The notes under the pieces were generated by a model, which was given only the letters and a program-made list of their open reading frames with translations, had not been told where the DNA came from and ran no database searches. Of a stretch of 64,000 nucleotides of DNA, positions 1-64,000 are shown one piece after another (positions within the stretch are counted from its first letter, which is position 1; every line of letters begins with the position of its first letter). The translations under genes and the position numbers were made by a program. The DNA comes from Kordia sp. TARA_039_SRF (GTDB lineage: Bacteria; Bacteroidota; Bacteroidia; Flavobacteriales; Flavobacteriaceae): contig SMNH02000001.1 of the NCBI GenBank assembly GCA_006383075.2, forward strand, positions 561,945 through 625,944. The letters are read 5' to 3'.

Positions 1-1480
1 TTACGCGTCTGTCTTGCGCAATGTCCAAAAATGTTTGTGAGGTGTTTAAGTCTAGCAAATCTGTGAAACGGAATTGTTCACTTTGCGCCAAACGCGCGTT
101 GTAAAACGGATCTTCATCTTGCAATAAATGCTGTGCTTCTAAAGCAAAAATATGGTTGTCGCTCAACGTGTAATAGTAATTCAAGTTTTGATTGAAACTG
201 TACGGATTTTGTGATTGTCGCTCGTCAATATTTCCTAGTAAGGAAGAAAAGAAATCTTCCGTTTGCGTCTGTTGTGACACTTTTGCAAACATATCATAAT
301 CCAATTGATTGTTGCTATTCGGTTTGTATGTTGAACTTAGCTTAAATAATCCCAAATCCGTTTTTTGACGCGTTGTAGTTGCCGTAGTCTCATCAGGTGT
401 ATTTTCGTCAATATAATCGTTAAAACTATTTTCTTGCAATTCCGTTCGCGAACCTGAATAAATCGCAAAACCGCTAATATCCCACGTCTTTTTGGGCGAA
501 TAGCTAAAGTTTGCCGCACCAAATTTGGAGTTGATATCTTTCGCACGATTGTTTCGCAAGGTCAAAAATCCGATGTCGCTTGTGGCTACATTAAAGTTTG
601 TTCCTGTGTTTCTAGAAGCATTCCGAAATCCGCCCGTAAAATTGAAATAATCGCGCGGTGTAAACGGAATAGCGCCAATATTGTTGACATCTGTAATGAG
701 ATTGACGCTGTATTTTGGACTGTAATAGAACAATCGCGGATTGGCAACATAGCGTTCATCGGGACCGATTCCACCTGTAATTTCACCAAACCAAAAGTTC
801 TTCTTGCCTTCTTTGAGTTTGATGTTTATCATGACATTGTCTTGGTCATTTCCAAGTCCACGTAATTGTGAAACTTCGTTGCTATTTTTTAAAACTTCCA
901 CTTTATCCACCGCATCAGCAGGAATATTTTTTGTGGCAAGTTTGCTATCGCCATCGAAGAAATCTTTTCCTTCTACCATGACTTTGGAAACAGTTTTTCC
1001 TTCTACTTCAATTTCGCCTTCATCGCTGACTTCAACGCCTGGTAATTTTTTCAAGACATCGCCCAATTTGCGTTCCGAACCATTTTTGAACGAATCAGCA
1101 TTATACACAATCGTATCGCCTTTAATGGTTACGGGCATTTCGTACGTGAGTTCCACCGCTTCTAGACGTTCGTCAGCTTTCATCACGAAATCTTTTTGGA
1201 TATCTATTTCTTTCGTTGTGATGGAATCATTAATGGTTGCCAAACCGATAAAACTTACTTTGATGGCATATTTGGTATTCTTCTTCAGTGCAAGTCTGTA
1301 ACGACCTTCGTTATTCGTAATTCCATACGATTCTAAAGCATTGGTTGCTTTATTAAGTGCAATTACATTGGCGAGTTCTATGGGTTTTCCGATAGAATCT
1401 CGAACGGTTCCTTCCAGTTTAATTTGGGCAATAGTAGCCTGTGCTATGAAACATAGCAGTATACAGATTATATTTTTCAT
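1..1480 (-). CDS. Outer-membrane beta-barrel receptor-like protein, 3' end cut by window edge
   Basis: The reading frame is open from an ATG at 1480 to the window edge; about 493 residues are visible and the C-terminus lies outside. The product starts with a signal peptide ending near the AQA/IAQ residues. A carboxypeptidase-like regulatory beta-sandwich follows (IKLEGTVRDSIGKPIELANV), then a TonB-receptor plug-like stretch (GDTIVYNADSF, LPGVEV, MVEGKDFFDGD) and the start of an aromatic-rich beta-barrel. This is the large outer-membrane protein that usually accompanies GLPGLI proteins in Flavobacteria. The next gene upstream is GLPGLI, 45 bp away on the same strand, so they probably share an operon. 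Its substrate cannot be told. Confidence 0.85.
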   Translation of the reverse strand, partial: MKNIICILLCFIAQATIAQIKLEGTVRDSIGKPIELANVIALNKATNALESYGITNNEGRYRLALKKNTKYAIKVSFIGLATINDSITTKEIDIQKDFVMKADERLEAVELTYEMPVTIKGDTIVYNADSFKNGSERKLGDVLKKLPGVEVSDEGEIEVEGKTVSKVMVEGKDFFDGDSKLATKNIPADAVDKVEVLKNSNEVSQLRGLGNDQDNVMINIKLKEGKKNFWFGEITGGIGPDERYVANPRLFYYSPKYSVNLITDVNNIGAIPFTPRDYFNFTGGFRNASRNTGTNFNVATSDIGFLTLRNNRAKDINSKFGAANFSYSPKKTWDISGFAIYSGSRTELQENSFNDYIDENTPDETTATTTRQKTDLGLFKLSSTYKPNSNNQLDYDMFAKVSQQTQTEDFFSSLLGNIDERQSQNPYSFNQNLNYYYTLSDNHIFALEAQHLLQDEDPFYNARLAQSEQFRFTDLLDLNTSQTFLDIAQDRRV

Positions 1481-1525
1481 TGGATTTTTCTTCTGACTAG
1501 TTACAGGAAGGAAAGGACCTACTTT

Positions 1526-2413
1526 TTATCCTCTACCTCTTCTGCCACGACCACGACCACGGTACATTTCGCGCATTTCCTGCATTTTTTTCACTACAAT
1601 ATCATTGTATTCTTTACGTGTCACAACTTCTCCTTTATCTGGAGCTTCAATGGCATCTTTTTCACCTGGATTCATCACAATTTTAGAACATAAAATCGTA
1701 GTTTGATATGCATTTACTTCTAAAATTAATCCTGGTAATCCCCAAAATTCTCCTGGTCCTTGATTAATTGGAATGTCTAAAGTATACCACGCTGTGACTA
1801 AAATTTCTTTTGGAATATCTATTTGACTAAACGGATCGTTGGCAGCTTTGATAGAATCTTGCTTTTTCTCTTCGGCAGTTTTTTCTTTGTCATTGTCGTT
1901 TCTTTTTGGACGCATGGCACTAAAATCCAAATCGTCTACTTTCTTTAGTGCGGTAGCTTTAAAACACAAATATTTTCCTATCTGTTTTGTTTCGCCTTCC
2001 ATTTTCCACTCTAGCTTTTGCAAACTGTCTTTGATTAAGAATTTTTTCCCGAAAAACTCTTTGGATTCAATCAAAACGCCTTCTTTTAAATCTTTGTATT
2101 GCGGTCCTGGTGAAAAACTTCCCATCATAGCTCTTCCAAAACCTCCGCCTCCACGACCTGGTGCATCAATTTTGTCTTCTTCTTTGTAGATAGATGCTGA
2201 CTGGTTAAAGTCTAAAATATATACTTTTTCCAAGAAGCTTTTCATTCGTTCTGCAATTCGCTTTTTTTGTTCTGCTGAAAGCTCTCTTCCACGTGGTCCC
2301 CAACTATCAAAGTCCATCGTAGTTTTGGATTGATAATAAGCTTTTCCCTGAAAATTTTGAGCAAATACGCCAGTTGTACATAAAACTAAGCTCCAAAGTA
2401 ATAATCGTTTCAT
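1526..2413 (-). CDS. GLPGLI family protein (first copy)
   Basis: A 295-residue protein with an N-terminal signal peptide (MKRLLLWSLVL...FAQ). It carries the diagnostic family motif WGLPGLILEVN near residue 225, preceded by a W-Y-T-x-x-I-P-x-x-x-G-P segment typical of GLPGLI proteins. The biochemical role of the family is unknown; members are secreted and usually sit beside an outer-membrane receptor gene, as here. The C-terminus is an unusual Arg-Gly tail of about ten residues, and a Gly-rich patch lies near residue 90. A paralogue follows upstream. The pair plus the receptor probably form one operon reading leftwards. Confidence 0.92.
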   Translation of the reverse strand: MKRLLLWSLVLCTTGVFAQNFQGKAYYQSKTTMDFDSWGPRGRELSAEQKKRIAERMKSFLEKVYILDFNQSASIYKEEDKIDAPGRGGGGFGRAMMGSFSPGPQYKDLKEGVLIESKEFFGKKFLIKDSLQKLEWKMEGETKQIGKYLCFKATALKKVDDLDFSAMRPKRNDNDKEKTAEEKKQDSIKAANDPFSQIDIPKEILVTAWYTLDIPINQGPGEFWGLPGLILEVNAYQTTILCSKIVMNPGEKDAIEAPDKGEVVTRKEYNDIVVKKMQEMREMYRGRGRGRRGRG

Positions 2414-2597
2414 CTGTCAGATCTTTATATTTTTGTTGTTATTGTTATGTTAGTACATAACAGCGTAAAAAGTTACACTTTTTAACTTCATTAAGACCTT
2501 TATTTTCACTTAGAGTTTAAGCTGTTTTTGTTAAAATTTTCTTAAAGCCGCCGCAAGATTCCGTTGTACTGTTCGTTTTTTGATGATTTTTGGTGAA

Positions 2598-3452
2598 TTA
2601 TCCACCGATTTCAATTCTAATTTCATTACTGTTTCCACGTCCGTTGCCGCGATAACGCTCCATCATTTCTTTGGATTTTTTCTCCATAATTTCTGTAAAT
2701 TCTTTGTTATTGACTTTTTTTCCGCTAGTCGGTTCTTTAATTGCTACTTTATCTTTAGGATTTAACACGATTTTGCTACACACAATCGTTCGGGTTCCGT
2801 CGTTTACTTCTAAAATTAATCCTGGTAATCCCCAATACATATCTGGCCCAGAATTCACAGGAATTTCAGGTGTATACCAAGCTGTTACGGTTACTTTTTC
2901 GGTACTTACGTCAGGCGTATCATCATTGGAACCAACAGACATGGAGGTCATTTTTTTCATTTCAATGGTACGTGTTGCTTTGTAGCACGTGTACTGCCCG
3001 ATGAATTTGGTTTCGTTTTCCAATTTCCATTCGTTATTTTCTAGCTCATCTTGTACTAAGAATTTTTTTCCTAAGATTTCTTGTGCATGTGCATATCGTT
3101 TTTCTTTGGTGTTTTTGTATAATATAGTTGATTCGCCATCGCCCATGACCATCACTTGAAAACCGTTATTACTCTGTGGTGTTGGTGCGGCGAGTTTTTC
3201 TTCTTGTTTATACACTGATTCTGACGGTGTAAATGTTAAACTGTATTCTTTTTGAAATTGTTTTTGCAGCATGGCGTTTAACTGTTCTTTCATTTCTTTG
3301 TTGATACCTTGCGCTGTAGAAATACTGTCCATTTTAAAATCCATTTTCATGCTGGTTTTATAGGTTGCGACACCTTGAAAATCCTGTGCAAACACTATAG
3401 AATTGATTAGCATACAAACAACTACAAAGATTACTGTTGTATAATTTTTCAT
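2598..3452 (-). CDS. GLPGLI family protein (second copy)
   Basis: A 284-residue protein with a signal peptide (cleavage near VFAQ) and the family motif YWGLPGLILEVND. It matches the downstream GLPGLI protein along its length (QDFQG start, YKATR/FKATA segment, SKIVLNP, C-terminal GRG), so the two arose by tandem duplication. It is the first gene of the leftward run and lies divergent to the histidine kinase gene. The 127-bp gap between them carries a triple GTTAAC array, so this gene is the likely regulatory target of that two-component system. Molecular function of the family is not known. Confidence 0.92.
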   Translation of the reverse strand: MKNYTTVIFVVVCMLINSIVFAQDFQGVATYKTSMKMDFKMDSISTAQGINKEMKEQLNAMLQKQFQKEYSLTFTPSESVYKQEEKLAAPTPQSNNGFQVMVMGDGESTILYKNTKEKRYAHAQEILGKKFLVQDELENNEWKLENETKFIGQYTCYKATRTIEMKKMTSMSVGSNDDTPDVSTEKVTVTAWYTPEIPVNSGPDMYWGLPGLILEVNDGTRTIVCSKIVLNPKDKVAIKEPTSGKKVNNKEFTEIMEKKSKEMMERYRGNGRGNSNEIRIEIGG

Positions 3453-3481
3453 AATTCGTGAGTTTTTAGTTTTTGATGGTA

Positions 3482-3489
3482 CAAATATG
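3482..3489 (-). promoter_or_regulatory. Candidate -7 promoter element for GLPGLI operon
   Basis: On the minus strand this reads CATATTTG, one mismatch from the Bacteroidota -7 consensus TAnnTTTG. It lies 30 bp before the GLPGLI start and 22 bp from the GTTAAC array. No clear -33 TTG is seen, which would fit a promoter that needs an activator. Inference only. Confidence 0.4.
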
Positions 3490-3511
3490 AACTTCTTTCT
3501 TTTTGTTTTGA

Positions 3512-3541
3512 GTTAACGAACGTTAACGAGTGTTAACCGAT
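3512..3541. promoter_or_regulatory. Triple GTTAAC array, likely OmpR-type regulator binding site
   Basis: GTTAAC occurs at 3512, 3522 and 3532, exactly 10 bp apart, so all three face the same side of the helix. OmpR-family regulators bind direct repeats spaced about one helical turn. The array lies in the gap between the GLPGLI operon and the kinase/regulator operon. It sits 22-24 bp upstream of a candidate -7 element in each direction, overlapping both -33 regions. The likely ligand is the response regulator at 5061-5744; this is an inference. Confidence 0.6.
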
Positions 3542-3564
3542 GCTATTTATGCCAAATAACTTCT

Positions 3565-3572
3565 TACTTTTG
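3565..3572 (+). promoter_or_regulatory. Candidate -7 promoter element for the kinase/regulator operon
   Basis: TACTTTTG matches the Bacteroidota -7 consensus TAnnTTTG exactly. It ends only 7 bp before the ATG at 3580, so transcripts would begin at or after that codon. The ATG at 3592 may then be the real start of the kinase. Confidence 0.5.
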
Positions 3573-3579
3573 ACTTGTA

Positions 3580-5064
3580 ATGATACTGAAAATGAAGCAA
3601 AAACATTCATCTTGGATTTTATACGGAATCATCGCGACGATAGCGATTACGATTGCCGTTCAGGTATATTGGAATTATAAAAATTACATCGTTAACAAAC
3701 AACAATTCATCAATCATGTGCAAATAAGTCTGGATAATGCGGTGGAAGCCTATTATGCAGACTTTGCAAAACGAGAAAAGATGATGTTTATCAGTATGGA
3801 CGCTACAAGTTCTGTAAAAGACACCAACGCGTTTCAAAAATTGCGAAGCGTTAATTTTGATTCTATTTTAACGACTTTAGAAGAACGAATTGCAAAACAT
3901 ACACAAACGTATATCATAGATTCGGGTGTGACGAATTACACCAAAATAGATTCTGGAAATGTTACTATTGATTTTCAGAAAAATAACGCTCCGTGGCGTG
4001 TAAAACGCCAAGACAGCATTCGTTTGTTTAACCAAATTTCTTCGTTATATATTTCAATTTCAGAAGATTCACTGAATTTTGAAAAGCTACAAACGTTTTT
4101 AGACACCGAATTAGATCGCAAACAAATTGAAATTCCATATAGTTTACAGTTTTCTGTAAATGATTCTATTATTGAGGAAATGAGCACAGCAACACTTCCT
4201 GCAAAAACCTTAAAAACGTTTTCAAAATCTGCTTATTACAAACCTGGAGAAAAGTTGGCAATTGAGTATGCTAATATTACGATGCCTGTGTTGAAAAAAA
4301 GCTTGTTTGGCATTTTGATTTCCACCTTACTTTCGCTGGCAATTATTAGTTCGCTGTTGTATTTATTGCGTGTGATTCAACGGCAGAAGCAATTGGCAGA
4401 AATTAAAAACGATTTGATTAGCAATATTACACACGAGTTTAAAACACCAATTACAACCATTTCAACAGCACTGGAAGCCATTCAACATTTTGGAGCGATA
4501 AAAGATCCTGAAAAGACGCAAAAATATTTGTCTATTTCTGATAAACAGTTGAAAAAATTGCACTTAATGGTCGAAAAATTACTAGAAACCGCAACGCTGG
4601 ATAGTGAAAAACTATTGCTCAAAAAGGAATCGGTTGACATGATTGATTTTATTCAGAAAATTACGGATAAGCAACGGACACTTTCAGGCGAAAAAACACT
4701 TTCGTTTCGAAGTAATGTTTCGGAATTGCCTGCGGAAATAGATACATTTCATTTCGAAAACGCAGTGACCAACTTGATTGATAATGCGCTGAAATACGGC
4801 GGCGATACGATTGAAGTGAATATAACGAAAGTATTGGAAACAATAGAAATTACGGTTTCAGACAATGGAAATCCGATTGATAAATCGCAACGCGACAAGA
4901 TTTTTGATAAGTTTTACCGCATCCCGAAAGGAAATACACATGATGTAAAAGGTTTTGGCATCGGATTGTATTACACCAAAAAAATTGTGGAAAAACACCA
5001 AGGAACAATTCAGTTGGTTCCGAATACCAATCATACTATTTTTAAAATTACGCTTTTCTCATGA
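3580..5064 (+). CDS. Membrane sensor histidine kinase
   Basis: A 494-residue sensor kinase of a two-component system. A transmembrane helix lies near residues 12-32, then a periplasmic sensor region of about 210 residues, and a second helix near 243-265. The HisKA domain holds the phospho-acceptor His in ITHEFKTPITT near residue 285. An HATPase domain follows, with N box (NLIDNALKYG), G1 box (DNGNPI) and G2 box (GFGIGLYYTKK). There is no obvious HAMP domain. Its stop overlaps the regulator start by 4 bp (ATGA). An in-frame ATG at 3592 fits the promoter position better. The signal sensed is unknown, but the divergent GLPGLI genes suggest cell-envelope sensing. Confidence 0.93.
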   Translation: MILKMKQKHSSWILYGIIATIAITIAVQVYWNYKNYIVNKQQFINHVQISLDNAVEAYYADFAKREKMMFISMDATSSVKDTNAFQKLRSVNFDSILTTLEERIAKHTQTYIIDSGVTNYTKIDSGNVTIDFQKNNAPWRVKRQDSIRLFNQISSLYISISEDSLNFEKLQTFLDTELDRKQIEIPYSLQFSVNDSIIEEMSTATLPAKTLKTFSKSAYYKPGEKLAIEYANITMPVLKKSLFGILISTLLSLAIISSLLYLLRVIQRQKQLAEIKNDLISNITHEFKTPITTISTALEAIQHFGAIKDPEKTQKYLSISDKQLKKLHLMVEKLLETATLDSEKLLLKKESVDMIDFIQKITDKQRTLSGEKTLSFRSNVSELPAEIDTFHFENAVTNLIDNALKYGGDTIEVNITKVLETIEITVSDNGNPIDKSQRDKIFDKFYRIPKGNTHDVKGFGIGLYYTKKIVEKHQGTIQLVPNTNHTIFKITLFS

Positions 5065-5744
5065 CCAAAGATACCATCAAATTATTACTAGCAGAAGACG
5101 AACCTGCGTTGGGACAAATCGTTAAAGAAAGTCTGGAATCACGCGATTTTGAAGTGTTTTTGTGTGAAAATGGTGAAGTCGCAGCTAAAACCTATCACGA
5201 AATACAACCTGACATTGTAGTGTTGGATGTCATGATGCCTAAAAAAGATGGTTTTACGTTGGCAAAAGAAATTCGACAAGAAAACAGCTCGATTCCGATT
5301 ATTTTTTTAACGGCAAAATCGCAAGTAAAAGATGTGGTAGAAGGTTTTCAACACGGCGGAAATGATTATTTGAAGAAACCGTTTAGCATGGAAGAATTGA
5401 TTGTTCGAATTCATGCGTTGTTGGACAGAATTCACCTGAAAAAAGACCATACAAAAATTCCGATTGGAAAGTATATTTTCAATCATACGCAACAACAATT
5501 GTTGTGGGAAGACACACCGATACAGTTGACACATAGAGAATCTGCTTTGTTGTTTCACCTGTCTGAAAAACGAAATTCTGTGCTCGACAGAACCTTTATT
5601 CTCAACAAACTTTGGGGCGACGACGATTTTTTCAACGCACGTAGTATGGACGTTTTTATTACCAAACTTCGCAAAAAACTAAAAAACGACTCTGGCATTC
5701 AGATTGTGAATGTACGCGGGTTTGGGTATAAGTTGATTTGCTAG
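5061..5744 (+). CDS. OmpR/PhoB-family response regulator
   Basis: A 227-residue regulator with an N-terminal receiver domain: acidic pair in LLAEDEP, phospho-acceptor Asp in DIVVLDVMMPKKDGF near residue 56, Thr in FLTAKS, Lys in YLKKPF. A C-terminal winged-helix trans_reg_C domain follows (LTHRESALLFHL, VDVFITKLRKKL-like helix, VRGFGYKL). It is translationally coupled to the kinase gene by a 4-bp overlap. It is the natural candidate to bind the 10-bp-spaced GTTAAC repeats upstream and to control both its own operon and the divergent GLPGLI/receptor genes. Confidence 0.95.
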   Translation: MTKDTIKLLLAEDEPALGQIVKESLESRDFEVFLCENGEVAAKTYHEIQPDIVVLDVMMPKKDGFTLAKEIRQENSSIPIIFLTAKSQVKDVVEGFQHGGNDYLKKPFSMEELIVRIHALLDRIHLKKDHTKIPIGKYIFNHTQQQLLWEDTPIQLTHRESALLFHLSEKRNSVLDRTFILNKLWGDDDFFNARSMDVFITKLRKKLKNDSGIQIVNVRGFGYKLIC

Positions 5745-6493
5745 GAAGTTAGTATTGAGTATTGAGATTTTTTTTGCTTTCGCTAGATTTTTAGATTGTT
5801 TTGCTTTTAGAAACGCTTTGTTTTAGATTCGCTTCACTGTTGGAATCTAGACCGCTTTGCTACTAGATTTTGGACTTTGTTGTTCTCGCTTTGCTCGATT
5901 CGAGTTTTATAATTTATCTCAACTTGTTATTGCTGCCTGCTCAGGAATTTATTTTTATTAAACATCACATTTCAAAGTACTTCTCGATACTAAATTTCTG
6001 GCGAAATTTCACTCGAAGTGACGGTTATTTTAATGTGTAAATTTGAAAATGTACCAATGTTTTTTTTATTTAAGATTGAAAACGTACTTCGTCAAGCTGA
6101 ACTTGATTCAGCTTCTCACAAATAACTAAATTTTTTACTAAAGATAAATTGCTTTTTTATAGAAATCAACTAGCGCTTGGATACTGCAACTGAATTTGAA
6201 ACTCAACACGTCTGTTCGAGTGGTTTTCGTAATGAAATAAAGAAAATTGTATCGAGAACTGCTTGGAAATTGAATCCTCTAAAAGAAACGTATTACTATA
6301 AGTTTTCTCAAAAATTGGGCAATGACGTTTCGCTTTAATTTGTCAGATTGAGCGCAGTCGAAATCGCTCGAAAACTTCATTTTCCAATAAAATCATTTGT
6401 AAATCTTCAAATTATCAAATCAAAACATTGATGCATTAAAAAATTGCTACATTATTACATTAGAAAAGGTTCATTTTTTGTAATTTGCCTTTT
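5745..6493. other. 750-bp gene-free region with decayed repeats
   Basis: No convincing coding frame. The left part (5750-5930) is built of loosely repeated phrases around 'ctagatttt', 'gctttgct' and 'ttttagatt', suggesting slipped or decayed repeats. The middle holds a short hairpin of the dispersed family (6091-6120). At 6340-6370 there is a 'gattgagcgcagtcgaaatcg' type phrase of the kind scattered in Flavobacterial intergenic DNA. Confidence 0.5.
6091..6120. repeat. Short copy of dispersed 'gaacttgattc' hairpin
   Basis: AAGCTGAA (6094-6101), CTTGA loop, TTCAGCTT (6107-6114): a perfect 8-bp stem. The same loop and context (cgtcaa..gaacttgattc..ttctca) recur near 8031, 26506 and 44281, so this is one copy of a dispersed family. 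Confidence 0.65.
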
Positions 6494-7285
6494 ATGAAGC
6501 GGTTGTTTTTTCTTTTGTTGTTGACGTATTCCTTGTATTCTTTTGGACAGGAAGTTGTAACGGCGACTTTGGTAGAGCAAGATAGTCTAAGTGTTGACCG
6601 TTTTGTGGCGAAGGATAATTTTGGCGCTTTGTATGTAATTCAGAACAACATTCTCATCAAACGACATGATGGAAAGGAATGGCAATACAATAATTTGCAA
6701 TTGGGCGATATTACGTCGGTTGATATTTTGAATCCGTTGAAAATCACACTTTTTTACGAAGATTTCAATACCGTAATCGTACTCGATAATACGCTAAACG
6801 AGATTAAAAAGACGGATTTTAATGTGATTGAAGATTTTAAAAATCTCGCGGCAGCGACCACAGCAAACGACCGAAATTTGTGGATTTTTGATACCAATAC
6901 GCAACAATTGGAAGTGTTTAATTATGTACAGCAAAAAACGCCTGTGCAAAATTTGCCAATTCCCGAAAAGTTTGTCACGATGAAAAGCAATTACAATTTT
7001 TGTCGCGTGTTGACAGAGACAAAAATGTATTTATACAACATCTACGGAAGTTTACTTTCTGAAAAAGCACTAAAAGATGTGACCAATTTTGAAATGACCA
7101 ACAACGAAGTCATCTTTTTGAAAAACAAACAATTATTTCACAGCAGCAACGACGACGTTACTCTTATAAAATTACCATCTGAAAGAATTGCTATTAAACA
7201 GTTTTCGCTTCACGATGATATCTTGTATATTTACGACGGAATTGTATTGTACCGATTTCAACTCCAAAAACCAACTAAAGAATAG
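6494..7285 (+). CDS. Secreted protein of unknown function
   Basis: A 263-residue protein starting at the ATG at 6494; a TTG three codons upstream is less likely. It has a signal peptide (MKRLFFLLLLTYSLYSFGQ). The mature part is beta-rich with repeated patterns such as LYVIQNNILIKRHDGKEWQY, LWIFDTNTQQLEVFN and ILYIYDGIVLYRF, which suggests a small beta-propeller-like fold. It is conserved in Flavobacteria as far as I recall, with no known function. The next gene, a deoxynucleoside kinase, begins 77 bp downstream and has its own TAGTTTTG -7-like box at 7324-7331, so the two may be transcribed separately. Confidence 0.7.
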   Translation: MKRLFFLLLLTYSLYSFGQEVVTATLVEQDSLSVDRFVAKDNFGALYVIQNNILIKRHDGKEWQYNNLQLGDITSVDILNPLKITLFYEDFNTVIVLDNTLNEIKKTDFNVIEDFKNLAAATTANDRNLWIFDTNTQQLEVFNYVQQKTPVQNLPIPEKFVTMKSNYNFCRVLTETKMYLYNIYGSLLSEKALKDVTNFEMTNNEVIFLKNKQLFHSSNDDVTLIKLPSERIAIKQFSLHDDILYIYDGIVLYRFQLQKPTKE

Positions 7286-7362
7286 ATAGAACGAATAATT
7301 TTACTTTCAGCTAAGAAATCCGTTAGTTTTGAAAGTAAGCGAACACCTAATTACAGAATCAC

Positions 7363-7977
7363 ATGCATGTTGCAATTGCCGGAAATATTGGCGCAGGAAA
7401 AACAACGTTAACGAAATTATTGGCAAAACATTACAAATGGGAAGCACATTTTGAAGATGTTGTTGACAATCCGTATTTGGATGATTTTTATACGCAAATG
7501 GAGCGTTGGAGTTTTAATCTTCAAATTTACTTTTTAAATAGTCGTTTCCGACAAGTGTTGAATATTCGCGAAAGTGGAAAAAAAGTGATTCAAGATCGTA
7601 CGATTTATGAAGATGCGCATATTTTCGCTCCGAATTTACACGCAATGGGACTCATGACGAATCGCGATTATGAAAATTACCAATCGCTGTTCGAATTGAT
7701 GCAAAAGTTGGTTGATGCGCCCGATTTATTAATTTATTTACGAGCAGATATTTCTACATTGGTAGCGCAAATTCACAAGCGTGGCCGCGATTATGAAAAC
7801 TCCATCAGCATTGATTATTTAAGCAGATTGAACGAACGTTACGAAGCGTGGATTTCAAAATACGATCAAGGAAAATTGTTGGTAATTGACGTTGACAACT
7901 TAGATTTTGTAGACAATCCTGAAGATTTAGGAAATGTCATCAACCGAATAGACGCAGAAATTCACGGATTGTTTTAA
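7363..7977 (+). CDS. Deoxynucleoside kinase
   Basis: A 204-residue cytoplasmic nucleoside salvage enzyme that phosphorylates deoxyribonucleosides using ATP. The P-loop is at the N-terminus (AGNIGAGKTTL). The dNK signature QDRTIYEDAHIFA follows near residue 80, and the LID arginines lie in IHKRGRDYE near residue 145. Length and order match the deoxyadenosine/deoxyguanosine kinase group of the dNK family. Which base is preferred cannot be read from the sequence. The gene ends in a convergent gap filled by a dispersed hairpin element that may act as terminator. Confidence 0.93.
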   Translation: MHVAIAGNIGAGKTTLTKLLAKHYKWEAHFEDVVDNPYLDDFYTQMERWSFNLQIYFLNSRFRQVLNIRESGKKVIQDRTIYEDAHIFAPNLHAMGLMTNRDYENYQSLFELMQKLVDAPDLLIYLRADISTLVAQIHKRGRDYENSISIDYLSRLNERYEAWISKYDQGKLLVIDVDNLDFVDNPEDLGNVINRIDAEIHGLF

Positions 7978-8001
7978 GAGAAGCTTTTTCACAATATTAT
8001 A

Positions 8002-8163
8002 AAAGAGGCTATTTTTAGAAGTCTAAATTTCGTCAAACCGAACTTGATTCGGTTTCCCATAACAGTTGAAAATTAATAGAATGAGATTCTGAAGCCTGTG
8101 CTGAATTTATTTCAGTATCAAGCTCAGAATGACGTTTTGAACACTTTAAAAACAACCTCTTTT
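8002..8163. repeat. Dispersed multi-hairpin element, copy A
   Basis: About 160 bp bounded by imperfect inverted repeats (AAAGAGGCTATTTTTAGAAG at the left; ACTTTAAAAACAACCTCTTT at the right). It contains an AACCGAA-CTTGA-TTCGGTT hairpin and a GATTCTGA...GCTCAGAATGACG segment. Copy B at 26478-26610 shares the ends and both inner hairpins. It fills the gap between convergent genes and ends in a T-run, so it can act as a terminator. Confidence 0.85.
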
Positions 8164-8169
8164 TTTATT

Positions 8170-8421
8170 CTAACAACCTGTATGGCATGTTCTACAGTGT
8201 ATTGGATCCGAAAGTGGATGTGCGTTTGTGATACAGTTACTGCAGGTTTGACCGCTACAATTATTGGTGTACGTACCGCCGCTTCCACCACTGCCGCCGC
8301 CAGTATCGCAGTCTACATCTTCCGTTTCGAATGGCGGATAATATCCTCCTTGAATTTTAGAAAGATTGGAAACATTTGTTTTTCCTAAATTTAGTTTTGA
8401 AATTAATTTCTTTTTTTTCAT
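8170..8421 (-). CDS. RiPP (class I lanthipeptide-like) precursor 1
   Basis: An 83-residue peptide. The Lys-rich leader MKKKKLISKLNLGKTNVSNL carries the LxL-G/N-K-x-x-V-S-x-L signature shared by six other small genes in this window, followed by IQGG, a double-Gly cleavage-like site. The core has a Gly-Ser-Thr run (TGGGSGGSGGT) and seven Cys, all after the leader, spaced as C-x4-C-x2-C and C-x2-C-x3-C near the end, with several Ser/Thr. The layout fits a ribosomally made peptide modified on Cys/Ser/Thr. No modification enzyme is adjacent. Neighbours are a dispersed repeat and a methyltransferase on the other strand. The product's final structure is unknown. Confidence 0.75.
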   Translation of the reverse strand: MKKKKLISKLNLGKTNVSNLSKIQGGYYPPFETEDVDCDTGGGSGGSGGTYTNNCSGQTCSNCITNAHPLSDPIHCRTCHTGC

Positions 8422-8572
8422 GATAAAATATGTTAAGGTTCATAAGTTTCTTTAATATACTAATTCTGTAAGATTTTTCTTTTAGGTTTTTCTGTAAGAT
8501 GTTTACGTGTATACATGAAAAAGCGGTGAAATTCTGAAAAATTATAGTATTTTCACATAAAATCACACGTAT

Positions 8573-9046
8573 TTGAAACGTTTAGACGAGCCTTTTGAAG
8601 TAACTATCGACGAAGTTGTCCAAGAAAAATTAAAACTTTTGGAGTTGCAAGATGGTGATGTACTTGCCGATTTGGGTTGTGGCGATGCGCGAAATTTGAT
8701 TGCTGCCGCCAAACTTGCTAACGTACATTGTATTGGTTATGAAATACTGCCCGAAGCATTAAAAGCTGCAAGAAAAAACGTGGATGCAGAACATCTTTCC
8801 AATCGCATCAAGATTGTAGAAAGCGATTTTTTAAACGCTAATATTTCTAAAGTAACCAAATTGATTTTATACTTAACCCGCAACTCTTTAGGCAAACTTT
8901 CAATCAAATTAGAAAAAGAACTCCCAAAAGGCGCCATTATCGTCACGCATGATTTTGATATTCCAGGTTGGAAAGCTGATAAAATCATTGATTTTACATC
9001 AAAAGAAGCGTTTTTATTTACGTTTTATGTGTATTATGTGAAGTGA
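8573..9046 (+). CDS. SAM-dependent methyltransferase-like protein
   Basis: A 157-residue Rossmann-fold protein. Motif I is LADLGCGDARN near residues 32-42, then the acidic ribose-binding residue in CIGYEILPEAL, and VESDFLNA as motif III. It resembles small class I methyltransferases of the type that modify proteins or small molecules; the substrate is unknown. The frame has no in-frame ATG upstream and only a TTG at 8573 gives a full domain, so this is probably a real TTG start. It lies divergent from RiPP precursor 1, but a link to that peptide is only positional. Confidence 0.82.
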   Translation: MKRLDEPFEVTIDEVVQEKLKLLELQDGDVLADLGCGDARNLIAAAKLANVHCIGYEILPEALKAARKNVDAEHLSNRIKIVESDFLNANISKVTKLILYLTRNSLGKLSIKLEKELPKGAIIVTHDFDIPGWKADKIIDFTSKEAFLFTFYVYYVK

Positions 9047-9078
9047 TAAAGTGGTTCTTTTTTAAATTGAAAGCAAAA

Positions 9079-9106
9079 AAACAGCAACCATTTCTGATTG
9101 CTGTTT
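9079..9106. terminator. Bidirectional terminator hairpin
   Basis: AAACAGCAA (9079-9087) pairs with TTGCTGTTT (9098-9106), with A- and T-rich flanks, between the convergent methyltransferase and pyrophosphatase genes. Confidence 0.8.
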
Positions 9107-9130
9107 GTAAAAAATATAAAAAGTCGGTTT

Positions 9131-11425
9131 TTATAAATTTTCCTCTTTCATTGTGATAATATTCAAAGCTACCTCAGCTTCGTCAGCTTCTTCTGCATTT
9201 ACTTGAATTACATTGGTATCAACTTCTTCAGCTGTAGCTGTTTCATCTGAATGTCCACCTAAAATTGGCGCAACTACTAAACCAATTAAACAAGTTAACT
9301 TGATTAGAATATTCATTGATGGTCCAGAAGTATCTTTGAATGGATCTCCAACGGTATCACCTGTTACTGCTGCTTTATGCGCATCAGAACCTTTATAAGT
9401 CATTTCCCCGTTAATTTCAACACCTGCTTCAAACGATTTTTTAGCGTTATCCCAAGCACCACCTGCGTTGTTTTGGAAAATTGCCCAAAGTACACCACTT
9501 ACAGTAACTCCTGCCATATATCCTCCTAGCATTTCTGCAATTGCTTTGCTTTCCATTCCGAATGCTAATGGAACAAAAGCAATTGCCAGTGGGAATCCGA
9601 TTGTTAATAAACCTGGTAACATCATTTCTTTTAAGGATGCTTTCGTTGAAATTGCCACACATTTGTCGTATTCTGGTTTTCCAGTACCTTCCATAATTCC
9701 AGCAATTTCTTTGAACTGACGACGTACTTCGTATACCATTTCCATCGCTGCTTTTCCTACGGCATTCATAGCCAATGCAGAAAATACTACAGGCACCATT
9801 CCTCCAACAAATAACATGGCTAATACAGGTGCTTTAAAAATGTTGATTCCGTCAATATCAGTAAATGTTACATACGCTGCAAATAATGCTAAGGAAGTTA
9901 ATGCTGCAGAAGCAATGGCAAAACCTTTTCCAGTTGCTGCAGTTGTGTTTCCTACTGAATCTAAAATATCTGTACGTTCTCTTACAATTGGATCTTGCTC
10001 ACTCATTTCTGCAATTCCTCCAGCGTTGTCAGCAATTGGACCAAATGCGTCTATTGCTAACTGCATTGCCGTTGTTGCCATCATTGCTGAAGCTGCCATA
10101 GCAACTCCATAGAATCCTGCAAATGCGTAAGATGCCCAAATTGCCGCAGCAAATAAAATAACCGATGAAAATGTAGAAATCATTCCTGTTGCCAAACCAG
10201 CAATAATGTTAGTTCCTGCTCCAGTACTTGATTTTTGTACGATTTCTAAGATTGGTTTTTTACCCAATCCTGTATAATATTCTGTTACCGCAGAAATAAC
10301 ACCACCTACAAATAATCCAACTAAAGTCGCATAGAATACACGAATCGAAGCAATTGTAATTGGCTCACCTCCATTTTCTCCAAAGAATTTCATTGAAATT
10401 TGCTCTGGCAACATATAATAAATTAAACCAAAACAAGCTACTGCAACTAATACGATTGACGTCCAGTTACCTACGTTCAATGCGCCCATTACTTGCGCTT
10501 CTTTGGCATCGTTATTTTTAATCTTCACTAACATGGTTCCAATCACAGAAATGATGATTCCTGCACCTGCAATGGCTACAGGTAGTAATACAGGACCAAT
10601 TCCTCCGAATCCGTCAACACTTCCGCCCATATCTTTGATGATATAGTTTCCTAATACCATTGCCGCTAACACTGTTGCTACATACGAACCGAATAAATCG
10701 GCTCCCATTCCTGCCACATCTCCTACATTATCTCCTACGTTATCTGCAATCGTTGCAGGGTTACGTGGATCATCTTCTGGAATTCCTGCTTCTACTTTAC
10801 CAACTAAATCCGCTCCTACATCGGCTGCTTTCGTGTAGATTCCTCCACCAACACGAGCAAACAATGCGATTGATTCTGCTCCTAACGAGAATCCTGCCAA
10901 TGTTTCTAACACGATAGTCATATCATCAGTGTTTGTCCAAACACCGCCCATGAAATAATGAAAGAATAGCAAAAAGAATGCTGTAAGTCCTAAAACTGCT
11001 AAACCAGCAACTCCTAATCCCATAACAGTTCCACCTCCAAAAGATATTTTTAAAGCATTTGGCAAACTAGTACGTGCTGCTTGTGTGGTTCGAACATTTG
11101 TTTTCGTCGCTATTTTCATCCCTATGTTTCCTGCATACGCAGAAAAGATAGCTCCAAAAATAAATGCAATTACGATCATCCAGTGTGTGGTTGGCACTAT
11201 GAATGAAACTCCTGCAAGTGCTGCACTTACAACAATTACAAATATTGCTAAAAGACGATATTCAGCATTTAAGAAAGCCAATGCGCCTTCGTAGATGTGA
11301 TCGGAGATTTCTTTCATTGTCCCGTCGCCTGCATCTTGTTTCATTACCCAAGACTTTTTAATAAGCATGTAGATTAAGCCTAGCAATGCTGCTGCTATTG
11401 GCATGTAAATCATCAGTGATTCCAT
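9131..11425 (-). CDS. hppA: Membrane-bound ion-pumping pyrophosphatase
   Basis: A 764-residue integral membrane enzyme with about 16 helices that hydrolyses pyrophosphate and pumps H+ or Na+ out of the cytoplasm. The catalytic motif [20 protein letters not shown] sits near residue 228. Other family signatures are [20 protein letters not shown] and DNAGGIAEM. The motif [10 protein letters not shown] has Ala rather than Lys at the position that decides potassium dependence, so it belongs to the K+-dependent class; the pumped ion cannot be settled by eye. The C-terminal acidic tail ([19 protein letters not shown]) is longer than usual. It lies just downstream of soluble ppa but is separated by a terminator, so the two are probably regulated apart. 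Confidence 0.97.
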
Positions 11426-11484
11426 ATTATTTGTTTGATTTGTTAATTAGCGGCGTAAAAGTAACAAAATCAAGCAGAAAAAAA

Positions 11485-11510
11485 AACCTTCTAAATCGCT
11501 TTAGAAGGTT
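11485..11510 (-). terminator. Rho-independent terminator after ppa
   Basis: A perfect 11-bp stem AACCTTCTAAA / TTTAGAAGGTT with a TCGC loop. A-runs to the left give a T-run on the minus strand. It ends the ppa transcript before hppA begins. Confidence 0.88.
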
Positions 11511-11540
11511 TTTTTTAAGATTTCTGATGTAATCCTTTTT

Positions 11541-12068
11541 TTATATGGTGAAGTCGCCGTTCTTTTTGTGTTCGCTCGCTTCATAACGCGCAATGCATTT
11601 ATCTACAATTTCATAGGCTTCTGCTGCATTTCCCCAGCCACCAACATCTACTTTTTTCTTTTCTAAATCTTTGTATACTTGGAAAAAGTGCGTAATTTCT
11701 TTGATTCGGTGCGGATTCAAATCTTCAATGTCCTCATACGAATTCCAAATAGGATCGCTTACAGGAACACATACTATTTTTTCATCTGGACCTTTTTCGT
11801 CTGCCATGTGGAATACGCCAATTGGCTTGATTTCCATCACACACATTGGAAATGTAGGTTCGGTTCCTAAGACTAAAACGTCTAACGGATCGCCGTCCAA
11901 CGCTAATGTTTCTGGAATAAAACCGTAATCACCAGGATACATCATGGACGAGAATAACATTCTGTCAAAACGTATCTTTTTTAAGTCAAAGTCGTACTCG
12001 TATTTATTTCTGCTTCCTTTTGGAATTTCAATCAGTGCGTCAAAAGTGCCTTTTTCTTTCGCTGTCAT
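11541..12068 (-). CDS. ppa: Soluble inorganic pyrophosphatase (family I)
   Basis: A 175-residue cytoplasmic enzyme hydrolysing pyrophosphate to phosphate, pulling biosynthetic reactions forward. The family I signature DGDPLDVLVL is present near residue 68, preceded by MYPGDYGFIPETL with its active-site Tyr. Lys and Arg residues in EIPKGSRNKYEYD supply phosphate contacts. Length matches the bacterial family I enzymes. Its neighbour is a membrane pyrophosphatase, so the cell can either waste or conserve the energy of pyrophosphate. Confidence 0.96.
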   Translation of the reverse strand: MTAKEKGTFDALIEIPKGSRNKYEYDFDLKKIRFDRMLFSSMMYPGDYGFIPETLALDGDPLDVLVLGTEPTFPMCVMEIKPIGVFHMADEKGPDEKIVCVPVSDPIWNSYEDIEDLNPHRIKEITHFFQVYKDLEKKKVDVGGWGNAAEAYEIVDKCIARYEASEHKKNGDFTI

Positions 12069-12154
12069 ATTTTCAATTATTACGCATTTTTAAAAACGGC
12101 TGCAAATTTAGGTAAAACCATCAGATTGACCAATGGAGAAGTGGTTTAATTTTA

Positions 12155-14677
12155 TTAAAAATGAAATCCAAATGCTCCTGTAACACCAAATTGACGCGCA
12201 TCTATATTTCCTTTGTAGTTGCCTCTAAAGTTAAAATCGATTCGGAAAATTTTAAAAATGTTGCCGATTCCGAGTGAATATTCCCAGTAAATTTCTTTGT
12301 TGGGCGCGATGCCTTCTGGCGTAATGCTTCTAAAAGGCAAACTTTGAAACGCAGGAACGTTCATGTCTACGTTTTCTTGCGAGATTTCTCCCCAAACACC
12401 ACGAATTCCAACAATTTCACGTAAATTTAATTTTCGTAAAAACGGAATTCTTGAGAACAATCGTCCGTTGAAATTATGCTCAATATGCAATGAAGCATAC
12501 GTATCTGTCACGAATTCGTAAAAGTTTAATTGTGAAAAAGTATTGTGAATTGAGAAGTATGCTTGATTTCCTGGCACTACATTTAGCAAGCTTAACGGTA
12601 CGGTTCCAAAGGTTTTTCCAGCCTCAAAAGTCGTGTAGGTTCGTCCAAATCCACCGACTTGAAAAGGTTGTCTGTAAAATAATTGCAATCTGGAATAGTT
12701 GAAATCACTGTTGAATAATCCTTCCACGCCGCGTGCATAATTCAGATAGATTCGCGGATAATCGTCATTGACAATTTTACGTTCCACTCCGTGACGAATG
12801 GTTTTTCGCCCTGGTGTCATATCTACAGAGAAATTGACTTCCGACTGAACCAATCGGTCATTAATACCATTTGGCGCTTGCGGATCGAGATAGGACAAAC
12901 TAAAGGTTGTTGGCGATGCCGAACGCATGGTTTTATACGAACTTCCCAAACGAAAAGTCATGTTTTTGATAGGCTCCATTTCCAACGCAAACGTAGTTAA
13001 ATTGATGTTTGTTAAGCGATCGCTGTTTCCAGAAGCAAATAGCGCGGATGAGGCAAAGCTTCGTCCCAAAACATTGTCATTTACGGTTAAACTTACGCCT
13101 GTTTGTTCTACATCGCGGCGATTTCCTGCGGAAATAATCAAGCGATTTTTTGGGTTAAGCAACCATTTTCCTGAGATTCCGTATTTGAAACGATTGTCCA
13201 TAAATCCGTACGCGCCATAGCCTTCAATACGCCATTTGTCATTCGGTCCAAAATAGGTTCGTCCACCAGCGCGCACTCGAATTCCTTCTACATCGTTGAA
13301 TCCGAAGGTTGAGAAAATTGGTCCGTAATCTAAATTGTATTTGTCAAATTCTACATATCCTGAAGCTAAGATAGACGCCAAACTGTACAAGCGTTTGAAT
13401 TTTGGAACGGTTTTAAGCGTATCCAACATTTTGTATACGCCTTTTTCGTCTTTGTTCAGCTTTTCCATTCGATTGGCTTCCCAAAATTCATCGCTGCGTT
13501 CGTAAATGTCCTCGTTAAACGGATTGATTTCTTTTTTATAGAATTCTTCTGGTTTTTCTTCATCAAACACATAATTGTCATACAACGTAGTACGTTTTCC
13601 GTAGACACCTTTGGACTTTTCTTTTTTGTTTAATGCGAAATCTGACAACATATAATCGCGCTTGAGCAAGAATACCGAATCGTTCAAAACGTCAAATTCT
13701 TGTTCTATGTAAATTTCTTTTACCCAGTTGATATTGGCGCTTTTACTGGCTTGAAGATTGATTTTTTTGATGGCAAATGTAGAATCATTCACCCAAAAAT
13801 CACCTTTAAAGGTAAGTTCGTTTTTTCGTCGCGGATAGTAGACAATATTGTAACACCATTTGTTATCGATAAAAGCCGTATCGACCAATACATAGTTATA
13901 CGTGTTGATTCCCGTACGCGATAATGGACTTGTAAAACTTTTGTCAAAAAACTTCAGGTAATTATCGTAAATATCATAATCGGCATATAAATCTTTGATA
14001 AAAGCTGTAATGGTTTCGTTGCTGCTAAAACCAGAGTTTTTGTTCCCGATTAGGTCTTCTTTTTCTTTGTTTTTGACATTGTCGCCATAGACTTTTGAGA
14101 AGGCTTCGTTGATGAAAATTGGCAGATAGGTTTTCCCTGTAACGCTAGATGTGTCAATTTCGTTGAAGATAAATTCCATGCCGCGAAAGAGTCTACTTTT
14201 CATCATGGCACTGTCAATCGTATTCAAATCAAATTCTACTTTTTCGTACTTATCGTATTGATATTGTTTGAATTGACGAATTCCATTGAATCGTTTTCGC
14301 TGCCATATTTTTCGAAGAATATCGATGGCAGGATTGTTTTTTTTGGGTTGTTTTCCCGAAACTATAACAACAGCATTGAGTTTTTCACCTTCACCCAAGG
14401 TGACTTCCATGTTGTAATTGACCTTTTTGGACAATTGAACTTCTTTCGTTTCATATCCCACAAAAGAAAAAATAACTACGGTATATGTTTTATCAGATTC
14501 CAAATAAAATCGCCCATCTTCATTGGTGATGGTACCTTCAATAGAGTTTTTAAATACCACATTGGCAAAAGGTACAGGTTCACCTGACGTATCTTTGACT
14601 ACTCCACTTACTTTGGTTTGGGAAAAACCTGTATAACAGAATAGAATGGCTATAAAACAATAAAATGTAGTCTTCAA
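12155..14677 (-). CDS. DUF5686 outer-membrane protein with carboxypeptidase-like domain
   Basis: An 840-residue protein. A signal peptide (MKTTFYCFIAILFCYTGFSQ) is followed by a CarboxypepD_reg-like beta-sandwich (TKVSGVVKDTSGEPVPFANV, NEDGRFYLES). Then comes the long DUF5686 region (IDILRKIWQRKRFN, FWVNDSTFAIKKI) and a C-terminal beta-barrel ending in GVTGAFGFHF with a terminal Phe, as in outer-membrane proteins. The family is a conserved Bacteroidota outer-membrane protein of unknown role. The only start giving the complete signal peptide is TTG at 14677; an in-frame stop lies just upstream, so a TTG start is well supported. Confidence 0.88.
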   Translation of the reverse strand: MKTTFYCFIAILFCYTGFSQTKVSGVVKDTSGEPVPFANVVFKNSIEGTITNEDGRFYLESDKTYTVVIFSFVGYETKEVQLSKKVNYNMEVTLGEGEKLNAVVIVSGKQPKKNNPAIDILRKIWQRKRFNGIRQFKQYQYDKYEKVEFDLNTIDSAMMKSRLFRGMEFIFNEIDTSSVTGKTYLPIFINEAFSKVYGDNVKNKEKEDLIGNKNSGFSSNETITAFIKDLYADYDIYDNYLKFFDKSFTSPLSRTGINTYNYVLVDTAFIDNKWCYNIVYYPRRKNELTFKGDFWVNDSTFAIKKINLQASKSANINWVKEIYIEQEFDVLNDSVFLLKRDYMLSDFALNKKEKSKGVYGKRTTLYDNYVFDEEKPEEFYKKEINPFNEDIYERSDEFWEANRMEKLNKDEKGVYKMLDTLKTVPKFKRLYSLASILASGYVEFDKYNLDYGPIFSTFGFNDVEGIRVRAGGRTYFGPNDKWRIEGYGAYGFMDNRFKYGISGKWLLNPKNRLIISAGNRRDVEQTGVSLTVNDNVLGRSFASSALFASGNSDRLTNINLTTFALEMEPIKNMTFRLGSSYKTMRSASPTTFSLSYLDPQAPNGINDRLVQSEVNFSVDMTPGRKTIRHGVERKIVNDDYPRIYLNYARGVEGLFNSDFNYSRLQLFYRQPFQVGGFGRTYTTFEAGKTFGTVPLSLLNVVPGNQAYFSIHNTFSQLNFYEFVTDTYASLHIEHNFNGRLFSRIPFLRKLNLREIVGIRGVWGEISQENVDMNVPAFQSLPFRSITPEGIAPNKEIYWEYSLGIGNIFKIFRIDFNFRGNYKGNIDARQFGVTGAFGFHF

Positions 14678-14697
14678 ATTTGTGTCATTTTAAAAAC

Positions 14698-14733
14698 AAA
14701 AACTTCATCAACAAACATGCCGATGAAGTTTTT
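14698..14733 (-). terminator. Terminator after pdhB
   Basis: AAAAACTTCATC (14698-14709) pairs with GATGAAGTTTTT (14722-14733). The minus-strand T-run follows directly. It separates pdhB from the DUF5686 gene. Confidence 0.82.
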
Positions 14734-14753
14734 ATAACGTTAAAAGTTCCTGT

Positions 14754-15731
14754 TTATTTGTACATCACTTTTTTTACAGCTTTGATAACGTCATTTTTGT
14801 TTGGCAACCATTCTTCCAATAATACTGGAGAATAGGGTGCTGGCGTATCTGCTGTGTTTATTTTTTGAATTGGCGCATCTAAATAATCAAATGCTTTCGC
14901 TTGTACTTGGTACACGATTTCTGTAGCTACGTTTCCAAATGGCCACGCTTCTTCTAAAATGACCAATCTGTTTGTTTTCTTTACAGAAGTTAAGATAGCA
15001 TCATGATCCATTGGACGTACTGTACGTAAGTCAATAATTTCACAAGAAATGCCTTCTTCTGCTAATTCGTCTGCTGCTTTGTACGCTTCCTTGATGATTT
15101 TTCCGAAAGAAACAATGGTTACATCGCTTCCTTCTCGCTTGATATCTGCTACTCCTAACGGAATGGTATATTCGCCTTCTGGCACTTCGCCTTTATCACC
15201 ATACATTTGCTCTGATTCCATAAAAATTACTGGATCATCATCTCTAATGGCGGTTTTTAATAAACCTTTCGCATCATACGGATTGGACGGTACTACCACT
15301 TTAAGTCCTGGACAGTTGGCATACCAGCTTTCAAAAGCTTGTGAGTGTGTTGCGGCTAATTGTCCCGCAGAAGCTGTTGGACCGCGAAAAACAATTGGAA
15401 TATTTAATTGTCCACCCGACATTTGACGCATTTTGGCTGCGTTATTTATAATTTGATCGATTCCAACTAGTGCAAAGTTGAACGTCATGAATTCGATAAT
15501 TGGTCGGTTTCCGTTCATGGCTGAACCCACTCCGATTCCTGCAAAACCTAATTCTGCAATTGGTGTATCGATAACTCTCTCAGCACCAAACTCATCCAAC
15601 ATTCCTTTCGAAGCTTTGTACGCTCCGTTATATTCGGCAACTTCTTCTCCCATTAAGTAAATGCTTTCGTCAGCGCGCATTTCTTCGCTCATGGCTTCGG
15701 CTACCGCTTCTCTAAACTGTATTGTTTTCAT
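14754..15731 (-). CDS. pdhB: Pyruvate dehydrogenase E1 component, beta subunit
   Basis: A 325-residue thiamine-diphosphate enzyme subunit that, with the alpha subunit, decarboxylates pyruvate for acetyl-CoA production. It shows the transketolase-like pyrimidine-binding region (YLMGEEVAEYNGAYKASKGM with the conserved Glu, RVIDTPIAELGFAGIGVGSA) and the C-terminal transketolase domain (EISCEIIDLRTVRPMD-type segment, ILEEAWPFGNVATEI). It is full length. The alpha subunit is not adjacent in the window; in many Flavobacteria pdhB stands apart from pdhA. An acetoin or 2-oxoacid dehydrogenase beta subunit is a less likely alternative. Confidence 0.93.
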   Translation of the reverse strand: MKTIQFREAVAEAMSEEMRADESIYLMGEEVAEYNGAYKASKGMLDEFGAERVIDTPIAELGFAGIGVGSAMNGNRPIIEFMTFNFALVGIDQIINNAAKMRQMSGGQLNIPIVFRGPTASAGQLAATHSQAFESWYANCPGLKVVVPSNPYDAKGLLKTAIRDDDPVIFMESEQMYGDKGEVPEGEYTIPLGVADIKREGSDVTIVSFGKIIKEAYKAADELAEEGISCEIIDLRTVRPMDHDAILTSVKKTNRLVILEEAWPFGNVATEIVYQVQAKAFDYLDAPIQKINTADTPAPYSPVLLEEWLPNKNDVIKAVKKVMYK

Positions 15732-15793
15732 ACAATTGTTTGTGTTTTAAAAAAGTGAAAAACAAAAATAACAATTAATTCTAAAAATGATAG

Positions 15794-17395
15794 TTACAAA
15801 ATCAAACATTTCTTAAAGATTAATGTTTTTATGATTTCTTTAGTAAAAGCGTGTACTCTTTGAAAATCTTCTTGATTTTCAACATCAAAAATGGTAGAGA
15901 ATTCGTTGATGACTTCATGAATCGCGACTTTGTATTCAAATAAGTCTAATAATATGTATTCATATTCGGTTAGCACAATTTCTTTAAAGTTGGTTTTCTT
16001 TTCCAAATTGTATGTGCCAAGCGGAATTTTGAAGCAATAAAATTCATTCGATTCCGCTTCTAAATTCACCTCAACTTTAAACAAACGCTCAAAAATTTCC
16101 TGCGTTATCCAATTCCAATCCGTTTTTATCAATTTCCCTGAAGGATTTGTTTGTAATTCTTTGGCGAGAAAAGTGGTTTCATCCAAAGTTAAGAGTTTTT
16201 CACGGCGATGCACATTTACAATATCTTCCAATTGCAACCACAACGGATTGGTAATTTGCTGCTGCATTACCACAGTTTCATATTCAAAATCTAGAATTTC
16301 TAGCAAACATTTTTGGTGTGTTTCTTTTTGTGTTTGAATGTGCATTTTACAATGTTCATAAAAGCATTTAAAAATGTCGGTTTGCAGATTTTTCAGTGGA
16401 AAATACGCAGTTTTAAATGTTTCTGTGATGGAAACTTCAAGTGTGTTGAATAGCACAAGTGTTCTTCGGAACGCGATGCTTACTTGCTGTAAAAGAAACG
16501 CATCAAAAGTGAAGTCGCTCGTACTTTTAGAAGCAATCGTACTTTCTGAAAATGGTGTCGAAATTTGCTGAATGTTTATGTTTTGGCGCAAGTCGCTTAG
16601 TATTTTTTTGCACGATGCAACTGCTGTTGATGATTCGTTTGTTTTTTCAATATGTTGGATAAGTTTTTCAAGCACTTCAATATTGGGCGATTCGTTTAGT
16701 GCTTGACACCATTGTATTCGCGTGTAAAACATGTGTGAAACATCTTGCGAAGTGAGCGAATGTTCTCTTTGATTGAAAAAAGCAGTGTTTTTTTGCAGAT
16801 AATTTTCTTTGAATTCTTCCAACATTTCTTCATTCTCCATTGGAGATTGATAGGTATGATAGTTTCCTGTTATCAATGCAATATCTTCATACAAACACAG
16901 GGATTTACTTACTTTGGCAATTTCTTTATTATTGTAATAATCTGCTAGTAACAAAAATGTGTACGCAATCCCTGAATTTCCTTTATAAAATCCGACAGGC
17001 GATTGTTGTTGCTGTCCGTCATACACACAGCACATTGGCGATAATTGCAACTGAAACAAAAGCGTTTTAAAAAAACTTTCAATCACAGGAGCATACGAAA
17101 TGTCTTCCACCAAATCTTCCAACTGTAGCAACAAATACAACATTCCCGATTTTCCTTCTAAAAAATAACTTTCTATCATGGAATTATACGTACTGTCCAA
17201 AAAATAAGCGACTGGAAAGTGTGCTTTGATAAGCGATTGCCATTGTTGTTGGTTAAATTTTCTTTGATACGCAATCAAAAAAGCCAACATTTCTATTTTT
17301 TCTTCAAAAATGGCTGTTTTTAGGAAATCGTGACACAAATCAAGATTAGTGTCGAATTTCTCTATATATAATTGTAAATCAAAAGGATAATGCAT
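15794..17395 (-). CDS. LanC-like protein, candidate RiPP maturation factor
   Basis: A 533-residue protein starting at the ATG at 17395. Two segments, GKSGMLYLLLQLEDL (from residue 81) and GFYKGNSGIAYTFLLLADYY (from residue 135), look like the G-x-(S/A)-G-x-x-Y-x-x-L-L helices of LanC-type alpha/alpha toroids. The zinc-ligand motifs of active LanC cyclases (W-C-x-G and C-H-G) are not seen, so it may be a degenerate or different-function relative. The last 60 residues (YEYILLDLFEYKVAIHEVI and on) look like a small helical or winged-helix domain and could be a leader-binding tail, but this is a guess. It is divergent from RiPP precursor 2, with a shared 108-bp control region. No signal peptide, so cytoplasmic. 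Confidence 0.5.
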   Translation of the reverse strand: MHYPFDLQLYIEKFDTNLDLCHDFLKTAIFEEKIEMLAFLIAYQRKFNQQQWQSLIKAHFPVAYFLDSTYNSMIESYFLEGKSGMLYLLLQLEDLVEDISYAPVIESFFKTLLFQLQLSPMCCVYDGQQQQSPVGFYKGNSGIAYTFLLLADYYNNKEIAKVSKSLCLYEDIALITGNYHTYQSPMENEEMLEEFKENYLQKNTAFFNQREHSLTSQDVSHMFYTRIQWCQALNESPNIEVLEKLIQHIEKTNESSTAVASCKKILSDLRQNINIQQISTPFSESTIASKSTSDFTFDAFLLQQVSIAFRRTLVLFNTLEVSITETFKTAYFPLKNLQTDIFKCFYEHCKMHIQTQKETHQKCLLEILDFEYETVVMQQQITNPLWLQLEDIVNVHRREKLLTLDETTFLAKELQTNPSGKLIKTDWNWITQEIFERLFKVEVNLEAESNEFYCFKIPLGTYNLEKKTNFKEIVLTEYEYILLDLFEYKVAIHEVINEFSTIFDVENQEDFQRVHAFTKEIIKTLIFKKCLIL

Positions 17396-17422
17396 CAAAA
17401 AATTATTTATACCGTATATTAA

Positions 17423-17443
17423 TTAAGTAAAAACCTTACTTAA
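17423..17443. promoter_or_regulatory. Inverted repeat between LanC-like gene and precursor 2
   Basis: TTAAGTAA (17423-17430) and TTACTTAA (17436-17443) are perfect 8-bp arms around AAACC. Its position in the short divergent gap suggests an operator acting on both genes; no cognate regulator is adjacent. Confidence 0.4.
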
Positions 17444-17503
17444 AGTCCTGTAATTTCTTTTATCTTATGAAAAGAAGTTTAACCATTTAAAATTACAATT
17501 TTT

Positions 17504-17773
17504 ATGAAAAAAAAGGTAAGTATTCAACTTAAATTAAACAAGCGAAGTGTGAGTAGTTTAGACAGAAACACACAAGAGCAGATTAAAGGAGGAAGTTATG
17601 GCTGTGGAACTGGTGGCTCAGGCGGATCTGGAGGTACAGGTGGAACTGGCGGCACAGGCGGTACTGGAAATTGCGAAACGCAAAATAATTGTCCACCACA
17701 AACGCAACAAACATGTTATACATATACCTATCCAAACCCAACATATTGGTGGGATTGCGTGTACGGTTGGTAA
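17504..17773 (+). CDS. RiPP (class I lanthipeptide-like) precursor 2, Gly-rich
   Basis: An 89-residue peptide. Its leader MKKKVSIQLKLNKRSVSSLD has the LxLxK-x-x-V-S-x-L signature and ends at QIKGG. The core opens with C-G-T and a run of GGS/GGT triplets (two GGS, four GGT). A Cys/Thr/Gln-rich stretch follows (NCETQNNCPPQTQQTC), then an aromatic tail with Tyr and three Trp (YWWDCVYGW). Five Cys, none in the leader. It lies between a LanC-like gene and a DUF6734 glycosyltransferase-like gene, the only precursor here with candidate maturation partners on both sides. It has its own terminator. Confidence 0.78.
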   Translation: MKKKVSIQLKLNKRSVSSLDRNTQEQIKGGSYGCGTGGSGGSGGTGGTGGTGGTGNCETQNNCPPQTQQTCYTYTYPNPTYWWDCVYGW

Positions 17774-17786
17774 ACAACGACGATAT

Positions 17787-17811
17787 AAGCTTCTTTCGAG
17801 AAGCTTTTTTT
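17787..17811 (+). terminator. Terminator of precursor 2
   Basis: AAGCTTCT-TTCG-AGAAGCTT followed by a run of T: a textbook intrinsic terminator on the plus strand. Its T-run touches the stop codon of the convergent DUF6734 gene. Confidence 0.9.
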
Positions 17812-18694
17812 ATATACTTTTTAATCTAGAATTCATCTGAAAATAAAAAGAAGGATATTCGTTTCGCAACATATTTTCCAACTCCACCACATGCATGTAC
17901 AACTTCTTTCGAACATCAATAATATGTGCATATTTTACTTCCGTATGTTTGTTTTGAAGATTGCTCATATAATTATAATCGGTTTCTTCTCCTTTTAACA
18001 AATAGCGCACTTCTACTCCTTTTTTTCGCGCCAAGCATGAAAATAAATATTGCTCATATATAATAGCAAAAGCTGAACTGTGAATTTCAGGATTGTCAAC
18101 GACACCTTTATTTTTAGCTAAAAACTCAAAAGCAACATCGACAAACTCATGAAAAAAATTGACATCATTTCCGCCGAAAATACCCGCATTGGCAGCAATG
18201 GTATCTTCGTGTTGTTCAATATCTTCTAAAATAACATTTGGAATATGCGAAAAGTAGGTTTTTAACTGCTCAATTCCGCGTTGGTATTGTACAAAATTCA
18301 GTTCTTCGTTTTGAGAAATCAACGGAGCAGAAAGTAGATTTTCGTTAAAACGTTTCCATACAAATACATCGCCATCAGCATGAATAAATGGTTTTTGCTG
18401 TAATTTATAGGCGTGCAATTTCCCAATAGCCCACAATTTTCCCGAATATGCATCTAAATCGTCCAACACTACTTGTACGTTGGTATAGGGCAAATTCAAT
18501 TGCTTAATCAATAACTCATACCCATTTTGATCGGTAATCAGTTCTACTTCATCATAATATTCGCGAAACTGTAAACAACTATAAGCCCAACTGTAATAAT
18601 AATATTTAGGCATCAGCCAACCACCAAAATATTTTGCCGCATCGTTGCCCGAACGCAAACTAGGTTTTGACCAATAACTGTGTACAATTTTCAT
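17810..18694 (-). CDS. DUF6734 family, glycosyltransferase-like protein
   Basis: A 294-residue cytoplasmic protein with the look of a GT-A glycosyltransferase: start IVHSYWSKP, then FGGWLMPKYYYYSWAYSCLQ, ITDQNGYELL, a DxD motif in PFIHADGDVFVW (Asp107 and Asp109), and a downstream ANAGIFGG segment like the second nucleotide-sugar loop of such enzymes. I recall this as family DUF6734, Bacteroidota proteins often found beside small lanthipeptide-like genes. It converges on precursor 2 with almost no gap. The natural guess is that it adds a sugar to the Ser/Thr/Cys-rich peptide. That is an inference from context and has not been shown. Confidence 0.6.
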   Translation of the reverse strand: MKIVHSYWSKPSLRSGNDAAKYFGGWLMPKYYYYSWAYSCLQFREYYDEVELITDQNGYELLIKQLNLPYTNVQVVLDDLDAYSGKLWAIGKLHAYKLQQKPFIHADGDVFVWKRFNENLLSAPLISQNEELNFVQYQRGIEQLKTYFSHIPNVILEDIEQHEDTIAANAGIFGGNDVNFFHEFVDVAFEFLAKNKGVVDNPEIHSSAFAIIYEQYLFSCLARKKGVEVRYLLKGEETDYNYMSNLQNKHTEVKYAHIIDVRKKLYMHVVELENMLRNEYPSFYFQMNSRLKSI

Positions 18695-18888
18695 AAAAAA
18701 GTATTCGTATGATGAGAATAAAAAGATACTAATTTAAACTGAAAAGCCACTAAAAATTATCAATCCTTGAAAAAATTGGGTGAAAAATAAAAAATAATTA
18801 AAATTTATTATGCATGCATAGTATTTTTAGAGAAATATTCAGTATATTCGTCGAAAATTTAAACATTCAATTAAAACATATAAATTCC

Positions 18889-19635
18889 ATGAAAATATTA
18901 GTATGTATTAGTCACGTTCCTGACACTACTTCAAAAATCAATTTTACGGAAGGAGATACTAAATTTGATACCAACGGCGTACAATTTGTCATCAATCCAA
19001 ATGACGAATTCGGATTGACACGCGCTATGTGGTTTAAAGAAAAGCAAGGCGCTTCTGTAGACGTTGTAAACGTTGGCGGTGCAGAAACGGAACCAACATT
19101 ACGTAAAGCATTAGCCATTGGAGCTGATAAAGCAATTCGTGTAAACGCAGAAGCAACTGACGGATTTTTTGTTGCAAAACAATTAGCAGCCGTAGTAAAA
19201 GATGGCGGATACGATTTGGTAATCGCAGGAAGAGAATCCATTGATTATAATGGAGGAATGGTTCCTGGAATGTTGGCTGAATTGACAGGTGCTAATTTTG
19301 TAAATACATGTATCGGCTTAGAAGTTGACGGAACTTCCGCAACAGCAACTCGTGAAATTGACGGTGGAAAAGAAACTTCAAACACATCACTTCCATTAGT
19401 AATTGCAGGACAAAAAGGATTGGTAGAAGAAAGCGACTTGCGTATTCCAAACATGAGAGGAATTATGATGGCGCGTAAAAAACCATTAACGGTAATCGAT
19501 GCTGTTGATGCTTCAAAAGAAACAACTGCTGTAAAGTTTGAAAAACCTGCACCAAAAGGCGCTGTGAAATTGGTTGACGCAGATAATATTGACGAATTAA
19601 TCAACTTATTGCACAACGAAGCAAAGGTAATTTAG
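18889..19635 (+). CDS. etfB: Electron transfer flavoprotein beta subunit
   Basis: A 248-residue protein that with the alpha subunit carries electrons from acyl-CoA dehydrogenases to the quinone pool. The start is the ATG at 18889 (MKILVCISHVPDT); a longer frame from 18814 adds 25 residues not found in the family. Recognisable segments are INPNDEFGLTRA, GADKAIRV, the AMP-binding region VIAGRESIDYNGGMVPGMLA and the signature LRIPNMRGIMMARKKPLTV near residue 185. It is followed by etfA after 71 bp, and a terminator comes only after etfA. Confidence 0.96.
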   Translation: MKILVCISHVPDTTSKINFTEGDTKFDTNGVQFVINPNDEFGLTRAMWFKEKQGASVDVVNVGGAETEPTLRKALAIGADKAIRVNAEATDGFFVAKQLAAVVKDGGYDLVIAGRESIDYNGGMVPGMLAELTGANFVNTCIGLEVDGTSATATREIDGGKETSNTSLPLVIAGQKGLVEESDLRIPNMRGIMMARKKPLTVIDAVDASKETTAVKFEKPAPKGAVKLVDADNIDELINLLHNEAKVI

Positions 19636-19706
19636 TCAATAGCATAATTCAGATAAATATGAATGTTTCAATCATTCAATAATTTAATCTTTAAATCAAA
19701 AAAAAC

Positions 19707-20675
19707 ATGTCAGTTTTAGTATATACAGAATCAGAACAAGGAAAACTTAAAAAAGCAGCTTTCGAAGTAGCATCGTACGCAAAAGAAGTTGCCAATCAAT
19801 TAGGAACTACGGTTACAGCAGTAACTATCAACACAAACGACACCTCCGAATTAGGAAAATACGGCGTTGACAAAGTATTAAATGTATCAAATGACAAACT
19901 AAACAACTTCAACGCAAAAGCGTATGCAGCAACCTTACATCAAGCTGCTGAAAAAGAAGGTGCCAAAGTTGTCATTGTAAGTTCAAGTGCCGATAGCAAA
20001 TCTGTTGCGCCAATTTTAGCAGTAAACTTAGAGGCAGGATATGCGTCTAACGTAGTAGCTGCGCCAAGTAGTACAAGTCCATTCACAGTAAAAAGAACCG
20101 CCTTTACCAACAAAGCATTCAGCATGACAGAAATCAACTCTGATGTAAAAATCGTGGGTGTTTCTAACAATGCTTTCGGATTGGTGGAAAATGCTGGTGA
20201 CGCTGCTGCAGAAGCTTTCGCACCAAACTTAGACGATTCATTATTTGGTGTAAAAGTTGATACGGTAGATAAAGTTACTGGAAAAGTTACCATTGCAGAT
20301 GCGGACATCGTAGTTTCAGCAGGTAGAGGATTAAAAGGCCCAGAAAACTGGGGAATGGTAGAAGAATTAGCAGACGTTTTAGGTGCAGCTACCGCATGTT
20401 CAAAACCAGTTTCGGACTTAGGATGGAGACCACACGGTGAGCACGTTGGACAAACAGGAAAACCTGTAGCATCAAATCTTTACATTGCGATTGGAATCTC
20501 TGGAGCTATTCAGCATTTGGCAGGAATCAACGCTTCTAAAGTAAAAGTTGTTATCAATACGGATGCAGAAGCTCCTTTCTTCAAAGCAGCGGATTATGGT
20601 GTTGTAGGAGATGCTTTTGAAGTAGTTCCAACGCTAATTGAAAAATTGAAAGAATTTAAAGCGAATAACGCATAA
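19707..20675 (+). CDS. etfA: Electron transfer flavoprotein alpha subunit
   Basis: A 322-residue FAD-binding partner of EtfB. The N-terminal ETF domain (SVLVYTESEQGKLKKAAFEV) is followed by the C-terminal FAD domain. Its hallmarks are VVSAGRGLKGPENWGMVEEL, GAATACSKPVSDLGWRPHGE, QTGKPVASNLYIAIGISGA and QHLAGINASKVKVVINTD. It is full length. It forms an operon with etfB and acts in fatty-acid and amino-acid oxidation. Confidence 0.97.
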   Translation: MSVLVYTESEQGKLKKAAFEVASYAKEVANQLGTTVTAVTINTNDTSELGKYGVDKVLNVSNDKLNNFNAKAYAATLHQAAEKEGAKVVIVSSSADSKSVAPILAVNLEAGYASNVVAAPSSTSPFTVKRTAFTNKAFSMTEINSDVKIVGVSNNAFGLVENAGDAAAEAFAPNLDDSLFGVKVDTVDKVTGKVTIADADIVVSAGRGLKGPENWGMVEELADVLGAATACSKPVSDLGWRPHGEHVGQTGKPVASNLYIAIGISGAIQHLAGINASKVKVVINTDAEAPFFKAADYGVVGDAFEVVPTLIEKLKEFKANNA

Positions 20676-20701
20676 TTTTTGTTAAATTGTGCCCAAATAA
20701 G

Positions 20702-20746
20702 GGCTGTCTAAAATTGGGAAACCCTTTTTTTAGGCAGCCTTTTTTT
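20702..20746 (+). terminator. Terminator of etfBA
   Basis: GGCTGTCTAAAA (20702-20713) pairs with TTTTAGGCAGCC (20728-20739), with one wobble pair, followed by seven T. Confidence 0.88.
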
Positions 20747-20769
20747 ATGAGAATGCATTCCAGAAACCA

Positions 20770-21417
20770 ATGAGCTTAGTAAAACTAAATATTAAGGGAA
20801 TTTCATATAGCCAAACGCAAAACGGAGCCTACGCTTTAATTTTAAATGAAGTAGATGGCGACCGTAAATTACCTATTGTTATTGGCGCTTTTGAAGCACA
20901 ATCTATCGCAATTGCGCTTGAAAAAGAAATCAAACCACCACGACCGTTGACACACGATCTTTTTAAAAATTTCGCTGATCGGTTTGATGTGGTTGTCAAA
21001 CAAGTCATTATTCACAAACTGGTAGATGGTGTTTTTTATTCGAGTATCATCTGCGAGCGCGATAAAATAGAAGAAATCATTGATGCGCGAACTTCGGATG
21101 CTATTGCCCTAGCCTTGCGTTTTGACGCACCGATATTTACTTACAAAACTATTTTAGATAAAGCGGGAATCTTCTTAAAACTCACTTCTCAAGAAGAAAA
21201 CGAAGAAAACGAAAAAGAAAGCATTGTGGTAGACGAATTGTTTACCGAAGAAGACGAAGAATTAGATACCGTAGAAAGTGCTGCTGACAATACATTAAAA
21301 ACACTTTCGCTTCAAGAATTATACAATATGTTAGACGGCGCTGTGGCGGATGAAGACTATGAAAAAGCTGCCCGACTTCGTGACGAAATCTCTAACAGAG
21401 AGCAAGACAACAAATAA
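20770..21417 (+). CDS. Bifunctional nuclease family protein (DUF151 plus UVR motif)
   Basis: A 215-residue protein. Residues 1-135 are a DUF151/BFN domain (LNIKGISYSQTQNGAYALIL, LPIVIGAFEAQSIAIALE, RPLTHDLFKN, ARTSDAIALALRFDAPIF). After an acidic linker comes a C-terminal UvrB/UvrC-type motif (ELYNMLDGAVADEDYEKAAR). This two-part layout is standard in Bacteroidota. Plant and archaeal relatives have nuclease activity; the bacterial role is not settled. It is followed after 12 bp by the nucleoside transporter gene, so the two are probably one operon. Confidence 0.92.
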   Translation: MSLVKLNIKGISYSQTQNGAYALILNEVDGDRKLPIVIGAFEAQSIAIALEKEIKPPRPLTHDLFKNFADRFDVVVKQVIIHKLVDGVFYSSIICERDKIEEIIDARTSDAIALALRFDAPIFTYKTILDKAGIFLKLTSQEENEENEKESIVVDELFTEEDEELDTVESAADNTLKTLSLQELYNMLDGAVADEDYEKAARLRDEISNREQDNK

Positions 21418-21429
21418 ACACCTATTCAA

Positions 21430-23154
21430 ATGCAGAAATTTGTAGCAAGTATTTTGACAGTGTTTTGTGTACTTTTTACTGTAAGCGCACAAGAAACTGA
21501 AATTGACGGAACGTGGAAATTTACCAGCATTCAAAACGCAGAAAACAACGAAATTGTTCAAGTTTCCAATGCGGATAAATTAACACTTGCCGCGGGCGAA
21601 TTTCAATACCAACTCGCAGCAAAAGATAATTTAAAAGCGAGTGGCGATTATATCTATCAAAACAATCTTTTGGTTTTTTATTACAATCAGCCAAACGATA
21701 CCATTCGCAAATACAAAATCACCACGCTGAACGATTCTACCTTAGTTTTTAAAGAAAAAGAGGTTTCGTATCACTTCAAAAAACAACAAGAAAAACAAGA
21801 AGTTGTTGCTGCAACTAATACGAACTCAGAAATAAGCGAAATTATTCCGAATGATGGATTTAGTATGAATAGCTTACTCCGCGGAATTCTTGGAATGGTT
21901 GTATTACTCATTATTGCATTTTTATGTAGTAGCAACCGAAAAGCCATTAATTGGAAAACTGTCGGATTGGGATTAACCTTCCAATTAATCATTGCCATTG
22001 GTGTCTTAAAAATTGATGCCGTAAAAAGTGCTTTTGAAGTTGTAGGTGGTTTATTCATTAAAATCCTTAACTACACACAAGCAGGAAGTGAGTTTTTATT
22101 TGGCGGTATGATGAATGTAGATTCTTTCGGATTTATATTTGCGTTTCAAGTATTGCCTACCATCATCTTCTTCTCTGCCCTTACTTCTGTATTATTTTAC
22201 TTAGGAGTAATTCAAATTATAGTAAGAGGTTTTGCAATAGTATTGACAAAATTTTTAGGGATTTCTGGAGCAGAAAGTTTATCTGTTGCTGGAAACATCT
22301 TCTTAGGTCAGACTGAAGCTCCTTTATTGGTAAAAGCCTATTTAGAAAAAATGACCCGATCCGAAATTTTATTGGTAATGGTCGGAGGAATGGCAACGGT
22401 GGCAGGAGCCGTTTTGGCAGCGTATATTGGTTTCCTTGGTGGAGACGATCCTGCATTACAACTTATATATGCAAAACACTTACTAGCAGCTTCTGTAATG
22501 GCTGCACCTGGCGCAATTGTAATTTCAAAAATATTGTATCCACAAACAGAAAAAATAAATAATGATGTAAAAGTATCACAAGAAAAAATAGGTTCTAATA
22601 TCTTAGATGCTATTGCTAATGGTACAACTGAGGGTTTAAAATTAGCCGTAAACGTTGGAGCAATGTTGTTAGTTTTTGTAGCATTTATTGCAATGCTGAA
22701 TGGAATTTTGGGCTGGATTGGTGATGTTACATCGTTAAATAGCTGGATGGCAGTAAATACAGTCTATTCAGAGTTTTCACTAGAAGCAATACTAGGTACT
22801 ATTTTTGCACCTCTAATGTGGCTGATTGGCGTTGCGGTAGAAGATATTATGCAAATGGGACAACTGCTAGGCGTAAAACTCGCCGCAAGTGAGTTTGTCG
22901 GATATATTCAATTAGCGGAATTGAAAGATGTGGCTAGCGCTTCGCATTTAACCTATCAAAAATCCATTATCATGGCAACCTATATGTTGTGTGGATTTGC
23001 TAATTTTGCCTCTATCGGAATCCAAATTGGAGGTATTGGCTCGTTAGCACCAAAACAGCGAAAAACCTTATCGGAGTTTGGAATGAAAGCCTTAATTGGA
23101 GGAACAATTGCTTCCTTGATTTCAGCAACTATCGCAGGAATGTTAATCGGATAA
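21430..23154 (+). CDS. CNT-family nucleoside transporter with lipocalin-like N-terminal domain
   Basis: A 574-residue protein. Residues 1-20 are a signal peptide (MQKFVASILTVFCVLFTVSA). About 100 residues of lipocalin-like beta domain follow (EIDGTWKFTSIQNAENNEIV, KYKITTLNDSTLVFKEKE). From about residue 145 a full NupC-type concentrative nucleoside transporter follows, with the signatures SVAGNIFLGQTEAPLLVKAY, GGMATVAGAVLAAY and NFASIGIQIGGIG. It imports nucleosides with cations. The added periplasmic domain might bind substrate or the cell envelope; its role is unknown. Nearby salvage and thymidylate genes fit a nucleotide theme. Confidence 0.93.
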   Translation: MQKFVASILTVFCVLFTVSAQETEIDGTWKFTSIQNAENNEIVQVSNADKLTLAAGEFQYQLAAKDNLKASGDYIYQNNLLVFYYNQPNDTIRKYKITTLNDSTLVFKEKEVSYHFKKQQEKQEVVAATNTNSEISEIIPNDGFSMNSLLRGILGMVVLLIIAFLCSSNRKAINWKTVGLGLTFQLIIAIGVLKIDAVKSAFEVVGGLFIKILNYTQAGSEFLFGGMMNVDSFGFIFAFQVLPTIIFFSALTSVLFYLGVIQIIVRGFAIVLTKFLGISGAESLSVAGNIFLGQTEAPLLVKAYLEKMTRSEILLVMVGGMATVAGAVLAAYIGFLGGDDPALQLIYAKHLLAASVMAAPGAIVISKILYPQTEKINNDVKVSQEKIGSNILDAIANGTTEGLKLAVNVGAMLLVFVAFIAMLNGILGWIGDVTSLNSWMAVNTVYSEFSLEAILGTIFAPLMWLIGVAVEDIMQMGQLLGVKLAASEFVGYIQLAELKDVASASHLTYQKSIIMATYMLCGFANFASIGIQIGGIGSLAPKQRKTLSEFGMKALIGGTIASLISATIAGMLIG

Positions 23155-23184
23155 AAATCGTTAATAACCTATTGATAAAATATA

Positions 23185-23218
23185 AACGCATTGATGCAAA
23201 ATCAGTGCGTTTTTTTTA
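23185..23218 (+). terminator. Terminator after nucleoside transporter
   Basis: AACGCATTGAT (23185-23195) pairs with ATCAGTGCGTT (23201-23211), one wobble, followed by eight T. Confidence 0.88.
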
Positions 23219-23269
23219 TTTTTATAAACTGCAAAAATTGTATCGCAACACTCAAAAAAAGGAAACATC

Positions 23270-24094
23270 ATGAGACAATATTTAGATCTTGTAAAACATG
23301 TATTAGAACACGGAAATGAAAAAGGAGATCGTACAGGAACTGGAACGAAAAGCGTTTTTGGCTATCAAATGCGTTTTGACCTCAGCGAAGGTTTCCCAAT
23401 GGTGACAACAAAAAAACTACACTTAAAATCCATTATTCATGAATTATTGTGGTTTATCAAAGGCGATACCAATGTAAAATATTTACAAGAAAACGGCGTG
23501 CGTATTTGGAATGAATGGGCAGATGAAAACGGTGATTTAGGTCCTGTGTACGGACATCAATGGCGCAATTGGAATAGCGAAAGTATTGACCAACTAGCAG
23601 AAGTGATTGAAACTTTAAAAAATAATCCGAATAGTAGACGTATGCTCGTTTCTGCATGGAATCCGAGTGTGTTGCCAGATACTTCTGTGTCGTTCGGTGA
23701 AAATGTAGCAAATGGAAAAGCAGCATTGCCTCCGTGTCATGCGTTTTTTCAGTTTTATGTAGCTGATGGAAAATTATCTTGCCAATTGTACCAACGAAGT
23801 GCAGATGTCTTTTTGGGCGTTCCGTTCAATATTGCTTCGTATGCGTTACTGACGATGATGATGGCACAAGTTTGTGGCTATGAATACGGCGATTTTATTC
23901 ACACATTTGGTGATGCGCATATTTACAGCAACCATTTTGAACAAGTACAATTACAACTCACACGCGAACCGTATCCGCTGCCTACCATGAAAATCAATCC
24001 GAATGTAAAAAGTATTTTCGATTTTACGTTTGATGATTTTGAGTTGGTTAACTATCAACATCATCCGCATATTAAAGGTGCGGTTGCTATTTAG
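23270..24094 (+). CDS. thyA: Thymidylate synthase
   Basis: A 274-residue enzyme making dTMP from dUMP with methylene-tetrahydrofolate. Family signatures are [13 protein letters not shown] near the N-terminus with the phosphate-binding Arg, [24 protein letters not shown], and the catalytic Cys in [12 protein letters not shown] near residue 158. [20 protein letters not shown] and the C-terminal [10 protein letters not shown] complete it. It is full length. A dihydrofolate reductase lies 3.7 kb downstream on the same strand, linking the two halves of the folate cycle. GAAAGG-like purines 5-10 bp before the ATG can serve as ribosome binding site. Confidence 0.98.
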
Positions 24095-24130
24095 AGTCGA
24101 AAACACTCAATTTCTAATAAGTTAGTTTAT

Positions 24131-24967
24131 ATGAAAAAACAATTTCTTGCTGTTTTACTTATCTCACTAAGCACTTTTGGTTTTGCTCAAAAAGACAAAC
24201 AGTTTCGTCCACCGCCACAACCAGTAGCTGCCAAAGGCTGTGAATATGCGCGCGATATAATTCGCTGTACAAGTGATAAAATTTATAAGGCTGCTTTCCA
24301 AAATTTATCTTCTGAAAATATTCAGGAAATCATCAATGCAGCTGAGAAAGACACACTAAAAGTCAGCACAAAATTACGATTTACTTCTAAGAGAAATTTG
24401 TATTTGCATAGAACTTCCATACGATTCTACGAAGGTTTTTTACGCCTTGACGCACGAATTAACTCTAATGTACCAAGACTTCCGTTTACAGTTGGACATT
24501 ATGCTTGGTTGCATGAAGGAAATAAATATGCCTCTAGTTTTAACTTTCGCCTTTTGGTTGATAGAGAACAGAAAACACTACTTCCTTTATATGATTTCGA
24601 TAGCGAGAAACGGACGAAAAAAAAGAAAGTTCCTAATCAGTTTATGCAACATCCAAAATGTAGCGCTTTTTCAGAATATGAAAGTCTGAATAAATGTTTT
24701 CATGAAGAAGTAAAGAAACTTATCGTATCGAATTTCAACTCCCAAGCAGCAAAAAAAGCGGGTGTTCCTGAAATTGTTGAAGTCTTTATTTATATTGGTT
24801 ATAATGAAAAAGGGAAACGTGGAGGAATAGATATTTCACATAAACATCCGTTTGTTGTGAGGGAAATTGAACGCATTTTAGAATTACTTCCAAACGTGAA
24901 GCCAGCAACTCTGCATGGAACACCTAGAAGCTGGTATGGATTCTATGAAATCAAATTTAAAATATAA
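24131..24967 (+). CDS. Secreted TonB C-terminal-like protein
   Basis: A 278-residue protein with a signal peptide (MKKQFLAVLLISLSTFGFAQ) and a Pro-rich start. It holds two Cys pairs of the form G-C-x9-C and HPKC-x10-C. The second introduces a domain (SLNKCFHEEVKKLIVSNFN, EIVEVFIYIGYNEKGK, PHG-like end) resembling the C-terminal domain of Flavobacterial TonB proteins. Unlike true TonB it has a cleavable signal and no inner-membrane anchor with a long Pro spacer, so it is probably free in the periplasm. A frameshifted paralogue follows, overlapping by one base (TAATG). Function unknown. Confidence 0.7.
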   Translation: MKKQFLAVLLISLSTFGFAQKDKQFRPPPQPVAAKGCEYARDIIRCTSDKIYKAAFQNLSSENIQEIINAAEKDTLKVSTKLRFTSKRNLYLHRTSIRFYEGFLRLDARINSNVPRLPFTVGHYAWLHEGNKYASSFNFRLLVDREQKTLLPLYDFDSEKRTKKKKVPNQFMQHPKCSAFSEYESLNKCFHEEVKKLIVSNFNSQAAKKAGVPEIVEVFIYIGYNEKGKRGGIDISHKHPFVVREIERILELLPNVKPATLHGTPRSWYGFYEIKFKI

Positions 24968-25798
24968 TGATAATGAAAAAAGTTTTTTTATCTGCATTTG
25001 CAAGCATTATTGCTTTTGTTTGTAATGCACAAGTTACCATTCCTCAACCTCCACCATCAACCCCATTTGCTGAAGGTTGTGAAGATGTTTCTGATCGATA
25101 TTACTGCACTGAAAGAAAACTGCGAGAGCTTGCTTTTGAAGCGTTAACGCAAAGCGACATTGACCAAGTGCTGCAAAAGACAGAAAAAGACACTATTTTC
25201 ATGAATACCAAATTAAATTTTTATGAAGATAAAACATTAGCAACCGATATTTCTTCATTGCTTTTTCACGAACGTGAATTAAAGTTTTTTTGAAATTGAT
25301 TTGAGTTTTTCATTAGAGGATTTACCGTTCAAGCCTGTTGTAAAAGGCAAACCGAGAAAAACTAGTTTTGCAAGCCATCTGTTTTTAAAAGTTGACCGAA
25401 AACATAAAAAACTAATTCCTTTACCAGATTACGAACCAGAAAGAGTTCCTTTTAGCGGTCCAGAGAAATACATTGTTTATCCAGGGTGCGAGTCTAAAAA
25501 ATCAAATACTGCATTACGAAAATGCATGTCGCAAAAGATTTCAAAATTTGTTGCCGAGTATTATGATGTTGAACTTGCTACCAAACTCAATTTAAAAGGA
25601 ATACAACGAATTTACGTGATTTTCACTGTAGATAAAGATGGAAGTGTTACAAAAGTGAAATCTAAAGCGCCGCACCCTGAATTAGAAAGAGAAGCTAGAC
25701 GTGTTGTTAAGTCTCTTCCAGAGATGACTCCAGGAGAAATAGAAGACACTCCAGTAGCCATACGCTATACATTACCTATTATCTTTAAAGTTCAATAA
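24967..25798 (+). pseudogene. Frameshifted TonB C-terminal-like paralogue
   Basis: Two frames together encode a paralogue of the preceding gene. The first (24967-25293) gives a signal peptide and the C-x8-C unit and stops in TGA at 25291. The second continues with LEDLPFKPVV to a clear TonB-C-like domain (YPGCESKK, LRKCMSQKISKFVAEYYD, IYVIFTVDKDGSVTKVKS, LPIIFKVQ). They join perfectly if one T is removed from the T7 run at 25285-25291, giving ELKFFEIDLSFSLEDLPF and 276 residues, against 278 in the paralogue. It may be a real mutation, a phase-variable tract or a sequencing error. The start may be the ATG at 24973. Confidence 0.82.
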
Positions 25799-25877
25799 AA
25801 GCTAGCCAAGCAACATTTTTTTATTTTCCTTCCGTTTTTTCAAGAAGGATTTGTAACTTAGGTATGGACATACAGAT

Positions 25878-26471
25878 ATGATATTACTCGATTTTAAAAA
25901 GAATTATATTCTTGACAATGGTTTTGTACAATTACGACCATTGCAAGCAGACGATTTTAAATATTTACTTCCCTACTCGCTTAACGAACCTGAGTTGTGG
26001 AAGTATTCCTTAATTCCCGCAGACGGAGAAGAAGCCCTGCACAACTACATCAATATTGCGCTTGAAGGTAGAATGCAAGAAAACACCTATGCGTTTATTG
26101 TTTATGACAAGCGTTTTAATACCTACGCTGGCTGTACCCGATTTTACAATTTTAGCCAAAGACATCAAACAGTTTCACTTGGATACACTTGGTACGGAAA
26201 AGATTTTCAGGGAACCGGTCTGAATAAAAATTGTAAGTTTCTGTTGTTGCAATTCGCTTTTGAACATATGAAAGTACAACGTGTAGAATTTAGAGCCGAT
26301 AACACCAACAAACGAAGCATTGCGGCTATGAAAAGTATTGGCTGTACAGAAGAAGGCGTGTTGCGAAGTAATTGCGCTACCGAAATTGGCAGACGCGATA
26401 GCATTGTACTCAGCATTTTACGCTATGAATGGTTTAGTCGCGTAAAGCGTGAATTGTTGAAGAAATTATAA
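25878..26471 (+). CDS. GNAT acetyltransferase, RimJ/RimL type
   Basis: A 197-residue acetyl-CoA-dependent N-acetyltransferase. Typical features: start LLDFKKNYILDNGFVQLRPL, the acceptor-side TRFYNFSQRHQTVSLGYTWY, the acetyl-CoA loop YGKDFQGTGLNKNCKFLLL (motif A in modified form) and RVEFRADNTNKRSIAAMKSI followed by GCTEEGVLRS. The fold matches the RimJ/RimL group that acetylates N-termini or small molecules; the substrate is not known. It is a single gene, ending 7 bp before a dispersed hairpin element. Confidence 0.9.
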   Translation: MILLDFKKNYILDNGFVQLRPLQADDFKYLLPYSLNEPELWKYSLIPADGEEALHNYINIALEGRMQENTYAFIVYDKRFNTYAGCTRFYNFSQRHQTVSLGYTWYGKDFQGTGLNKNCKFLLLQFAFEHMKVQRVEFRADNTNKRSIAAMKSIGCTEEGVLRSNCATEIGRRDSIVLSILRYEWFSRVKRELLKKL

Positions 26472-26477
26472 AACACG

Positions 26478-26610
26478 AAAGAGGCTGTTTTAAAGCTATA
26501 AATTTCGTCAAACCGAACTTGATTCGGTTTCTGATAACAGTAGAAATTGGTGTGATGAGATTCTGAGTCAAGCTCAGAATGACGTTAAAAAACTTTAAAA
26601 CAGCCTCTTT
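26478..26610. repeat. Dispersed multi-hairpin element, copy B
   Basis: A 133-bp element with perfect 18-bp terminal inverted repeats (26478-26495 and 26593-26610: AAAGAGGCTGTTTTAAAG and its complement). Inside are two hairpins: AACCGAA-CTTGA-TTCGGTT (26511-26529) and ATTCTGAG-TCAAG-CTCAGAAT (26560-26580). It fills the gap between the convergent GNAT and CBM48 genes. Copy A at 8002-8163 shares the ends and the inner hairpins. Confidence 0.9.
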
Positions 26611-26623
26611 GTGAAAATTCAAA

Positions 26624-26920
26624 TTATAAACTCAAAACTCCGTTTTCAGCAGCTGCAAAGTCGTTCCACTTATACGCATCTGCTTGTTCGTCGTTTGTGT
26701 ATACCCCGTCCACTACATAACGGAACTCATACTCAGCATCTTTTTCTAAATCAACAGTTCTTTTAAAGGTTCCGTTTTTAAGTTTTTTCAAGCTAGTAGC
26801 TTCTGTATTCCATTCATTAAAATTTCCAACCACAGAAACTGCTTCAGCTTCTTCAGCAGCAACACTAAAAGTTACTTTGCAAACTGGTTTACTTTTTAAA
26901 TATTGTTTTTTAATTGCCAT
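26624..26920 (-). CDS. Stand-alone CBM48 / isoamylase early-set domain protein
   Basis: A 98-residue protein that is essentially one glycogen-binding-like beta-sandwich: VCKVTFSVAAEEAEAVSVVG, then GNFNEWNTEATSLKKLKNGT and YEFRYVVDGVYTNDEQAD. The W and N residues of the N-E-W-N motif and the Y-E-F-R-Y strand are typical of CBM48 and of AMPK-beta-type domains. There is no catalytic domain and no signal peptide, so it is cytoplasmic. Small proteins of this kind are common in Flavobacteria; a role in binding glycogen or another alpha-glucan is likely but unproven. Confidence 0.88.
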   Translation of the reverse strand: MAIKKQYLKSKPVCKVTFSVAAEEAEAVSVVGNFNEWNTEATSLKKLKNGTFKRTVDLEKDAEYEFRYVVDGVYTNDEQADAYKWNDFAAAENGVLSL

Positions 26921-27269
26921 AATTTCAAGTATTTAATAAGGTCAAATGTATATAAGAATTTTTGGGAAACAAATGAAAGAATTCATAAAGATGTAAGAAT
27001 TATCATTTTACTAAAAAATAGCTTTTAAAATCGGAAAGAATGAAAAAAATATGCTGTTTAATTAGCATATTGACAACCATATTTTAACACCTTTTCTCCC
27101 TGATTTTCAACGATATCGTTTGCGTAACTTTAAGCGAATGAAAGCATTACCGATGATTTCATTCATCTAAAAAAATTGCATTTCATAGGGAAATTTTATC
27201 TTTTCGTTAGAACAGAATGTAGTATTCAAAAAAGAAAAGTATCTTTATCTCAATAAAATAATTTCAAAG
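26921..27269. other. 349-bp AT-rich gap without a gene
   Basis: Very AT-rich divergent gap upstream of both flanking genes. It contains one inverted repeat, ATATGCT (27049-27055) and AGCATAT (27064-27070), that could be an operator or a small hairpin. No open frame and no clear -7 box were found. Confidence 0.4.
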
Positions 27270-27755
27270 ATGAAAAAATTTATCATTCCTATAGTATGTT
27301 GCTTTGCAATTCATGTTGGTTTTGCCCAAAAAGCTACAAATATGTCTACACCAAAAGTTTCTCCAAATGGTACCATGAACTTTTCAGTAATGGACAATGC
27401 GCCAACGCTTAAAAAATGTAATTCGGCAGAAAGTCCATCGTTTTGCACGGTTAATGAAATAAAATCTTTTCTTATTAAAAATATTAGCAAAGATGCTGCC
27501 GCAGTAGCTGCTTTAAAAAGTCAAAAAGATAAAAAAGCATACATCCGCTTTGTTGTTAGCAAAACAGGAAGTGTTGAAAATATTGGCGTTCGTACAGAAA
27601 ACACCGTACTAAAGTCAAAGCTAACTAAAATTTTAGCAAAACTACCTAAATTTTCTGCTGGCTCACACAATGGAACTACACTAAAAGCTGCTTTTGGTGA
27701 ATTTATCAATTTATCAGAAGCTGTAATCGACCCAACTTCCAAAACTAAATTTTAA
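27270..27755 (+). CDS. Small secreted TonB C-terminal-like protein
   Basis: A 161-residue protein with a signal peptide (MKKFIIPIVCCFAIHVGFAQ). After a short linker comes a Cys pair, LKKCNSAESPSFCTVNEIKS, and a domain with AYIRFVVSKTGSVENIGVRT near residue 100 that mirrors the beta-strand 'YVRFVVDKTGxV' of TonB C-terminal domains, then LAKLPKFSAGSHNG. It shares the Cys-pair plus TonB-C layout with the two proteins at 24131-25798, in single-unit form. There is no membrane anchor. It lies 8 bp before the DHFR gene and probably shares its transcript. Confidence 0.65.
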   Translation: MKKFIIPIVCCFAIHVGFAQKATNMSTPKVSPNGTMNFSVMDNAPTLKKCNSAESPSFCTVNEIKSFLIKNISKDAAAVAALKSQKDKKAYIRFVVSKTGSVENIGVRTENTVLKSKLTKILAKLPKFSAGSHNGTTLKAAFGEFINLSEAVIDPTSKTKF

Positions 27756-27763
27756 ACAAATAC

Positions 27764-28696
27764 ATGTTCGGTAAAAAAAAGAATCCTACCACAGAAATTG
27801 ATAAAGAACAATTAGCAATCATAGAGACTGCGCAAAAGCGTATCAAGCAAAAAAAACGCTTGTATTACCATTTTGTCATTTTTCTTATTGGCTCTGCTTT
27901 GTTAGTACTCATCAATATTGTGTTGGGTATGGGAAAAGACGTAACGCTTTTTGGAACCAATTGGTTTGTTTGGGCTGTGCTTTTATGGTTGTTTGCCTTT
28001 CTATTTCATGCCTTTGATGTATTTGTGACGAATAAATTTATGGGTAAAGATTGGGAAGCCAAACAATTAGAAACCTTAGTAGCGCAACAAGAAGAACGCA
28101 TTGCCGAATTGAAACAAAAATTTATCGAGCAAGAAACGAAAGTTGCGGAAGTTGAAGCCAAAGCCGAACTAGCCAATGAACCTGTTCCTGAAGTGATTGA
28201 TCGTGGAAATTTAACCATCATTGTCGCTGCGGCTGAAAATAATGTCATCGGAAAAGACAATCAATTAATTTGGCATTTAAGTGATGATTTAAAACGATTT
28301 AAAAAGCTGACATCAGGACATCACATCATTATGGGACGTAAAACTTTTGAGAGTTTTCCAAAACCCTTACCAAACAGAACACATATTGTCATTACACGAC
28401 AAAAAAATTACAAAGTACCTAAAGGAGTTATTGTCGTTCACACCATGAAAGAAGCAGTCAGTGCAGCAACAGTTGCCGATGCGGAACCCTTTGTCATAGG
28501 CGGTGGCGAAATCTACAAACAAGCCATTCCGTTTGCAACAAAAATTGAGCTAACACGTGTACATCATGAGTTTGAAGGTGACACCTATTTTCCAGAAATT
28601 GACATGAAAGATTGGAAAGAAGTATCCAATACATTTCACAAACAAGATGATAAGCACGACTACGAATTCTCTTTTATTACCTATGAGAGAGTCTAA
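27764..28696 (+). CDS. folA: Membrane-anchored dihydrofolate reductase (2TM-DHFR fusion)
   Basis: A 310-residue fusion. Residues about 15-98 form a 2TM domain with helices near 34-55 and 66-88. A charged coiled coil (LETLVAQQEERIAELKQKF) and a short linker follow. Residues 149-310 are a complete DHFR: IVAAAENNVIGKDNQLIWHL, the catalytic acid in HLSDDLKRFK, GRKTFESFPKPLPNR, VIGGGEIYKQAIP and VHHEFEGDTYFP. It reduces dihydrofolate with NADPH and so recycles the folate oxidised by ThyA. Both helices precede the enzyme, so the DHFR part should face the cytoplasm. Ordinary DHFR is soluble and about 160 residues. Confidence 0.93.
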   Translation: MFGKKKNPTTEIDKEQLAIIETAQKRIKQKKRLYYHFVIFLIGSALLVLINIVLGMGKDVTLFGTNWFVWAVLLWLFAFLFHAFDVFVTNKFMGKDWEAKQLETLVAQQEERIAELKQKFIEQETKVAEVEAKAELANEPVPEVIDRGNLTIIVAAAENNVIGKDNQLIWHLSDDLKRFKKLTSGHHIIMGRKTFESFPKPLPNRTHIVITRQKNYKVPKGVIVVHTMKEAVSAATVADAEPFVIGGGEIYKQAIPFATKIELTRVHHEFEGDTYFPEIDMKDWKEVSNTFHKQDDKHDYEFSFITYERV

Positions 28697-28718
28697 ACTC
28701 CAAAACAATTTAATATAA

Positions 28719-29867
28719 ATGAATTACCTGACTATTTTTTCAAAAAAGAGTATCTACTGCTTTTTTCTAATTGGATTATTTTTTTGCGCAAATGGCTATG
28801 CACAAGACGATTGGACTTCTTTTACATATACCATAAAAATAAAGGCAAATAAAAAATTAAAATTTAAACTTTCAGCAGATATAAAAGTAGAAAACATTGA
28901 CAAAGTAGCTTGGGGAGCTATTTACGCACGCGTTGATACAAATAATGACGAATACGGCTTTTTTGACAACATGCGCAACAGACCCGTATTATCTAGTGAA
29001 TGGAAAAACTATGAAATTAACGGACATATTGACGAAAACTCTTCTAAATTAGTTTTTGGCGGAATTTGTACATCTAACGGAAAATTTTATTTTGACAATT
29101 TTGAACTGTACATTGAAAATCTCCAAACAGGTGAATTAGAAAAAACTACAATCAATAATCACAATTTTGAAAACAATCCTGCCAATAGTAAATTATCCGG
29201 ATGGGATACCGATTTTCAAAGAATGACGGCTGATTTTGAAAAAGGATATGCTTACAATCTTGTAAAAGACGATGCCGAAAAAGGATATTCGTTAGTTATT
29301 GAAGGAAAAAATATAAAAATTGACGATTACAATCTTATAGGAGAACGTGAAGAGTACACGCCACAAATTGGAACCTTAGTTTCTATGCTAAATAATCTTA
29401 GTGATCGTGTTGAATATCATGTTAAAAATCTTGATCAACGCGAATTAGATCATTTGCATGATGAAAAAGCAAATTCAATTGGCGCACTCATTATGCATTT
29501 AGCTGCCGCTGAAAAAATATACCAATTGTACACATTTGAAAACAGAGGATTTAATGAAGAGGAAGAAAAATTTTGGGGACCAGCACTCTATCTAGATGAT
29601 GCAGGAAGAGAAACGTACAAAGGTCATGATGTAGAATATTACTTGAAAATTTACAGAGAAGTACGTGCGGTTACTTTGGAAGAACTTAAAAAGAGAGACG
29701 ATGAATGGTTGAAAAAAACCAATCCTACGCGTAGTTCTAATAATCACTACTATTGGTTTCACGTAATGGAGCATCAATCAAGTCACTTAGGGCAAATTTT
29801 ATTTCTCAAAAAAAGAATTCCGCCTCCACCACCAATAACCATTAAAAAAGAAAAGAAAATAGATTAA
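28719..29867 (+). CDS. Secreted protein with C-terminal DinB-like domain
   Basis: A 382-residue protein. A signal peptide (MNYLTIFSKKSIYCFFLIGL, ending near GYAQ) precedes a beta-sandwich of about 170 residues (RPVLSSEWKNYEINGHIDEN, FGGICTSNGKFYFDNFELYI) resembling carbohydrate-binding modules. From about residue 220 a DinB-type four-helix domain follows (LVSMLNNLSDRVEYHVKNLD, then H-x-x-x-H-x-x-x-H in FHVMEHQSSHLGQILFLKKR). DinB-like enzymes are metal-dependent and normally cytoplasmic thiol-linked enzymes; secretion and the extra domain are unusual. Pro-rich C-terminus. Function unknown. Confidence 0.75.
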   Translation: MNYLTIFSKKSIYCFFLIGLFFCANGYAQDDWTSFTYTIKIKANKKLKFKLSADIKVENIDKVAWGAIYARVDTNNDEYGFFDNMRNRPVLSSEWKNYEINGHIDENSSKLVFGGICTSNGKFYFDNFELYIENLQTGELEKTTINNHNFENNPANSKLSGWDTDFQRMTADFEKGYAYNLVKDDAEKGYSLVIEGKNIKIDDYNLIGEREEYTPQIGTLVSMLNNLSDRVEYHVKNLDQRELDHLHDEKANSIGALIMHLAAAEKIYQLYTFENRGFNEEEEKFWGPALYLDDAGRETYKGHDVEYYLKIYREVRAVTLEELKKRDDEWLKKTNPTRSSNNHYYWFHVMEHQSSHLGQILFLKKRIPPPPPITIKKEKKID

Positions 29868-30029
29868 GCATCTCCATAAGCTATGCGTTGACGTTCTCAA
29901 CACATTATAATCTCTATAATGAAGTTAATTACTTTGGAGCAAGCCCACGAAGTATTCGGCAAAAACTATTAAAATATTTTGACACAAGCGTCGGAGCATT
30001 ATAAATCTCGATTATCGAGTAAAATTCTT

Positions 30030-30037
30030 TACTTTTG
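30030..30037 (+). promoter_or_regulatory. Candidate -7 promoter element of fabD-lspA
   Basis: TACTTTTG matches the Bacteroidota -7 consensus TAnnTTTG and lies 49 bp before the fabD ATG. A perfect palindrome CTCGAT-T-ATCGAG (30008-30020) sits just upstream. No clear -33 box. Confidence 0.45.
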
Positions 30038-30086
30038 CCGAACATATATAAATTACGTGTTACACACGATTTAAAAGACAATTACA

Positions 30087-30974
30087 ATGAAAGCATATAT
30101 TTTTCCAGGACAAGGTGCGCAATTTACAGGAATGGGACTAGACCTTTATGAAAGTTCTGATGTAGCACAACATCTTTTTGAAGATGCCAATCGTATTCTT
30201 GGATTTCACATCACAGACATCATGTTTGAAGGTTCTGCGGAAGACTTGAAACAAACGAAAGTTACGCAACCTGCTATCTTTTTACATTCTGTAATCTTAA
30301 GTAAAGTATTGGGTGATGCCTTTCAACCAGAAATGGTAGCAGGACATTCGCTAGGAGAACTTTCTGCGTTGGTTGCCAACGGTGTATTAACGTTTGAAGA
30401 CGGTTTACAACTAGTTTCGAAACGTGCGCTAGCGATGCAAAAAGCCTGTGAAATTCAGCAAAGTACCATGGCTGCCGTATTAGGATTGGACGATGCTGTC
30501 GTAGAAAAAGTATGCGAAGAAACGTCTGGTGTGGTTGTAGCAGCAAACTATAACTGCCCAGGACAAATTGTAATTTCTGGAGAAATTGAAGCCATCAACA
30601 AAGCTTGCGAAACTTTGAAAGAAGTTGGTGCAAAACGTGCCTTAGTATTACCTGTTGGCGGTGCTTTTCACTCGCCTTTGATGGAGCCTGCCCGTGAAGA
30701 ATTGGCAGCAGCTATTGAAAGTACAACGTTCAATACGCCGACATGTCCAATTTATCAAAACGTGACCACAACGGCAGTTGTAAATCCTGATGAGATAAAA
30801 AAGAACTTGATTTCGCAATTGACAGCGCCTGTAAAATGGACACAATCTGTACAACAAATGATTGCAGATGGTGCCTCTCATTTTACAGAAGTTGGTCCAG
30901 GAAAGGTGTTGCAAGGATTGTTGCGCAAAATTGACCGTTCTGTGGCTGCTGAAAGCGCTACTTTCGAAAAGTAA
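30087..30974 (+). CDS. fabD: Malonyl-CoA:acyl carrier protein transacylase
   Basis: A 295-residue cytoplasmic enzyme that loads malonyl groups onto ACP for fatty acid synthesis. Signatures: AYIFPGQGAQFTGMG at the N-terminus, the nucleophile Ser88 in VAGHSLGELSAL, the catalytic His in VGGAFHSPLMEPA near residue 196, and GPGKVLQGLLRKI near the end. It is full length. lspA follows after 12 bp on the same strand and a terminator comes after lspA, so the two form an operon linking lipid synthesis and lipoprotein maturation. Confidence 0.97.
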   Translation: MKAYIFPGQGAQFTGMGLDLYESSDVAQHLFEDANRILGFHITDIMFEGSAEDLKQTKVTQPAIFLHSVILSKVLGDAFQPEMVAGHSLGELSALVANGVLTFEDGLQLVSKRALAMQKACEIQQSTMAAVLGLDDAVVEKVCEETSGVVVAANYNCPGQIVISGEIEAINKACETLKEVGAKRALVLPVGGAFHSPLMEPAREELAAAIESTTFNTPTCPIYQNVTTTAVVNPDEIKKNLISQLTAPVKWTQSVQQMIADGASHFTEVGPGKVLQGLLRKIDRSVAAESATFEK

Positions 30975-30986
30975 TAAGTAAAAATC

Positions 30987-31493
30987 ATGAAAATGTCCCG
31001 CACGTTACGAATGTTTTTCATCGTTGGACTGATTTTGATAAATGTTGGTTGCGACCAAGTTTCCAAATCAGTGGCGCGAACTCATATTGACGATACCGAA
31101 CGTATTTCGGTGATTGGCGAATATGTAATCTTGTTAAAAGCGGAAAACAAAGGTGCATTTTTAGGATTTTTATCTACAATGGAAAACCCTATTTTAAAAG
31201 TTATTTTTCTTATCATCTTACCGATTGCTGTATTGTTCTTTATCTTGCGAATGATTGTTGTCACGAAAGATTTAGACCGTTTTATGATTGTTGGTTTGTG
31301 TTGTATTGTTGGCGGCGGTATTGGTAATTTGTACGACAGAATCCTCTATCAATCAGTAACCGATTTTATGCATATTGATTTGGGCGGAATTTTTAAAACG
31401 GGTATTTTCAATATGGCAGATGTTTCCGTCATGCTCGGAAGCGCGCTGCTGCTCATTTCCTTTATCAAACGAAAAGAAATTTCATTATCATAA
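30987..31493 (+). CDS. lspA: Lipoprotein signal peptidase II
   Basis: A 168-residue inner-membrane aspartic protease that cleaves lipoprotein signal peptides. All conserved boxes are present: NVGCDQVSKSVA, LLKAENKGAFLGFL, CIVGGGIGNLYDRILYQSVT with the catalytic Asp in VTDFMHIDLGG, and FNMADVSVMLGSALLL with the second catalytic Asp. Four transmembrane helices are apparent. The coding frame ends 6 bp before a strong terminator. Confidence 0.97.
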   Translation: MKMSRTLRMFFIVGLILINVGCDQVSKSVARTHIDDTERISVIGEYVILLKAENKGAFLGFLSTMENPILKVIFLIILPIAVLFFILRMIVVTKDLDRFMIVGLCCIVGGGIGNLYDRILYQSVTDFMHIDLGGIFKTGIFNMADVSVMLGSALLLISFIKRKEISLS

Positions 31494-31499
31494 GCACAA

Positions 31500-31526
31500 A
31501 ACCTAGCAAAACGCTAGGTTTTTTTT
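31500..31526 (+). terminator. Terminator of fabD-lspA
   Basis: AACCTAGC-AAAAC-GCTAGGTT followed by eight T: an intrinsic terminator. Confidence 0.92.
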
Positions 31527-31592
31527 GAACACAATTTTCACACCGTTTCAAAGTCGTATCAAAACATATACACCAGCTTAATGAATGTTTAC

Positions 31593-31731
31593 ATCAAGTC
31601 TTTGAGATTTTTTCACATTGAGCCTTTAGAAATGTTTCACATCGAGCCTTTAAGAATGCTTCACATTGAGTCTTTGAGATTTTTTCACATTGAGCCTTTA
31701 GAAATGTTTACATTGAGCCTGTCGAAATGTT
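31593..31731. repeat. 24-bp tandem repeat (minisatellite), about 5.8 copies
   Basis: Units begin at 31593, 31617, 31641, 31665, 31689 and 31712. The consensus is attgagcctttagaaatg followed by tttcac, with units 1 and 4 sharing 'agtctttgagatttt' changes. The last unit, attgagcctgtcgaaatg, reads as the complement of the 'ttcgacaggctcaat' phrase scattered in Flavobacterial intergenic DNA and may be the founder. The array fills the 313-bp gap between lspA and the precursor cluster. Confidence 0.9.
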
Positions 31732-31806
31732 AACTACGGTTTTCCCCTACTAAGTTTTTAGCAGATTTTAATATCTTAAAACATTCAAAACCAAAAACTT
31801 AAAATC

Positions 31807-32016
31807 ATGAAAAAAAGAAATGCAAAATCCTTACGTCTCAACAAAAACTCTGTTTCCAATCTTGAAAAAAATCAAGTAAATGGCGGAACTGTGTATACAA
31901 AATATAATTGTGACACATTCGCAGGAAGTCCGTGTACTTCTTTTATTGATGCATGCCCATCGGCTTGGGTATGTCCTTTGACTGAAAATCCTAGAGAATG
32001 TCCTTTTCCGTACTAG
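31807..32016 (+). CDS. RiPP (class I lanthipeptide-like) precursor 3
   Basis: A 69-residue peptide. The leader MKKRNAKSLRLNKNSVSNLE and NQVNGG match the family signature and double-Gly site. The core has five Cys and the motif FIDACPSAWVCP, which recurs in the next two genes; the peptide ends ECPFPY. First of three tandem precursors on the plus strand. No enzymes flank the set. The gap to the next gene is 211 bp and AT-rich, so each may have its own promoter. Confidence 0.78.
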   Translation: MKKRNAKSLRLNKNSVSNLEKNQVNGGTVYTKYNCDTFAGSPCTSFIDACPSAWVCPLTENPRECPFPY

Positions 32017-32227
32017 AGTTTGTTTGTAATGTCTTTTTATCGTTGAAAATTGTGAATTGATATACTTATGAAGCTTCTTTTCGTGTGTATAAATGAAGTT
32101 TCCTTCTGACATAATACGAACGCTATAGTACACATCTGAAAAAATTTTTGATGAAAAATGGCATTTTCGTAAGAATTTTTCAATGTATTTTTAGCTCTTA
32201 ATCAAACAGTTAACCAAAACGTATGTC

Positions 32228-32410
32228 ATGAAAAAAAGAAACCTAAAATCGTTACAACTTAGAAAAAATTCTATTTCAAATTTAGAAAACCACCAAGTAA
32301 ATGGCGGATTGAAGCTTACAGATACTTGTACATCAGTTATTGATGATTGTCCTTCTGCATGGTATTGCCCTACAGATGTACCAACGCTTTGCGTTTTCAC
32401 TTCTATTTAA
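32228..32410 (+). CDS. RiPP (class I lanthipeptide-like) precursor 4
   Basis: A 60-residue peptide. The leader MKKRNLKSLQLRKNSISNLE and HQVNGG is nearly identical to that of precursor 3. The core has four Cys with the shared motif VIDDCPSAWYCP, and four core Thr plus two core Ser that could be dehydrated. It is the shortest member of the family here. It lies 19 bp before precursor 5 and probably shares its message. Confidence 0.78.
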   Translation: MKKRNLKSLQLRKNSISNLENHQVNGGLKLTDTCTSVIDDCPSAWYCPTDVPTLCVFTSI

Positions 32411-32429
32411 TTAACTTAAACATATAATC

Positions 32430-32687
32430 ATGAAAAAAAGAAATTTAAAATCATTAAAACTTCGTAAAAACTCCGTTGCGCAATTAGGAAATGACGCAAA
32501 AGGAGGATTGGTTAGAATTACTCAAATTAATGTATGTGGTTCGCAAATTGACGCGTGTCCATCAGCATTGGCTTGTACATTTCAAATAAATTGTCCTTTG
32601 ACGATAGATGCTACTTGTCAGACACTCAACAACAAGTGTGAAACATTTAATTATCCGTGTCAATCCTTAGTTGATTGTCCTTTTTAA
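32430..32687 (+). CDS. RiPP (class I lanthipeptide-like) precursor 5
   Basis: An 85-residue peptide. The leader MKKRNLKSLKLRKNSVAQLG ends at AKGG. The core has eight Cys: the shared QIDACPSALAC motif, then a longer Cys/Thr-rich extension (NCPLTIDATCQTLNNKC, then PCQSLVDCPF) with a Cys roughly every 6-8 residues, more than in precursors 3 and 4. It ends directly before a strong terminator shared with the convergent amidohydrolase gene. Confidence 0.78.
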   Translation: MKKRNLKSLKLRKNSVAQLGNDAKGGLVRITQINVCGSQIDACPSALACTFQINCPLTIDATCQTLNNKCETFNYPCQSLVDCPF

Positions 32688-32697
32688 TTAAAATATG

Positions 32698-32744
32698 AAA
32701 AGACAGTTTGAAAAGATTTTTACCAACTTTTCAAACTGTCTTTT
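32698..32744. terminator. Strong bidirectional terminator
   Basis: A perfect 18-bp stem: AAAAGACAGTTTGAAAAG (32698-32715) and CTTTTCAAACTGTCTTTT (32727-32744). It lies between the convergent precursor 5 and amidohydrolase genes. Confidence 0.92.
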
Positions 32745-32768
32745 ATTTTACTTTTAAGCAATATTAAA

Positions 32769-34049
32769 TTATTGCTTGTAAATTTTTCCATTTTTCATTA
32801 CAAAAGTGACATTCTCCATCGTGTTGATGTTTTGTGTAGGATCTTCATCAACCGCTACAATATCTGCTAAAAATCCTGCTTTCAATTGTCCTAATTGGTT
32901 TTCCATTCCTAAAATTTTAGCGTTGGTTACCGTAGCCGATTGAATGGTTTCCATCGGTGGCATTCCTGCTTCTACCATAAAACCAAACTCTTTTCCGTTG
33001 AGTCCGTGCTCAAAAACGCCTGCATCTGTCCCAAACGCGATTCCCACACCTTTTTTATAGGCTTTGGCAAAAGTTCCTTGAATTTTAGGTCCGACAGCTA
33101 ATGCTTTTGGTACAATAATTTCTGGATAATACCCTTCAATTTTTGCTTTGGCAGCAACTTCTTTTCCCGCAGTAATGGTTGGCACCAAATACGCATCGTG
33201 TTTTTTCATCAGCTCCATCGTTTCTTCGCTCATCAAAGTTCCGTGCTCAATGGTTTTTACACCACCAATTATGGCACGTTGCATGCCTTCATCGCCGTGT
33301 GCATGTGCTGCAACATGCATTCCGTAATCCTTCGCGGTTTCACAGATAACTTTTATTTCCTCTACTGTAAACTGCGGATTGCTTCCACTTTTTGCGACAC
33401 TTAATACGCCACCTGTCGCCGTAATTTTAATGACATCCGCACCGTTTTTATAGCGCTGACGCACAGCTTTCTTAGCGTCACTCACATTATTCACCACACC
33501 TTCTTTTGGTCCTGGATCACCAATAATTTCTTTGCGGTTTCCGTTGGTAGGATCAGCATGTCCTCCTGTTGTTGCGAGTGCTTTTCCTGCGGTAAAAATT
33601 CGCGGCCCGTCAATTTTTCCTTGTGCAATGGCGTTTCTTAAAGAAATATTGACACCTGTTCCGCCTAAATCACGAACTGTTGTGAATCCTGCTTGAAGCG
33701 TTACATCAGCAAAACCTACCGAACGAAATGCTACATCTGCATCGTTCAACGTATATTTTTCTAAATAAGCTTTCGGATTGGTTTCACTTTCAATATGTAC
33801 ATGCATGTCAATCAATCCTGGCATTACTACTTTCGATTTCAAATCGACAATAACATCTTCCGAAGAATCGGGTTGCACATATCCATTTTCGACACTTTTA
33901 ATAGTATTTCCAGTAACAATAATTGTTTTTTGCGATAGTATCTTTCCACTTTTAGTGTCAATAATTTTTCCACAATGCAAGTAGGTATCTTGCGCCATCA
34001 AAAGCGTAGCGCAGAACAAACTTACACAAAGAGCTAGTAGTTTTTTCAT
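32769..34049 (-). CDS. Secreted metal-dependent amidohydrolase
   Basis: A 426-residue protein starting at the ATG at 34049 (MKKLLALCVSLFCATLLMAQ signal peptide). It is an amidohydrolase of the imidazolonepropionase/prolidase-like group: metal-binding His in GLIDMHVHIES, the carbamylated Lys in GADVIKITATGG, His ligands in HVAAHAHGDEGM and TIEHGTLM, and the catalytic Asp in AFGTDAGVFEHG. It probably hydrolyses a peptide or cyclic amide in the periplasm. Its ATG overlaps the galE stop by 4 bp (ATGA), so translation is coupled to galE, an odd pairing of a secreted hydrolase with a sugar enzyme. Confidence 0.9.
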   Translation of the reverse strand: MKKLLALCVSLFCATLLMAQDTYLHCGKIIDTKSGKILSQKTIIVTGNTIKSVENGYVQPDSSEDVIVDLKSKVVMPGLIDMHVHIESETNPKAYLEKYTLNDADVAFRSVGFADVTLQAGFTTVRDLGGTGVNISLRNAIAQGKIDGPRIFTAGKALATTGGHADPTNGNRKEIIGDPGPKEGVVNNVSDAKKAVRQRYKNGADVIKITATGGVLSVAKSGSNPQFTVEEIKVICETAKDYGMHVAAHAHGDEGMQRAIIGGVKTIEHGTLMSEETMELMKKHDAYLVPTITAGKEVAAKAKIEGYYPEIIVPKALAVGPKIQGTFAKAYKKGVGIAFGTDAGVFEHGLNGKEFGFMVEAGMPPMETIQSATVTNAKILGMENQLGQLKAGFLADIVAVDEDPTQNINTMENVTFVMKNGKIYKQ

Positions 34050-35086
34050 GAGGTTTTGATTTGGTTCGTATTTCGTATTTTTTGCTCCCAATTCCAAGCA
34101 GAAAGCATGGCATCATCAAGTGTTGATGTTGCTTTCCAGCCTAAAACAGTATTGGCTTTGGTAGTGTCCGCATAGACAGAAATGACATCACCTTCTCTCC
34201 TACCGATAATTTTATAGTTGAGTTTTTGTCCACTAGCACGCTCAAAACTTTGAATGACTTCCAACACAGAACTTCCCGTTCCCGTTCCAATATTGAATAC
34301 TTCAAAAGTTGATTCATTTTCTTTGTTGAGCAATCGTTGCAATGCGGTTACGTGCGCTTTCGCGAGATCGACCACGTGAATGTAATCACGAATACAAGTG
34401 CCATCTTCCGTAGGATAATCATCACCAAAAACAGCCAATTCTTTTCGCAATCCGATAGCGGTCTGTGTGATAAAAGGCACTAAGTTTTGCGGAACACCAT
34501 TGGGTAATTCGCCAATTTCCGCACTCGGATGCGCACCAATTGGATTGAAATAGCGCAACGATATTACTTGTAAACCACTGGCAATTTTCGCAGTATCTTT
34601 TAGAATTTCTTCGCCAATTTGTTTGGTATTTCCATACGGAGAAAAGGCTTCTTGTACGGGCGCATCTTCCGAAATCGGCATGTGTTCTGCCTGACCGTAC
34701 ACCGTACACGATGAACTAAAGATAAAAGCTGTATTTTTTTTGTGCTGTATTTGCTGCAAGATGGTAATTAACGTTGACAGATTGTTTTCGTAATACAACA
34801 ACGGATTTTCCACACTTTCACCCACAGCTTTACTTGCCGCAAAGTGAATGATTCCGTCAATAGCTTTGTGTCGTTGAAAGAAAGAAATCGTAGCTTGCTT
34901 ATCGCGTAAATCTAGTTTTTCAAATGTTGGCAACACTCCTGTAATTCGTTCAATTCCTTCCAAAACCGCTTCTGACGAATTGGAAAGATTATCAATAATA
35001 ATTACTTCATAACCAGTTAATTGCAACTCAACCACTGTATGAGAGCCAATATAACCTAAGCCGCCTGTAACTAATATTTTTTTCAA
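34046..35086 (-). CDS. galE: UDP-glucose 4-epimerase
   Basis: A 346-residue NAD-dependent epimerase interconverting UDP-glucose and UDP-galactose (or the N-acetyl forms). It has the Rossmann motif TGGLGYIGSHTVVEL, the Ser in FSSSCTVYGQ and the catalytic Tyr/Lys in SPYGNTKQIGEE. LRYFNPIGAHPSAEIGE and RDYIHVVDLAKAHV are GalE hallmarks. It overlaps the amidohydrolase start by 4 bp and lies 60 bp downstream of an aminotransferase gene, so the three read as one leftward unit supplying sugars for surface polysaccharide. Confidence 0.96.
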   Translation of the reverse strand: MKKILVTGGLGYIGSHTVVELQLTGYEVIIIDNLSNSSEAVLEGIERITGVLPTFEKLDLRDKQATISFFQRHKAIDGIIHFAASKAVGESVENPLLYYENNLSTLITILQQIQHKKNTAFIFSSSCTVYGQAEHMPISEDAPVQEAFSPYGNTKQIGEEILKDTAKIASGLQVISLRYFNPIGAHPSAEIGELPNGVPQNLVPFITQTAIGLRKELAVFGDDYPTEDGTCIRDYIHVVDLAKAHVTALQRLLNKENESTFEVFNIGTGTGSSVLEVIQSFERASGQKLNYKIIGRREGDVISVYADTTKANTVLGWKATSTLDDAMLSAWNWEQKIRNTNQIKTS

Positions 35087-35146
35087 AATGGGTTTTGGGT
35101 TATTCGTTATTCGTTTTTTGTGAATTTGTCAATTCATCACTATTCG

Positions 35147-36358
35147 CTATTTGCTCCTGACTCCTGATTCTTGATTCTTGATTCTTGATTCTAAAAAAAT
35201 CCTTCCGTTTACGAAATCTAAGACTGTTTTGGTGATGAAATCTATTTGGCCATCGTCCAATTCGGTATGCATTGGCAAGGAGATTACTTCTTTTACCAAT
35301 TGGTTCGTCACAGGAAAATCTGCTTCGTTGTACCGCTCATCTGTATAGGCTTTTTGTGAGTGTAACGGAATTGGATAGTACACTCCGCAAGGAATTCCGT
35401 TGTCATTTAAGTGCTGTACGAGCGCGTCTCTATCTGCATCCAGTATTCGTAACGTGTATTGATGAAATACGTGACAGTTACAACCTGCACAAATTGGATT
35501 TTCGCAAGATTTTGATATTTGCGGTGTGATTATTTTATCATTTCCATAGAAGGCTGCATTGTACTTTCGTGCTGCGTTTTGACGTGCTGCATTGTACCTA
35601 TCCAAATGTGGTAATTTTGCTCGTAAGATAGTTGCTTGTATCGAATCCAATCGAGAGTTTACACCGACTACATCGTGATGATAGCGTTTGTACATTCCGT
35701 GATTTACAATTCCGCGAATGGTATGCGCCAAATCGTCGTCGTTGGTAAATATAGCACCACCGTCGCCATAACATCCTAAGTTTTTTGATGGGAAGAAAGA
35801 CGTAGAAGCTATGTGACCAATTCCGCCTGCTTTTTTAACCGTTCCGTCCGCAAATGTATAGCTTGCTCCAATAGCTTGCGCATTGTCTTCTATGACGTAT
35901 AAATTATGTTCGTTAGCGATTTCCAAAATTGCGTCCATATTGGCACATTGTCCAAATAAGTGTACTGGCACAATCGCTTTGGTTTTTGGCGTTATCGCTT
36001 TTTTGATGGCTTCTGGGTCAATATTGAATGAATCTTTTTCTACATCGACCAATACAGGTGTGAGTTGCAATAAAGCAATTACCTCAACTGTTGCGGCAAA
36101 GGTAAAATCGGCAGTGATGACTTCATCGCCAGGTTTCAATCCAAGTCCCATCATTGCAATTTGTAGCGCATCTGTTCCGTTGGCACATGGAATGACATGT
36201 TTTACATCTAAATATGCTTCTAATTCTTCTTGAAAAGCATGTACTTCAGGTCCGTTGATAAATGCGGAAGATTCAATTACATTTAGGACAGATTGATCAA
36301 CTTGGTCTTTAATTTTCTCGTATTGACCTTTGAGGTCGACCATTTGGATTTTCTTCAT
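35147..36358 (-). CDS. DegT/DnrJ/EryC1-family sugar aminotransferase
   Basis: A 403-residue PLP-dependent enzyme adding an amino group to a nucleotide keto-sugar. Signatures: MVDLKGQYEKIKDQVDQSVL, HVIPCANGTDALQIAMMGLG, VVPVHLFGQCANMD-like stretch with the cofactor Asp in VIEDNAQAIGASY, and the PLP Lys in STSFFPSKNLGCYGDGGAIF. A Cys cluster (CENPICAGCNCHVF) near residue 290 is typical of one subgroup. The last 14 residues (RIKNQESGVRSK end) are encoded by a simple-sequence repeat and are probably an added tail. It lies divergent from kdtA, consistent with lipopolysaccharide or capsule synthesis. Confidence 0.92.
   Translation of the reverse strand: MKKIQMVDLKGQYEKIKDQVDQSVLNVIESSAFINGPEVHAFQEELEAYLDVKHVIPCANGTDALQIAMMGLGLKPGDEVITADFTFAATVEVIALLQLTPVLVDVEKDSFNIDPEAIKKAITPKTKAIVPVHLFGQCANMDAILEIANEHNLYVIEDNAQAIGASYTFADGTVKKAGGIGHIASTSFFPSKNLGCYGDGGAIFTNDDDLAHTIRGIVNHGMYKRYHHDVVGVNSRLDSIQATILRAKLPHLDRYNAARQNAARKYNAAFYGNDKIITPQISKSCENPICAGCNCHVFHQYTLRILDADRDALVQHLNDNGIPCGVYYPIPLHSQKAYTDERYNEADFPVTNQLVKEVISLPMHTELDDGQIDFITKTVLDFVNGRIFLESRIKNQESGVRSK
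35155..35193. repeat. Simple repeat 'gattctt' inside the aminotransferase 3' end
   Basis: A run of gattcttgattcttgattctt-type units preceded by tcctgactcctga. It encodes the C-terminal tail of the aminotransferase. A related ttattcg repeat lies just downstream (35100-35116). Confidence 0.8.
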
Positions 36359-36449
36359 TCGTATCTTTCTTTTGTTCTAACAATATTACAAAATTGTACA
36401 ACGATACCCAATGAATTTAAGGGAAAGATGTATTTTAGCAGCAAACTGA

Positions 36450-37691
36450 ATGCTTTTGTATTTTATCTACAACATATTCGTCTATATTGCTGGTTTTTTT
36501 CTAAAATTTATTGCACTGTTCAATTCTAAATTGAAGCTTTTTGTGCAAGGCAGAAAGACCGTTTTTCAAACTTTAGCAGATCAAATTTCTCCAACCGATA
36601 CAGTCATTTGGTTTCACACGGCTTCTTTGGGTGAGTTTGAGCAAGGATTGCCTGTGTTGGAAGCGTTGAAGGAGAAATATCCGAATCATAAGTTTTTATT
36701 GACTTTTTTCTCTCCTTCTGGATATGAAGTTAAAAAAGATAGCGGCGTTGCAGATATCATTACCTATTTGCCGTTAGACACGAAAGCTAATGCTCGAAAG
36801 TTTCTCGCATTGGCACATCCTGAATTGGTTGTTTTTGTGAAGTATGAGTTTTGGCCGAATTATTTAGCTGAGCTGAAAAAGAAAAACATTCATACTATTT
36901 CTATTTCGACTATTTTTAGAAAATCGCAAGTGTTTTTTAAGTTTTACGGTGGCTGGATGCGAAAATCGTTGTGTGCTTTTACTCATATTTTTGTTCAGGA
37001 TGAAACGTCTCAGCAACTTTTACATAGTATCAATTATACCGATGTGACCATTAGTGGCGACACGCGTTTTGATCGTGTGTTAGAAATTTTAGACCGTGAT
37101 AATTCGCTTTCTTTTATTGAAGATTTTAAAAATAACACAACAACTATTGTTATTGGAAGTAGTTGGGCAGAAGACGAAGCCATTTTTGTTCCATTTATCA
37201 ATGCATCTACTGAAGATTGTAAGTTTATCATCGCGCCACATAACATAAAACAGGCAGAAATACAGAAGTTAAAAAGTAACATTGCGAAAGCTACGGTTTT
37301 ATATTCTGAAAGAGAACAACATGAAGATTTGAGCAAATTTGAGGTGTTTATTGTGGACACTATTGGCATTTTAACCAAAGTGTATAGTTATGCTGATATT
37401 GCGTATGTAGGCGGCGGCATGGGAACTTCCGGATTGCACAATACGCTAGAACCTGCTGTATTTGGAATTCCGGTTGTGATTGGTAAAAATTATACCGGAT
37501 TTAAGGAAGCAGAAGATTTGGTTGCTTTGGGCGGTATTGTTTCTGTTACTTCTAAAGCCTCTTTTCAAGAAGTTATGCATCGTTTGCTTACAGATTCGGA
37601 ATATAAAAATGCTATCGGAGCCATTAATGACGCGTATGTTCACAGCAATGGCAATGCTTGTAAGATTATTATGAGCTACCTTAACCGTTGA
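36450..37691 (+). CDS. kdtA: 3-deoxy-D-manno-octulosonic acid transferase
   Basis: A 413-residue inner-membrane-anchored GT30 glycosyltransferase that adds Kdo to lipid A precursors. An N-terminal hydrophobic helix (YNIFVYIAGFFLKFIALF) is followed by the GT30 region: VIWFHTASLGEFEQGLPVLE with the catalytic Glu, the FVKYEFWPNYLAEL stretch, and the donor site YVGGGMGTSGLHNTLEPAVF and IPVVIGKNYTGFKEAEDLV. Full length for the family. It is divergent from the aminotransferase gene, with a 91-bp shared gap. Confidence 0.95.
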   Translation: MLLYFIYNIFVYIAGFFLKFIALFNSKLKLFVQGRKTVFQTLADQISPTDTVIWFHTASLGEFEQGLPVLEALKEKYPNHKFLLTFFSPSGYEVKKDSGVADIITYLPLDTKANARKFLALAHPELVVFVKYEFWPNYLAELKKKNIHTISISTIFRKSQVFFKFYGGWMRKSLCAFTHIFVQDETSQQLLHSINYTDVTISGDTRFDRVLEILDRDNSLSFIEDFKNNTTTIVIGSSWAEDEAIFVPFINASTEDCKFIIAPHNIKQAEIQKLKSNIAKATVLYSEREQHEDLSKFEVFIVDTIGILTKVYSYADIAYVGGGMGTSGLHNTLEPAVFGIPVVIGKNYTGFKEAEDLVALGGIVSVTSKASFQEVMHRLLTDSEYKNAIGAINDAYVHSNGNACKIIMSYLNR

Positions 37692-37828
37692 AAATTCTTT
37701 AAAAAACAGCACTCATTTTTATCATAACGTTAATTTTAACAAATGCTAGAAAGATGTTATACTATTCTTTGTGAATCAGTAAAAGAAATCTTAACATTGT
37801 GATACAATTAACAATAAATAGGTAAATA

Positions 37829-38197
37829 ATGAAAAAATTAGTATTAAGAGCTTCTTTAGTCGTTGCGTTAATGATCGGAATGACTTCTTGTGAAGAGGTG
37901 AAAAAAGAAGGTAAAAAAGCAAAAGAAAACGCTGAAGAGATGGCAAAAGATGCCAAAGAAACTTTAAAAGAAACAGCGAAAGATGCCAAAGAATTAGCAA
38001 ATGACGTTAAGGAAGATGCTACAGAAATGGCGAAAGATGTAAAAGAAAGTACAGAGAAAGCTGTAGAAGACGCAAAAGAAGCTGCGAAAGCAACAATGGA
38101 ACAAGCTAAAGATTCTGCAAAAGCAAAAATGGATGAAGCTTCTGAGGCTGCTAAAAAGAAAATGGACGAAGCTAAGAAAGCTGCTTCAGGAAACTAA
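37829..38197 (+). CDS. Small coiled-coil / LEA-like lipoprotein
   Basis: A 122-residue lipoprotein: signal peptide with lipobox GMTSC (Cys21), then about 100 residues almost entirely of Lys, Glu, Ala, Asp and Met in 11-residue-like repeats (KDAKETLKETAKDAKEL, KDSAKAKMDEASEAAKKKM). This composition forms a long amphipathic helix as in LEA or apolipoprotein-like proteins and often marks stress-protective envelope proteins. It has no enzymatic motif. It is a single gene ending in a strong terminator. Confidence 0.82.
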   Translation: MKKLVLRASLVVALMIGMTSCEEVKKEGKKAKENAEEMAKDAKETLKETAKDAKELANDVKEDATEMAKDVKESTEKAVEDAKEAAKATMEQAKDSAKAKMDEASEAAKKKMDEAKKAASGN

Positions 38198-38222
38198 GCC
38201 ATTTAAAAAACTTATAAAAGTG

Positions 38223-38256
38223 AAAAAGCTTCTCTACGATAGAGAAGCTTTTTTTT
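38223..38256. terminator. Bidirectional terminator
   Basis: A 14-bp stem AAAAAGCTTCTCTA (38223-38236) / TAGAGAAGCTTTTT (38240-38253) with a CGA loop and T-run. It separates the lipoprotein gene from convergent precursor 6. Confidence 0.92.
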
Positions 38257-38257
38257 G

Positions 38258-38452
38258 TTATTGGCAATTTGTTCCGTATCCTGTAAGACACCAAGACCCT
38301 GTTTGCGTTGGAGGCGGACATTCTGTCTCAAATTGACTTTGTCCTGTTGGTCTATCATGAGTCCAATTTAATCCACCTTTTAAAGCGCCTGCTTCTAGAC
38401 TGGATACTAAACTCTTGTTAAGTTTTAAGTTTTTTACGTTTTGTTTTTTCAT
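38258..38452 (-). CDS. RiPP (class I lanthipeptide-like) precursor 6
   Basis: A 64-residue peptide starting at the ATG at 38452; a longer frame from 38491 adds residues that do not fit the family leader. The leader MKKQNVKNLKLNKSLVSSLE and ALKGG match the family. The core (NWTHDRPTGQSQFETECPPP, then TQTGSWCLTGYGTNCQ) has only three Cys, with several Thr/Ser and Gly. It lies in the same orientation as precursor 7, 184 bp away. Confidence 0.75.
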   Translation of the reverse strand: MKKQNVKNLKLNKSLVSSLEAGALKGGLNWTHDRPTGQSQFETECPPPTQTGSWCLTGYGTNCQ

Positions 38453-38636
38453 AATGTAAAGTTTCTTAGTTAAAGTCTTAAATTTAGGCAATTACAGCGA
38501 TATTCAAATACGTGAAAACCGTAAAATTCACTGTCATTCCTGTCATTTCGTTAACCGTTAAAAATTCCATCAGAAATAAGTCTACGTATTTACAACATAC
38601 TGCTTTAAATTAACAATGAACAAATGTCGTCTATTA

Positions 38637-38867
38637 TTAACAAATAGGACGTGTAAGTCGATCAACTTCAATAGTTAATACACAACCTGCTTCTCGGGTT
38701 TGTGGACAGTTAAATCGTGTTAAACATAAATTGTTACCATTTTGATCTACGATAGATAAAATACAGTATCGTACTGAGTTTTCTACGCCACCAACTTGTT
38801 TTCCTGCGTGAAGATTTGAAATTGACTTCTTGTTTAGCGATAAATTTTTAATGCTCTTTTTTTTCAT
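38637..38867 (-). CDS. RiPP (class I lanthipeptide-like) precursor 7
   Basis: A 76-residue peptide. The leader MKKKSIKNLSLNKKSISNLH ends at KQVGG, the family pattern. The core holds five Cys (RYC, LC, NC, GC, IC) in a more mixed, charged background than the others (IEVDRLTRPIC end), with fewer Ser/Thr. No enzyme gene is adjacent; the next genes upstream are T9SS-targeted proteins. It ends 184 bp before precursor 6 begins, in the same direction. Confidence 0.72.
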   Translation of the reverse strand: MKKKSIKNLSLNKKSISNLHAGKQVGGVENSVRYCILSIVDQNGNNLCLTRFNCPQTREAGCVLTIEVDRLTRPIC

Positions 38868-38971
38868 GATTATAAAGTTTTATAGTTAATTTTTACAGTG
38901 AAAAGGTAAGAAACCACACAACAAAAAGGAAATCTTTTAACAGCATAGGTTGTTCATTTTATAAAACAAAC

Positions 38972-38995
38972 AATCAGCACCAAATGGTGCTGATT
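38972..38995 (-). terminator. Terminator of first S74/T9SS gene
   Basis: AATCAGCACCA and TGGTGCTGATT form an 11-bp stem; the minus strand continues GTTTGTTTTAT. It lies 33 bp past the stop codon of the gene at 39029. Confidence 0.8.
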
Positions 38996-39028
38996 ACAGT
39001 ATATCTAGGTTTATATTTAGAAATGAAA

Positions 39029-40528
39029 TTATTTTACAATCATTTTCTTAGTCACCATAATTTCTCCGTTAGAAACTAAGCTGTAAATAAACATTCCTTT
39101 ACCAATTTCATTAGAACTGATGATTACTTGTCCTTTTTGGCTTGTTAAGTTGTAATCTCTGATGAATTTTCCAGACATGTCAAATACAGAAATTGTTGCT
39201 TTTGCATTGTTTGGCAATGTGTAATTGATAGTTGTTTGGTTTGTAAATGGATTTGGTCTGTTTTGATCCATTGTAAAACCTACTTCTGTATCGTTGTTTC
39301 CTTCTAATTTATTTTTAGCCGTAGCCAACTCATTGCGTAAGTCTGCGATTTCAGTTTCCAACACCGTTACTTTGTTGTTCATTTCGTTTAAGCTTGATGT
39401 TAATACTGAAATCAATCCTGTATAATTTACTGCTTTGTATTCAAAAGAACCATTTTCTTTATTTTCTTTGTCAAAAGTAGGCTTATTAATAGTTGTTACC
39501 AATTCTGGGAATACTTCCTCAAGGTTTTGCGCTAAAAATCCGTGTTGTAATTGCGAAGGTAAATTTAAGTGTTCGTTTTGCTTAAATGTATACGAAACTG
39601 TTTCTAGTTGAGATAACTTTTCAAGCATGTTTTCCTCTGCTTTAATATTTTCTTTCAGTCTTTTATCTGAAACTGTAAATGTTCCTGTCACAAAAACGTC
39701 ACCATTGAAATATCCTGCAAATCTATTTGGAAGCGATGCTGAACTACCATAAATAGCGGCTCCAAATCCTGTAGGATTCGCTACAATACTTCCAATAGCA
39801 GCTTCCACGCCATACGTAGATTTCGTTGGGCTTCCTGTTACTTCAACATTCACACCTTTGCTTTCCCCAGCTTCTTCTTTCACTAAAACATTAACTCCTG
39901 TTACCAAATCAGATTTACCTGTATTTAAAACACTAATTCCAGTTTTAATCTTACCCTTTTTTTCATTAATAGTTTTGATTCCTGTAAACACGGTTCCTGT
40001 ACTTGTATTGTTTTGTACAATAAATCCTGTTTTTATATTTCCTGGCACTGTACTGTAATCGATTCCTACTAATGGCTCGTTAGAAGCTAGTGGCTTTCCA
40101 AAAAAGGTTCTTCCATCATAAGTCATGGTAGCATTGAGCGTAGATACTGTGGAAGTAAAACTGTTTGCCGCTCTAAATTCTAAATTGTTTTTGTTGGTTC
40201 CAATCCACTGAATTCTTGGATTATTGTCATTCAAATCTTGAAACCCTAATGTGATTGCTTTTTTTGGCAATTGAAAACGCAATCCGTAAACCGTTTGTGA
40301 TCCTGTGTTCAATCTTCCGAAAGAAAACCAACGACTTGTGTTAAAGTCAAAAGCGGATCCTTGATCAAGTTGTGTTACAAGTCCTTTGCTAAATCTAAAG
40401 ATTTCTGTACCTCCAAATTGTTGTGGGATTGGCACTGTAATAGTGGATTGTACTGGTCCTGCAGATTGATTTTGCGCGAATGTCATTCCCGCAATAAATA
40501 AAGCTAATAAAAAGATAGTTTTTTTCAT
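39029..40528 (-). CDS. T9SS-targeted protein with S74 tail-fibre chaperone domain (copy 1)
   Basis: A 499-residue secreted protein. A signal peptide (ending MTFAQ) precedes a beta-rich N-terminal part (residues 20-280) ending in AAIYGSSASLPNRFAGYFNG. An S74-type intramolecular chaperone domain begins at Ser287 (SDKRLKENIKAEENMLEKL, then QHGFLAQNLEEVFPELV). A coiled coil follows (MNNKVTVLETEIADLRNEL) and a type IX secretion C-terminal domain (NRPNPFTNQTTINYTLPNNA, ending KKMIVK). In phage, S74 domains self-cleave at the Ser of the SD motif. It probably forms a surface trimer. A paralogue lies immediately upstream. Confidence 0.88.
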   Translation of the reverse strand: MKKTIFLLALFIAGMTFAQNQSAGPVQSTITVPIPQQFGGTEIFRFSKGLVTQLDQGSAFDFNTSRWFSFGRLNTGSQTVYGLRFQLPKKAITLGFQDLNDNNPRIQWIGTNKNNLEFRAANSFTSTVSTLNATMTYDGRTFFGKPLASNEPLVGIDYSTVPGNIKTGFIVQNNTSTGTVFTGIKTINEKKGKIKTGISVLNTGKSDLVTGVNVLVKEEAGESKGVNVEVTGSPTKSTYGVEAAIGSIVANPTGFGAAIYGSSASLPNRFAGYFNGDVFVTGTFTVSDKRLKENIKAEENMLEKLSQLETVSYTFKQNEHLNLPSQLQHGFLAQNLEEVFPELVTTINKPTFDKENKENGSFEYKAVNYTGLISVLTSSLNEMNNKVTVLETEIADLRNELATAKNKLEGNNDTEVGFTMDQNRPNPFTNQTTINYTLPNNAKATISVFDMSGKFIRDYNLTSQKGQVIISSNEIGKGMFIYSLVSNGEIMVTKKMIVK

Positions 40529-40677
40529 GTTAAATAAATTTTAATTGGTTTTGTTTAAAGATATATATTAAAAAGTTAAACTTATTACGGTAAAACCGTA
40601 ATTTTAAACTACTATTAATCAGATTTATAGATAATATCTAGTTTATTATTAATCGTGATTTTATAAACAATAAACAA

Positions 40678-40705
40678 AAAGCCGAGGTTTCTCAATCTCA
40701 GCTTT
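40678..40705 (-). terminator. Terminator of second S74/T9SS gene
   Basis: AAAGCCGAG and CTCAGCTTT form a 9-bp stem with one mismatch; the minus strand then has a T-run. It lies between the two paralogues. Confidence 0.75.
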
Positions 40706-40736
40706 CCGTTGTAACTATATTATAGTTGATAAGATA

Positions 40737-42311
40737 TTATCGAATTATCATCTTTTTAGACATAATCACTTCATTGTCAGAAATTAACGCGTACACAAAT
40801 ATACCTTTCCCAATGTCGCTAGAATTGATAGTTAATTGTCCTTTTTCACTTGACAAAGAATACTCTCTGATAAATTTCCCTGATAAATCTACCACCGAAA
40901 TTGTTGCTTTAGCATTGCTTGGCAACGTATAATTAATCACAGTTTGATTGGTAAACGGATTTGGCTTGTTCTGCTCCATTGAAAATCCTAAATCGCCAAC
41001 ATCATTTAGATTATCTGGTTTGGTTTCGCCTGTGAGCGCTTGTATTTTACTTTCTAAAGCTTCTACTTTGTCGTTTAATTGCGCTATAATTGCTGATGTT
41101 TCTTCTTTCAACGCTTGCATCTCAGCTTTCGATTTTTCGTCCAATTCCTGCAAACTTGAGGTCAAAATTGAAATCATTCCGATATAATTAACCGCTTTGT
41201 ACTCGTACATACCGAGCTCCTTGTTGTCTTTATCTAGAATAGGCTTGTTGATTGTAGTTACTAATTCTGGAAACACTTCTTCTAGGTTTTGCGCTAAAAA
41301 TCCATGTTGTAATTGAGAAGGTAAATTTAAATGCTCGTTTTCCTTAAACATATATGTAACTGCATTTAATTGAGCTAACTTAGCTAATACATTTTCTTCA
41401 TTCTCTATATTCTCTTTTAATTTCTTATCAGAAACGGTAAATGTTCCTGTCACGAAGACATTGCCATTAAAATACCCTGCAAATCGATTTGAATCTGTGG
41501 ATGAAGTACCATAAATAGCTGCTCCAAAAGCAGGAGATTTTACATCTGCAGTACTGGCTATTGACCCAAAAATACCGTATGTTGGCCCATCAACACCATT
41601 ATCCGTTACCACTGCTCTTACTCCAGTGTTTTGAGTTCCTCTGTTTAAAACAATATTAATACCTGTATTTTCGAAGCTAGAACCCGTAGTACTTTCAATA
41701 TCCAAGCCTGTTTTAATAAAAGCTCCTGCATTGTTTACTGATCGTATCGCTGTGGTAAAGACACCATTTTGACTAGCATCAGTCTCTAAAGTTAAACCTA
41801 CACGCGAAGAAGCACCACTAACTTCGGTATAATCAATACTAACTTTTGTGTCAAATGCAGCTAATGGATTTCCAAAATAGGTTCTTCCATCATTTGTCAT
41901 CGTTGCTACCAGTGTAGAACTAGTAGATGTAAAACTATTTGCTGCTCTAAATTCTAAACTAGATCCAAAAGCAGACGAGTCGCCAATCCATTGAATTCTA
42001 GGGTTTATATCACTCAAGTCTTGATATCCCATCGTGAGCGCTTTATTGGGTAACTGAAAACGCAATCCATATACGGTTTGACTTCCTGTGCTTAATCTTC
42101 CGATAGAAAACCACTGACTATTATTAAAGTCAAACGCAACCCCCGAATCTAATTGTGTGACCAATCCAGGTTGAAATCTAAAAATTTCCGTTCCACCAAA
42201 TTGCTGTGGGATTGGATTAAAAATTGAAGACTGTACTGTTCCCGAAGATTGATTTTGCGAAAAACCAATTGCTGTAAAAAGTATCGCAAAAAAGAATGTA
42301 ATTTTTTTCAT
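40737..42311 (-). CDS. T9SS-targeted protein with S74 tail-fibre chaperone domain (copy 2)
   Basis: A 524-residue paralogue of the downstream gene with the same order: signal peptide (ending IGFSQ), beta-rich part starting PIPQQFGGTEIFRF as in copy 1, S74 domain from Ser294 (SDKKLKENIENEENVLAKL, LQHGFLAQNLEEVFPELV), coiled coil (EEKSKAEMQ-type stretch, VEALESKIQAL) and T9SS sorting domain (NKPNPFTNQTVINYTLPSNA, KKMIIR). Terminators after each gene suggest separate transcripts, with room for independent control and divergence of the middle region (residues 110-260), where the two differ most. Confidence 0.88.
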   Translation of the reverse strand: MKKITFFFAILFTAIGFSQNQSSGTVQSSIFNPIPQQFGGTEIFRFQPGLVTQLDSGVAFDFNNSQWFSIGRLSTGSQTVYGLRFQLPNKALTMGYQDLSDINPRIQWIGDSSAFGSSLEFRAANSFTSTSSTLVATMTNDGRTYFGNPLAAFDTKVSIDYTEVSGASSRVGLTLETDASQNGVFTTAIRSVNNAGAFIKTGLDIESTTGSSFENTGINIVLNRGTQNTGVRAVVTDNGVDGPTYGIFGSIASTADVKSPAFGAAIYGTSSTDSNRFAGYFNGNVFVTGTFTVSDKKLKENIENEENVLAKLAQLNAVTYMFKENEHLNLPSQLQHGFLAQNLEEVFPELVTTINKPILDKDNKELGMYEYKAVNYIGMISILTSSLQELDEKSKAEMQALKEETSAIIAQLNDKVEALESKIQALTGETKPDNLNDVGDLGFSMEQNKPNPFTNQTVINYTLPSNAKATISVVDLSGKFIREYSLSSEKGQLTINSSDIGKGIFVYALISDNEVIMSKKMIIR

Positions 42312-42499
42312 GGTGTTAGTTTTAGATTAATATTCTTTTAAAGGTAAATACCAACACCCAAACATTTTTACGGGATAACCATAAAAATTAAAATACTATA
42401 TATCAGTTAATTATAAAATATAATGAGTATTTTATAGTAATCTTCAATAAGATTAAAATAAAGAAGTCAATTGAAAAAAATTCGCCATAAGACATAAAA

Positions 42500-42527
42500 A
42501 AAGCCAAAGTCTAAAAACTTCGGCTTT
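42500..42527 (-). terminator. Terminator of tRNA-Leu
   Basis: On the minus strand AAAGCCGAAGT and ACTTTGGCTTT pair with one mismatch, followed by a T-run, 10 bp past the tRNA 3' end. Confidence 0.8.
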
Positions 42528-42536
42528 CGTTTGTTG

Positions 42537-42618
42537 TGCGGGTGAAAGGACTCGAACCTTCACGCTGTTAGGCACTAGATCCTAAGTCTAGCGTGTCTAC
42601 CAATTTCACCACACCCGC
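42537..42618 (-). tRNA. tRNA-Leu (anticodon UAG)
   Basis: An 82-nt tRNA. The acceptor stem is GCGGGTG/CACCCGC with discriminator A. The anticodon stem CTAGA/TCTAG encloses loop CTTAGGA, giving anticodon UAG, which reads CUA and related Leu codons. There is a long variable arm as expected for Leu, and the T arm AAGG-TTCGAGT-CCTT. CCA is not encoded; the genomic bases are CAA. Confidence 0.97.
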
Positions 42619-42726
42619 AAATGTGGCTGCAAATATAAAGAACATTTTTAATATTCAAAGGAAGTCAAACGTATTTTTCCTTCTTTTTTAGTACATTTGA
42701 GTATCTAGAAAAACTCAATATATTTC

Positions 42727-44115
42727 ATGAATACAATAAAAACGTATGTTGAAACGCACAAAAATCGTTTCATAGATGAACTCATCGAACTTTTAAAAAT
42801 TCCCTCAATCAGCGCTGATCCAGCCTACACTCAAGATGTGATTGACACCGCAACTGCTATAAAAAACAGTTTGGAAAATGCAGGTTGCGACCATGTAGAA
42901 ATCTGCGAAACGCCTGGTTATCCTATCGTTTTTGGACACAAACATATTTCTGACGACTTACCAACAGTTTTGGTATATGGACATTATGATGTACAACCAC
43001 CAGATCCATTAGATTTGTGGGAAAGTGGTCCGTTTGAACCTATTATCAAAAAAACAGATACACATCCCGAAGGCGCTATTTTTGCACGTGGTGCGTGCGA
43101 TGATAAAGGACAAATGTACATGCACGTAAAAGCATTGGAATTGATGAACGAAACCAATCAATTGCCGTGCAATGTAAAGTTCATGATTGAAGGTGAAGAA
43201 GAAGTCGGTTCGGAAAGTCTGTCGTGGTTTGTGGAGCGCAATCAAGAGAAACTGGCAAATGATGTTATTTTAATTTCCGATACAGGAATGATTAGCAACA
43301 CACAACCATCTATTACTACAGGACTTCGCGGATTAAGCTATGTGGAAGTAGAAGTTACAGGACCAAATCGCGATTTACATTCTGGATTGTACGGTGGCGC
43401 CGTGGCGAATCCAATCAATATTTTGGCAAAAATGATTGCTTCCTTACACGATGAAAACAATCACATCACCATTCCAGGATTTTACGACAAAGTAGAAGAA
43501 TTATCTAAAGAAGAACGCGCCGAAATGGCAAAAGCTCCCTTTTCGTTAGAAGCCTATAAAAATGCTTTAGATATTGATGCTGTACATGGAGAAGCAGGAT
43601 ACACGACCAACGAACGCAATTCCATTCGCCCAACATTGGATGTTAACGGAATTTGGGGCGGTTACACAGGCGAAGGTGCTAAAACAGTGATTGCAAGCAA
43701 AGCGTATGCAAAAATTTCGATGCGTTTGGTGCCAAATCAAGAATGGAGAGAAATTACCGAATTGTTCAAAACGCACTTTGAAAGCATTGCTCCTGCTGGA
43801 GTTAAAGTAAAAGTAACACCACATCACGGCGGACAAGGCTATGTAACGCCAATTGACAATATTGGATATCAAGCGGCGAGCAAAGCCTACGAAGATACTT
43901 TTGGCAAAACACCAATTCCGCAACGTTCTGGTGGTAGTATTCCGATTGTTTCCTTATTTGAAAAAGAACTTAAAAGCAAAACCATTCTCATGGGATTCGG
44001 ACTCGATAGCGACGCTATTCACTCACCAAATGAGCATTTTGGTATCTTTAATTACCTCAAGGGTATTGAAACCATTCCACTCTTTTATAAATATTTTACA
44101 GAACTTTCGAAATAA
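42727..44115 (+). CDS. M20 family dipeptidase
   Basis: A 462-residue zinc peptidase of the M20 group, probably cytoplasmic, that hydrolyses dipeptides such as carnosine-like or general dipeptides. The metal ligand and catalytic residues are in VLVYGHYDVQPPDPLDLW (His, then Asp), the bridging Asp in ARGACDDKGQMY, and the catalytic Glu pair in FMIEGEEEVGSESL. RDLHSGLYGGAVANPINIL is the dimerisation-domain signature. The C-terminal His ligand lies in DSDAIHSPNEHFG. Full length. Confidence 0.95.
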   Translation: MNTIKTYVETHKNRFIDELIELLKIPSISADPAYTQDVIDTATAIKNSLENAGCDHVEICETPGYPIVFGHKHISDDLPTVLVYGHYDVQPPDPLDLWESGPFEPIIKKTDTHPEGAIFARGACDDKGQMYMHVKALELMNETNQLPCNVKFMIEGEEEVGSESLSWFVERNQEKLANDVILISDTGMISNTQPSITTGLRGLSYVEVEVTGPNRDLHSGLYGGAVANPINILAKMIASLHDENNHITIPGFYDKVEELSKEERAEMAKAPFSLEAYKNALDIDAVHGEAGYTTNERNSIRPTLDVNGIWGGYTGEGAKTVIASKAYAKISMRLVPNQEWREITELFKTHFESIAPAGVKVKVTPHHGGQGYVTPIDNIGYQAASKAYEDTFGKTPIPQRSGGSIPIVSLFEKELKSKTILMGFGLDSDAIHSPNEHFGIFNYLKGIETIPLFYKYFTELSK

Positions 44116-44120
44116 TTTCA

Positions 44121-44148
44121 AAATCCGCTCTCAGTAGCGGATTTTTTT
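44121..44148 (+). terminator. Terminator of M20 dipeptidase
   Basis: AAATCCGCT (44121-44129) pairs with AGCGGATTT (44136-44144), followed by a T-run. Confidence 0.9.
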
Positions 44149-44150
44149 AT

Positions 44151-44230
44151 GGGCATTCCCTAAAGGTCAGGCTATCCACGTTACATGGTTGCTCCTAGCT
44201 ACTGAGCTATGCCGAAGTATCCTTAACGCG
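44151..44230. other. Structured intergenic element with stem-loops
   Basis: Eighty bases unlike the AT-rich flanks. Stem-loops: CCACG-TTA-CATGG (44176-44188) and TAGCT-ACTG-AGCTA (44196-44209). Read on the minus strand it runs GTTAAGGATACTTCGGCATA, then TAGGAGCAACC, GGATAGCCTGACC and GGGAATGCCC. I recall similar 'aaggat / aggagcaacc / ggatagcccgacc' phrases as dispersed structured elements in Flavobacterial genomes; not confirmed here. Confidence 0.55.
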
Positions 44231-44280
44231 CTATCAAAGAAAAGTCTTAAAACAATAACACTATTACATTTCTCCAGCAT

Positions 44281-44310
44281 CATACTGAACTTGATTCAGC
44301 ATCTCACAAA
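44281..44310. repeat. Short copy of dispersed 'gaacttgattc' hairpin
   Basis: CTGAA-CTTGA-TTCAG at 44285-44299 followed by catctcac. Same family as the hairpins near 6091, 8036 and 26511. Confidence 0.6.
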
Positions 44311-44426
44311 AAGCTAAATCAATATTGATATTCTGTACAATTTCAAAAAGAAATAAGCACACCACGAGAGTCTTCTCACGAAAGTGAAAAACAAAAAAAT
44401 TACCACAAATTGTAAAACTATTTCAC

Positions 44427-44442
44427 TTCTACACTTGTAGAA
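44427..44442. promoter_or_regulatory. BlaI-type operator dyad 1
   Basis: TTCTACA-CT-TGTAGAA: perfect 7-bp arms with the TACA/TGTA core known for BlaI/MecI operators. It lies upstream of the blaI-like gene. Confidence 0.8.
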
Positions 44443-44454
44443 TATAAAATTTAA

Positions 44455-44470
44455 TTCTACATTTGTAGAG
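44455..44470. promoter_or_regulatory. BlaI-type operator dyad 2
   Basis: TTCTACA-TT-TGTAGAG: six of seven arm bases pair, same TACA/TGTA core, centred 28 bp from dyad 1. Two dyads suggest paired dimers on the DNA and autoregulation of the operon. Confidence 0.8.
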
Positions 44471-44569
44471 TAATATTACACTGATTGGATATAAGTGAGT
44501 ACTTTTATTTTGTTGTCGACCGAATTAAAAGCAGCTACTTTTCTCTAATCAAACTTTAAATTTTGACGT

Positions 44570-44941
44570 GTGAAACTATCAAAAACAGAAGAACAATTAA
44601 TGCAGCATTTGTGGAAGCTTGAAAAAGCATTCATGAAAGACCTTTTGGAGCAATATGAAGAGCCGAAGCCAGCAACCACCACAATTGCGACATTATTAAA
44701 GCGCATGACCGACAAAGGATATGTAGCTTATAAAACGTTTGGAAAATCACGAGAATACTATCCATTAATCAAAAAAGCGGACTATTTCTCCAAACATTTA
44801 AACGGACTGATTAAGAACTTTTTTAACGATTCTGCATCGCAGTTTGCTTCGTTTTTTACAAAAGAAACAAACTTAACTGAAGATGAATTAAAAGAGCTAC
44901 GTACCATTATCGATCAACAAATAAAAGAGAACAACAAATGA
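44570..44941 (+). CDS. BlaI/MecI/CopY-family repressor
   Basis: A 123-residue winged-helix repressor: KLSKTEEQLMQHLWKLEKAF, the recognition region KPATTTIATLLKRMTDKGYV and the wing TFGKSREYYPLIK, then a C-terminal dimerisation helix region with FFNDSASQFASFF. It starts at GTG 44570; an in-frame stop lies two codons upstream and no ATG is available, so GTG is firm. It overlaps the M56 peptidase gene by 4 bp (ATGA). It should bind the two TACA/TGTA dyads 100-140 bp upstream and be inactivated by the neighbouring membrane peptidase. Confidence 0.95.
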   Translation: MKLSKTEEQLMQHLWKLEKAFMKDLLEQYEEPKPATTTIATLLKRMTDKGYVAYKTFGKSREYYPLIKKADYFSKHLNGLIKNFFNDSASQFASFFTKETNLTEDELKELRTIIDQQIKENNK

Positions 44942-47052
44942 TTTCGTACCTCATCAACTCTACGTTGTGTTTATCCTTGCTTTTAGTAGTGTACAAAGCA
45001 CTATTAGAACGCGAGCGCATGTATGTTTTCAATCGGTATTATTTACTTTTTGGATTGTGCTTTTCGTTTGCTGTACCCTTAATCACGATAGAAACTATTG
45101 TAGAAATTCCAATGACGGAACAACTAACTACGGTAGATTTTTCAAATATAAATACAGTCGCTGGAGAAACACTTGAAAACACGGAAGAGGTTTCAGCAAT
45201 TCCTGCATGGTTTATAGTTGCTTTAAGTTTGTACGCAATTGGATATTTGTTGTTTTTCTTTCGTTTTTTACAGAATATATATAAGATTTTTTATAAAATC
45301 ATTAAAAGTGTACGTGTTCGCTATAAATTGGCGTCGTTGGTATTACTTAAAGAAGACGTGTTACCACATACATTTTTGCACTATATATTTCTTAAAAAAG
45401 AAGCCTACGATACCGACAATATCGCAGAAGATTTGTACACACACGAACTAGCGCATGTAACACAGAAACATACGTTGGATATTATTTTGATTGAATTGAT
45501 TCAAATTGTTTTTTGGTTCAATCCATTATTATTTTTTTACAAGAAGGCGATACAGCTCAATCATGAATTTTTAGCCGATGCTGCTGTATTACAATCGAAC
45601 ACTGAAGTCCCTGCGTATCAACATTTATTGTTAGCAAATGCACACGGAAATCACGATTTACGCTTGGCAAGTAATTTGAATTTTTCTGTAACTAAAAAGA
45701 GATTAAAAATGATGACAAAACATACTACTCGTAGACGTGCTTGGCTTCTAGCCTCACTCACGATTCCGATTTTTACGGCGGCTTTATTTTTGTTTAGCAC
45801 AAAAGTAATCGCACAAAAAACAATTCCTGCTACAACAGCAAAAAATACATCCATACAAACAACTACGCAAAAAGATCCAATAGCTGCGTATTACAAACAT
45901 GTAACTTTTGTATTTGAAGATGTTAACGGAAAGAAAACAAAGAAAACATACGCAGAATTAACAACTACTGAAAAAGCAAGATTAGTTCCGCCACCGCCAA
46001 AACCAACTGCCAATCAACCAACGAAAGAACAATTGAGCGATTGGCAAAATGAGCAAAAGTTTGCGATTTGGATAGATGGTAAAGTGGTTAATAATAGCGA
46101 AATTACAAAACACGACATTGTACATTATCAACAGAGTTTTGTGTATAAAAATGCGCGTAGCAAACGTTTTCCGCAATCGTATCAAACACATTTGTATACA
46201 GCGAAAGGTTTCCAAGCATTGCAACAAAAACACAAAACTACTTTAGGAAAAAATACTATTGTTCATATTAAAGAAGGAAACCATCAAGTTCGTTTGAAAA
46301 AGAAAAAAGTAGGTACTACGGAAGAAAGTAAAGAAAAGCAACCTTTTTATGTAAAAAGTACAGGAAAAGGTCCGCAAGCAACCGAAGCTCCATTTTTTTT
46401 CGAAACCAAAAAGAATCGTGACAAGAAAGATATTGTCATACTGATTAACAAAAAAGGAACATTCTTAGTGAATTATAAAAAGAAGTGTGATTTGAATAAT
46501 TTAGACCGACACGTAAAATCCGTTCTTGGAAATATTTTACACAAAAGAGCTAGAAGAGGATTGATTATTTACGATTCGGCACAAAAAGCATTGGTTGCTG
46601 ATGTAGAGCGCATCTTGAAAAATAACAAAGTATATAATATTGAGGTATTGGATAGCAAAGACGTCCCGCCACCTCCACCACCGCCACCAGCACCAAAAAA
46701 GCCACAAATAAAAGAGGTCGAAATTCCTGCGCCGCCAGCACCGCCTATAGTTTCAAAAGAAGAAAAGAAACGACTGGAAATAATGCATAAAATCGTTAAA
46801 GGACGAAAATTGCAAACGATGATGATTAACGGAAAAGAGCATTATTATGTAGAAAAAAATGGCAGAACATATATTTTTAATAAAGACAGTTATATGGTTG
46901 ATAAGGAAGGAAAACCACTCCCGCCACCGCCACCACCTTACAAGGAAAAAGCTAAAAAGAAAGAACTGAAAGCAAAGAAGACGAAAGAAGAAAAAGCTGC
47001 GAAGCAATCAGCTGAATGGAAAGAGGTAGAAAAGATTTTAGATAAATCTTAA
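44938..47052 (+). CDS. BlaR1-like M56 membrane metallopeptidase with Pro-rich C-terminal region
   Basis: A 704-residue integral membrane sensor-protease. Helices lie near residues 3-20, 35-52 and 88-112. The zinc motif HELAHVTQKH near residue 178 and the downstream Glu in LNHEFLADAAVL mark family M56. A further helix (AWLLASLTIPIFTAALFLFS, near 262-282) is followed by a long periplasmic part. That part lacks the penicillin-binding domain of true BlaR1 and instead has Lys-rich and Pro-rich segments (DVPPPPPPPPAPKKPQ, PPPPPPYKEK). The signal is therefore probably not a beta-lactam. It should cleave the BlaI-like repressor encoded just upstream. Confidence 0.9.
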   Translation: MISYLINSTLCLSLLLVVYKALLERERMYVFNRYYLLFGLCFSFAVPLITIETIVEIPMTEQLTTVDFSNINTVAGETLENTEEVSAIPAWFIVALSLYAIGYLLFFFRFLQNIYKIFYKIIKSVRVRYKLASLVLLKEDVLPHTFLHYIFLKKEAYDTDNIAEDLYTHELAHVTQKHTLDIILIELIQIVFWFNPLLFFYKKAIQLNHEFLADAAVLQSNTEVPAYQHLLLANAHGNHDLRLASNLNFSVTKKRLKMMTKHTTRRRAWLLASLTIPIFTAALFLFSTKVIAQKTIPATTAKNTSIQTTTQKDPIAAYYKHVTFVFEDVNGKKTKKTYAELTTTEKARLVPPPPKPTANQPTKEQLSDWQNEQKFAIWIDGKVVNNSEITKHDIVHYQQSFVYKNARSKRFPQSYQTHLYTAKGFQALQQKHKTTLGKNTIVHIKEGNHQVRLKKKKVGTTEESKEKQPFYVKSTGKGPQATEAPFFFETKKNRDKKDIVILINKKGTFLVNYKKKCDLNNLDRHVKSVLGNILHKRARRGLIIYDSAQKALVADVERILKNNKVYNIEVLDSKDVPPPPPPPPAPKKPQIKEVEIPAPPAPPIVSKEEKKRLEIMHKIVKGRKLQTMMINGKEHYYVEKNGRTYIFNKDSYMVDKEGKPLPPPPPPYKEKAKKKELKAKKTKEEKAAKQSAEWKEVEKILDKS

Positions 47053-47081
47053 AAAACATCACAAAAATATAAAACAACACT

Positions 47082-47117
47082 AAGCGGCTTATTTACTGAA
47101 AATAAGCCGCTTTTTTT
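47082..47117 (+). terminator. Terminator of blaI-M56 operon
   Basis: AAGCGGCTTATTT (47082-47094) pairs with AAATAAGCCGCTT (47100-47112), 13 bp, followed by seven T. Confidence 0.93.
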
Positions 47118-47173
47118 GTAACATTTTGACAAACTTCACGTTCTTATAGACATCATCAATCAAAAATCATTTT

Positions 47174-48274
47174 ATGTTACAACAATTTTTCCTCATCTGC
47201 TCAGGTGTAGATCGCGATTTGATACGTGAATGTAGTCGTGGCGAGCAAACAAAATATGCAGGCATTGGCGCTACTGTTTTTTTTACTGCTTTAATGGCTT
47301 TTATCGCCAGCGGTTATGCACTTTATACCGTTTTTGACAATGTGTATACTGCCATAGGTTTTGGACTCGTTTGGGGTTTGCTTATTTTTAATTTGGATCG
47401 ATTTATTGTGTCTACTTTACGAAAGAAAGATTCAAAATTTGCAGAGATTCTTCAAGCCACGCCTCGCATTATTTTAGCTGTTATTATTGCGATGGTGATT
47501 TCAAAACCGTTGGAATTGAAAATTTTTGAAAAGGAAATTGATCAAGTGTTGCTGGAACAGAAAAACGATTTGACACTTTCCAACAAAAACCAAATCGCGG
47601 AACAGTTTACACCAGAAATCGAACAGATTCAACAAGAAATTACCAATTTAAAAGCAGAAGTTACCTCAAAAGAACAAGAAGTGAACGATTTGTACGAAAC
47701 CTATATTGCCGAAGCAGAAGGCAGAAAAGGTACAGAATTGGTTGGGAAAGGTCCTGTGTATAAAGAAAAACGCGAAAAGCACGATGCTACTTTACAGGAA
47801 TTGCAAACATTGCGCGAAACTACTACCGAGAAGATTGCTACAAAAGAAGCTGCGATTGCAGATTTAATCGAGAAGCAAAAAACTGCAGAAGCCGAAACAC
47901 AACCTATTATTGACCGTTTTGACGGCTTGATGGCACGTGTCAATGCGTTGGGGGAATTGCCATGGTTGCCTTCGTTTTTTATTTTTTTACTGTTTTTAGC
48001 TGTGGAAACGGCTCCGATTTTTGCAAAATTAGTCACTTCAAAAGGTGAGTATGACTTGAAGCTTCAAGATGTGGAAGATGCTGTAAAAACTTGGGTACAA
48101 CAAAAAGTACATCAGCGAAAGACGCTGCTAGATACAGACATTTCATTAAATAATAAAGTATATGCCGATATCACTGAAGAGGAAGAAGTGTATCAGTATA
48201 AGCGTAAAAAAGCACGTGAGTTATTACAATTACAAGCAGATGCCTTTTTAAATTTACAGAAAAAGCAATTCTAG
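47174..48274 (+). CDS. DUF4407 membrane protein
   Basis: A 366-residue protein of family DUF4407. The N-terminal SGVDRDLIRECSRGEQTKYA is the family hallmark. Three membrane helices follow within residues 30-115 (ATVFFTALMAFIASGYALYT, GFGLVWGLLIFNL, IILAVIIAMVISKPLEL). A long coiled coil spans about 130-235 (IEQIQQEITNLKAEVTSKEQ), then a last helix (WLPSFFIFLLFLAVETAPIF) and a C-terminal cytoplasmic tail. The function of the family is unknown. Its stop overlaps the convergent small gene by 4 bp. Confidence 0.9.
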   Translation: MLQQFFLICSGVDRDLIRECSRGEQTKYAGIGATVFFTALMAFIASGYALYTVFDNVYTAIGFGLVWGLLIFNLDRFIVSTLRKKDSKFAEILQATPRIILAVIIAMVISKPLELKIFEKEIDQVLLEQKNDLTLSNKNQIAEQFTPEIEQIQQEITNLKAEVTSKEQEVNDLYETYIAEAEGRKGTELVGKGPVYKEKREKHDATLQELQTLRETTTEKIATKEAAIADLIEKQKTAEAETQPIIDRFDGLMARVNALGELPWLPSFFIFLLFLAVETAPIFAKLVTSKGEYDLKLQDVEDAVKTWVQQKVHQRKTLLDTDISLNNKVYADITEEEEVYQYKRKKARELLQLQADAFLNLQKKQF

Positions 48275-48495
48275 TTAGAATTGTGTTTCAAATGCCGAAT
48301 CATGCGTTGTTGTGCTTTTGCTTGCGCAATTTGTAAACTGCTTGCAAACTCACTGTCTTCTGTTGGCCGGAAGAGGACTTTTCCGTTTTTGTACACAATC
48401 CACCAGTATTTACTGTCTTGAAAATATTCAGCTTTTAAATGATAGCCATCTTCGGTGATGACTTCTTTAAATTTTTTATTTCCTTTCCATCTCAT
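48271..48495 (-). CDS. Small protein of unknown function
   Basis: A 74-residue basic, cytoplasmic-looking protein: MRWKGNKKFKEVITEDGYHL, then YWWIVYKNGKVLFRPTEDSE and a C-terminal helix rich in Ala and Gln (QIAQAKAQQRMIRHL). The beta-strand pattern with 'WWIVYKNGKVLF' suggests a small DUF1508-like beta fold, though the match is weak. It converges on the DUF4407 gene with a 4-bp overlap of stops. Confidence 0.6.
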   Translation of the reverse strand: MRWKGNKKFKEVITEDGYHLKAEYFQDSKYWWIVYKNGKVLFRPTEDSEFASSLQIAQAKAQQRMIRHLKHNSN

Positions 48496-48617
48496 GGCAT
48501 CGCAGGTTCTTTTAGGACTAAAAAAGTACGCAATTAAAAGGAAAACGTAATCGCTAAAACGCTAAATGTTCTGAAAGCTACATTATTGTATATGAAAGTT
48601 ATAAAAAGTGTTATGTA

Positions 48618-49343
48618 CTAAAGCAAGTTCAAGCGCTGCATCAACTCTTTACGATTGGCTCTACTAACTGGAATCACATCTTGCTTTATCAACACGCTAT
48701 TGTCTTCAATATCCACAATTTTAGTTGTGTTAATGATGTAAGAACGATGCACTTTTAAGAATAAGTGACTTGGTAGTTTTTCTTCTATCTTTTTTAAGGT
48801 AGAATGTACTACGTAGTTTTTGTCTTCTGCTTTTATTTTGATATAATCGCCTTTTGCTTCTATCACACAAATATCTGGCACATTAATTTTTACCAAACGA
48901 CGATCAATATTTACATACAAATCGTTTCCAATAGTCGTCGTTGTTTCATCTGAGTTGTTGCTTACAGGCTCTTCTACTTTTTGTGTTACACTGCCACGCT
49001 CTTTAATTCGGGCGACTGCTTTGGCAAAACGCTCTGGAGTAATTGGTTTTACTAAATAATCTACCACACAATCATACTCAAAAGCATCTAACGCGAAGTT
49101 TCTATCGGAAGTTGTTAAAATAATTAGTGGCGGATTTTTTAAGGTTTGAATAAAGTCAAATCCTGAAAATGTAGGCATGTGAATATCTAAAAAGATAAGG
49201 TCAACCGTATTGGTATTCAGATATTTGATAGCATCAATAGCATTGTCAAACTCCTCAGCAATTGTCAACTCTTCAATCTTCTTACAGAGCTGCTTGGTTA
49301 TGGCTCTAGCAGCAGCTTCATCATCTACAATTATACACTTCAT
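48618..49343 (-). CDS. LytTR-family response regulator
   Basis: A 241-residue regulator. The receiver domain has the acidic pair in MKCIIVDDEAAARAI, the phospho-acceptor Asp in TVDLIFLDIHMPTFSGFDFI near residue 54, TTSDRNFALDAF and YLVKPITPE. A linker follows, then a LytTR DNA-binding domain from about residue 140 (LVKINVPDICVIEAKGDYIK, LFLKVHRSYIINTTKIVDIE). It is the last gene of a leftward set with an HPt protein and a PAS-GAF kinase, and is the likely output of that phosphorelay. Confidence 0.95.
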   Translation of the reverse strand: MKCIIVDDEAAARAITKQLCKKIEELTIAEEFDNAIDAIKYLNTNTVDLIFLDIHMPTFSGFDFIQTLKNPPLIILTTSDRNFALDAFEYDCVVDYLVKPITPERFAKAVARIKERGSVTQKVEEPVSNNSDETTTTIGNDLYVNIDRRLVKINVPDICVIEAKGDYIKIKAEDKNYVVHSTLKKIEEKLPSHLFLKVHRSYIINTTKIVDIEDNSVLIKQDVIPVSRANRKELMQRLNLL

Positions 49344-49356
49344 AACTAGGTAGGGC

Positions 49357-49680
49357 TTAGATAGTCTTTAAAAATTCTTCCATGTTTTGCAAGATGTTGA
49401 GGAACGTTTCTAATTGACTAGGATTGTTATTTTTTAGTTCTTCCTCAAAAGCAATTGCAATGTCATAGCTTTTTTCGAGTCCCAAAATACTAATTTTATG
49501 TTTAATTTTATGTACATGCTCGGCTGAATTTTGATAGTTTTGCTCACGAATGCTTTCCAAAAAGGCTTCTTTTTCTTTCGGAAGCTCTCTTTTTACAATG
49601 GAAATCAAGTTGGCTTCAAAATCGGCATCGCCATCAGCCAGAGTCTTTATATACGATAAGTTGGGACGATCTAACTCCAT
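49357..49680 (-). CDS. Histidine-containing phosphotransfer (HPt) protein
   Basis: A 107-residue all-helical protein matching stand-alone HPt domains. The phospho-accepting His lies in AEHVHKIKHKISILGLEKSY, in the usual H-x-(I/L)-K-x-x-x-x-x-L-G context. It passes phosphoryl groups between receivers. Its start overlaps the end of the kinase gene by 10 bp, and the LytTR regulator begins 13 bp downstream, so all three are co-transcribed. Confidence 0.88.
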   Translation of the reverse strand: MELDRPNLSYIKTLADGDADFEANLISIVKRELPKEKEAFLESIREQNYQNSAEHVHKIKHKISILGLEKSYDIAIAFEEELKNNNPSQLETFLNILQNMEEFLKTI

Positions 49681-51749
49681 ATTATTTTTTTTAGTTTAAA
49701 GAAAAATGTGGTGCCTTTTCCTTCTTTGGATTCTAGCGAAATGGTTCCGTTGTACAATTCAATGATTTTTTTCACAATGGACAACCCAATTCCGGTAGAT
49801 TTTCCTTTTTTGTCTAAGGTTTCAAATATTTTAAAGATTTTATCATGATACGCTTCTGAAATTCCAACACCATTGTCTGAGATTGAGAATTTCCAATACG
49901 TTTTAAGTTCCGTAAATTTTACTTCTATTTTGCCTTCTTCTTTGTCAATATAATTGATGGCATTACTGATTAAGTTTTGAAATAATTGCTTGATGCGTGT
50001 TTTATCAGCATTGATGGTCGGTAAATTGTCTGGATATATAAATTGAATGTGCTCTGGAATGTAGAGAATGGTTTTTATTTCTTCCAAAACTTCTTCTATG
50101 TTTACTTTATGAATGGCAAGTATGTTTTTATCATTTACGCTCGAATAACGCAAAATACCATCAATAAGTGCGTCCATTTGCTCCAATTTGTTGTTTAACT
50201 TGTCAAATGTTTCTACAGCTTCCGCATCGAGCACATGTTCGTAATCTTCTTGAAACCATGATATTAATGCATTGATGCTTCGCAATGGCGATTTTAAATC
50301 GTGTGAAACAATGTGTGCAAAATCACGTAATTCTTTGTTGCTTCGTTTTAGGTTTTCTAGCAATTCTTTGTTTTCGCTTTCAGCGGCAATTCTTCGTTCT
50401 AAATTGTTCGCATTCGTCAACTGAATAGACACTAAGTTGGCAACATTTACTAAAAGGCGCAAATGTTCTTTTGTGAAAAAGTTTTTGGATGAATTTTCAG
50501 AATCAATCACACCAATCACCTCATCATTAATGATAATAGGTACCGCAATTTCAGATGAGCGACGTTTGTCATCGACCACATATCGATTGTCTTTGGAAGT
50601 ATCTTGAATAAGTTCAGGTTTTCCTGTTTCGGCTACATGTCCTACAATTCCTTTTCCAAACGGAATGTATATTTTATTGACAATTTGTTTGTTTTCATCA
50701 ACTTTAGCGCCGTACGCTGCTATTTGCTCTAATACTTTTTCTTCTTTGTTTGCCAAATACACTACACAATCTTCAAACTCCAAATCGTGCGCAGCCACAT
50801 TGGCAATTTCCCAAGCAATATCATGAATGGTAAGCTTTCCGATAAACGAGCGCGTTAAATTATTGAGTGTATCCAACATGACGCGTCTTTTATGTTTCGC
50901 GGTAATGTCTTCTACAAAAGCAAGCTGATATTTTATTTTTCCTTTCCCATCGCGAACTCCTGTTACATTCGTTTTGGATAAGAAAGATGTACCATCTTTT
51001 CGTCGGTATCGCTCTTGCAAACTGTAATGATCTATTTCTTTATCGACCATTTGTTTGTAAAATCCTCTCGATTTTTCGTGTCCGTCTTCAAACGAAAGTG
51101 ATTCTATCGGCAAGCCTAATAATTCTTCTTCGTTGTATTGAATGAGTTGCTGAAAAGCTTTGTTGGTTTTAATGATTTTACGGTCTTGCGCCAGCACAAT
51201 TCCAAGAGTAGAGTTATCAACAATAGCCGCAAGTTGTTCTCGTTGCTCTTCAAAATTAACTGTATTTTCTTTCGATTCTGTGATATCTCGTACAATTCCC
51301 TGCGCACCAATAATTTGCCCTTCTTCATTGTAGATAAGACTCGAATTTACTTGAACCCATTTCACTTGCTTGTCTTTCGTGTACACTCTGGCTTCATAAT
51401 TTGGAAAGGTTCCATCTTGAATCAATTGCGCAAAAGAATTCATCGCGTACGCGAAGTCGTCTTTATAAATGATGTTGACAAGATTGAACGGTTCTTTTCG
51501 AATGTCGTATCCAAAAAGTTTGACAGCAGCATCGTTCATTTTGATTACGTTTCCCGTAGACGGATTGATAACGATGAAAGCATCCAAAATATTATCGAAA
51601 AACATATCGTATTCGCGTGTTTTTACTTTGAGTGCTTCGCGCAGTTCTAGTAATTCGCTTGTGCGATGTAGAAGTAATTCTTCCGCTTTTTCGCGGGCTC
51701 TTTTTTCGTTCTGAAGTGCTTCTTCTAGGGCTTGAATCGTATCTTTCAT
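49671..51749 (-). CDS. PAS-PAS-GAF sensor histidine kinase
   Basis: A 692-residue cytoplasmic kinase; start taken at the ATG at 51749 (MKDTIQALEEALQNEKRARE, a coiled coil) rather than a TTG 23 codons upstream. Order: coiled coil 1-45, PAS 1 about 50-170 (DNILDAFIVINPSTGNVIKM), PAS 2 about 175-300 (IVDNSTLGIVLAQDRKIIKT), GAF about 315-460 (IPFGKGIVGHVAETGKPELI), HisKA with His in FAHIVSHDLKSPLRSI, and HATPase (NLISNAINYIDK, SDNGVGIS, KGKSTGIGLSIVKKI). There is no transmembrane helix and no attached receiver, so phosphate must pass to separate receivers via the HPt protein downstream. Confidence 0.93.
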   Translation of the reverse strand: MKDTIQALEEALQNEKRAREKAEELLLHRTSELLELREALKVKTREYDMFFDNILDAFIVINPSTGNVIKMNDAAVKLFGYDIRKEPFNLVNIIYKDDFAYAMNSFAQLIQDGTFPNYEARVYTKDKQVKWVQVNSSLIYNEEGQIIGAQGIVRDITESKENTVNFEEQREQLAAIVDNSTLGIVLAQDRKIIKTNKAFQQLIQYNEEELLGLPIESLSFEDGHEKSRGFYKQMVDKEIDHYSLQERYRRKDGTSFLSKTNVTGVRDGKGKIKYQLAFVEDITAKHKRRVMLDTLNNLTRSFIGKLTIHDIAWEIANVAAHDLEFEDCVVYLANKEEKVLEQIAAYGAKVDENKQIVNKIYIPFGKGIVGHVAETGKPELIQDTSKDNRYVVDDKRRSSEIAVPIIINDEVIGVIDSENSSKNFFTKEHLRLLVNVANLVSIQLTNANNLERRIAAESENKELLENLKRSNKELRDFAHIVSHDLKSPLRSINALISWFQEDYEHVLDAEAVETFDKLNNKLEQMDALIDGILRYSSVNDKNILAIHKVNIEEVLEEIKTILYIPEHIQFIYPDNLPTINADKTRIKQLFQNLISNAINYIDKEEGKIEVKFTELKTYWKFSISDNGVGISEAYHDKIFKIFETLDKKGKSTGIGLSIVKKIIELYNGTISLESKEGKGTTFFFKLKKIIWS

Positions 51750-51887
51750 TGAACGCAAATATAGTTTCGAGGGATTTTTGCGTTTGAATATACTAAATTC
51801 AAAATAATTTTCGGTCAATAAACGAAATTAACCGATGAAATGCACTTTTGAAGCTTTCGTTGGAAAAATCTATGAAAACGGAAGTCC

Positions 51888-52298
51888 TTAAAATTCAATG
51901 ACTTCGTTCACCATCCAGTAGTCAACAACACGTTGTATTTTTTTGATATAATCTTCGTACCGCAAAGGTTTGATGATATAACCCGCAATTCCAAGATTAT
52001 AGCTTTCCAACATATCTTGATGGTTGTTTGAAGTAGTAACAATGATTGCAGGAATGTAACGTAAATGCGGATCTTCTTTCAATTCCTTCAAGAATTCGAG
52101 ACCATTCATTTTTGGCATATTCAAATCCAACAGAATGACATTAGGCAACTCTTGTTTCTTTTTCAAGATATCAAGTGCTTCCTCTCCATTTTTCGCTTCG
52201 AGTATTTTGTGTGTAAATCCTAGTTTTTTTAAGGATTTTTTAAACTTCAATACTTCAATTTCGTCATCTTCGATAAATAAAAACGAAAGATTCTCCAT
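51888..52298 (-). CDS. Receiver-only response regulator
   Basis: A 136-residue single receiver domain with no output domain: acidic residues in FLFIEDDEIEVLKF, phospho-acceptor Asp in NVILLDLNMPKMNGLEFLKE near residue 58, Thr in IIVTTSNNHQ and Lys in YIIKPLRYEDY. It resembles the Rcp1-type group that pairs with bacteriophytochrome or PAS-GAF kinases. It lies directly upstream of such a kinase, so it may carry phosphate from the kinase to the HPt protein. Confidence 0.92.
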   Translation of the reverse strand: MENLSFLFIEDDEIEVLKFKKSLKKLGFTHKILEAKNGEEALDILKKKQELPNVILLDLNMPKMNGLEFLKELKEDPHLRYIPAIIVTTSNNHQDMLESYNLGIAGYIIKPLRYEDYIKKIQRVVDYWMVNEVIEF

Positions 52299-52456
52299 GA
52301 ATTCGTTAACTTATAGTTTTCAGCAATTAAAACGTAAATTTCTCGTTTATATGCGACTTGACACAGTTCTTTCGATTAAATGTTTTTTTTATTAGTCTAA
52401 TGGACTTTTTAAGCAGTTTAACGGTTTTGATTTTTTAGCCTTTTTTCGACTATTTT

Positions 52457-52726
52457 CTATTGAGATTCCGCTATTTTTCTATGATGCGCAACAATATTCA
52501 CAGGTTTAAAAACTCTTTTGTCACTTGCTGGGTATTTTTCTAACAGTTGTTTTGGTCGAATGGGTCGCTTGCTAAAATTACCACCACAATTGGGACATAC
52601 ATTTTTTAAAACTCCAGAAGCGCAAGCGCTGCAATACGTACATTCAAAAGTACAGATGACAGCATCTTCTGCGTCAAAAGGCAAATTTTTGTTGCAATTT
52701 TCACAATTTGGTCGAATTTCTAACAT
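52457..52726 (-). CDS. DUF1272 Cys-rich protein
   Basis: An 89-residue protein matching DUF1272: start MLEIRPNCENCNKNLPFDAE, then CTFECTYCSACASGVLKNVC and CPNCGGNFSKRP. The regular C-x2-C pairs indicate a zinc-binding fold. The family is common and of unknown function. It is followed upstream, after 5 bp, by a MmcQ/YjbR-type gene, so the pair is probably co-transcribed. Confidence 0.92.
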   Translation of the reverse strand: MLEIRPNCENCNKNLPFDAEDAVICTFECTYCSACASGVLKNVCPNCGGNFSKRPIRPKQLLEKYPASDKRVFKPVNIVAHHRKIAESQ

Positions 52727-52731
52727 GTTTT

Positions 52732-53103
52732 TTATTGATATCTTTCGAGTTCGGCTTGTTGTTTTTTCGTCATTCCCTTTACAACCAAGCGATAGGATTC
52801 GTCAATGAGTTCTTGAATAAATTTCGTGGATAAATCCCCATGAAACAATTCTATAGTATTCCAATGTTTTTTACTCATGTGAAAGCCTGGTTTGATACTT
52901 TCATAGTCACTCCGCAATTCTTCCGCTTTTTCAGGATTGCATTTTAAATTGATAGCAGCTTTTCCTTCTTCCCACTTCCGTAGAGAAGCTAGTGCAAACA
53001 TTTTTCCTAGCACTTTAAAAACGAGTGTATCTTGGTCGAAAGGAAATTCTTCAGTGACCGCTGGTTTTTGAATGCAATATTCGCGAAGTAATTCAATATT
53101 CAT
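52732..53103 (-). CDS. MmcQ/YjbR family protein
   Basis: A 123-residue protein of the MmcQ/YjbR family: NIELLREYCIQKPAVTEEFP, VFKVLGKMFALASLRKWEEG, the LKCNPEKAEELRSDYESIKP stretch and HMSKKHWNTIELFHGDLSTK. The fold is a double-wing DNA-binding-like domain, but the role is unknown. It lies 5 bp upstream of the DUF1272 gene on the same strand. Confidence 0.92.
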   Translation of the reverse strand: MNIELLREYCIQKPAVTEEFPFDQDTLVFKVLGKMFALASLRKWEEGKAAINLKCNPEKAEELRSDYESIKPGFHMSKKHWNTIELFHGDLSTKFIQELIDESYRLVVKGMTKKQQAELERYQ

Positions 53104-53167
53104 ATCATCTATTTACAAACAAGATATAAAAAATTGCGTAATAGATATAAATTACAAATAGAGAAGA

Positions 53168-53305
53168 TTATGCATTGATATCGGAACGATTTTGCATTTC
53201 TTTTTTCTTATTCTTTTCTTTGGTTGTCGTCTTGTGAATTGGCGCAATGTCTAGGCTTACCAATACATCATTTAGGTAGTAGACGACTTTATCGATTAGT
53301 GACAT
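53168..53305 (-). CDS. Small hypothetical protein
   Basis: A 45-residue frame from the ATG at 53305: MSLIDKVVYYLNDVLVSLDI, then a Lys/Glu-rich tail (KTTTKEKNKKKEMQNRSDIN). It could be a short amphipathic or cytosolic peptide. A TTG-started frame from 53353 is longer but less likely. Weak coding evidence; may not be expressed. Confidence 0.35.
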   Translation of the reverse strand: MSLIDKVVYYLNDVLVSLDIAPIHKTTTKEKNKKKEMQNRSDINA

Positions 53306-53487
53306 CTTGCTGTTGTTATTAGGTTGGTACAAATATACGGCAACAATGCACAAATCAATGTTAGATTTTCTTTAAATCCGTGTATATTTTCGATAAACTA
53401 CTAATTTTTCAATCAAAACAGTCTACAAAAGCACTAGATAAATAACTTTTTGCTTCAATAAATTAATTTTCAAACACTTATAAATTC

Positions 53488-54111
53488 TTAGTCATCCGTA
53501 TGCTCTGGCAATTTAGGAACAATTGTTTCGGGCAGCGTTATTTCAGAATAATCCAATTCCCAACCAATGGTTTGAACAATTTTTTCAATCACCGAAATTG
53601 CATTGAGTGCTTCTTTGTTGGCAGCTTCTATCAAGCCACTTTCAGGAACTTTATCAACAATATGTTGCTTTGCTTCTTGATTGAGTCTGGTTAAATCGTC
53701 TGCTTTAAATTTATTCAGCAATCCGTCTTTGATATCGTAATACGTCACATCTGTTTCAACCGTTAAAATTTCAGGTTGTGGAAAATGCACAATGCGTATT
53801 TTTTTGCTGTTATTGTCTGCTTGTAATCGTAACTTTTTTAAATCGTATCCAACGCTAGCTTTTGCCTTTATCACTACAAGCGCACTTTTTTTACTTGAAA
53901 TCATTCGTAAAAAGTGCGCTGATTTATCTTCATAGTGATAAATTTCACTAAAATCGCCTTCTACGGTTGTGAGTTTACACACACTTTTGATTTTATTTAA
54001 AAGCAAGTGCGACTGCTGCACTACCCGATTTTCAGATTGTTTTTTGTTGACGTAGTAGTAAATAACATACGATACTATTCCTCCAACAAGTACTGCTATA
54101 ATTAAATCCAT
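53488..54111 (-). CDS. DUF4230 membrane-anchored protein
   Basis: A 207-residue protein with one N-terminal membrane helix (MDLIIAVLVGGIVSYVIYYY) and a DUF4230 domain: KIKSVCKLTTVEGDFSEIYH, KKSALVVIKAKASVGYDLKK, and the IRIVHFPQPEILTVETDVTY stretch followed by YDIKDGLLNKFKADDLTRLN. The family is widespread and of unknown function, often with an envelope stress association. A single gene. Confidence 0.9.
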   Translation of the reverse strand: MDLIIAVLVGGIVSYVIYYYVNKKQSENRVVQQSHLLLNKIKSVCKLTTVEGDFSEIYHYEDKSAHFLRMISSKKSALVVIKAKASVGYDLKKLRLQADNNSKKIRIVHFPQPEILTVETDVTYYDIKDGLLNKFKADDLTRLNQEAKQHIVDKVPESGLIEAANKEALNAISVIEKIVQTIGWELDYSEITLPETIVPKLPEHTDD

Positions 54112-54224
54112 ACACTAGCAATTTACAAAAATCATTTTTGTTTTTTTGACTTGTAAAAGTACTGTATTTTTTATTGGATTGGCAATTCAGAAAATAAGAA
54201 TATGTAAAATATGACAAAAATAAC

Positions 54225-54485
54225 CTACGTTATACCTAATATTCGATTTCGAGCTTCTTCGGTTTCTTTAATATCTTCTTGTGTTCGGATAAACAGCTCT
54301 ATGATGGCGTTTTCAATATCTTCATTTTCATTTAAACCATTAAAGACATTTCGAATCATAGAAGAACCGTAAGGCTTACCGTTTCTGCTTTTTATATTTT
54401 TCTCTTTTAATATTTTTAAGACACCATCTGTGTAGTGATATCCTAACACTTCTTTAAGTTTAACACGTTGTTCTTTTCGTATCAT
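54225..54485 (-). CDS. Small possible DNA-binding protein
   Basis: An 86-residue protein from the ATG at 54485 (a TTG at 54497 is less likely): MIRKEQRVKLKEVLGYHYTD, then GVLKILKEKNIKSRNGKPYG and SSMIRNVFNGLNENEDIENA. It resembles short helix-turn-helix or phage-regulator proteins of Bacteroidota, with a helical C-terminus. It lies divergent from the first Xre-type repressor, sharing a 139-bp gap with an operator-like dyad. Confidence 0.6.
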   Translation of the reverse strand: MIRKEQRVKLKEVLGYHYTDGVLKILKEKNIKSRNGKPYGSSMIRNVFNGLNENEDIENAIIELFIRTQEDIKETEEARNRILGIT

Positions 54486-54520
54486 TTTTGTACCCAAATT
54501 TAATATTACTAGTTAATTGC

Positions 54521-54528
54521 TATATTTG
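54521..54528 (+). promoter_or_regulatory. Candidate -7 promoter element of first Xre repressor
   Basis: TATATTTG matches TAnnTTTG and overlaps the dyad at 54526-54547, so binding there would block transcription. Confidence 0.45.
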
Positions 54529-54547
54529 TGTCGATTTTATGACACAA
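54526..54547. promoter_or_regulatory. Operator-like dyad between divergent regulators
   Basis: TTGTGTC (54526-54532) and GACACAA (54541-54547) are perfect 7-bp arms around an 8-bp spacer, overlapping a -7 box. This fits a repressor operator of lambda-CI type. Confidence 0.55.
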
Positions 54548-54624
54548 GTTATAGAACTGACAGTATAATATTACAAACTATTTTCTATATAAAGAAATTT
54601 TTTGTAGACTAATTTCATAAAACG

Positions 54625-55038
54625 ATGAAAATAATCGACAGAATACTCCTCTTCATTCAACATAAAAACCTGAGCATGCGTATGTTTGATAAGTCAATCA
54701 GCGTAGGAAACGGCTATACGAGCAAGCAATCGAAATCGAAAGCTTCTGTAGGCAGTGATGTGCTTGAGAGAATAATCGATACGTATCCAGATTTGAATCC
54801 GATGTGGTTGCTTACAGGAGAAGGCGAAATGATTCGTGAAATTACCAAAAAGCATTCTACTCAAAATACCACAGAAGAACCGCCATTGCAATACAACACG
54901 ATTGATGATATGATTGATCATAAAATTGAAAGTGCCATACAACGACAATTCAAATTGTTGTTAGACAAGCTTGATACGTTTCCAACGATGGAAGACATCC
55001 GAAAAGAGATTGAAAAAATGCAAAAATACGATAAATAG
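54625..55038 (+). CDS. Xre-type repressor, copy 1
   Basis: A 137-residue phage-repressor-like protein. The N-terminal HTH reads MKIIDRILLFIQHKNLSMRM, then SVGNGYTSKQSKSKASVGSD and ERIIDTYPDLNPMWLLTGEG, the typical Bacteroidota Xre pattern ending WLLTGEGEM. The C-terminal helices (IDHKIESAIQRQFKLLLDKL) could mediate oligomerisation. It is a close paralogue of the gene at 55278, with the same start (MKIIDRI) and C-terminal layout, so it arose by local duplication. Confidence 0.88.
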   Translation: MKIIDRILLFIQHKNLSMRMFDKSISVGNGYTSKQSKSKASVGSDVLERIIDTYPDLNPMWLLTGEGEMIREITKKHSTQNTTEEPPLQYNTIDDMIDHKIESAIQRQFKLLLDKLDTFPTMEDIRKEIEKMQKYDK

Positions 55039-55236
55039 TCACGAAACATCTTTACTTCTCCCTACATTTCTCCAAAGTCAATTCCACATAAAATTGAGAA
55101 TCAACGGTATATAATTCCTGTCTTTTCCGAAAAAAAGCGACAGCTCTCATAAAATTATCTTATATTTACAAGTTCACTAATTTGTGCTGATTTACTGTCA
55201 GTTTAAGTGACGTTTTTAAATTTTAAAATCTATTTT

Positions 55237-55260
55237 CTATGAAAATTGACTTTTTCATAG
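55237..55260. promoter_or_regulatory. Operator-like dyad upstream of second Xre repressor
   Basis: CTATGAAAA (55237-55245) and TTTTCATAG (55252-55260) are perfect 9-bp arms around 6 bp. It lies 17 bp before the repressor ATG, positioned to give autoregulation. Its sequence differs from the dyad before copy 1. Confidence 0.5.
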
Positions 55261-55277
55261 GTTAATCTCTATATAAA

Positions 55278-55670
55278 ATGAAAATAATCGACAGAATTAT
55301 AGAGTTCATTAAGTATAAAAATATGAGTATGCGTGCCTTCGATATCTCAATAAAAGTGGGCAATGGCTACACCAGTAAGCAATCCAAATCGGGTGCTTCT
55401 ATCGGAAGTGATGTTTTGGAGCGTATTATCGATACGTATCCAGACCTAAATCCGCTGTGGTTGATTACTGGAAAAGGCGATATGACCATTCCAATTCGAA
55501 AATCAGACGAGCCACTTCCCGATTACGGAGAAACGATTGACGAAATTTTAGAAAATAAAATCAAACGCATCGTACAAGAACAATTAAAAGAGTTTAGCGA
55601 CAAACTAGAATCGTTCCCAACGTTGGATCAAATTAGCAAAGAGATTCAAAAAAATCTACGCGGAGAATAG
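55278..55670 (+). CDS. Xre-type repressor, copy 2
   Basis: A 130-residue paralogue of the preceding repressor: MKIIDRIIEFIKYKNMSMRA, VGNGYTSKQSKSGASIGSDV, RIIDTYPDLNPLWLITGKGD, then helical C-terminus (ILENKIKRIVQEQLKEFSDK). The HTH helices are nearly the same as in copy 1, so the two may bind related sites or form mixed dimers. It abuts the convergent cyclase gene with no gap. No phage structural genes surround the pair in this stretch. Confidence 0.88.
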   Translation: MKIIDRIIEFIKYKNMSMRAFDISIKVGNGYTSKQSKSGASIGSDVLERIIDTYPDLNPLWLITGKGDMTIPIRKSDEPLPDYGETIDEILENKIKRIVQEQLKEFSDKLESFPTLDQISKEIQKNLRGE

Positions 55671-56420
55671 TTATTTCAAAATTTTATATAAAATCGGCTT
55701 GCTTGGCGTAGCGTCGTTTTCAAAAGGCGCAATTTGAATGTTTACGTAATACGCACCATCTTCAACAGAATTCGCCACAAAAATAAACTCCGTAATCGTT
55801 GCTTGTTTGCGAATTTTTCCTGCTGTGTTCCAAAATGCATTGTGCGCTAACAATTTTCCTTCATCTTTTTCCTTATCAACACTTGGCAAATCGATTAGCA
55901 AATGCTCAATTCCTTTTTCACGAAGATAAATCGCAGCCGCTTCTTCTAAATATGGCGGATTGGTATGCGAATATTGTTTATGAAGCTTTTCTTTAAAATT
56001 AGGCAACGTACGAATGATGATGGCTTCTCGCTTTTTATTTCCTATGATAGATTGAAGCTGCTTTTTGGAAATAATATAATCGTCACCTATTTTTTCTGGC
56101 ACCACTGTGATGAGTTCTGCGTAAAAGAAAAATTGCTTTAAATTTTGATTGATAGAATAGACTTCTTCCGTAATATGTCCTACACATTCCGTATGCGTTC
56201 CATGTGCGTGCGGATTGAACGAAATCGTATTAAAATTGACATCGCCGCCTTCTTTTACACTGCCAACCCAATCGTCAAAACGTACAGGTTGTAATGTTGG
56301 TGCCTCTACATACCACGCGTTTACGTTGTCTTCGGAAGCCCGAAGCGGAATGGAAATGTCTAAAGGTTTGGATAAATCTATTTTGTGTTTGGTAGTTTTT
56401 CGTTGTATCGTACAAATCAT
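55671..56420 (-). CDS. Cyclase / kynurenine formamidase-like family protein
   Basis: A 249-residue metal-dependent hydrolase of the cyclase family (ATG at 56420). It has the family H-x-G-T-H motif in FNPHAHGTHTECVGHI near residue 85, with a downstream His in YSHTNPPYLEEAAAIYLREK. Members hydrolyse formyl-kynurenine or similar amides or lactones; the substrate here is unknown. Other features: KIDLSKPLDISIPLRASEDN start and HLLIDLPSVDKEKDEGK stretch. Its stop codon directly abuts that of the convergent repressor gene. Confidence 0.85.
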   Translation of the reverse strand: MICTIQRKTTKHKIDLSKPLDISIPLRASEDNVNAWYVEAPTLQPVRFDDWVGSVKEGGDVNFNTISFNPHAHGTHTECVGHITEEVYSINQNLKQFFFYAELITVVPEKIGDDYIISKKQLQSIIGNKKREAIIIRTLPNFKEKLHKQYSHTNPPYLEEAAAIYLREKGIEHLLIDLPSVDKEKDEGKLLAHNAFWNTAGKIRKQATITEFIFVANSVEDGAYYVNIQIAPFENDATPSKPILYKILK

Positions 56421-56779
56421 ATCACAAAAATACAAATTGATTGTTCAACCTAAGAATGAAATTTAAAAAACTCTTTGTTTATATTTTAACGTCAGTTCTA
56501 TGTAAGTTTTATTCAAATAAAAATTGTTTACTTCTCAATAGAATAAACTTAAAAAACTTAATTTTTGCTTTTCACTTTCTTATTCTTTGCTTGCCCAAAG
56601 AAAAGAATAAGAAAGAAAGGGCACTTTTCCAGAGGTGTTTTTGCTTTTTCTTTTAGGAGAAAAACCAAAACCGCATGAATTTTTCTAAATTTCTTCCAAG
56701 GCTTCAGAAATTTTTAACGAAAAATCCCTGCTACACTGCGGAAAAGATAAAACCCTATCCTTCTTATATAAAGCTCAAT
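56421..56779. other. 359-bp gap with inverted repeats
   Basis: No gene. The left part is AT-rich. The right part holds a 14-bp inverted repeat (separate entry), then AAATTTCT (56687-56694) with AGAAATTT (56706-56713), and the phrase 'aaaatccctgctacactgcgg'. The mix of short inverted repeats in higher-GC DNA resembles a decayed dispersed element. Confidence 0.5.
56575..56615. repeat. 14-bp inverted repeat around 'gcttgcccaaaga'
   Basis: CTTTCTTATTCTTT (56575-56588) and AAAGAATAAGAAAG (56602-56615) are perfect arms around a 13-nt loop. It is followed by 'aaagggcacttttcc', a phrase I recall from repeated intergenic elements of Flavobacteria. Confidence 0.6.
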
Positions 56780-57478
56780 TTAAATCACAAAAGAAATTCC
56801 TGAAATACTAGTCCAAGAAGTATTGTAATCGTAACATGTTACTTCGCCTGTTGCTGAAATATCTAGGCGAACCATTACATTTCCTGATACAATCGTACTC
56901 AGAATAAGTCGTTTGCTTGGTCTATATCCAACAGGCAATACAAAAATGTCTGTTTGTCCTGGCGTTGGTGTTCCGTTTCGTACCAAACCTTCAATAAAAA
57001 CAACCCCATCTTTTTTACGATATCTCGCATTGCCATAACTTCCAACAGAATAGTTCTGAATTCCATTCAACAACGAAGCGTTTTGCCATCCAGAATCACT
57101 TCCAGACGTTACAATCGTTACGGCTCCTGTTTGTCCGTTGACACTTGTTACAGGCGCATGCACTTCTGCAGCTTGTTTAGCTCCTTGTGGTGTTACGGCT
57201 CTTGTTGTATCTGTTCCCGAAGTCACTTCGGTCAACGTTGCCAATTCCACCTTTCCTTGTACAGATGTCGTAGCTGAAGGTACCGCCGTATTAACTACAT
57301 GATTTGCTGTTTGTGGTGTAATATATTTAGTATTATTAGTGGTTAAAGCTTCGCTTAGCGTAGCTTTATCTTGCCCTCTGTTGACAGCACTGTCAACAAA
57401 ATCAACAAATTCGTCTTGTGTTGGGCGATCTCCTGTTTCAAAATATGCTTTTAGCTCTGTTCTATTTTTTTCTGCCAT
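56780..57478 (-). CDS. Tail-fibre-like protein
   Basis: A 232-residue protein. The start MAEKNRTELKAYFETGDRPT is typical of a Bacteroidota group of short proteins ending in (D/E)FVDFVDS. A phage tail-fibre-like repeat follows (TTSVQGKVELATLTEVTSGT then DTTRAVTPQGAKQAAEV). The C-terminal 100 residues are a beta-rich domain (RYRKKDGVVFIEGLVRNGTP, FVLPVGYRPSKRLILSTIVS) like receptor-binding ends of fibres. No signal peptide. It lies 85 bp downstream of a giant protein gene on the same strand, so both may be parts of one tail-like or surface structure. No sheath, tube or terminase gene is in view. Confidence 0.7.
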   Translation of the reverse strand: MAEKNRTELKAYFETGDRPTQDEFVDFVDSAVNRGQDKATLSEALTTNNTKYITPQTANHVVNTAVPSATTSVQGKVELATLTEVTSGTDTTRAVTPQGAKQAAEVHAPVTSVNGQTGAVTIVTSGSDSGWQNASLLNGIQNYSVGSYGNARYRKKDGVVFIEGLVRNGTPTPGQTDIFVLPVGYRPSKRLILSTIVSGNVMVRLDISATGEVTCYDYNTSWTSISGISFVI

Positions 57479-57563
57479 GATCTAATTTTTTTGTGTATTA
57501 AGTTGAAGAATTTGCCTGAACGCTTTTCACTTTCGTGAGAAGGTTCAAGCGAGTTCTATAAAT

Positions 57564-60500
57564 TTATCTAATTGTAAATGTGGTTCCGACAATCATATCG
57601 CCAATACCGCCAATGTCAACCCAATTGTCTTCATTTGGTATCGTTAATATGTTTTCTTCCGTACTTTGCATACCTGACGTGTTTTGTGCTACCACTTTAA
57701 AGTGATGATAAATGGTATTTCCATCAGCATCTTGCGTAGCCAAACTGTGGTCTTGTAAAGCTGTATCTTCCAACAATACAAAAACTTCAGCATCGTTTGT
57801 GGTTACTTCATGAATTTTCACCCAATTTCCTTGTGCGTTCATTTTGAACAAAGAATAAGTGCCTTTGTAACATGTTTTATCCCACTGCAACGCAATTTGA
57901 TTCACATCACCATTCGCAGCTATTGGCTCCGAAATATATAGTAATGTTGGTGCTGGCGGATTTTCCACTTCCACCATCATAGAAGCTACAATTTTAGAAG
58001 CTTGCGACGGTGCATAATCGGTTACAACTTGTGGCGAACCACCTCCGTAATCAGCTTCTGCATATTCTATCTGTCGTGACACTGTTAAGCGATAGAATAA
58101 TCCATCTCCATACGGAACTTCGTCTAAGTCTGCAAAATCGTCATACACGGTCCACAATGCATTGCCTGCCAATCCTGCTGCATCTACATCAACCGAATCC
58201 ACCAAGGTCATTGTGCGAATAGATTGTGCTTCTAACTTGTTAAATGCGCGGTAAATATTCACTTTTTTGATGTCTTGAATTTCAGGATACGAATTGATTT
58301 CCAGTTGAATTCGCGGTGGTGTTCCTAAGACTGTATTTTCCAACACTGGCATAATTCGTTTTACTTCTGGTGCTTCTGGAGCATTTGAGGTAACCAATTT
58401 GATTGGCCCTAAAGCGCGACTGAATTCTCCCAATTTCATTTGCGAACTCAATTCTCTTGCCGCATAGAAGTAAATATTGTTTGATGTACCATCCAAGTTA
58501 AAGTCTGTAAATTGTGTCGTGTGCGGACTTGTACTCGTGGTTTTCATCATTGGTGCCATTTCAAATGCAGGATCTGATGGTAGTAATACACTACCGTTTT
58601 CATCTCGCAACACTTGTTTTTTGTTGACTGGTGTGTAACTTGGTCCGTTGATGTATGCGTATACTACTGGCACTTCGGTCAATGGTACAAACGCATTAAA
58701 CAACACTCCTTTTACAAAACCGAGCAATCGTGGATCACCAACCGCAATGTTTCCAACATCTGTAAATGCATCATTCGGATCGGCTACAAACGGTGTCACT
58801 GCTTGGTCTGGCGGAAATGCGGTATTCTCATTGATTCGAGTAATGATATCATTCGCCCATTCAAACAATGCTACTTTATCCGGATTTGGAAATTTGTAAT
58901 TCTCTGTAGATACACCTACTGGTGGATATACTCGATAATCTCCTTCCGTTTCAAGCGTTACAAAGTCCAAGAAGTTTTCCCAGCGATTGGCAAAATATTC
59001 CTCATTATTTCCACCTAAGGCTTTGAGTTCTTCTCGAATTTGACGCACCGTTGCTTTTTCATACAGTGCATTTAACAAAGCTTCGTCATTTGCTCTGTAA
59101 AACAATACACCGTGTGGTTTGTGTGTGTATTCCGTAGTAATGGTGTACGTGGAACGTCCAAAGAAATCTGGTCGTGTAGCGTATTTTGCACCATCTGGTT
59201 GTTCTGGTTGTTTGGCTTCTACAATTTTCTGCGCAAACATAATTTTCGGAATACTGATGTTTGAGTAAAACGGATGGTCAGTATCGTGGCTTCTTAATCC
59301 TATGATGGAGTTGCGTACTTCTTCATCTTCTCCAGGTAACAGATTGGCTTCTGTCAATCCATAGGTTTGATTTTCATATAAGTACACTTTGTATCCAGGA
59401 TAGAAATTCACGGAAACATTGGTTCCTGTTTGAATTTCATCATAGCCACTACCATCCGAAAATAAAGGATCAAACGCTAACACTTCTACATCACTTTGCG
59501 ATGTATCTCCTACATATTTAATGTTGTTAATTTTAGCTACTTTCAACACTTTACGCTTTCCGTTCGGATGGTTTTGTGTGTGTACACGAACAATTCCGCG
59601 ATACCATTCTACAGAATCACTCGTTTCGCTGTAATCAATATGTTGATTGAGCACGATACCGTGAAATGTAATTCGGTACATTCCTTTGTGTCCCATGATA
59701 GGATTGCCATTCGCATCCAAATCAATTACTTCGTCCACTTCGGTAATTGTCGTATGATTATTTGCAGCATCAGACCATATTCCGCGCGTTTTTTCCAAGT
59801 GACGTTCTAGTTCACCATTATCACCTTCTACCATGACAACTTCACGATGAATTTGATCAAAAGTATCTACTTTTACGTGCAATGGTTGTGGATTTGGTGT
59901 TCCCCAACTTGCTGGCGTTTGCATGTTTTCAATCGCCATAAAAATACCATCGTTCGTAATTTCAATCGCCTGCAATTCTTCTGCATCTGGCGCTGGAATA
60001 TCATCTACCAAAGCATCACTAATTTCTTTTTTGAACACTTTGAATTGTGGAAATCCGCCAGTTTGAATCACCTCATGAATAATATGTTGCTGCTCTCCAA
60101 CAATAAAAACACCACCTACATAATTACTTTCCAAACCATTAAGAATGGTTGGTGTCAACGTTTGGTCAACACTTGATAAATAGTACTCGTCAACCGTAAC
60201 GATAGAAACTAAATTGTTTGTAGGATCGTCTACCACGCTGATAACTTGCCCTGAGATATTATTTGGCATTTCATTTCTGAAAAAGATATCTACGTTTTCA
60301 GCGAAGACTTCATCGTTGTCATCAAAAATAGAAGTTGTGTCAGTCACCAATTCCGTGTCTGTAATGGCAGCATCAGCTTCTACCGTGTAATCAAGCAACT
60401 CTTGATACGAATGGTAATCAAACGAAATTCTTGCCAAAGTTTTATCGCCTGAAATCGCATCATATCGCAATTGCTCTTCCGCAGATGTTAACAATAACGG

Positions 60501-63500
60501 TTGCTCTTTTTGAATGAGATGCGGTTGAATGTTTGACGGCGGCAATAACGGGTTTTTCGGTTGCAACGCCGTTACGATAGATACTTCCGTCGGACTCGAA
60601 GTTGCTCTTGAAAACCAGTTGATTCCATACGAACCATAGTAATGCGTTCCACTGATAATTTGCTTGTGAACGAATAATGGTTGTCCAACTTCTGGCAGTG
60701 CAATTGGAAAGGCTTCGTAGCGTTCGGAAGCATTGGAAACCGTGGTGTCGGTATGTAAATAACGTTTGTCATGCGAAATCTCTGGTTTCTCCCAAACACC
60801 AGGATCTGGCTGTCCGTCACGTTGTTTTCTATACTCCAATCCTGCGTATACTGGAATGGTGTACTCCTTTGCTTCAAATTCTGAACTGTCTACATAAAAT
60901 ACTGGATTGTATACATCGTCTGGAATTTGCTCAGCGTAGAGTGTTACATAGCGTTTTCGACCATCGTGTGTATATCCGTCATCGTCTGTAATGCTTGAAG
61001 GTTCCGTAGTTTCTGTACCAAAATAGGCTCCAGGAATGACTTCATCTAAATCGATTGGTAATGGCAAACGTTCGTCAGAAGTTGCCGTTGGTAAACTCAT
61101 ACTTAAATGCTGTACTTCACGTGCGCCTTGTCCATCTTCTAAGTCGCCAAAAGTCACATATTCAGCAATGTACACAAATTCTCCTTGTTGTACTTGCGAA
61201 GCAACGTCTAAGAAACCTAATCCTAACATACGCGCCATGTGATAATCGTACGAAGCGATATTTAACATGTCGAGATTTGAGATTTCCATTACATCGTCTT
61301 CATCTTCTACCACAATATTTTCATCAACAGGAATTTCCTCAACGGCTTTTGGATTGTTAACATCATCACTCAATGCGATGTATTTTTCGACCACTTCTTT
61401 TAGATTTCTATCGTACACATCTGCTTCCACTACATTCCATTTGTTAACGTAGTTGTCGATATTTACAGTAGCATCATCGTTGAATCGTGGCCAGTTTCCA
61501 TCTACCAAACCTGCGGATGGTTCTAATTGTTGTAACGCCACATTGTCTTCTAGCGTTAACGCGTAGCTTCCCAATGGTGTCCATGCCTGATTTTCGTTGG
61601 TAGCTTCAATAAAGTCGCCGTATAATTCTACACGAACTTCCGTTAGATAGGTATTGTTTCCAACACTTCTAAACGAACGACCATTTTCACAAAGCATACG
61701 AACATTTTGCAAAGCTGTACTTGCAAAAGTTTTTCTATTGGTTACTTTTTTGAGTGCAATGAGCGTGTTTGTTGATACAGACAAGGTTTCCGTTTGCAAG
61801 GTACTGTTAGAAGCCGACGAACTCACTGTTGCTTCTACCGCGAAGAATAGGTGTCGTTTGCTTTCTATTTCAATCAATTCACTGCCATAGCTTTGTACGA
61901 ATCCTTGCGGATTGGTTGCTGGATTGATTGTTGAACGAACTTGTGAGTATTGCGCTTGATTTCTAAAATATACGTGGAAATCTTTTCCTTCAATTCGATA
62001 GATCCACAAACCATTTTCATCATCTACAAGATTTGGTGCTTGTGCAAAACTGATGGTTTTTGCTACTTTGGCATACGGCGTTCGGTACACACGAACAAAA
62101 TCATCTGGTTTATTGAAATTGTTGGTATTGCCCGCATAGTTTCCTTTTGGTAAGTGTTTTTCTCCTAAAGCACCTGAGAAAACCCAACGCGTATGAATTC
62201 CTTGTGCACTACCATCGTTACCTGTTGAACCTGCCGCTTGCAAGTAGAAATTCGGTGATTGAATGGACGTAAATTCGCTTTGCGGAAGTGATGTTGTATC
62301 ACAGTTTTCACTACAGTAATCAGTACGTTCTACTTCTAAATTGGTTGTTGCTACCGAAATGTTTTCGTACGTATGTGGCAAATCGCCAATAGTCGGCACA
62401 AATTCTACTGCTGTAAAGGCTTCTTGCGTGTATTCAGTCGCTGCAACATTTTCAGAGATACAGTTTTGCAATTCTAAATTGGTTTTTGCCAAGTAGGCTG
62501 CTTTTGTTCCTACAATTCCACCTACTAAAAGCAATTGCTCATCCGCATCATTCAACAACTGACTGATACTGTTTTTACTACCAAAGTTTAACTTTTTACG
62601 CCATAATTCATTCAACTGATAGTCAAATTTGAGTACTTCTGCTGCACGGTTTGTGGTGTAATTTGCTATACAATAAAACGTATCATTCGCACCTTGAACG
62701 AGTCGAACTGACGGACTGAGTTTGTCCGTTGCGCTTCCGAAATTCGTTGTTTTTACACTGTATGAGCTGAGTGTGCTGTTGAAATTACTAATGTATAGTT
62801 TGTTGGAGTTATCATTTACCGCAACCACAATATAGTTTTCCGAAGTCGTTGATGTTAAAATAGCGCCTGTGGTATAGATATACGAACCATTTCCTAAGCG
62901 TCTTCCCCAGTTGAGTCCTAAGTTATTATCAAACGAGAGTACAATTCCGTGACGAACTGTTTGTCCGCCCGGCGATGTTGCAGAACCTAAAATGGTAAAT
63001 CCAGCAGGAGTTGTTACTACGCCCATAATTTGCTCATCGGAAATACCTGCTACTTTTCTAGAGGAAAGTAGGTTTCCGTTTTCATCTAGTTTGTACAATT
63101 CCATATCGTCAATAGACGACGTTTCATTGAACCAAGCAGAAATGAGGTATTTTTGTGTTCCGCTGCTAAAATCGAGTGTTCGTATGCCTGTACTCATTCG
63201 CGTATTTGGAGAATGAAGTAGTTTAGACCAGATAATCGTTCCTGTAATGTCTATGCGGAACACAATTAGATGTACTCTATTGGTTTGCCCTGTTGCATAA
63301 TGTCCTAACACAATAGCACTTTGCCCGTCTGGACATGGCGCTACGGATGATAGTCCAATGTTGCGTTCTGCTACTGTGAGATGCTTTCGCCAAACAACTC
63401 CACTGTTATCATTACATAGCGTCACTACTCCACCATTTCCATTGCCTCCAACTGTTAAAACTCGATTGTTTGCTAAGGTGCATACCGAACTGTTTCCATC

Positions 63501-64000
63501 AAAAGCTCCGTTGCTTCGGAAAGAACTTGTAAAGTAACAATCGTTTGATGTTGGCGCTGCCAAACATGATTGTTCTGTTTCAATATTGGTTTCGTCAACC
63601 GTAGTTACTTCATAGTTTTGTATGGTAAACGACGTATTTTCAAATACAAAACTTCCAGCTTCTTTGACTAGGTTTTCTTTTGTAAGTGAAAAGTTATCGT
63701 TTGGATTGACACGAATACAATCGTTTTGCTCTAAAGCTGTATCTGCTTTTACTACTGATTTATTGTCCCAAACTTCATTGTCGTATCCAGTTCCAAAAGG
63801 AATAAATAGCAATGCGTTGTTTTTAGCATAAAAAGTGTCTGGATGCAAATACATATTGTCAAGTGTTTTTGACCATACGAGTGCTCTGCTGAAGTTAAAT
63901 TTTTGCACAATGGTTGAATGCGGCGTGGTGGTTCTGTCAATACCTAAACGGTAATATCCGTCATTGATATTGAATAGTTCTGAACTGTAGTAGTTAGATT
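57564..64000 (-). CDS. Giant multidomain protein, 5' end beyond the window
   Basis: At least 2144 residues. The frame is open through the right edge: the segment before the apparent GTG start at 63908 reads as coherent protein (INDGYYRLGIDRTTTPHSTI), so the true start lies outside. The N-terminal third is beta-rich with recurring W-x-(K/R)-x-L blades (IIWSKLLHSP, LNWGRRLGNG, ELWRKKLNFG), suggesting a propeller. The middle is acidic and has no family I recognise (VMEISNLDMLNIASYDYHMA, TDDDGYTHDGRKRYVTLYAE). The C-terminus has at least two fibronectin-III-like units (KKVNIYRAFNKLEAQ; NQIALQWDKTCYKGTYSLFK). No sorting domain is at its end. With the tail-fibre-like gene downstream it could belong to a phage-tail-like assembly. 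Confidence 0.75.
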   Translation of the reverse strand, partial: SNYYSSELFNINDGYYRLGIDRTTTPHSTIVQKFNFSRALVWSKTLDNMYLHPDTFYAKNNALLFIPFGTGYDNEVWDNKSVVKADTALEQNDCIRVNPNDNFSLTKENLVKEAGSFVFENTSFTIQNYEVTTVDETNIETEQSCLAAPTSNDCYFTSSFRSNGAFDGNSSVCTLANNRVLTVGGNGNGGVVTLCNDNSGVVWRKHLTVAERNIGLSSVAPCPDGQSAIVLGHYATGQTNRVHLIVFRIDITGTIIWSKLLHSPNTRMSTGIRTLDFSSGTQKYLISAWFNETSSIDDMELYKLDENGNLLSSRKVAGISDEQIMGVVTTPAGFTILGSATSPGGQTVRHGIVLSFDNNLGLNWGRRLGNGSYIYTTGAILTSTTSENYIVVAVNDNSNKLYISNFNSTLSSYSVKTTNFGSATDKLSPSVRLVQGANDTFYCIANYTTNRAAEVLKFDYQLNELWRKKLNFGSKNSISQLLNDADEQLLLVGGIVGTKAAYLAKTNLELQNCISENVAATEYTQEAFTAVEFVPTIGDLPHTYENISVATTNLEVERTDYCSENCDTTSLPQSEFTSIQSPNFYLQAAGSTGNDGSAQGIHTRWVFSGALGEKHLPKGNYAGNTNNFNKPDDFVRVYRTPYAKVAKTISFAQAPNLVDDENGLWIYRIEGKDFHVYFRNQAQYSQVRSTINPATNPQGFVQSYGSELIEIESKRHLFFAVEATVSSSASNSTLQTETLSVSTNTLIALKKVTNRKTFASTALQNVRMLCENGRSFRSVGNNTYLTEVRVELYGDFIEATNENQAWTPLGSYALTLEDNVALQQLEPSAGLVDGNWPRFNDDATVNIDNYVNKWNVVEADVYDRNLKEVVEKYIALSDDVNNPKAVEEIPVDENIVVEDEDDVMEISNLDMLNIASYDYHMARMLGLGFLDVASQVQQGEFVYIAEYVTFGDLEDGQGAREVQHLSMSLPTATSDERLPLPIDLDEVIPGAYFGTETTEPSSITDDDGYTHDGRKRYVTLYAEQIPDDVYNPVFYVDSSEFEAKEYTIPVYAGLEYRKQRDGQPDPGVWEKPEISHDKRYLHTDTTVSNASERYEAFPIALPEVGQPLFVHKQIISGTHYYGSYGINWFSRATSSPTEVSIVTALQPKNPLLPPSNIQPHLIQKEQPLLLTSAEEQLRYDAISGDKTLARISFDYHSYQELLDYTVEADAAITDTELVTDTTSIFDDNDEVFAENVDIFFRNEMPNNISGQVISVVDDPTNNLVSIVTVDEYYLSSVDQTLTPTILNGLESNYVGGVFIVGEQQHIIHEVIQTGGFPQFKVFKKEISDALVDDIPAPDAEELQAIEITNDGIFMAIENMQTPASWGTPNPQPLHVKVDTFDQIHREVVMVEGDNGELERHLEKTRGIWSDAANNHTTITEVDEVIDLDANGNPIMGHKGMYRITFHGIVLNQHIDYSETSDSVEWYRGIVRVHTQNHPNGKRKVLKVAKINNIKYVGDTSQSDVEVLAFDPLFSDGSGYDEIQTGTNVSVNFYPGYKVYLYENQTYGLTEANLLPGEDEEVRNSIIGLRSHDTDHPFYSNISIPKIMFAQKIVEAKQPEQPDGAKYATRPDFFGRSTYTITTEYTHKPHGVLFYRANDEALLNALYEKATVRQIREELKALGGNNEEYFANRWENFLDFVTLETEGDYRVYPPVGVSTENYKFPNPDKVALFEWANDIITRINENTAFPPDQAVTPFVADPNDAFTDVGNIAVGDPRLLGFVKGVLFNAFVPLTEVPVVYAYINGPSYTPVNKKQVLRDENGSVLLPSDPAFEMAPMMKTTSTSPHTTQFTDFNLDGTSNNIYFYAARELSSQMKLGEFSRALGPIKLVTSNAPEAPEVKRIMPVLENTVLGTPPRIQLEINSYPEIQDIKKVNIYRAFNKLEAQSIRTMTLVDSVDVDAAGLAGNALWTVYDDFADLDEVPYGDGLFYRLTVSRQIEYAEADYGGGSPQVVTDYAPSQASKIVASMMVEVENPPAPTLLYISEPIAANGDVNQIALQWDKTCYKGTYSLFKMNAQGNWVKIHEVTTNDAEVFVLLEDTALQDHSLATQDADGNTIYHHFKVVAQNTSGMQSTEENILTIPNEDNWVDIGGIGDMIVGTTFTIR

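Follow-up and report, generated by a model that had tools for sequence, protein, structure and literature searches.

The window analysed here is a 64,000-nucleotide stretch of the Kordia sp. TARA_039_SRF genome, in which a small precursor gene lies between a gene for a 533-aa LanC-like protein and a gene for a DUF6734 protein. All three ORFs listed in an earlier note on this DNA were recovered at the positions given there, namely the LanC-like gene at 15794-17395 (minus strand), the precursor gene at 17504-17773 (plus strand, 89 aa) and the DUF6734 gene at 17810-18694 (minus strand, 294 aa). The length of 533 aa is counted from an ATG, and a TTG one codon upstream would give 534 aa.

The LanC-like gene (left) and the precursor gene (right) diverge from an intergenic region at 17396-17503, in which an inverted repeat (TTAAGTAA/TTACTTAA, 17424-17444) was read from the sequence; it is partly retained in a second Kordia species. 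Between the convergent precursor and DUF6734 genes lies a hairpin followed by a T run (17787-17806, plus strand; -8.5 kcal/mol, z -2.85, with 4 of 200 shuffles folding equally well), which is probably the terminator of the precursor gene. The second Kordia species carries a different hairpin in the same gap (z -3.17). No Rfam family matched at its gathering score within 15000-19500. The cassette contains no dehydratase, peptidase or transporter gene, and reading of the ORFs revealed neither a LanB dehydratase around the cassette nor an NRPS gene within the window. The single match to PF14028 in the whole genome is at C1:275350, about 300 kb from the cassette.

Precursor peptide and conservation of the cassette

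The precursor meets the class I lanthipeptide leader model NF038153 (NCBIfam; 27.4 bits, cut-off 22). Its leader, residues 1-30 (17504-17593), includes LKLNKRSVSSL, ends in Gly-Gly and agrees with the pattern LxLxKx5L described in PMC7268733. Residues 31-55 are rich in Gly, Ser and Thr, and the tail, residues 56-89 (17669-17770), is rich in Cys, Thr, Tyr and Trp. Comparison with the second Kordia species showed that the middle stretch is variable and that the leader and tail are conserved. The window holds at least six further leader peptides beside this precursor. Scattered across the whole genome are at least 88 leader matches at E<=1, at least 26 of them over the cut-off, and these counts are lower bounds (150 of 172 candidates scored). 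A split LanB/LanC cluster with leader peptides of its own is located elsewhere in the genome.

In the second Kordia species, all three genes are present in the same order and at the same site. They are intact in both species that retain the cassette, and the pairwise dN/dS values (about 0.12 for the precursor, 0.19 for the 533-aa protein and 0.08 for DUF6734) are well below 1, albeit rough, with dS above 1. As the precursor and its flanking genes recur in order with low dN/dS, the arrangement is more than chance. However, the two species represent one inherited event, and only the other loci described below count as independent. Of the nine other Kordia species, six or more contain only a remnant, and the cassette is thus dispensable.

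The LanC-like barrel and its C-terminal partner domain

Residues 1-289 of the 533-aa protein (16529-17395, minus strand) match LanC structures, as the earlier note had expected of this protein, with Z scores of 14.2 to NisC (241 residues aligned) and 14.3 to LanCL2 (237 aligned). The protein scores 24.1 bits against Pfam LANC_like (PF05147; cut-off 23.2), with the best stretch at residues 82-155. Searching PDB chains with the single sequences of the 533-aa and DUF6734 proteins yielded no useful match. A LanC-side family profile did match LanCL2 (E 2.2e-8), LicM2, LanCL1 and a few other chains, as a profile only. Both of the G-x-S-G-x-x-Y helices that had been claimed are there (GKSGMLY and GNSGIAY), and a motif scan agreed that the WCxG and CHG zinc motifs are missing.

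Both zinc motifs are also lacking from every LanC-like protein linked to DUF6734 (8 of 8, including the 533-aa protein), whereas four of five full-length relatives judged by eye to have no DUF6734 neighbour possess both, four weaker matches having been set aside in this comparison. The barrel of these four zinc-motif relatives includes six GxxG repeats by pattern and the 533-aa protein only two. A tree is compatible, with weak support (69/85; 72 % of bootstrap trees), with a single origin of the zinc-less DUF6734-linked proteins. The 533-aa protein is probably a disabled ring-forming enzyme that was turned into an adaptor.

The remainder of the protein, residues 296-533 (15797-16510, minus strand), is a separate domain, here called the partner domain, defined by structure match, secondary structure and hhalign. 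It consists of helices, four strands (413-416, 421-425, 452-463 and 468-475) and then three helices (477-527), and the strand and three-helix end resembles a RiPP recognition element. Its match to chain A of 8hi7, the TglHI entry, has a Z score of 13.5 (190 aligned) and that of the 533-aa model to NGO1945 (3dee) 12.4 (194 of 200 aligned, range 158-533), though according to the aligner's notes Z scores up to about 13 between helical models can reflect a common arrangement. The match output does not name the chain, which we take to be TglI. The winged-helix-like end and the helical part superpose on TglI and NGO1945 with a Foldseek E of just 0.01, the best value for the 533-aa model, none of whose matches reached 0.001; TbiB1 with leader (5v1v_A) matched with a Foldseek probability of 0.97. 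Among partner-domain members, the PqqD model was found in 1 of 14 (E 0.14) and Pfam DUF2063 gave no match at E<=1; the lasso PqqD-family chain 9x90 matched the domain at E 1.2. TglI and NGO1945 are MNIO partners, a class that carries a leader-binding domain (PMC12452194).

Comparisons using hhalign connect this domain to proteins at other DUF6734 loci. Relative to the domain that ends the four zinc-motif relatives, probabilities were 97.1 % for the window and L066, 97.8 % for L058-L060, 95.5 % for L063/L064, 85.8 % for L057 (95.8 % relative to the window and L066) and 96.6 % for L068/L102, where the domain is a tail fused onto DUF6734 itself. The stand-alone protein in L065, which has no LanC part, reached 93.5 % relative to the window and L066. 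Two negative controls gave at most 1.1 %. Several direct pairs were weak (0.4 % for the window and L066 with L063/L064, 11.1 % for the window and L066 with L068/L102, 5.7 % for L065 with the zinc-motif relatives), and in these cases the link runs only via other members. At the NRPS-adjacent loci, the match ends about 50 residues before the end of the domain, short of the presumed leader-binding part.

The earlier note proposed that the LanC-like protein binds or presents the peptide instead of forming thioethers. An adaptor role is likely; however, to judge from the models, the likeliest presenter would be the C-terminal TglI/NGO1945-type domain and not the barrel.

The DUF6734 protein and its neighbourhoods

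The 294-aa protein scores 315.8 bits against DUF6734 (PF20508; cut-off 27). Its DGD motif is at residues 107-109, as described previously (codons 18368-18376), and His257 is encoded by 17924-17926. The predicted model (pLDDT 91) bears out the suspected GT-A fold and is closest to glycogenin (Foldseek E 2.8e-6; Z 13.4), with LgtC at Z 12.1. An alignment of 26 of the 28 high-scoring DUF6734 sequences, from which one truncated and one broken copy were excluded, has 24 invariant columns, including D107, D109, E214, Q215, H257 and K263. A DUF6734 profile found nothing useful among PDB chains, and assignment to GT8 was dropped when the profile showed no kinship to two GT8 proteins (hhalign probability 0.2). 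PF01501 (GT8) has no match in this genome. As sequence kinship to GT8 was not found, the case for activity comes solely from the fold and the residue pattern. DUF6734 is treated here as a predicted glycosyltransferase, with a sugar and an acceptor that we can only infer. The term 'DUF6734' appears in none of the open-licence PubMed Central papers searched.

The strict leader model, built from 29 leaders of this genome with the window precursor excluded, found few leaders outside class I, and a looser pattern was therefore used. This pattern flags 17 of the 30 loci scanned (L114 and L115 in addition to the 28 high-scoring loci). However, the match in L111 resembles a nucleotidyltransferase, which leaves a count of 16. 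One of the two matches in L102 is doubtful. A Gly-Gly leader ORF is thus found within 2.5 kb in 16 of the 28 loci, or 14 of 26 without the window locus and its orthologue, and DUF6734 does tend to adjoin leader peptides, the neighbourhood pattern on which the earlier reading depended. Near DUF6734, gene-free DNA totalling 30.6 kb contains 22 leader ORFs, compared with 14 in 80.9 kb farther away (p 2.4e-5); nine of these 14 stem from the window and L110, both leader-rich. Excluding the window, the orthologue and two doubtful matches, there are 18 in 29.0 kb near and 6 in 64.4 kb far off (p 1.2e-5), with related loci counted separately.

The family is, however, not specific to RiPPs. Five of the 28 loci are adjacent to NRPS genes (called by Pfam for L058 and L063, and for the others by their ORFs) and five have neither RiPP nor NRPS genes. 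None of the NRPS-adjacent loci has a leader peptide nearby; L064 alone has one, about 5 kb away, and a search with it found no counterpart in the four other NRPS loci. This, together with the domain match that falls short there, means that leader guidance can explain only part of the picture.

The partner domain accompanies DUF6734 in 11 of the 28 loci, in three of them without LanC, and these comparisons indicate that LanC is dispensable and that the partner domain is the commoner companion. The notion that the same domain is every DUF6734 companion holds only in part, for these 11 loci. Five more (L067, L069, L070, L103 and L106) give a weak hint of it (E 0.005-0.012; three negative controls gave about 0.6). 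In seven RiPP-type loci (L061, L062, L105, L107, L108, L109 and L110), the DUF6734 tail or neighbour has no detectable kinship to the partner domain. L071, L104, L111, L112 and L113 were left out of this comparison. Other companions, assigned by model, are LanB in L057, LANC_like in L110, the pair of grasp-with-spasm maturases in L061, the ATP-grasp member of that pair in L062 and two radical SAM/SPASM proteins in L107. In a set of 94 neighbouring proteins (200-400 aa ORFs, 23 loci), no MNIO family was among those that at least two of the proteins matched.

Interpretation and comparison with known systems

We consider it somewhat probable that the product of the cassette is a glycosylated RiPP, made by a leader-guided, two-protein glycosyltransferase whose adaptor is a retired cyclase. 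Fold and motif suggest that the 533-aa protein would bind the precursor leader through its winged-helix-like end, in the way that other RiPP recognition elements bind leaders. The 533-aa protein would then dock on DUF6734 and offer the core, with the LanC barrel, putatively descended from a pinensin-type cyclase that lost its zinc motifs and most repeats, serving as a scaffold. DUF6734, to judge from the modelled fold and residues, would move a sugar from a nucleotide sugar to the side chains of Thr, Tyr, Ser or Cys residues in the core. The leader would be cut after Gly-Gly and the product exported by machinery encoded elsewhere. Any lanthionine rings would be made in trans by the distant split LanB/LanC cluster. 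The idea of a glycosylated or otherwise unusual RiPP thus finds support in the fold, the leader and the survey, with glycosylation itself a prediction and the barrel no longer the likeliest presenter.

Several other explanations were weighed. It is unlikely that the precursor is simply one of many scattered class I leaders, modified in trans by the distant LanB/LanC cluster, with flanking genes that act on another target. The abundance of leaders, that cluster with its own leader peptides and the strand of the precursor, opposite to both neighbours, would fit an incidental position, but the second Kordia species also has the precursor between this pair of genes, and DUF6734 of other genera likewise adjoins leader peptides. 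Slightly less credit is given to a non-RiPP acceptor (a nonribosomal peptide, envelope glycan or carrier protein), with the partner domain merely coupling assembly lines. The same gene pair does occur beside NRPS genes in five Kordia loci, and divergent DUF6734 copies occur where no RiPP gene was seen, but reading of the window revealed no NRPS gene, and the cassette itself includes a conserved leader peptide.

A zinc-free cyclase, with a lanthipeptide as the product and DUF6734 in an accessory tailoring role, is improbable. The LanC fold is present, the cyclase domains of class III LanKC likewise lack zinc ligands (PMC7268733), and L057 and L110 pair DUF6734 with separate zinc-motif LanC proteins. 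Against it are the reduced GxxG repeats, the absence of an adjacent LanB and the lone partner domain of L065. Most improbable is a true MNIO partner whose multinuclear iron enzyme is encoded elsewhere in the genome; the best structural matches of the C-terminal domain do lie in the TglHI entry and NGO1945, MNIO partners (PMC12452194), but no MNIO family was among those with matches in at least two of the neighbouring proteins from the 23 loci.

Beyond this locus, the relatives suggest a little-noticed route for decorating natural-product peptides. More tentatively, and with somewhat less than even confidence, DUF6734 and a TglI-like partner may form a transferable, adaptor-guided glycosyltransferase module that Bacteroidota have adopted in routes to class I lanthipeptides, graspetides, radical SAM peptides and NRPS products, and here the cyclase would have become the adaptor and a lanthipeptide-type precursor be glycosylated instead of ring-closed. 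If so, DUF6734, a Pfam family of unknown function, would turn out to be a family of peptide-tailoring glycosyltransferases for which the partner domain could guide mining, and the TglI-type domain would serve enzymes beyond MNIO oxidases. The conversion of cyclase to adaptor would be legible in living relatives, as LanC that has zinc motifs, LanC that lacks them, a shortened barrel, the domain alone and a domain-enzyme fusion. With three genes, the cassette is small enough for the sugar and the modified residue to be tested directly.

DUF6734 shares its fold with GT-A enzymes of the glycogenin/LgtC type, and its DxD, NxG, (D/E)Q and late His motifs occur in the same order and at roughly the same spacing, but it differs in having no detectable sequence kinship to the two GT8 proteins and in its RiPP context. 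In the glycosylated lanthipeptides cacaoidin and NAI-112, a glycosyltransferase serves a lanthipeptide-type precursor; those enzymes are not known to belong to DUF6734. The TglHI/MNIO-partner systems (TglI, NGO1945/DUF2063, PME-type 1 and 2; PMC12452194) share the C-terminal fold, with a helical part and an RRE-like end, and also have a catalytic protein and a small precursor next to the domain. Here, in contrast, its partner is a predicted glycosyltransferase rather than an iron TIM-barrel enzyme, and the domain is fused to a LanC barrel and has no Pfam DUF2063 match. In the pinensin-type clusters of Bacteroidota (NF038180 precursors, LanM-related LanC), the LanC-like zinc-motif relatives of about 660 aa share the C-terminal domain, and one of them, L138, adjoins an NF038180 precursor with a Gly-Gly leader. 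In the cassette, by comparison, the zinc motifs and most repeats are lost, and where those clusters have their enzyme there is a GT-A protein, with no split LanB next to it.

Organization and conservation of the cassette in Kordia

The cassette consists of genes for a 533-aa LanC-like protein (15794-17395, minus strand), an 89-aa precursor peptide (17504-17773, plus strand) and a 294-aa DUF6734 protein (17810-18694, minus strand). The peptide gene is separated by 108 bp from the divergent 533-aa gene and by 36 bp from the convergent DUF6734 gene, and a hairpin with a T run (17787-17806) lies in the second gap. A hairpin that is spelled differently occupies the equivalent place in a second Kordia species. 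The flanks, identified by reading, are housekeeping genes for pyruvate dehydrogenase E1 beta (14754-15731) and electron-transfer flavoprotein subunits (from 18814).

The 89-aa peptide is matched by NF038153, the curated class I lanthipeptide leader model (27.4 bits, cut-off 22), and its LKLNKRSVSSL agrees with LxLxKx5L, a motif that PMC7268733 reports for part of the class I precursors of Bacteroidetes, with Gly-Gly at the end of many of these precursors. In Kordia 2-867 (locus L066), the equivalent gap encodes a 90-aa homologue that is 81 % identical over 86 aligned residues. The leader and the tail CPPQTQxTCYTYTYPNPTYWWDCVYG are retained and the Gly/Ser/Thr-rich middle differs. Between these two species, dN and dS (Nei-Gojobori) are 0.133 and 1.08 for the peptide, 0.336 and 1.74 for the 533-aa protein and 0.093 and 1.22 for the DUF6734 gene, ratios that are rough because dS values above 1 approach saturation; the pairs for the two flanking housekeeping genes are 0.020/0.75 and 0.044/0.66.

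The site between the two flanking genes was examined across 11 Kordia genomes (L145-L147 and L149-L154 besides the whole cassettes), and two of them carry the whole cassette. Six others (G152, G153, G154, G155, G157 and G158) still show a recognizable stretch of 28 to 82 residues from close to the end of the 533-aa protein, and G158 also retains residues 1-25 of DUF6734. No protein match is left in the gaps of G149, G150 and G151 (534, 531 and 166 bp). As remnants persist in six species and the whole in two, the cassette seems to be old in the genus and to have been lost from most species.

Class I leader matches are also found at 8170-8421, 38258-38491 and 38637-38867 (minus strand) and at 31807-32016, 32228-32410 and 32430-32687 (plus strand) in the window. 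At least 88 such matches (E<=1), 26 of them over the cut-off, are widely scattered through the 4.59 Mb genome, where Lant_dehydr_C has one match; this genome has many orphan precursors per few enzymes. A split LanB/LanC cluster lies about 300 kb away, so the precursor may also be modified in trans.

Modelled structures of the two proteins

The DUF6734 protein (Pfam 315.8 bits, cut-off 27) was modelled with pLDDT 91.4 from an alignment of 26 sequences. Foldseek gave 234 matches at E<=0.001, with glycogenin at the top (E 2.8e-6), and a second aligner superposed 216 residues of the model on glycogenin (Z 13.4, rmsd 3.8) and 230 on LgtC (Z 12.1, rmsd 4.0). The GT-A fold proposed in the earlier note is thus near certain, as a prediction. 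Invariant columns across the 26 sequences number 24, including D107, D109, G171, G174, G175, E214, Q215, H257 and K263. A DxD, an N-x-G, a (D/E)Q and a late His occur in the same order and at similar positions in DUF6734 (107-109, 169-171, 214-215 and 257) and in one GT8 protein (107-109, 154, 189 and 248). In GT8 enzymes, such residues bind metal and donor. When profiles were compared, two GT8 proteins showed no sequence kinship to DUF6734. As modelled, fold and residue pattern are well supported, and from them we infer glycosyltransferase activity.

In the 533-aa protein, Pfam LANC_like reaches only residues 82-155 (24.1 bits, cut-off 23.2), and a family profile of nine sequences matches human LanCL2 with E 2.2e-8. 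The model (pLDDT 80.8, 14-row alignment) falls into two segments. The first, residues 1-289, aligns structurally with LanCL2 (Z 14.3, 237 residues) and with nisin cyclase (Z 14.2, 241 residues), bearing out the earlier proposal of a LanC-like protein. The second, residues 296-533, matches chain A of 8hi7, the TglHI entry (Z 13.5, 190 residues). This chain is taken as TglI, since 8hi7 is the entry that PMC12452194 gives for TglI and since TglH, according to PMC10880893, is a TIM barrel. NGO1945 (3dee) aligns at Z 12.4 (194 of 200 residues, range given as 158-533). With Foldseek, the lasso leader-binding protein TbiB1 (5v1v) was found with probability 0.97 and TM 0.70 by target length; no match reached E 0.001, the best being 0.01. 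The modelled end comprises four strands (413-416, 421-425, 452-463 and 468-475), then three helices; passages of PMC10880893 describe TglI as an N-terminal helical domain followed by an RRE domain with several helices and three strands. In portions of PMC12452194, NGO1945 serves as a model MNIO partner, and partner proteins missed by sequence models give TglI and NGO1945 as top structural matches.

Neighbourhoods of DUF6734 and relatives of the LanC-like protein

DUF6734 is uncommon: within the family 6 of 149 genomes have it, within the genus 8 of 11 and within the phylum 16 of 395 (own genome in each count). These searches together with L057 gave 36 distinct places. ORF surroundings were read for all 28 loci scoring >150 bits and, among the eight low-scoring copies, for L114 and L115 (four copies). 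A plausible Gly-Gly leader ORF lies within 2.5 kb at 16 of the 28 (the window, L057, L061, L062, L065-L068, L070, L102, L103, L105-L108 and L110; L111 was discounted). Gene-free DNA near DUF6734 holds 22 leader-type ORFs in 30.6 kb and that far from it 14 in 80.9 kb (binomial p 2.4e-5). Without the window, L066 and two doubtful matches, 18 remain near DUF6734 (29.0 kb) and 6 far from it (64.4 kb; p 1.2e-5); both tests count loci as independent. The tendency to sit beside leader-type peptides, on which the earlier reading depended, is borne out for DUF6734 in this survey.

As confirmed by models, L057 has a LanB and L110 a LANC_like protein; L061 carries a C39 ABC transporter and both grasp-with-spasm maturases, and L062 the ATP-grasp one; C39/VKOR proteins occur in L067 and L068, and L107 has two radical SAM/SPASM proteins. 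C39-type neighbours were seen by eye in L069 and L109, besides the 16. No MNIO family was among those matched by at least two proteins in a set of 94 neighbours (200-400 aa, drawn from 23 loci). Five loci (L071, L104, L111, L112 and L113) show neither RiPP nor NRPS genes; L104 is at a contig end and L111 is broken by stops.

In five Kordia loci, NRPS genes lie immediately downstream of the LanC-like gene (called by Pfam in L058 and L063, by ORF size and start in L059, L060 and L064). Here the neighbour of DUF6734 is a LanC-like protein of 625-650 aa that lacks the zinc motifs, and the loci also carry an acyl-CoA dehydrogenase (Pfam, L058) or hydroxylases, as well as a thioesterase and a further glycosyltransferase (Pfam, L063). 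Upstream of the L064 NRPS cluster lies a peptide of 45 aa whose leader is of the class I type (L064:14163-14300, minus strand); no homologue was detected in the other four. The divergent copies in L114 and L115 are tandem pairs beside >1100-aa proteins (by eye), seemingly another, non-RiPP type of locus.

The WCxG and CHG zinc motifs are absent from all eight DUF6734-linked LanC-like proteins (window, L066, L057, L058, L059, L060, L063 and L064), for which a single origin is compatible with the tree, if weakly supported. The family profile matched 9 of 395 genomes of the class, own genome included. Five relatives, L135-L139, which by eye have no DUF6734 neighbour, were compared, and four weaker matches (L140-L143) left out. 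WCHG, CHG and six barrel GxxG repeats are present in L135-L138; the zinc motifs are missing from L139. L138 belongs to a cluster of the pinensin type, with a precursor that matches NF038180 (44 bits), and no RiPP genes were seen around L135 and L136. Among open-licence PubMed Central papers, one (PMC12241602) contains both terms, 'pinensin' and 'recognition element'.

The zinc-bearing L135-L138 share the TglI-like C-terminal end. Compared alone with theirs by hhalign, this domain gave 97.1 % for window/L066, 97.8 % for L058-L060, 95.5 % for L063/L064, 85.8 % for L057, 93.0 % for L139 and 96.6 % for the DUF6734-fused tails of L068 and L102 (negative controls <=1.1 %; a separate A4/A6 comparison, 97.4 %). 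In the NRPS-linked proteins, the match ends about 50 residues short of the protein end. In L065, the second locus of Kordia 2-867, the domain is a stand-alone 236-aa protein (93.5 % to window/L066) adjoining DUF6734 and a Gly-Gly leader peptide of 60 aa. The recognizable companion in these 11 loci is thus the domain, whether or not it comes with a LanC barrel.

Proposed mechanism and comparison with known systems

By computation, this conserved cassette has a leader, a GT-A fold, a zinc-less LanC barrel and a TglI-like domain, and DUF6734 is associated with leader peptides. In the mechanism we favour, the C-terminal domain of the 533-aa protein would bind the precursor leader, the 533-aa protein would dock on DUF6734, and DUF6734 would transfer a sugar to the core; proteins whose genes lie elsewhere would cleave off the leader and export the product. 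Taken in full, this leader-guided glycosyltransferase mechanism is somewhat favoured.

Passages of PMC12710340 report RREs fused to a different glycosyltransferase family, PF00535, so the joining of an RRE and a glycosyltransferase is not new in kind. The name DUF6734 was not found in open-licence PubMed Central papers, nor, in the parts of that literature that were retrievable, was a TglI-type protein as its partner or a LanC without zinc motifs as adaptor. Relative to that literature, DUF6734 as an enzyme family, its TglI-type partner and a zinc-less LanC in that role would be new.
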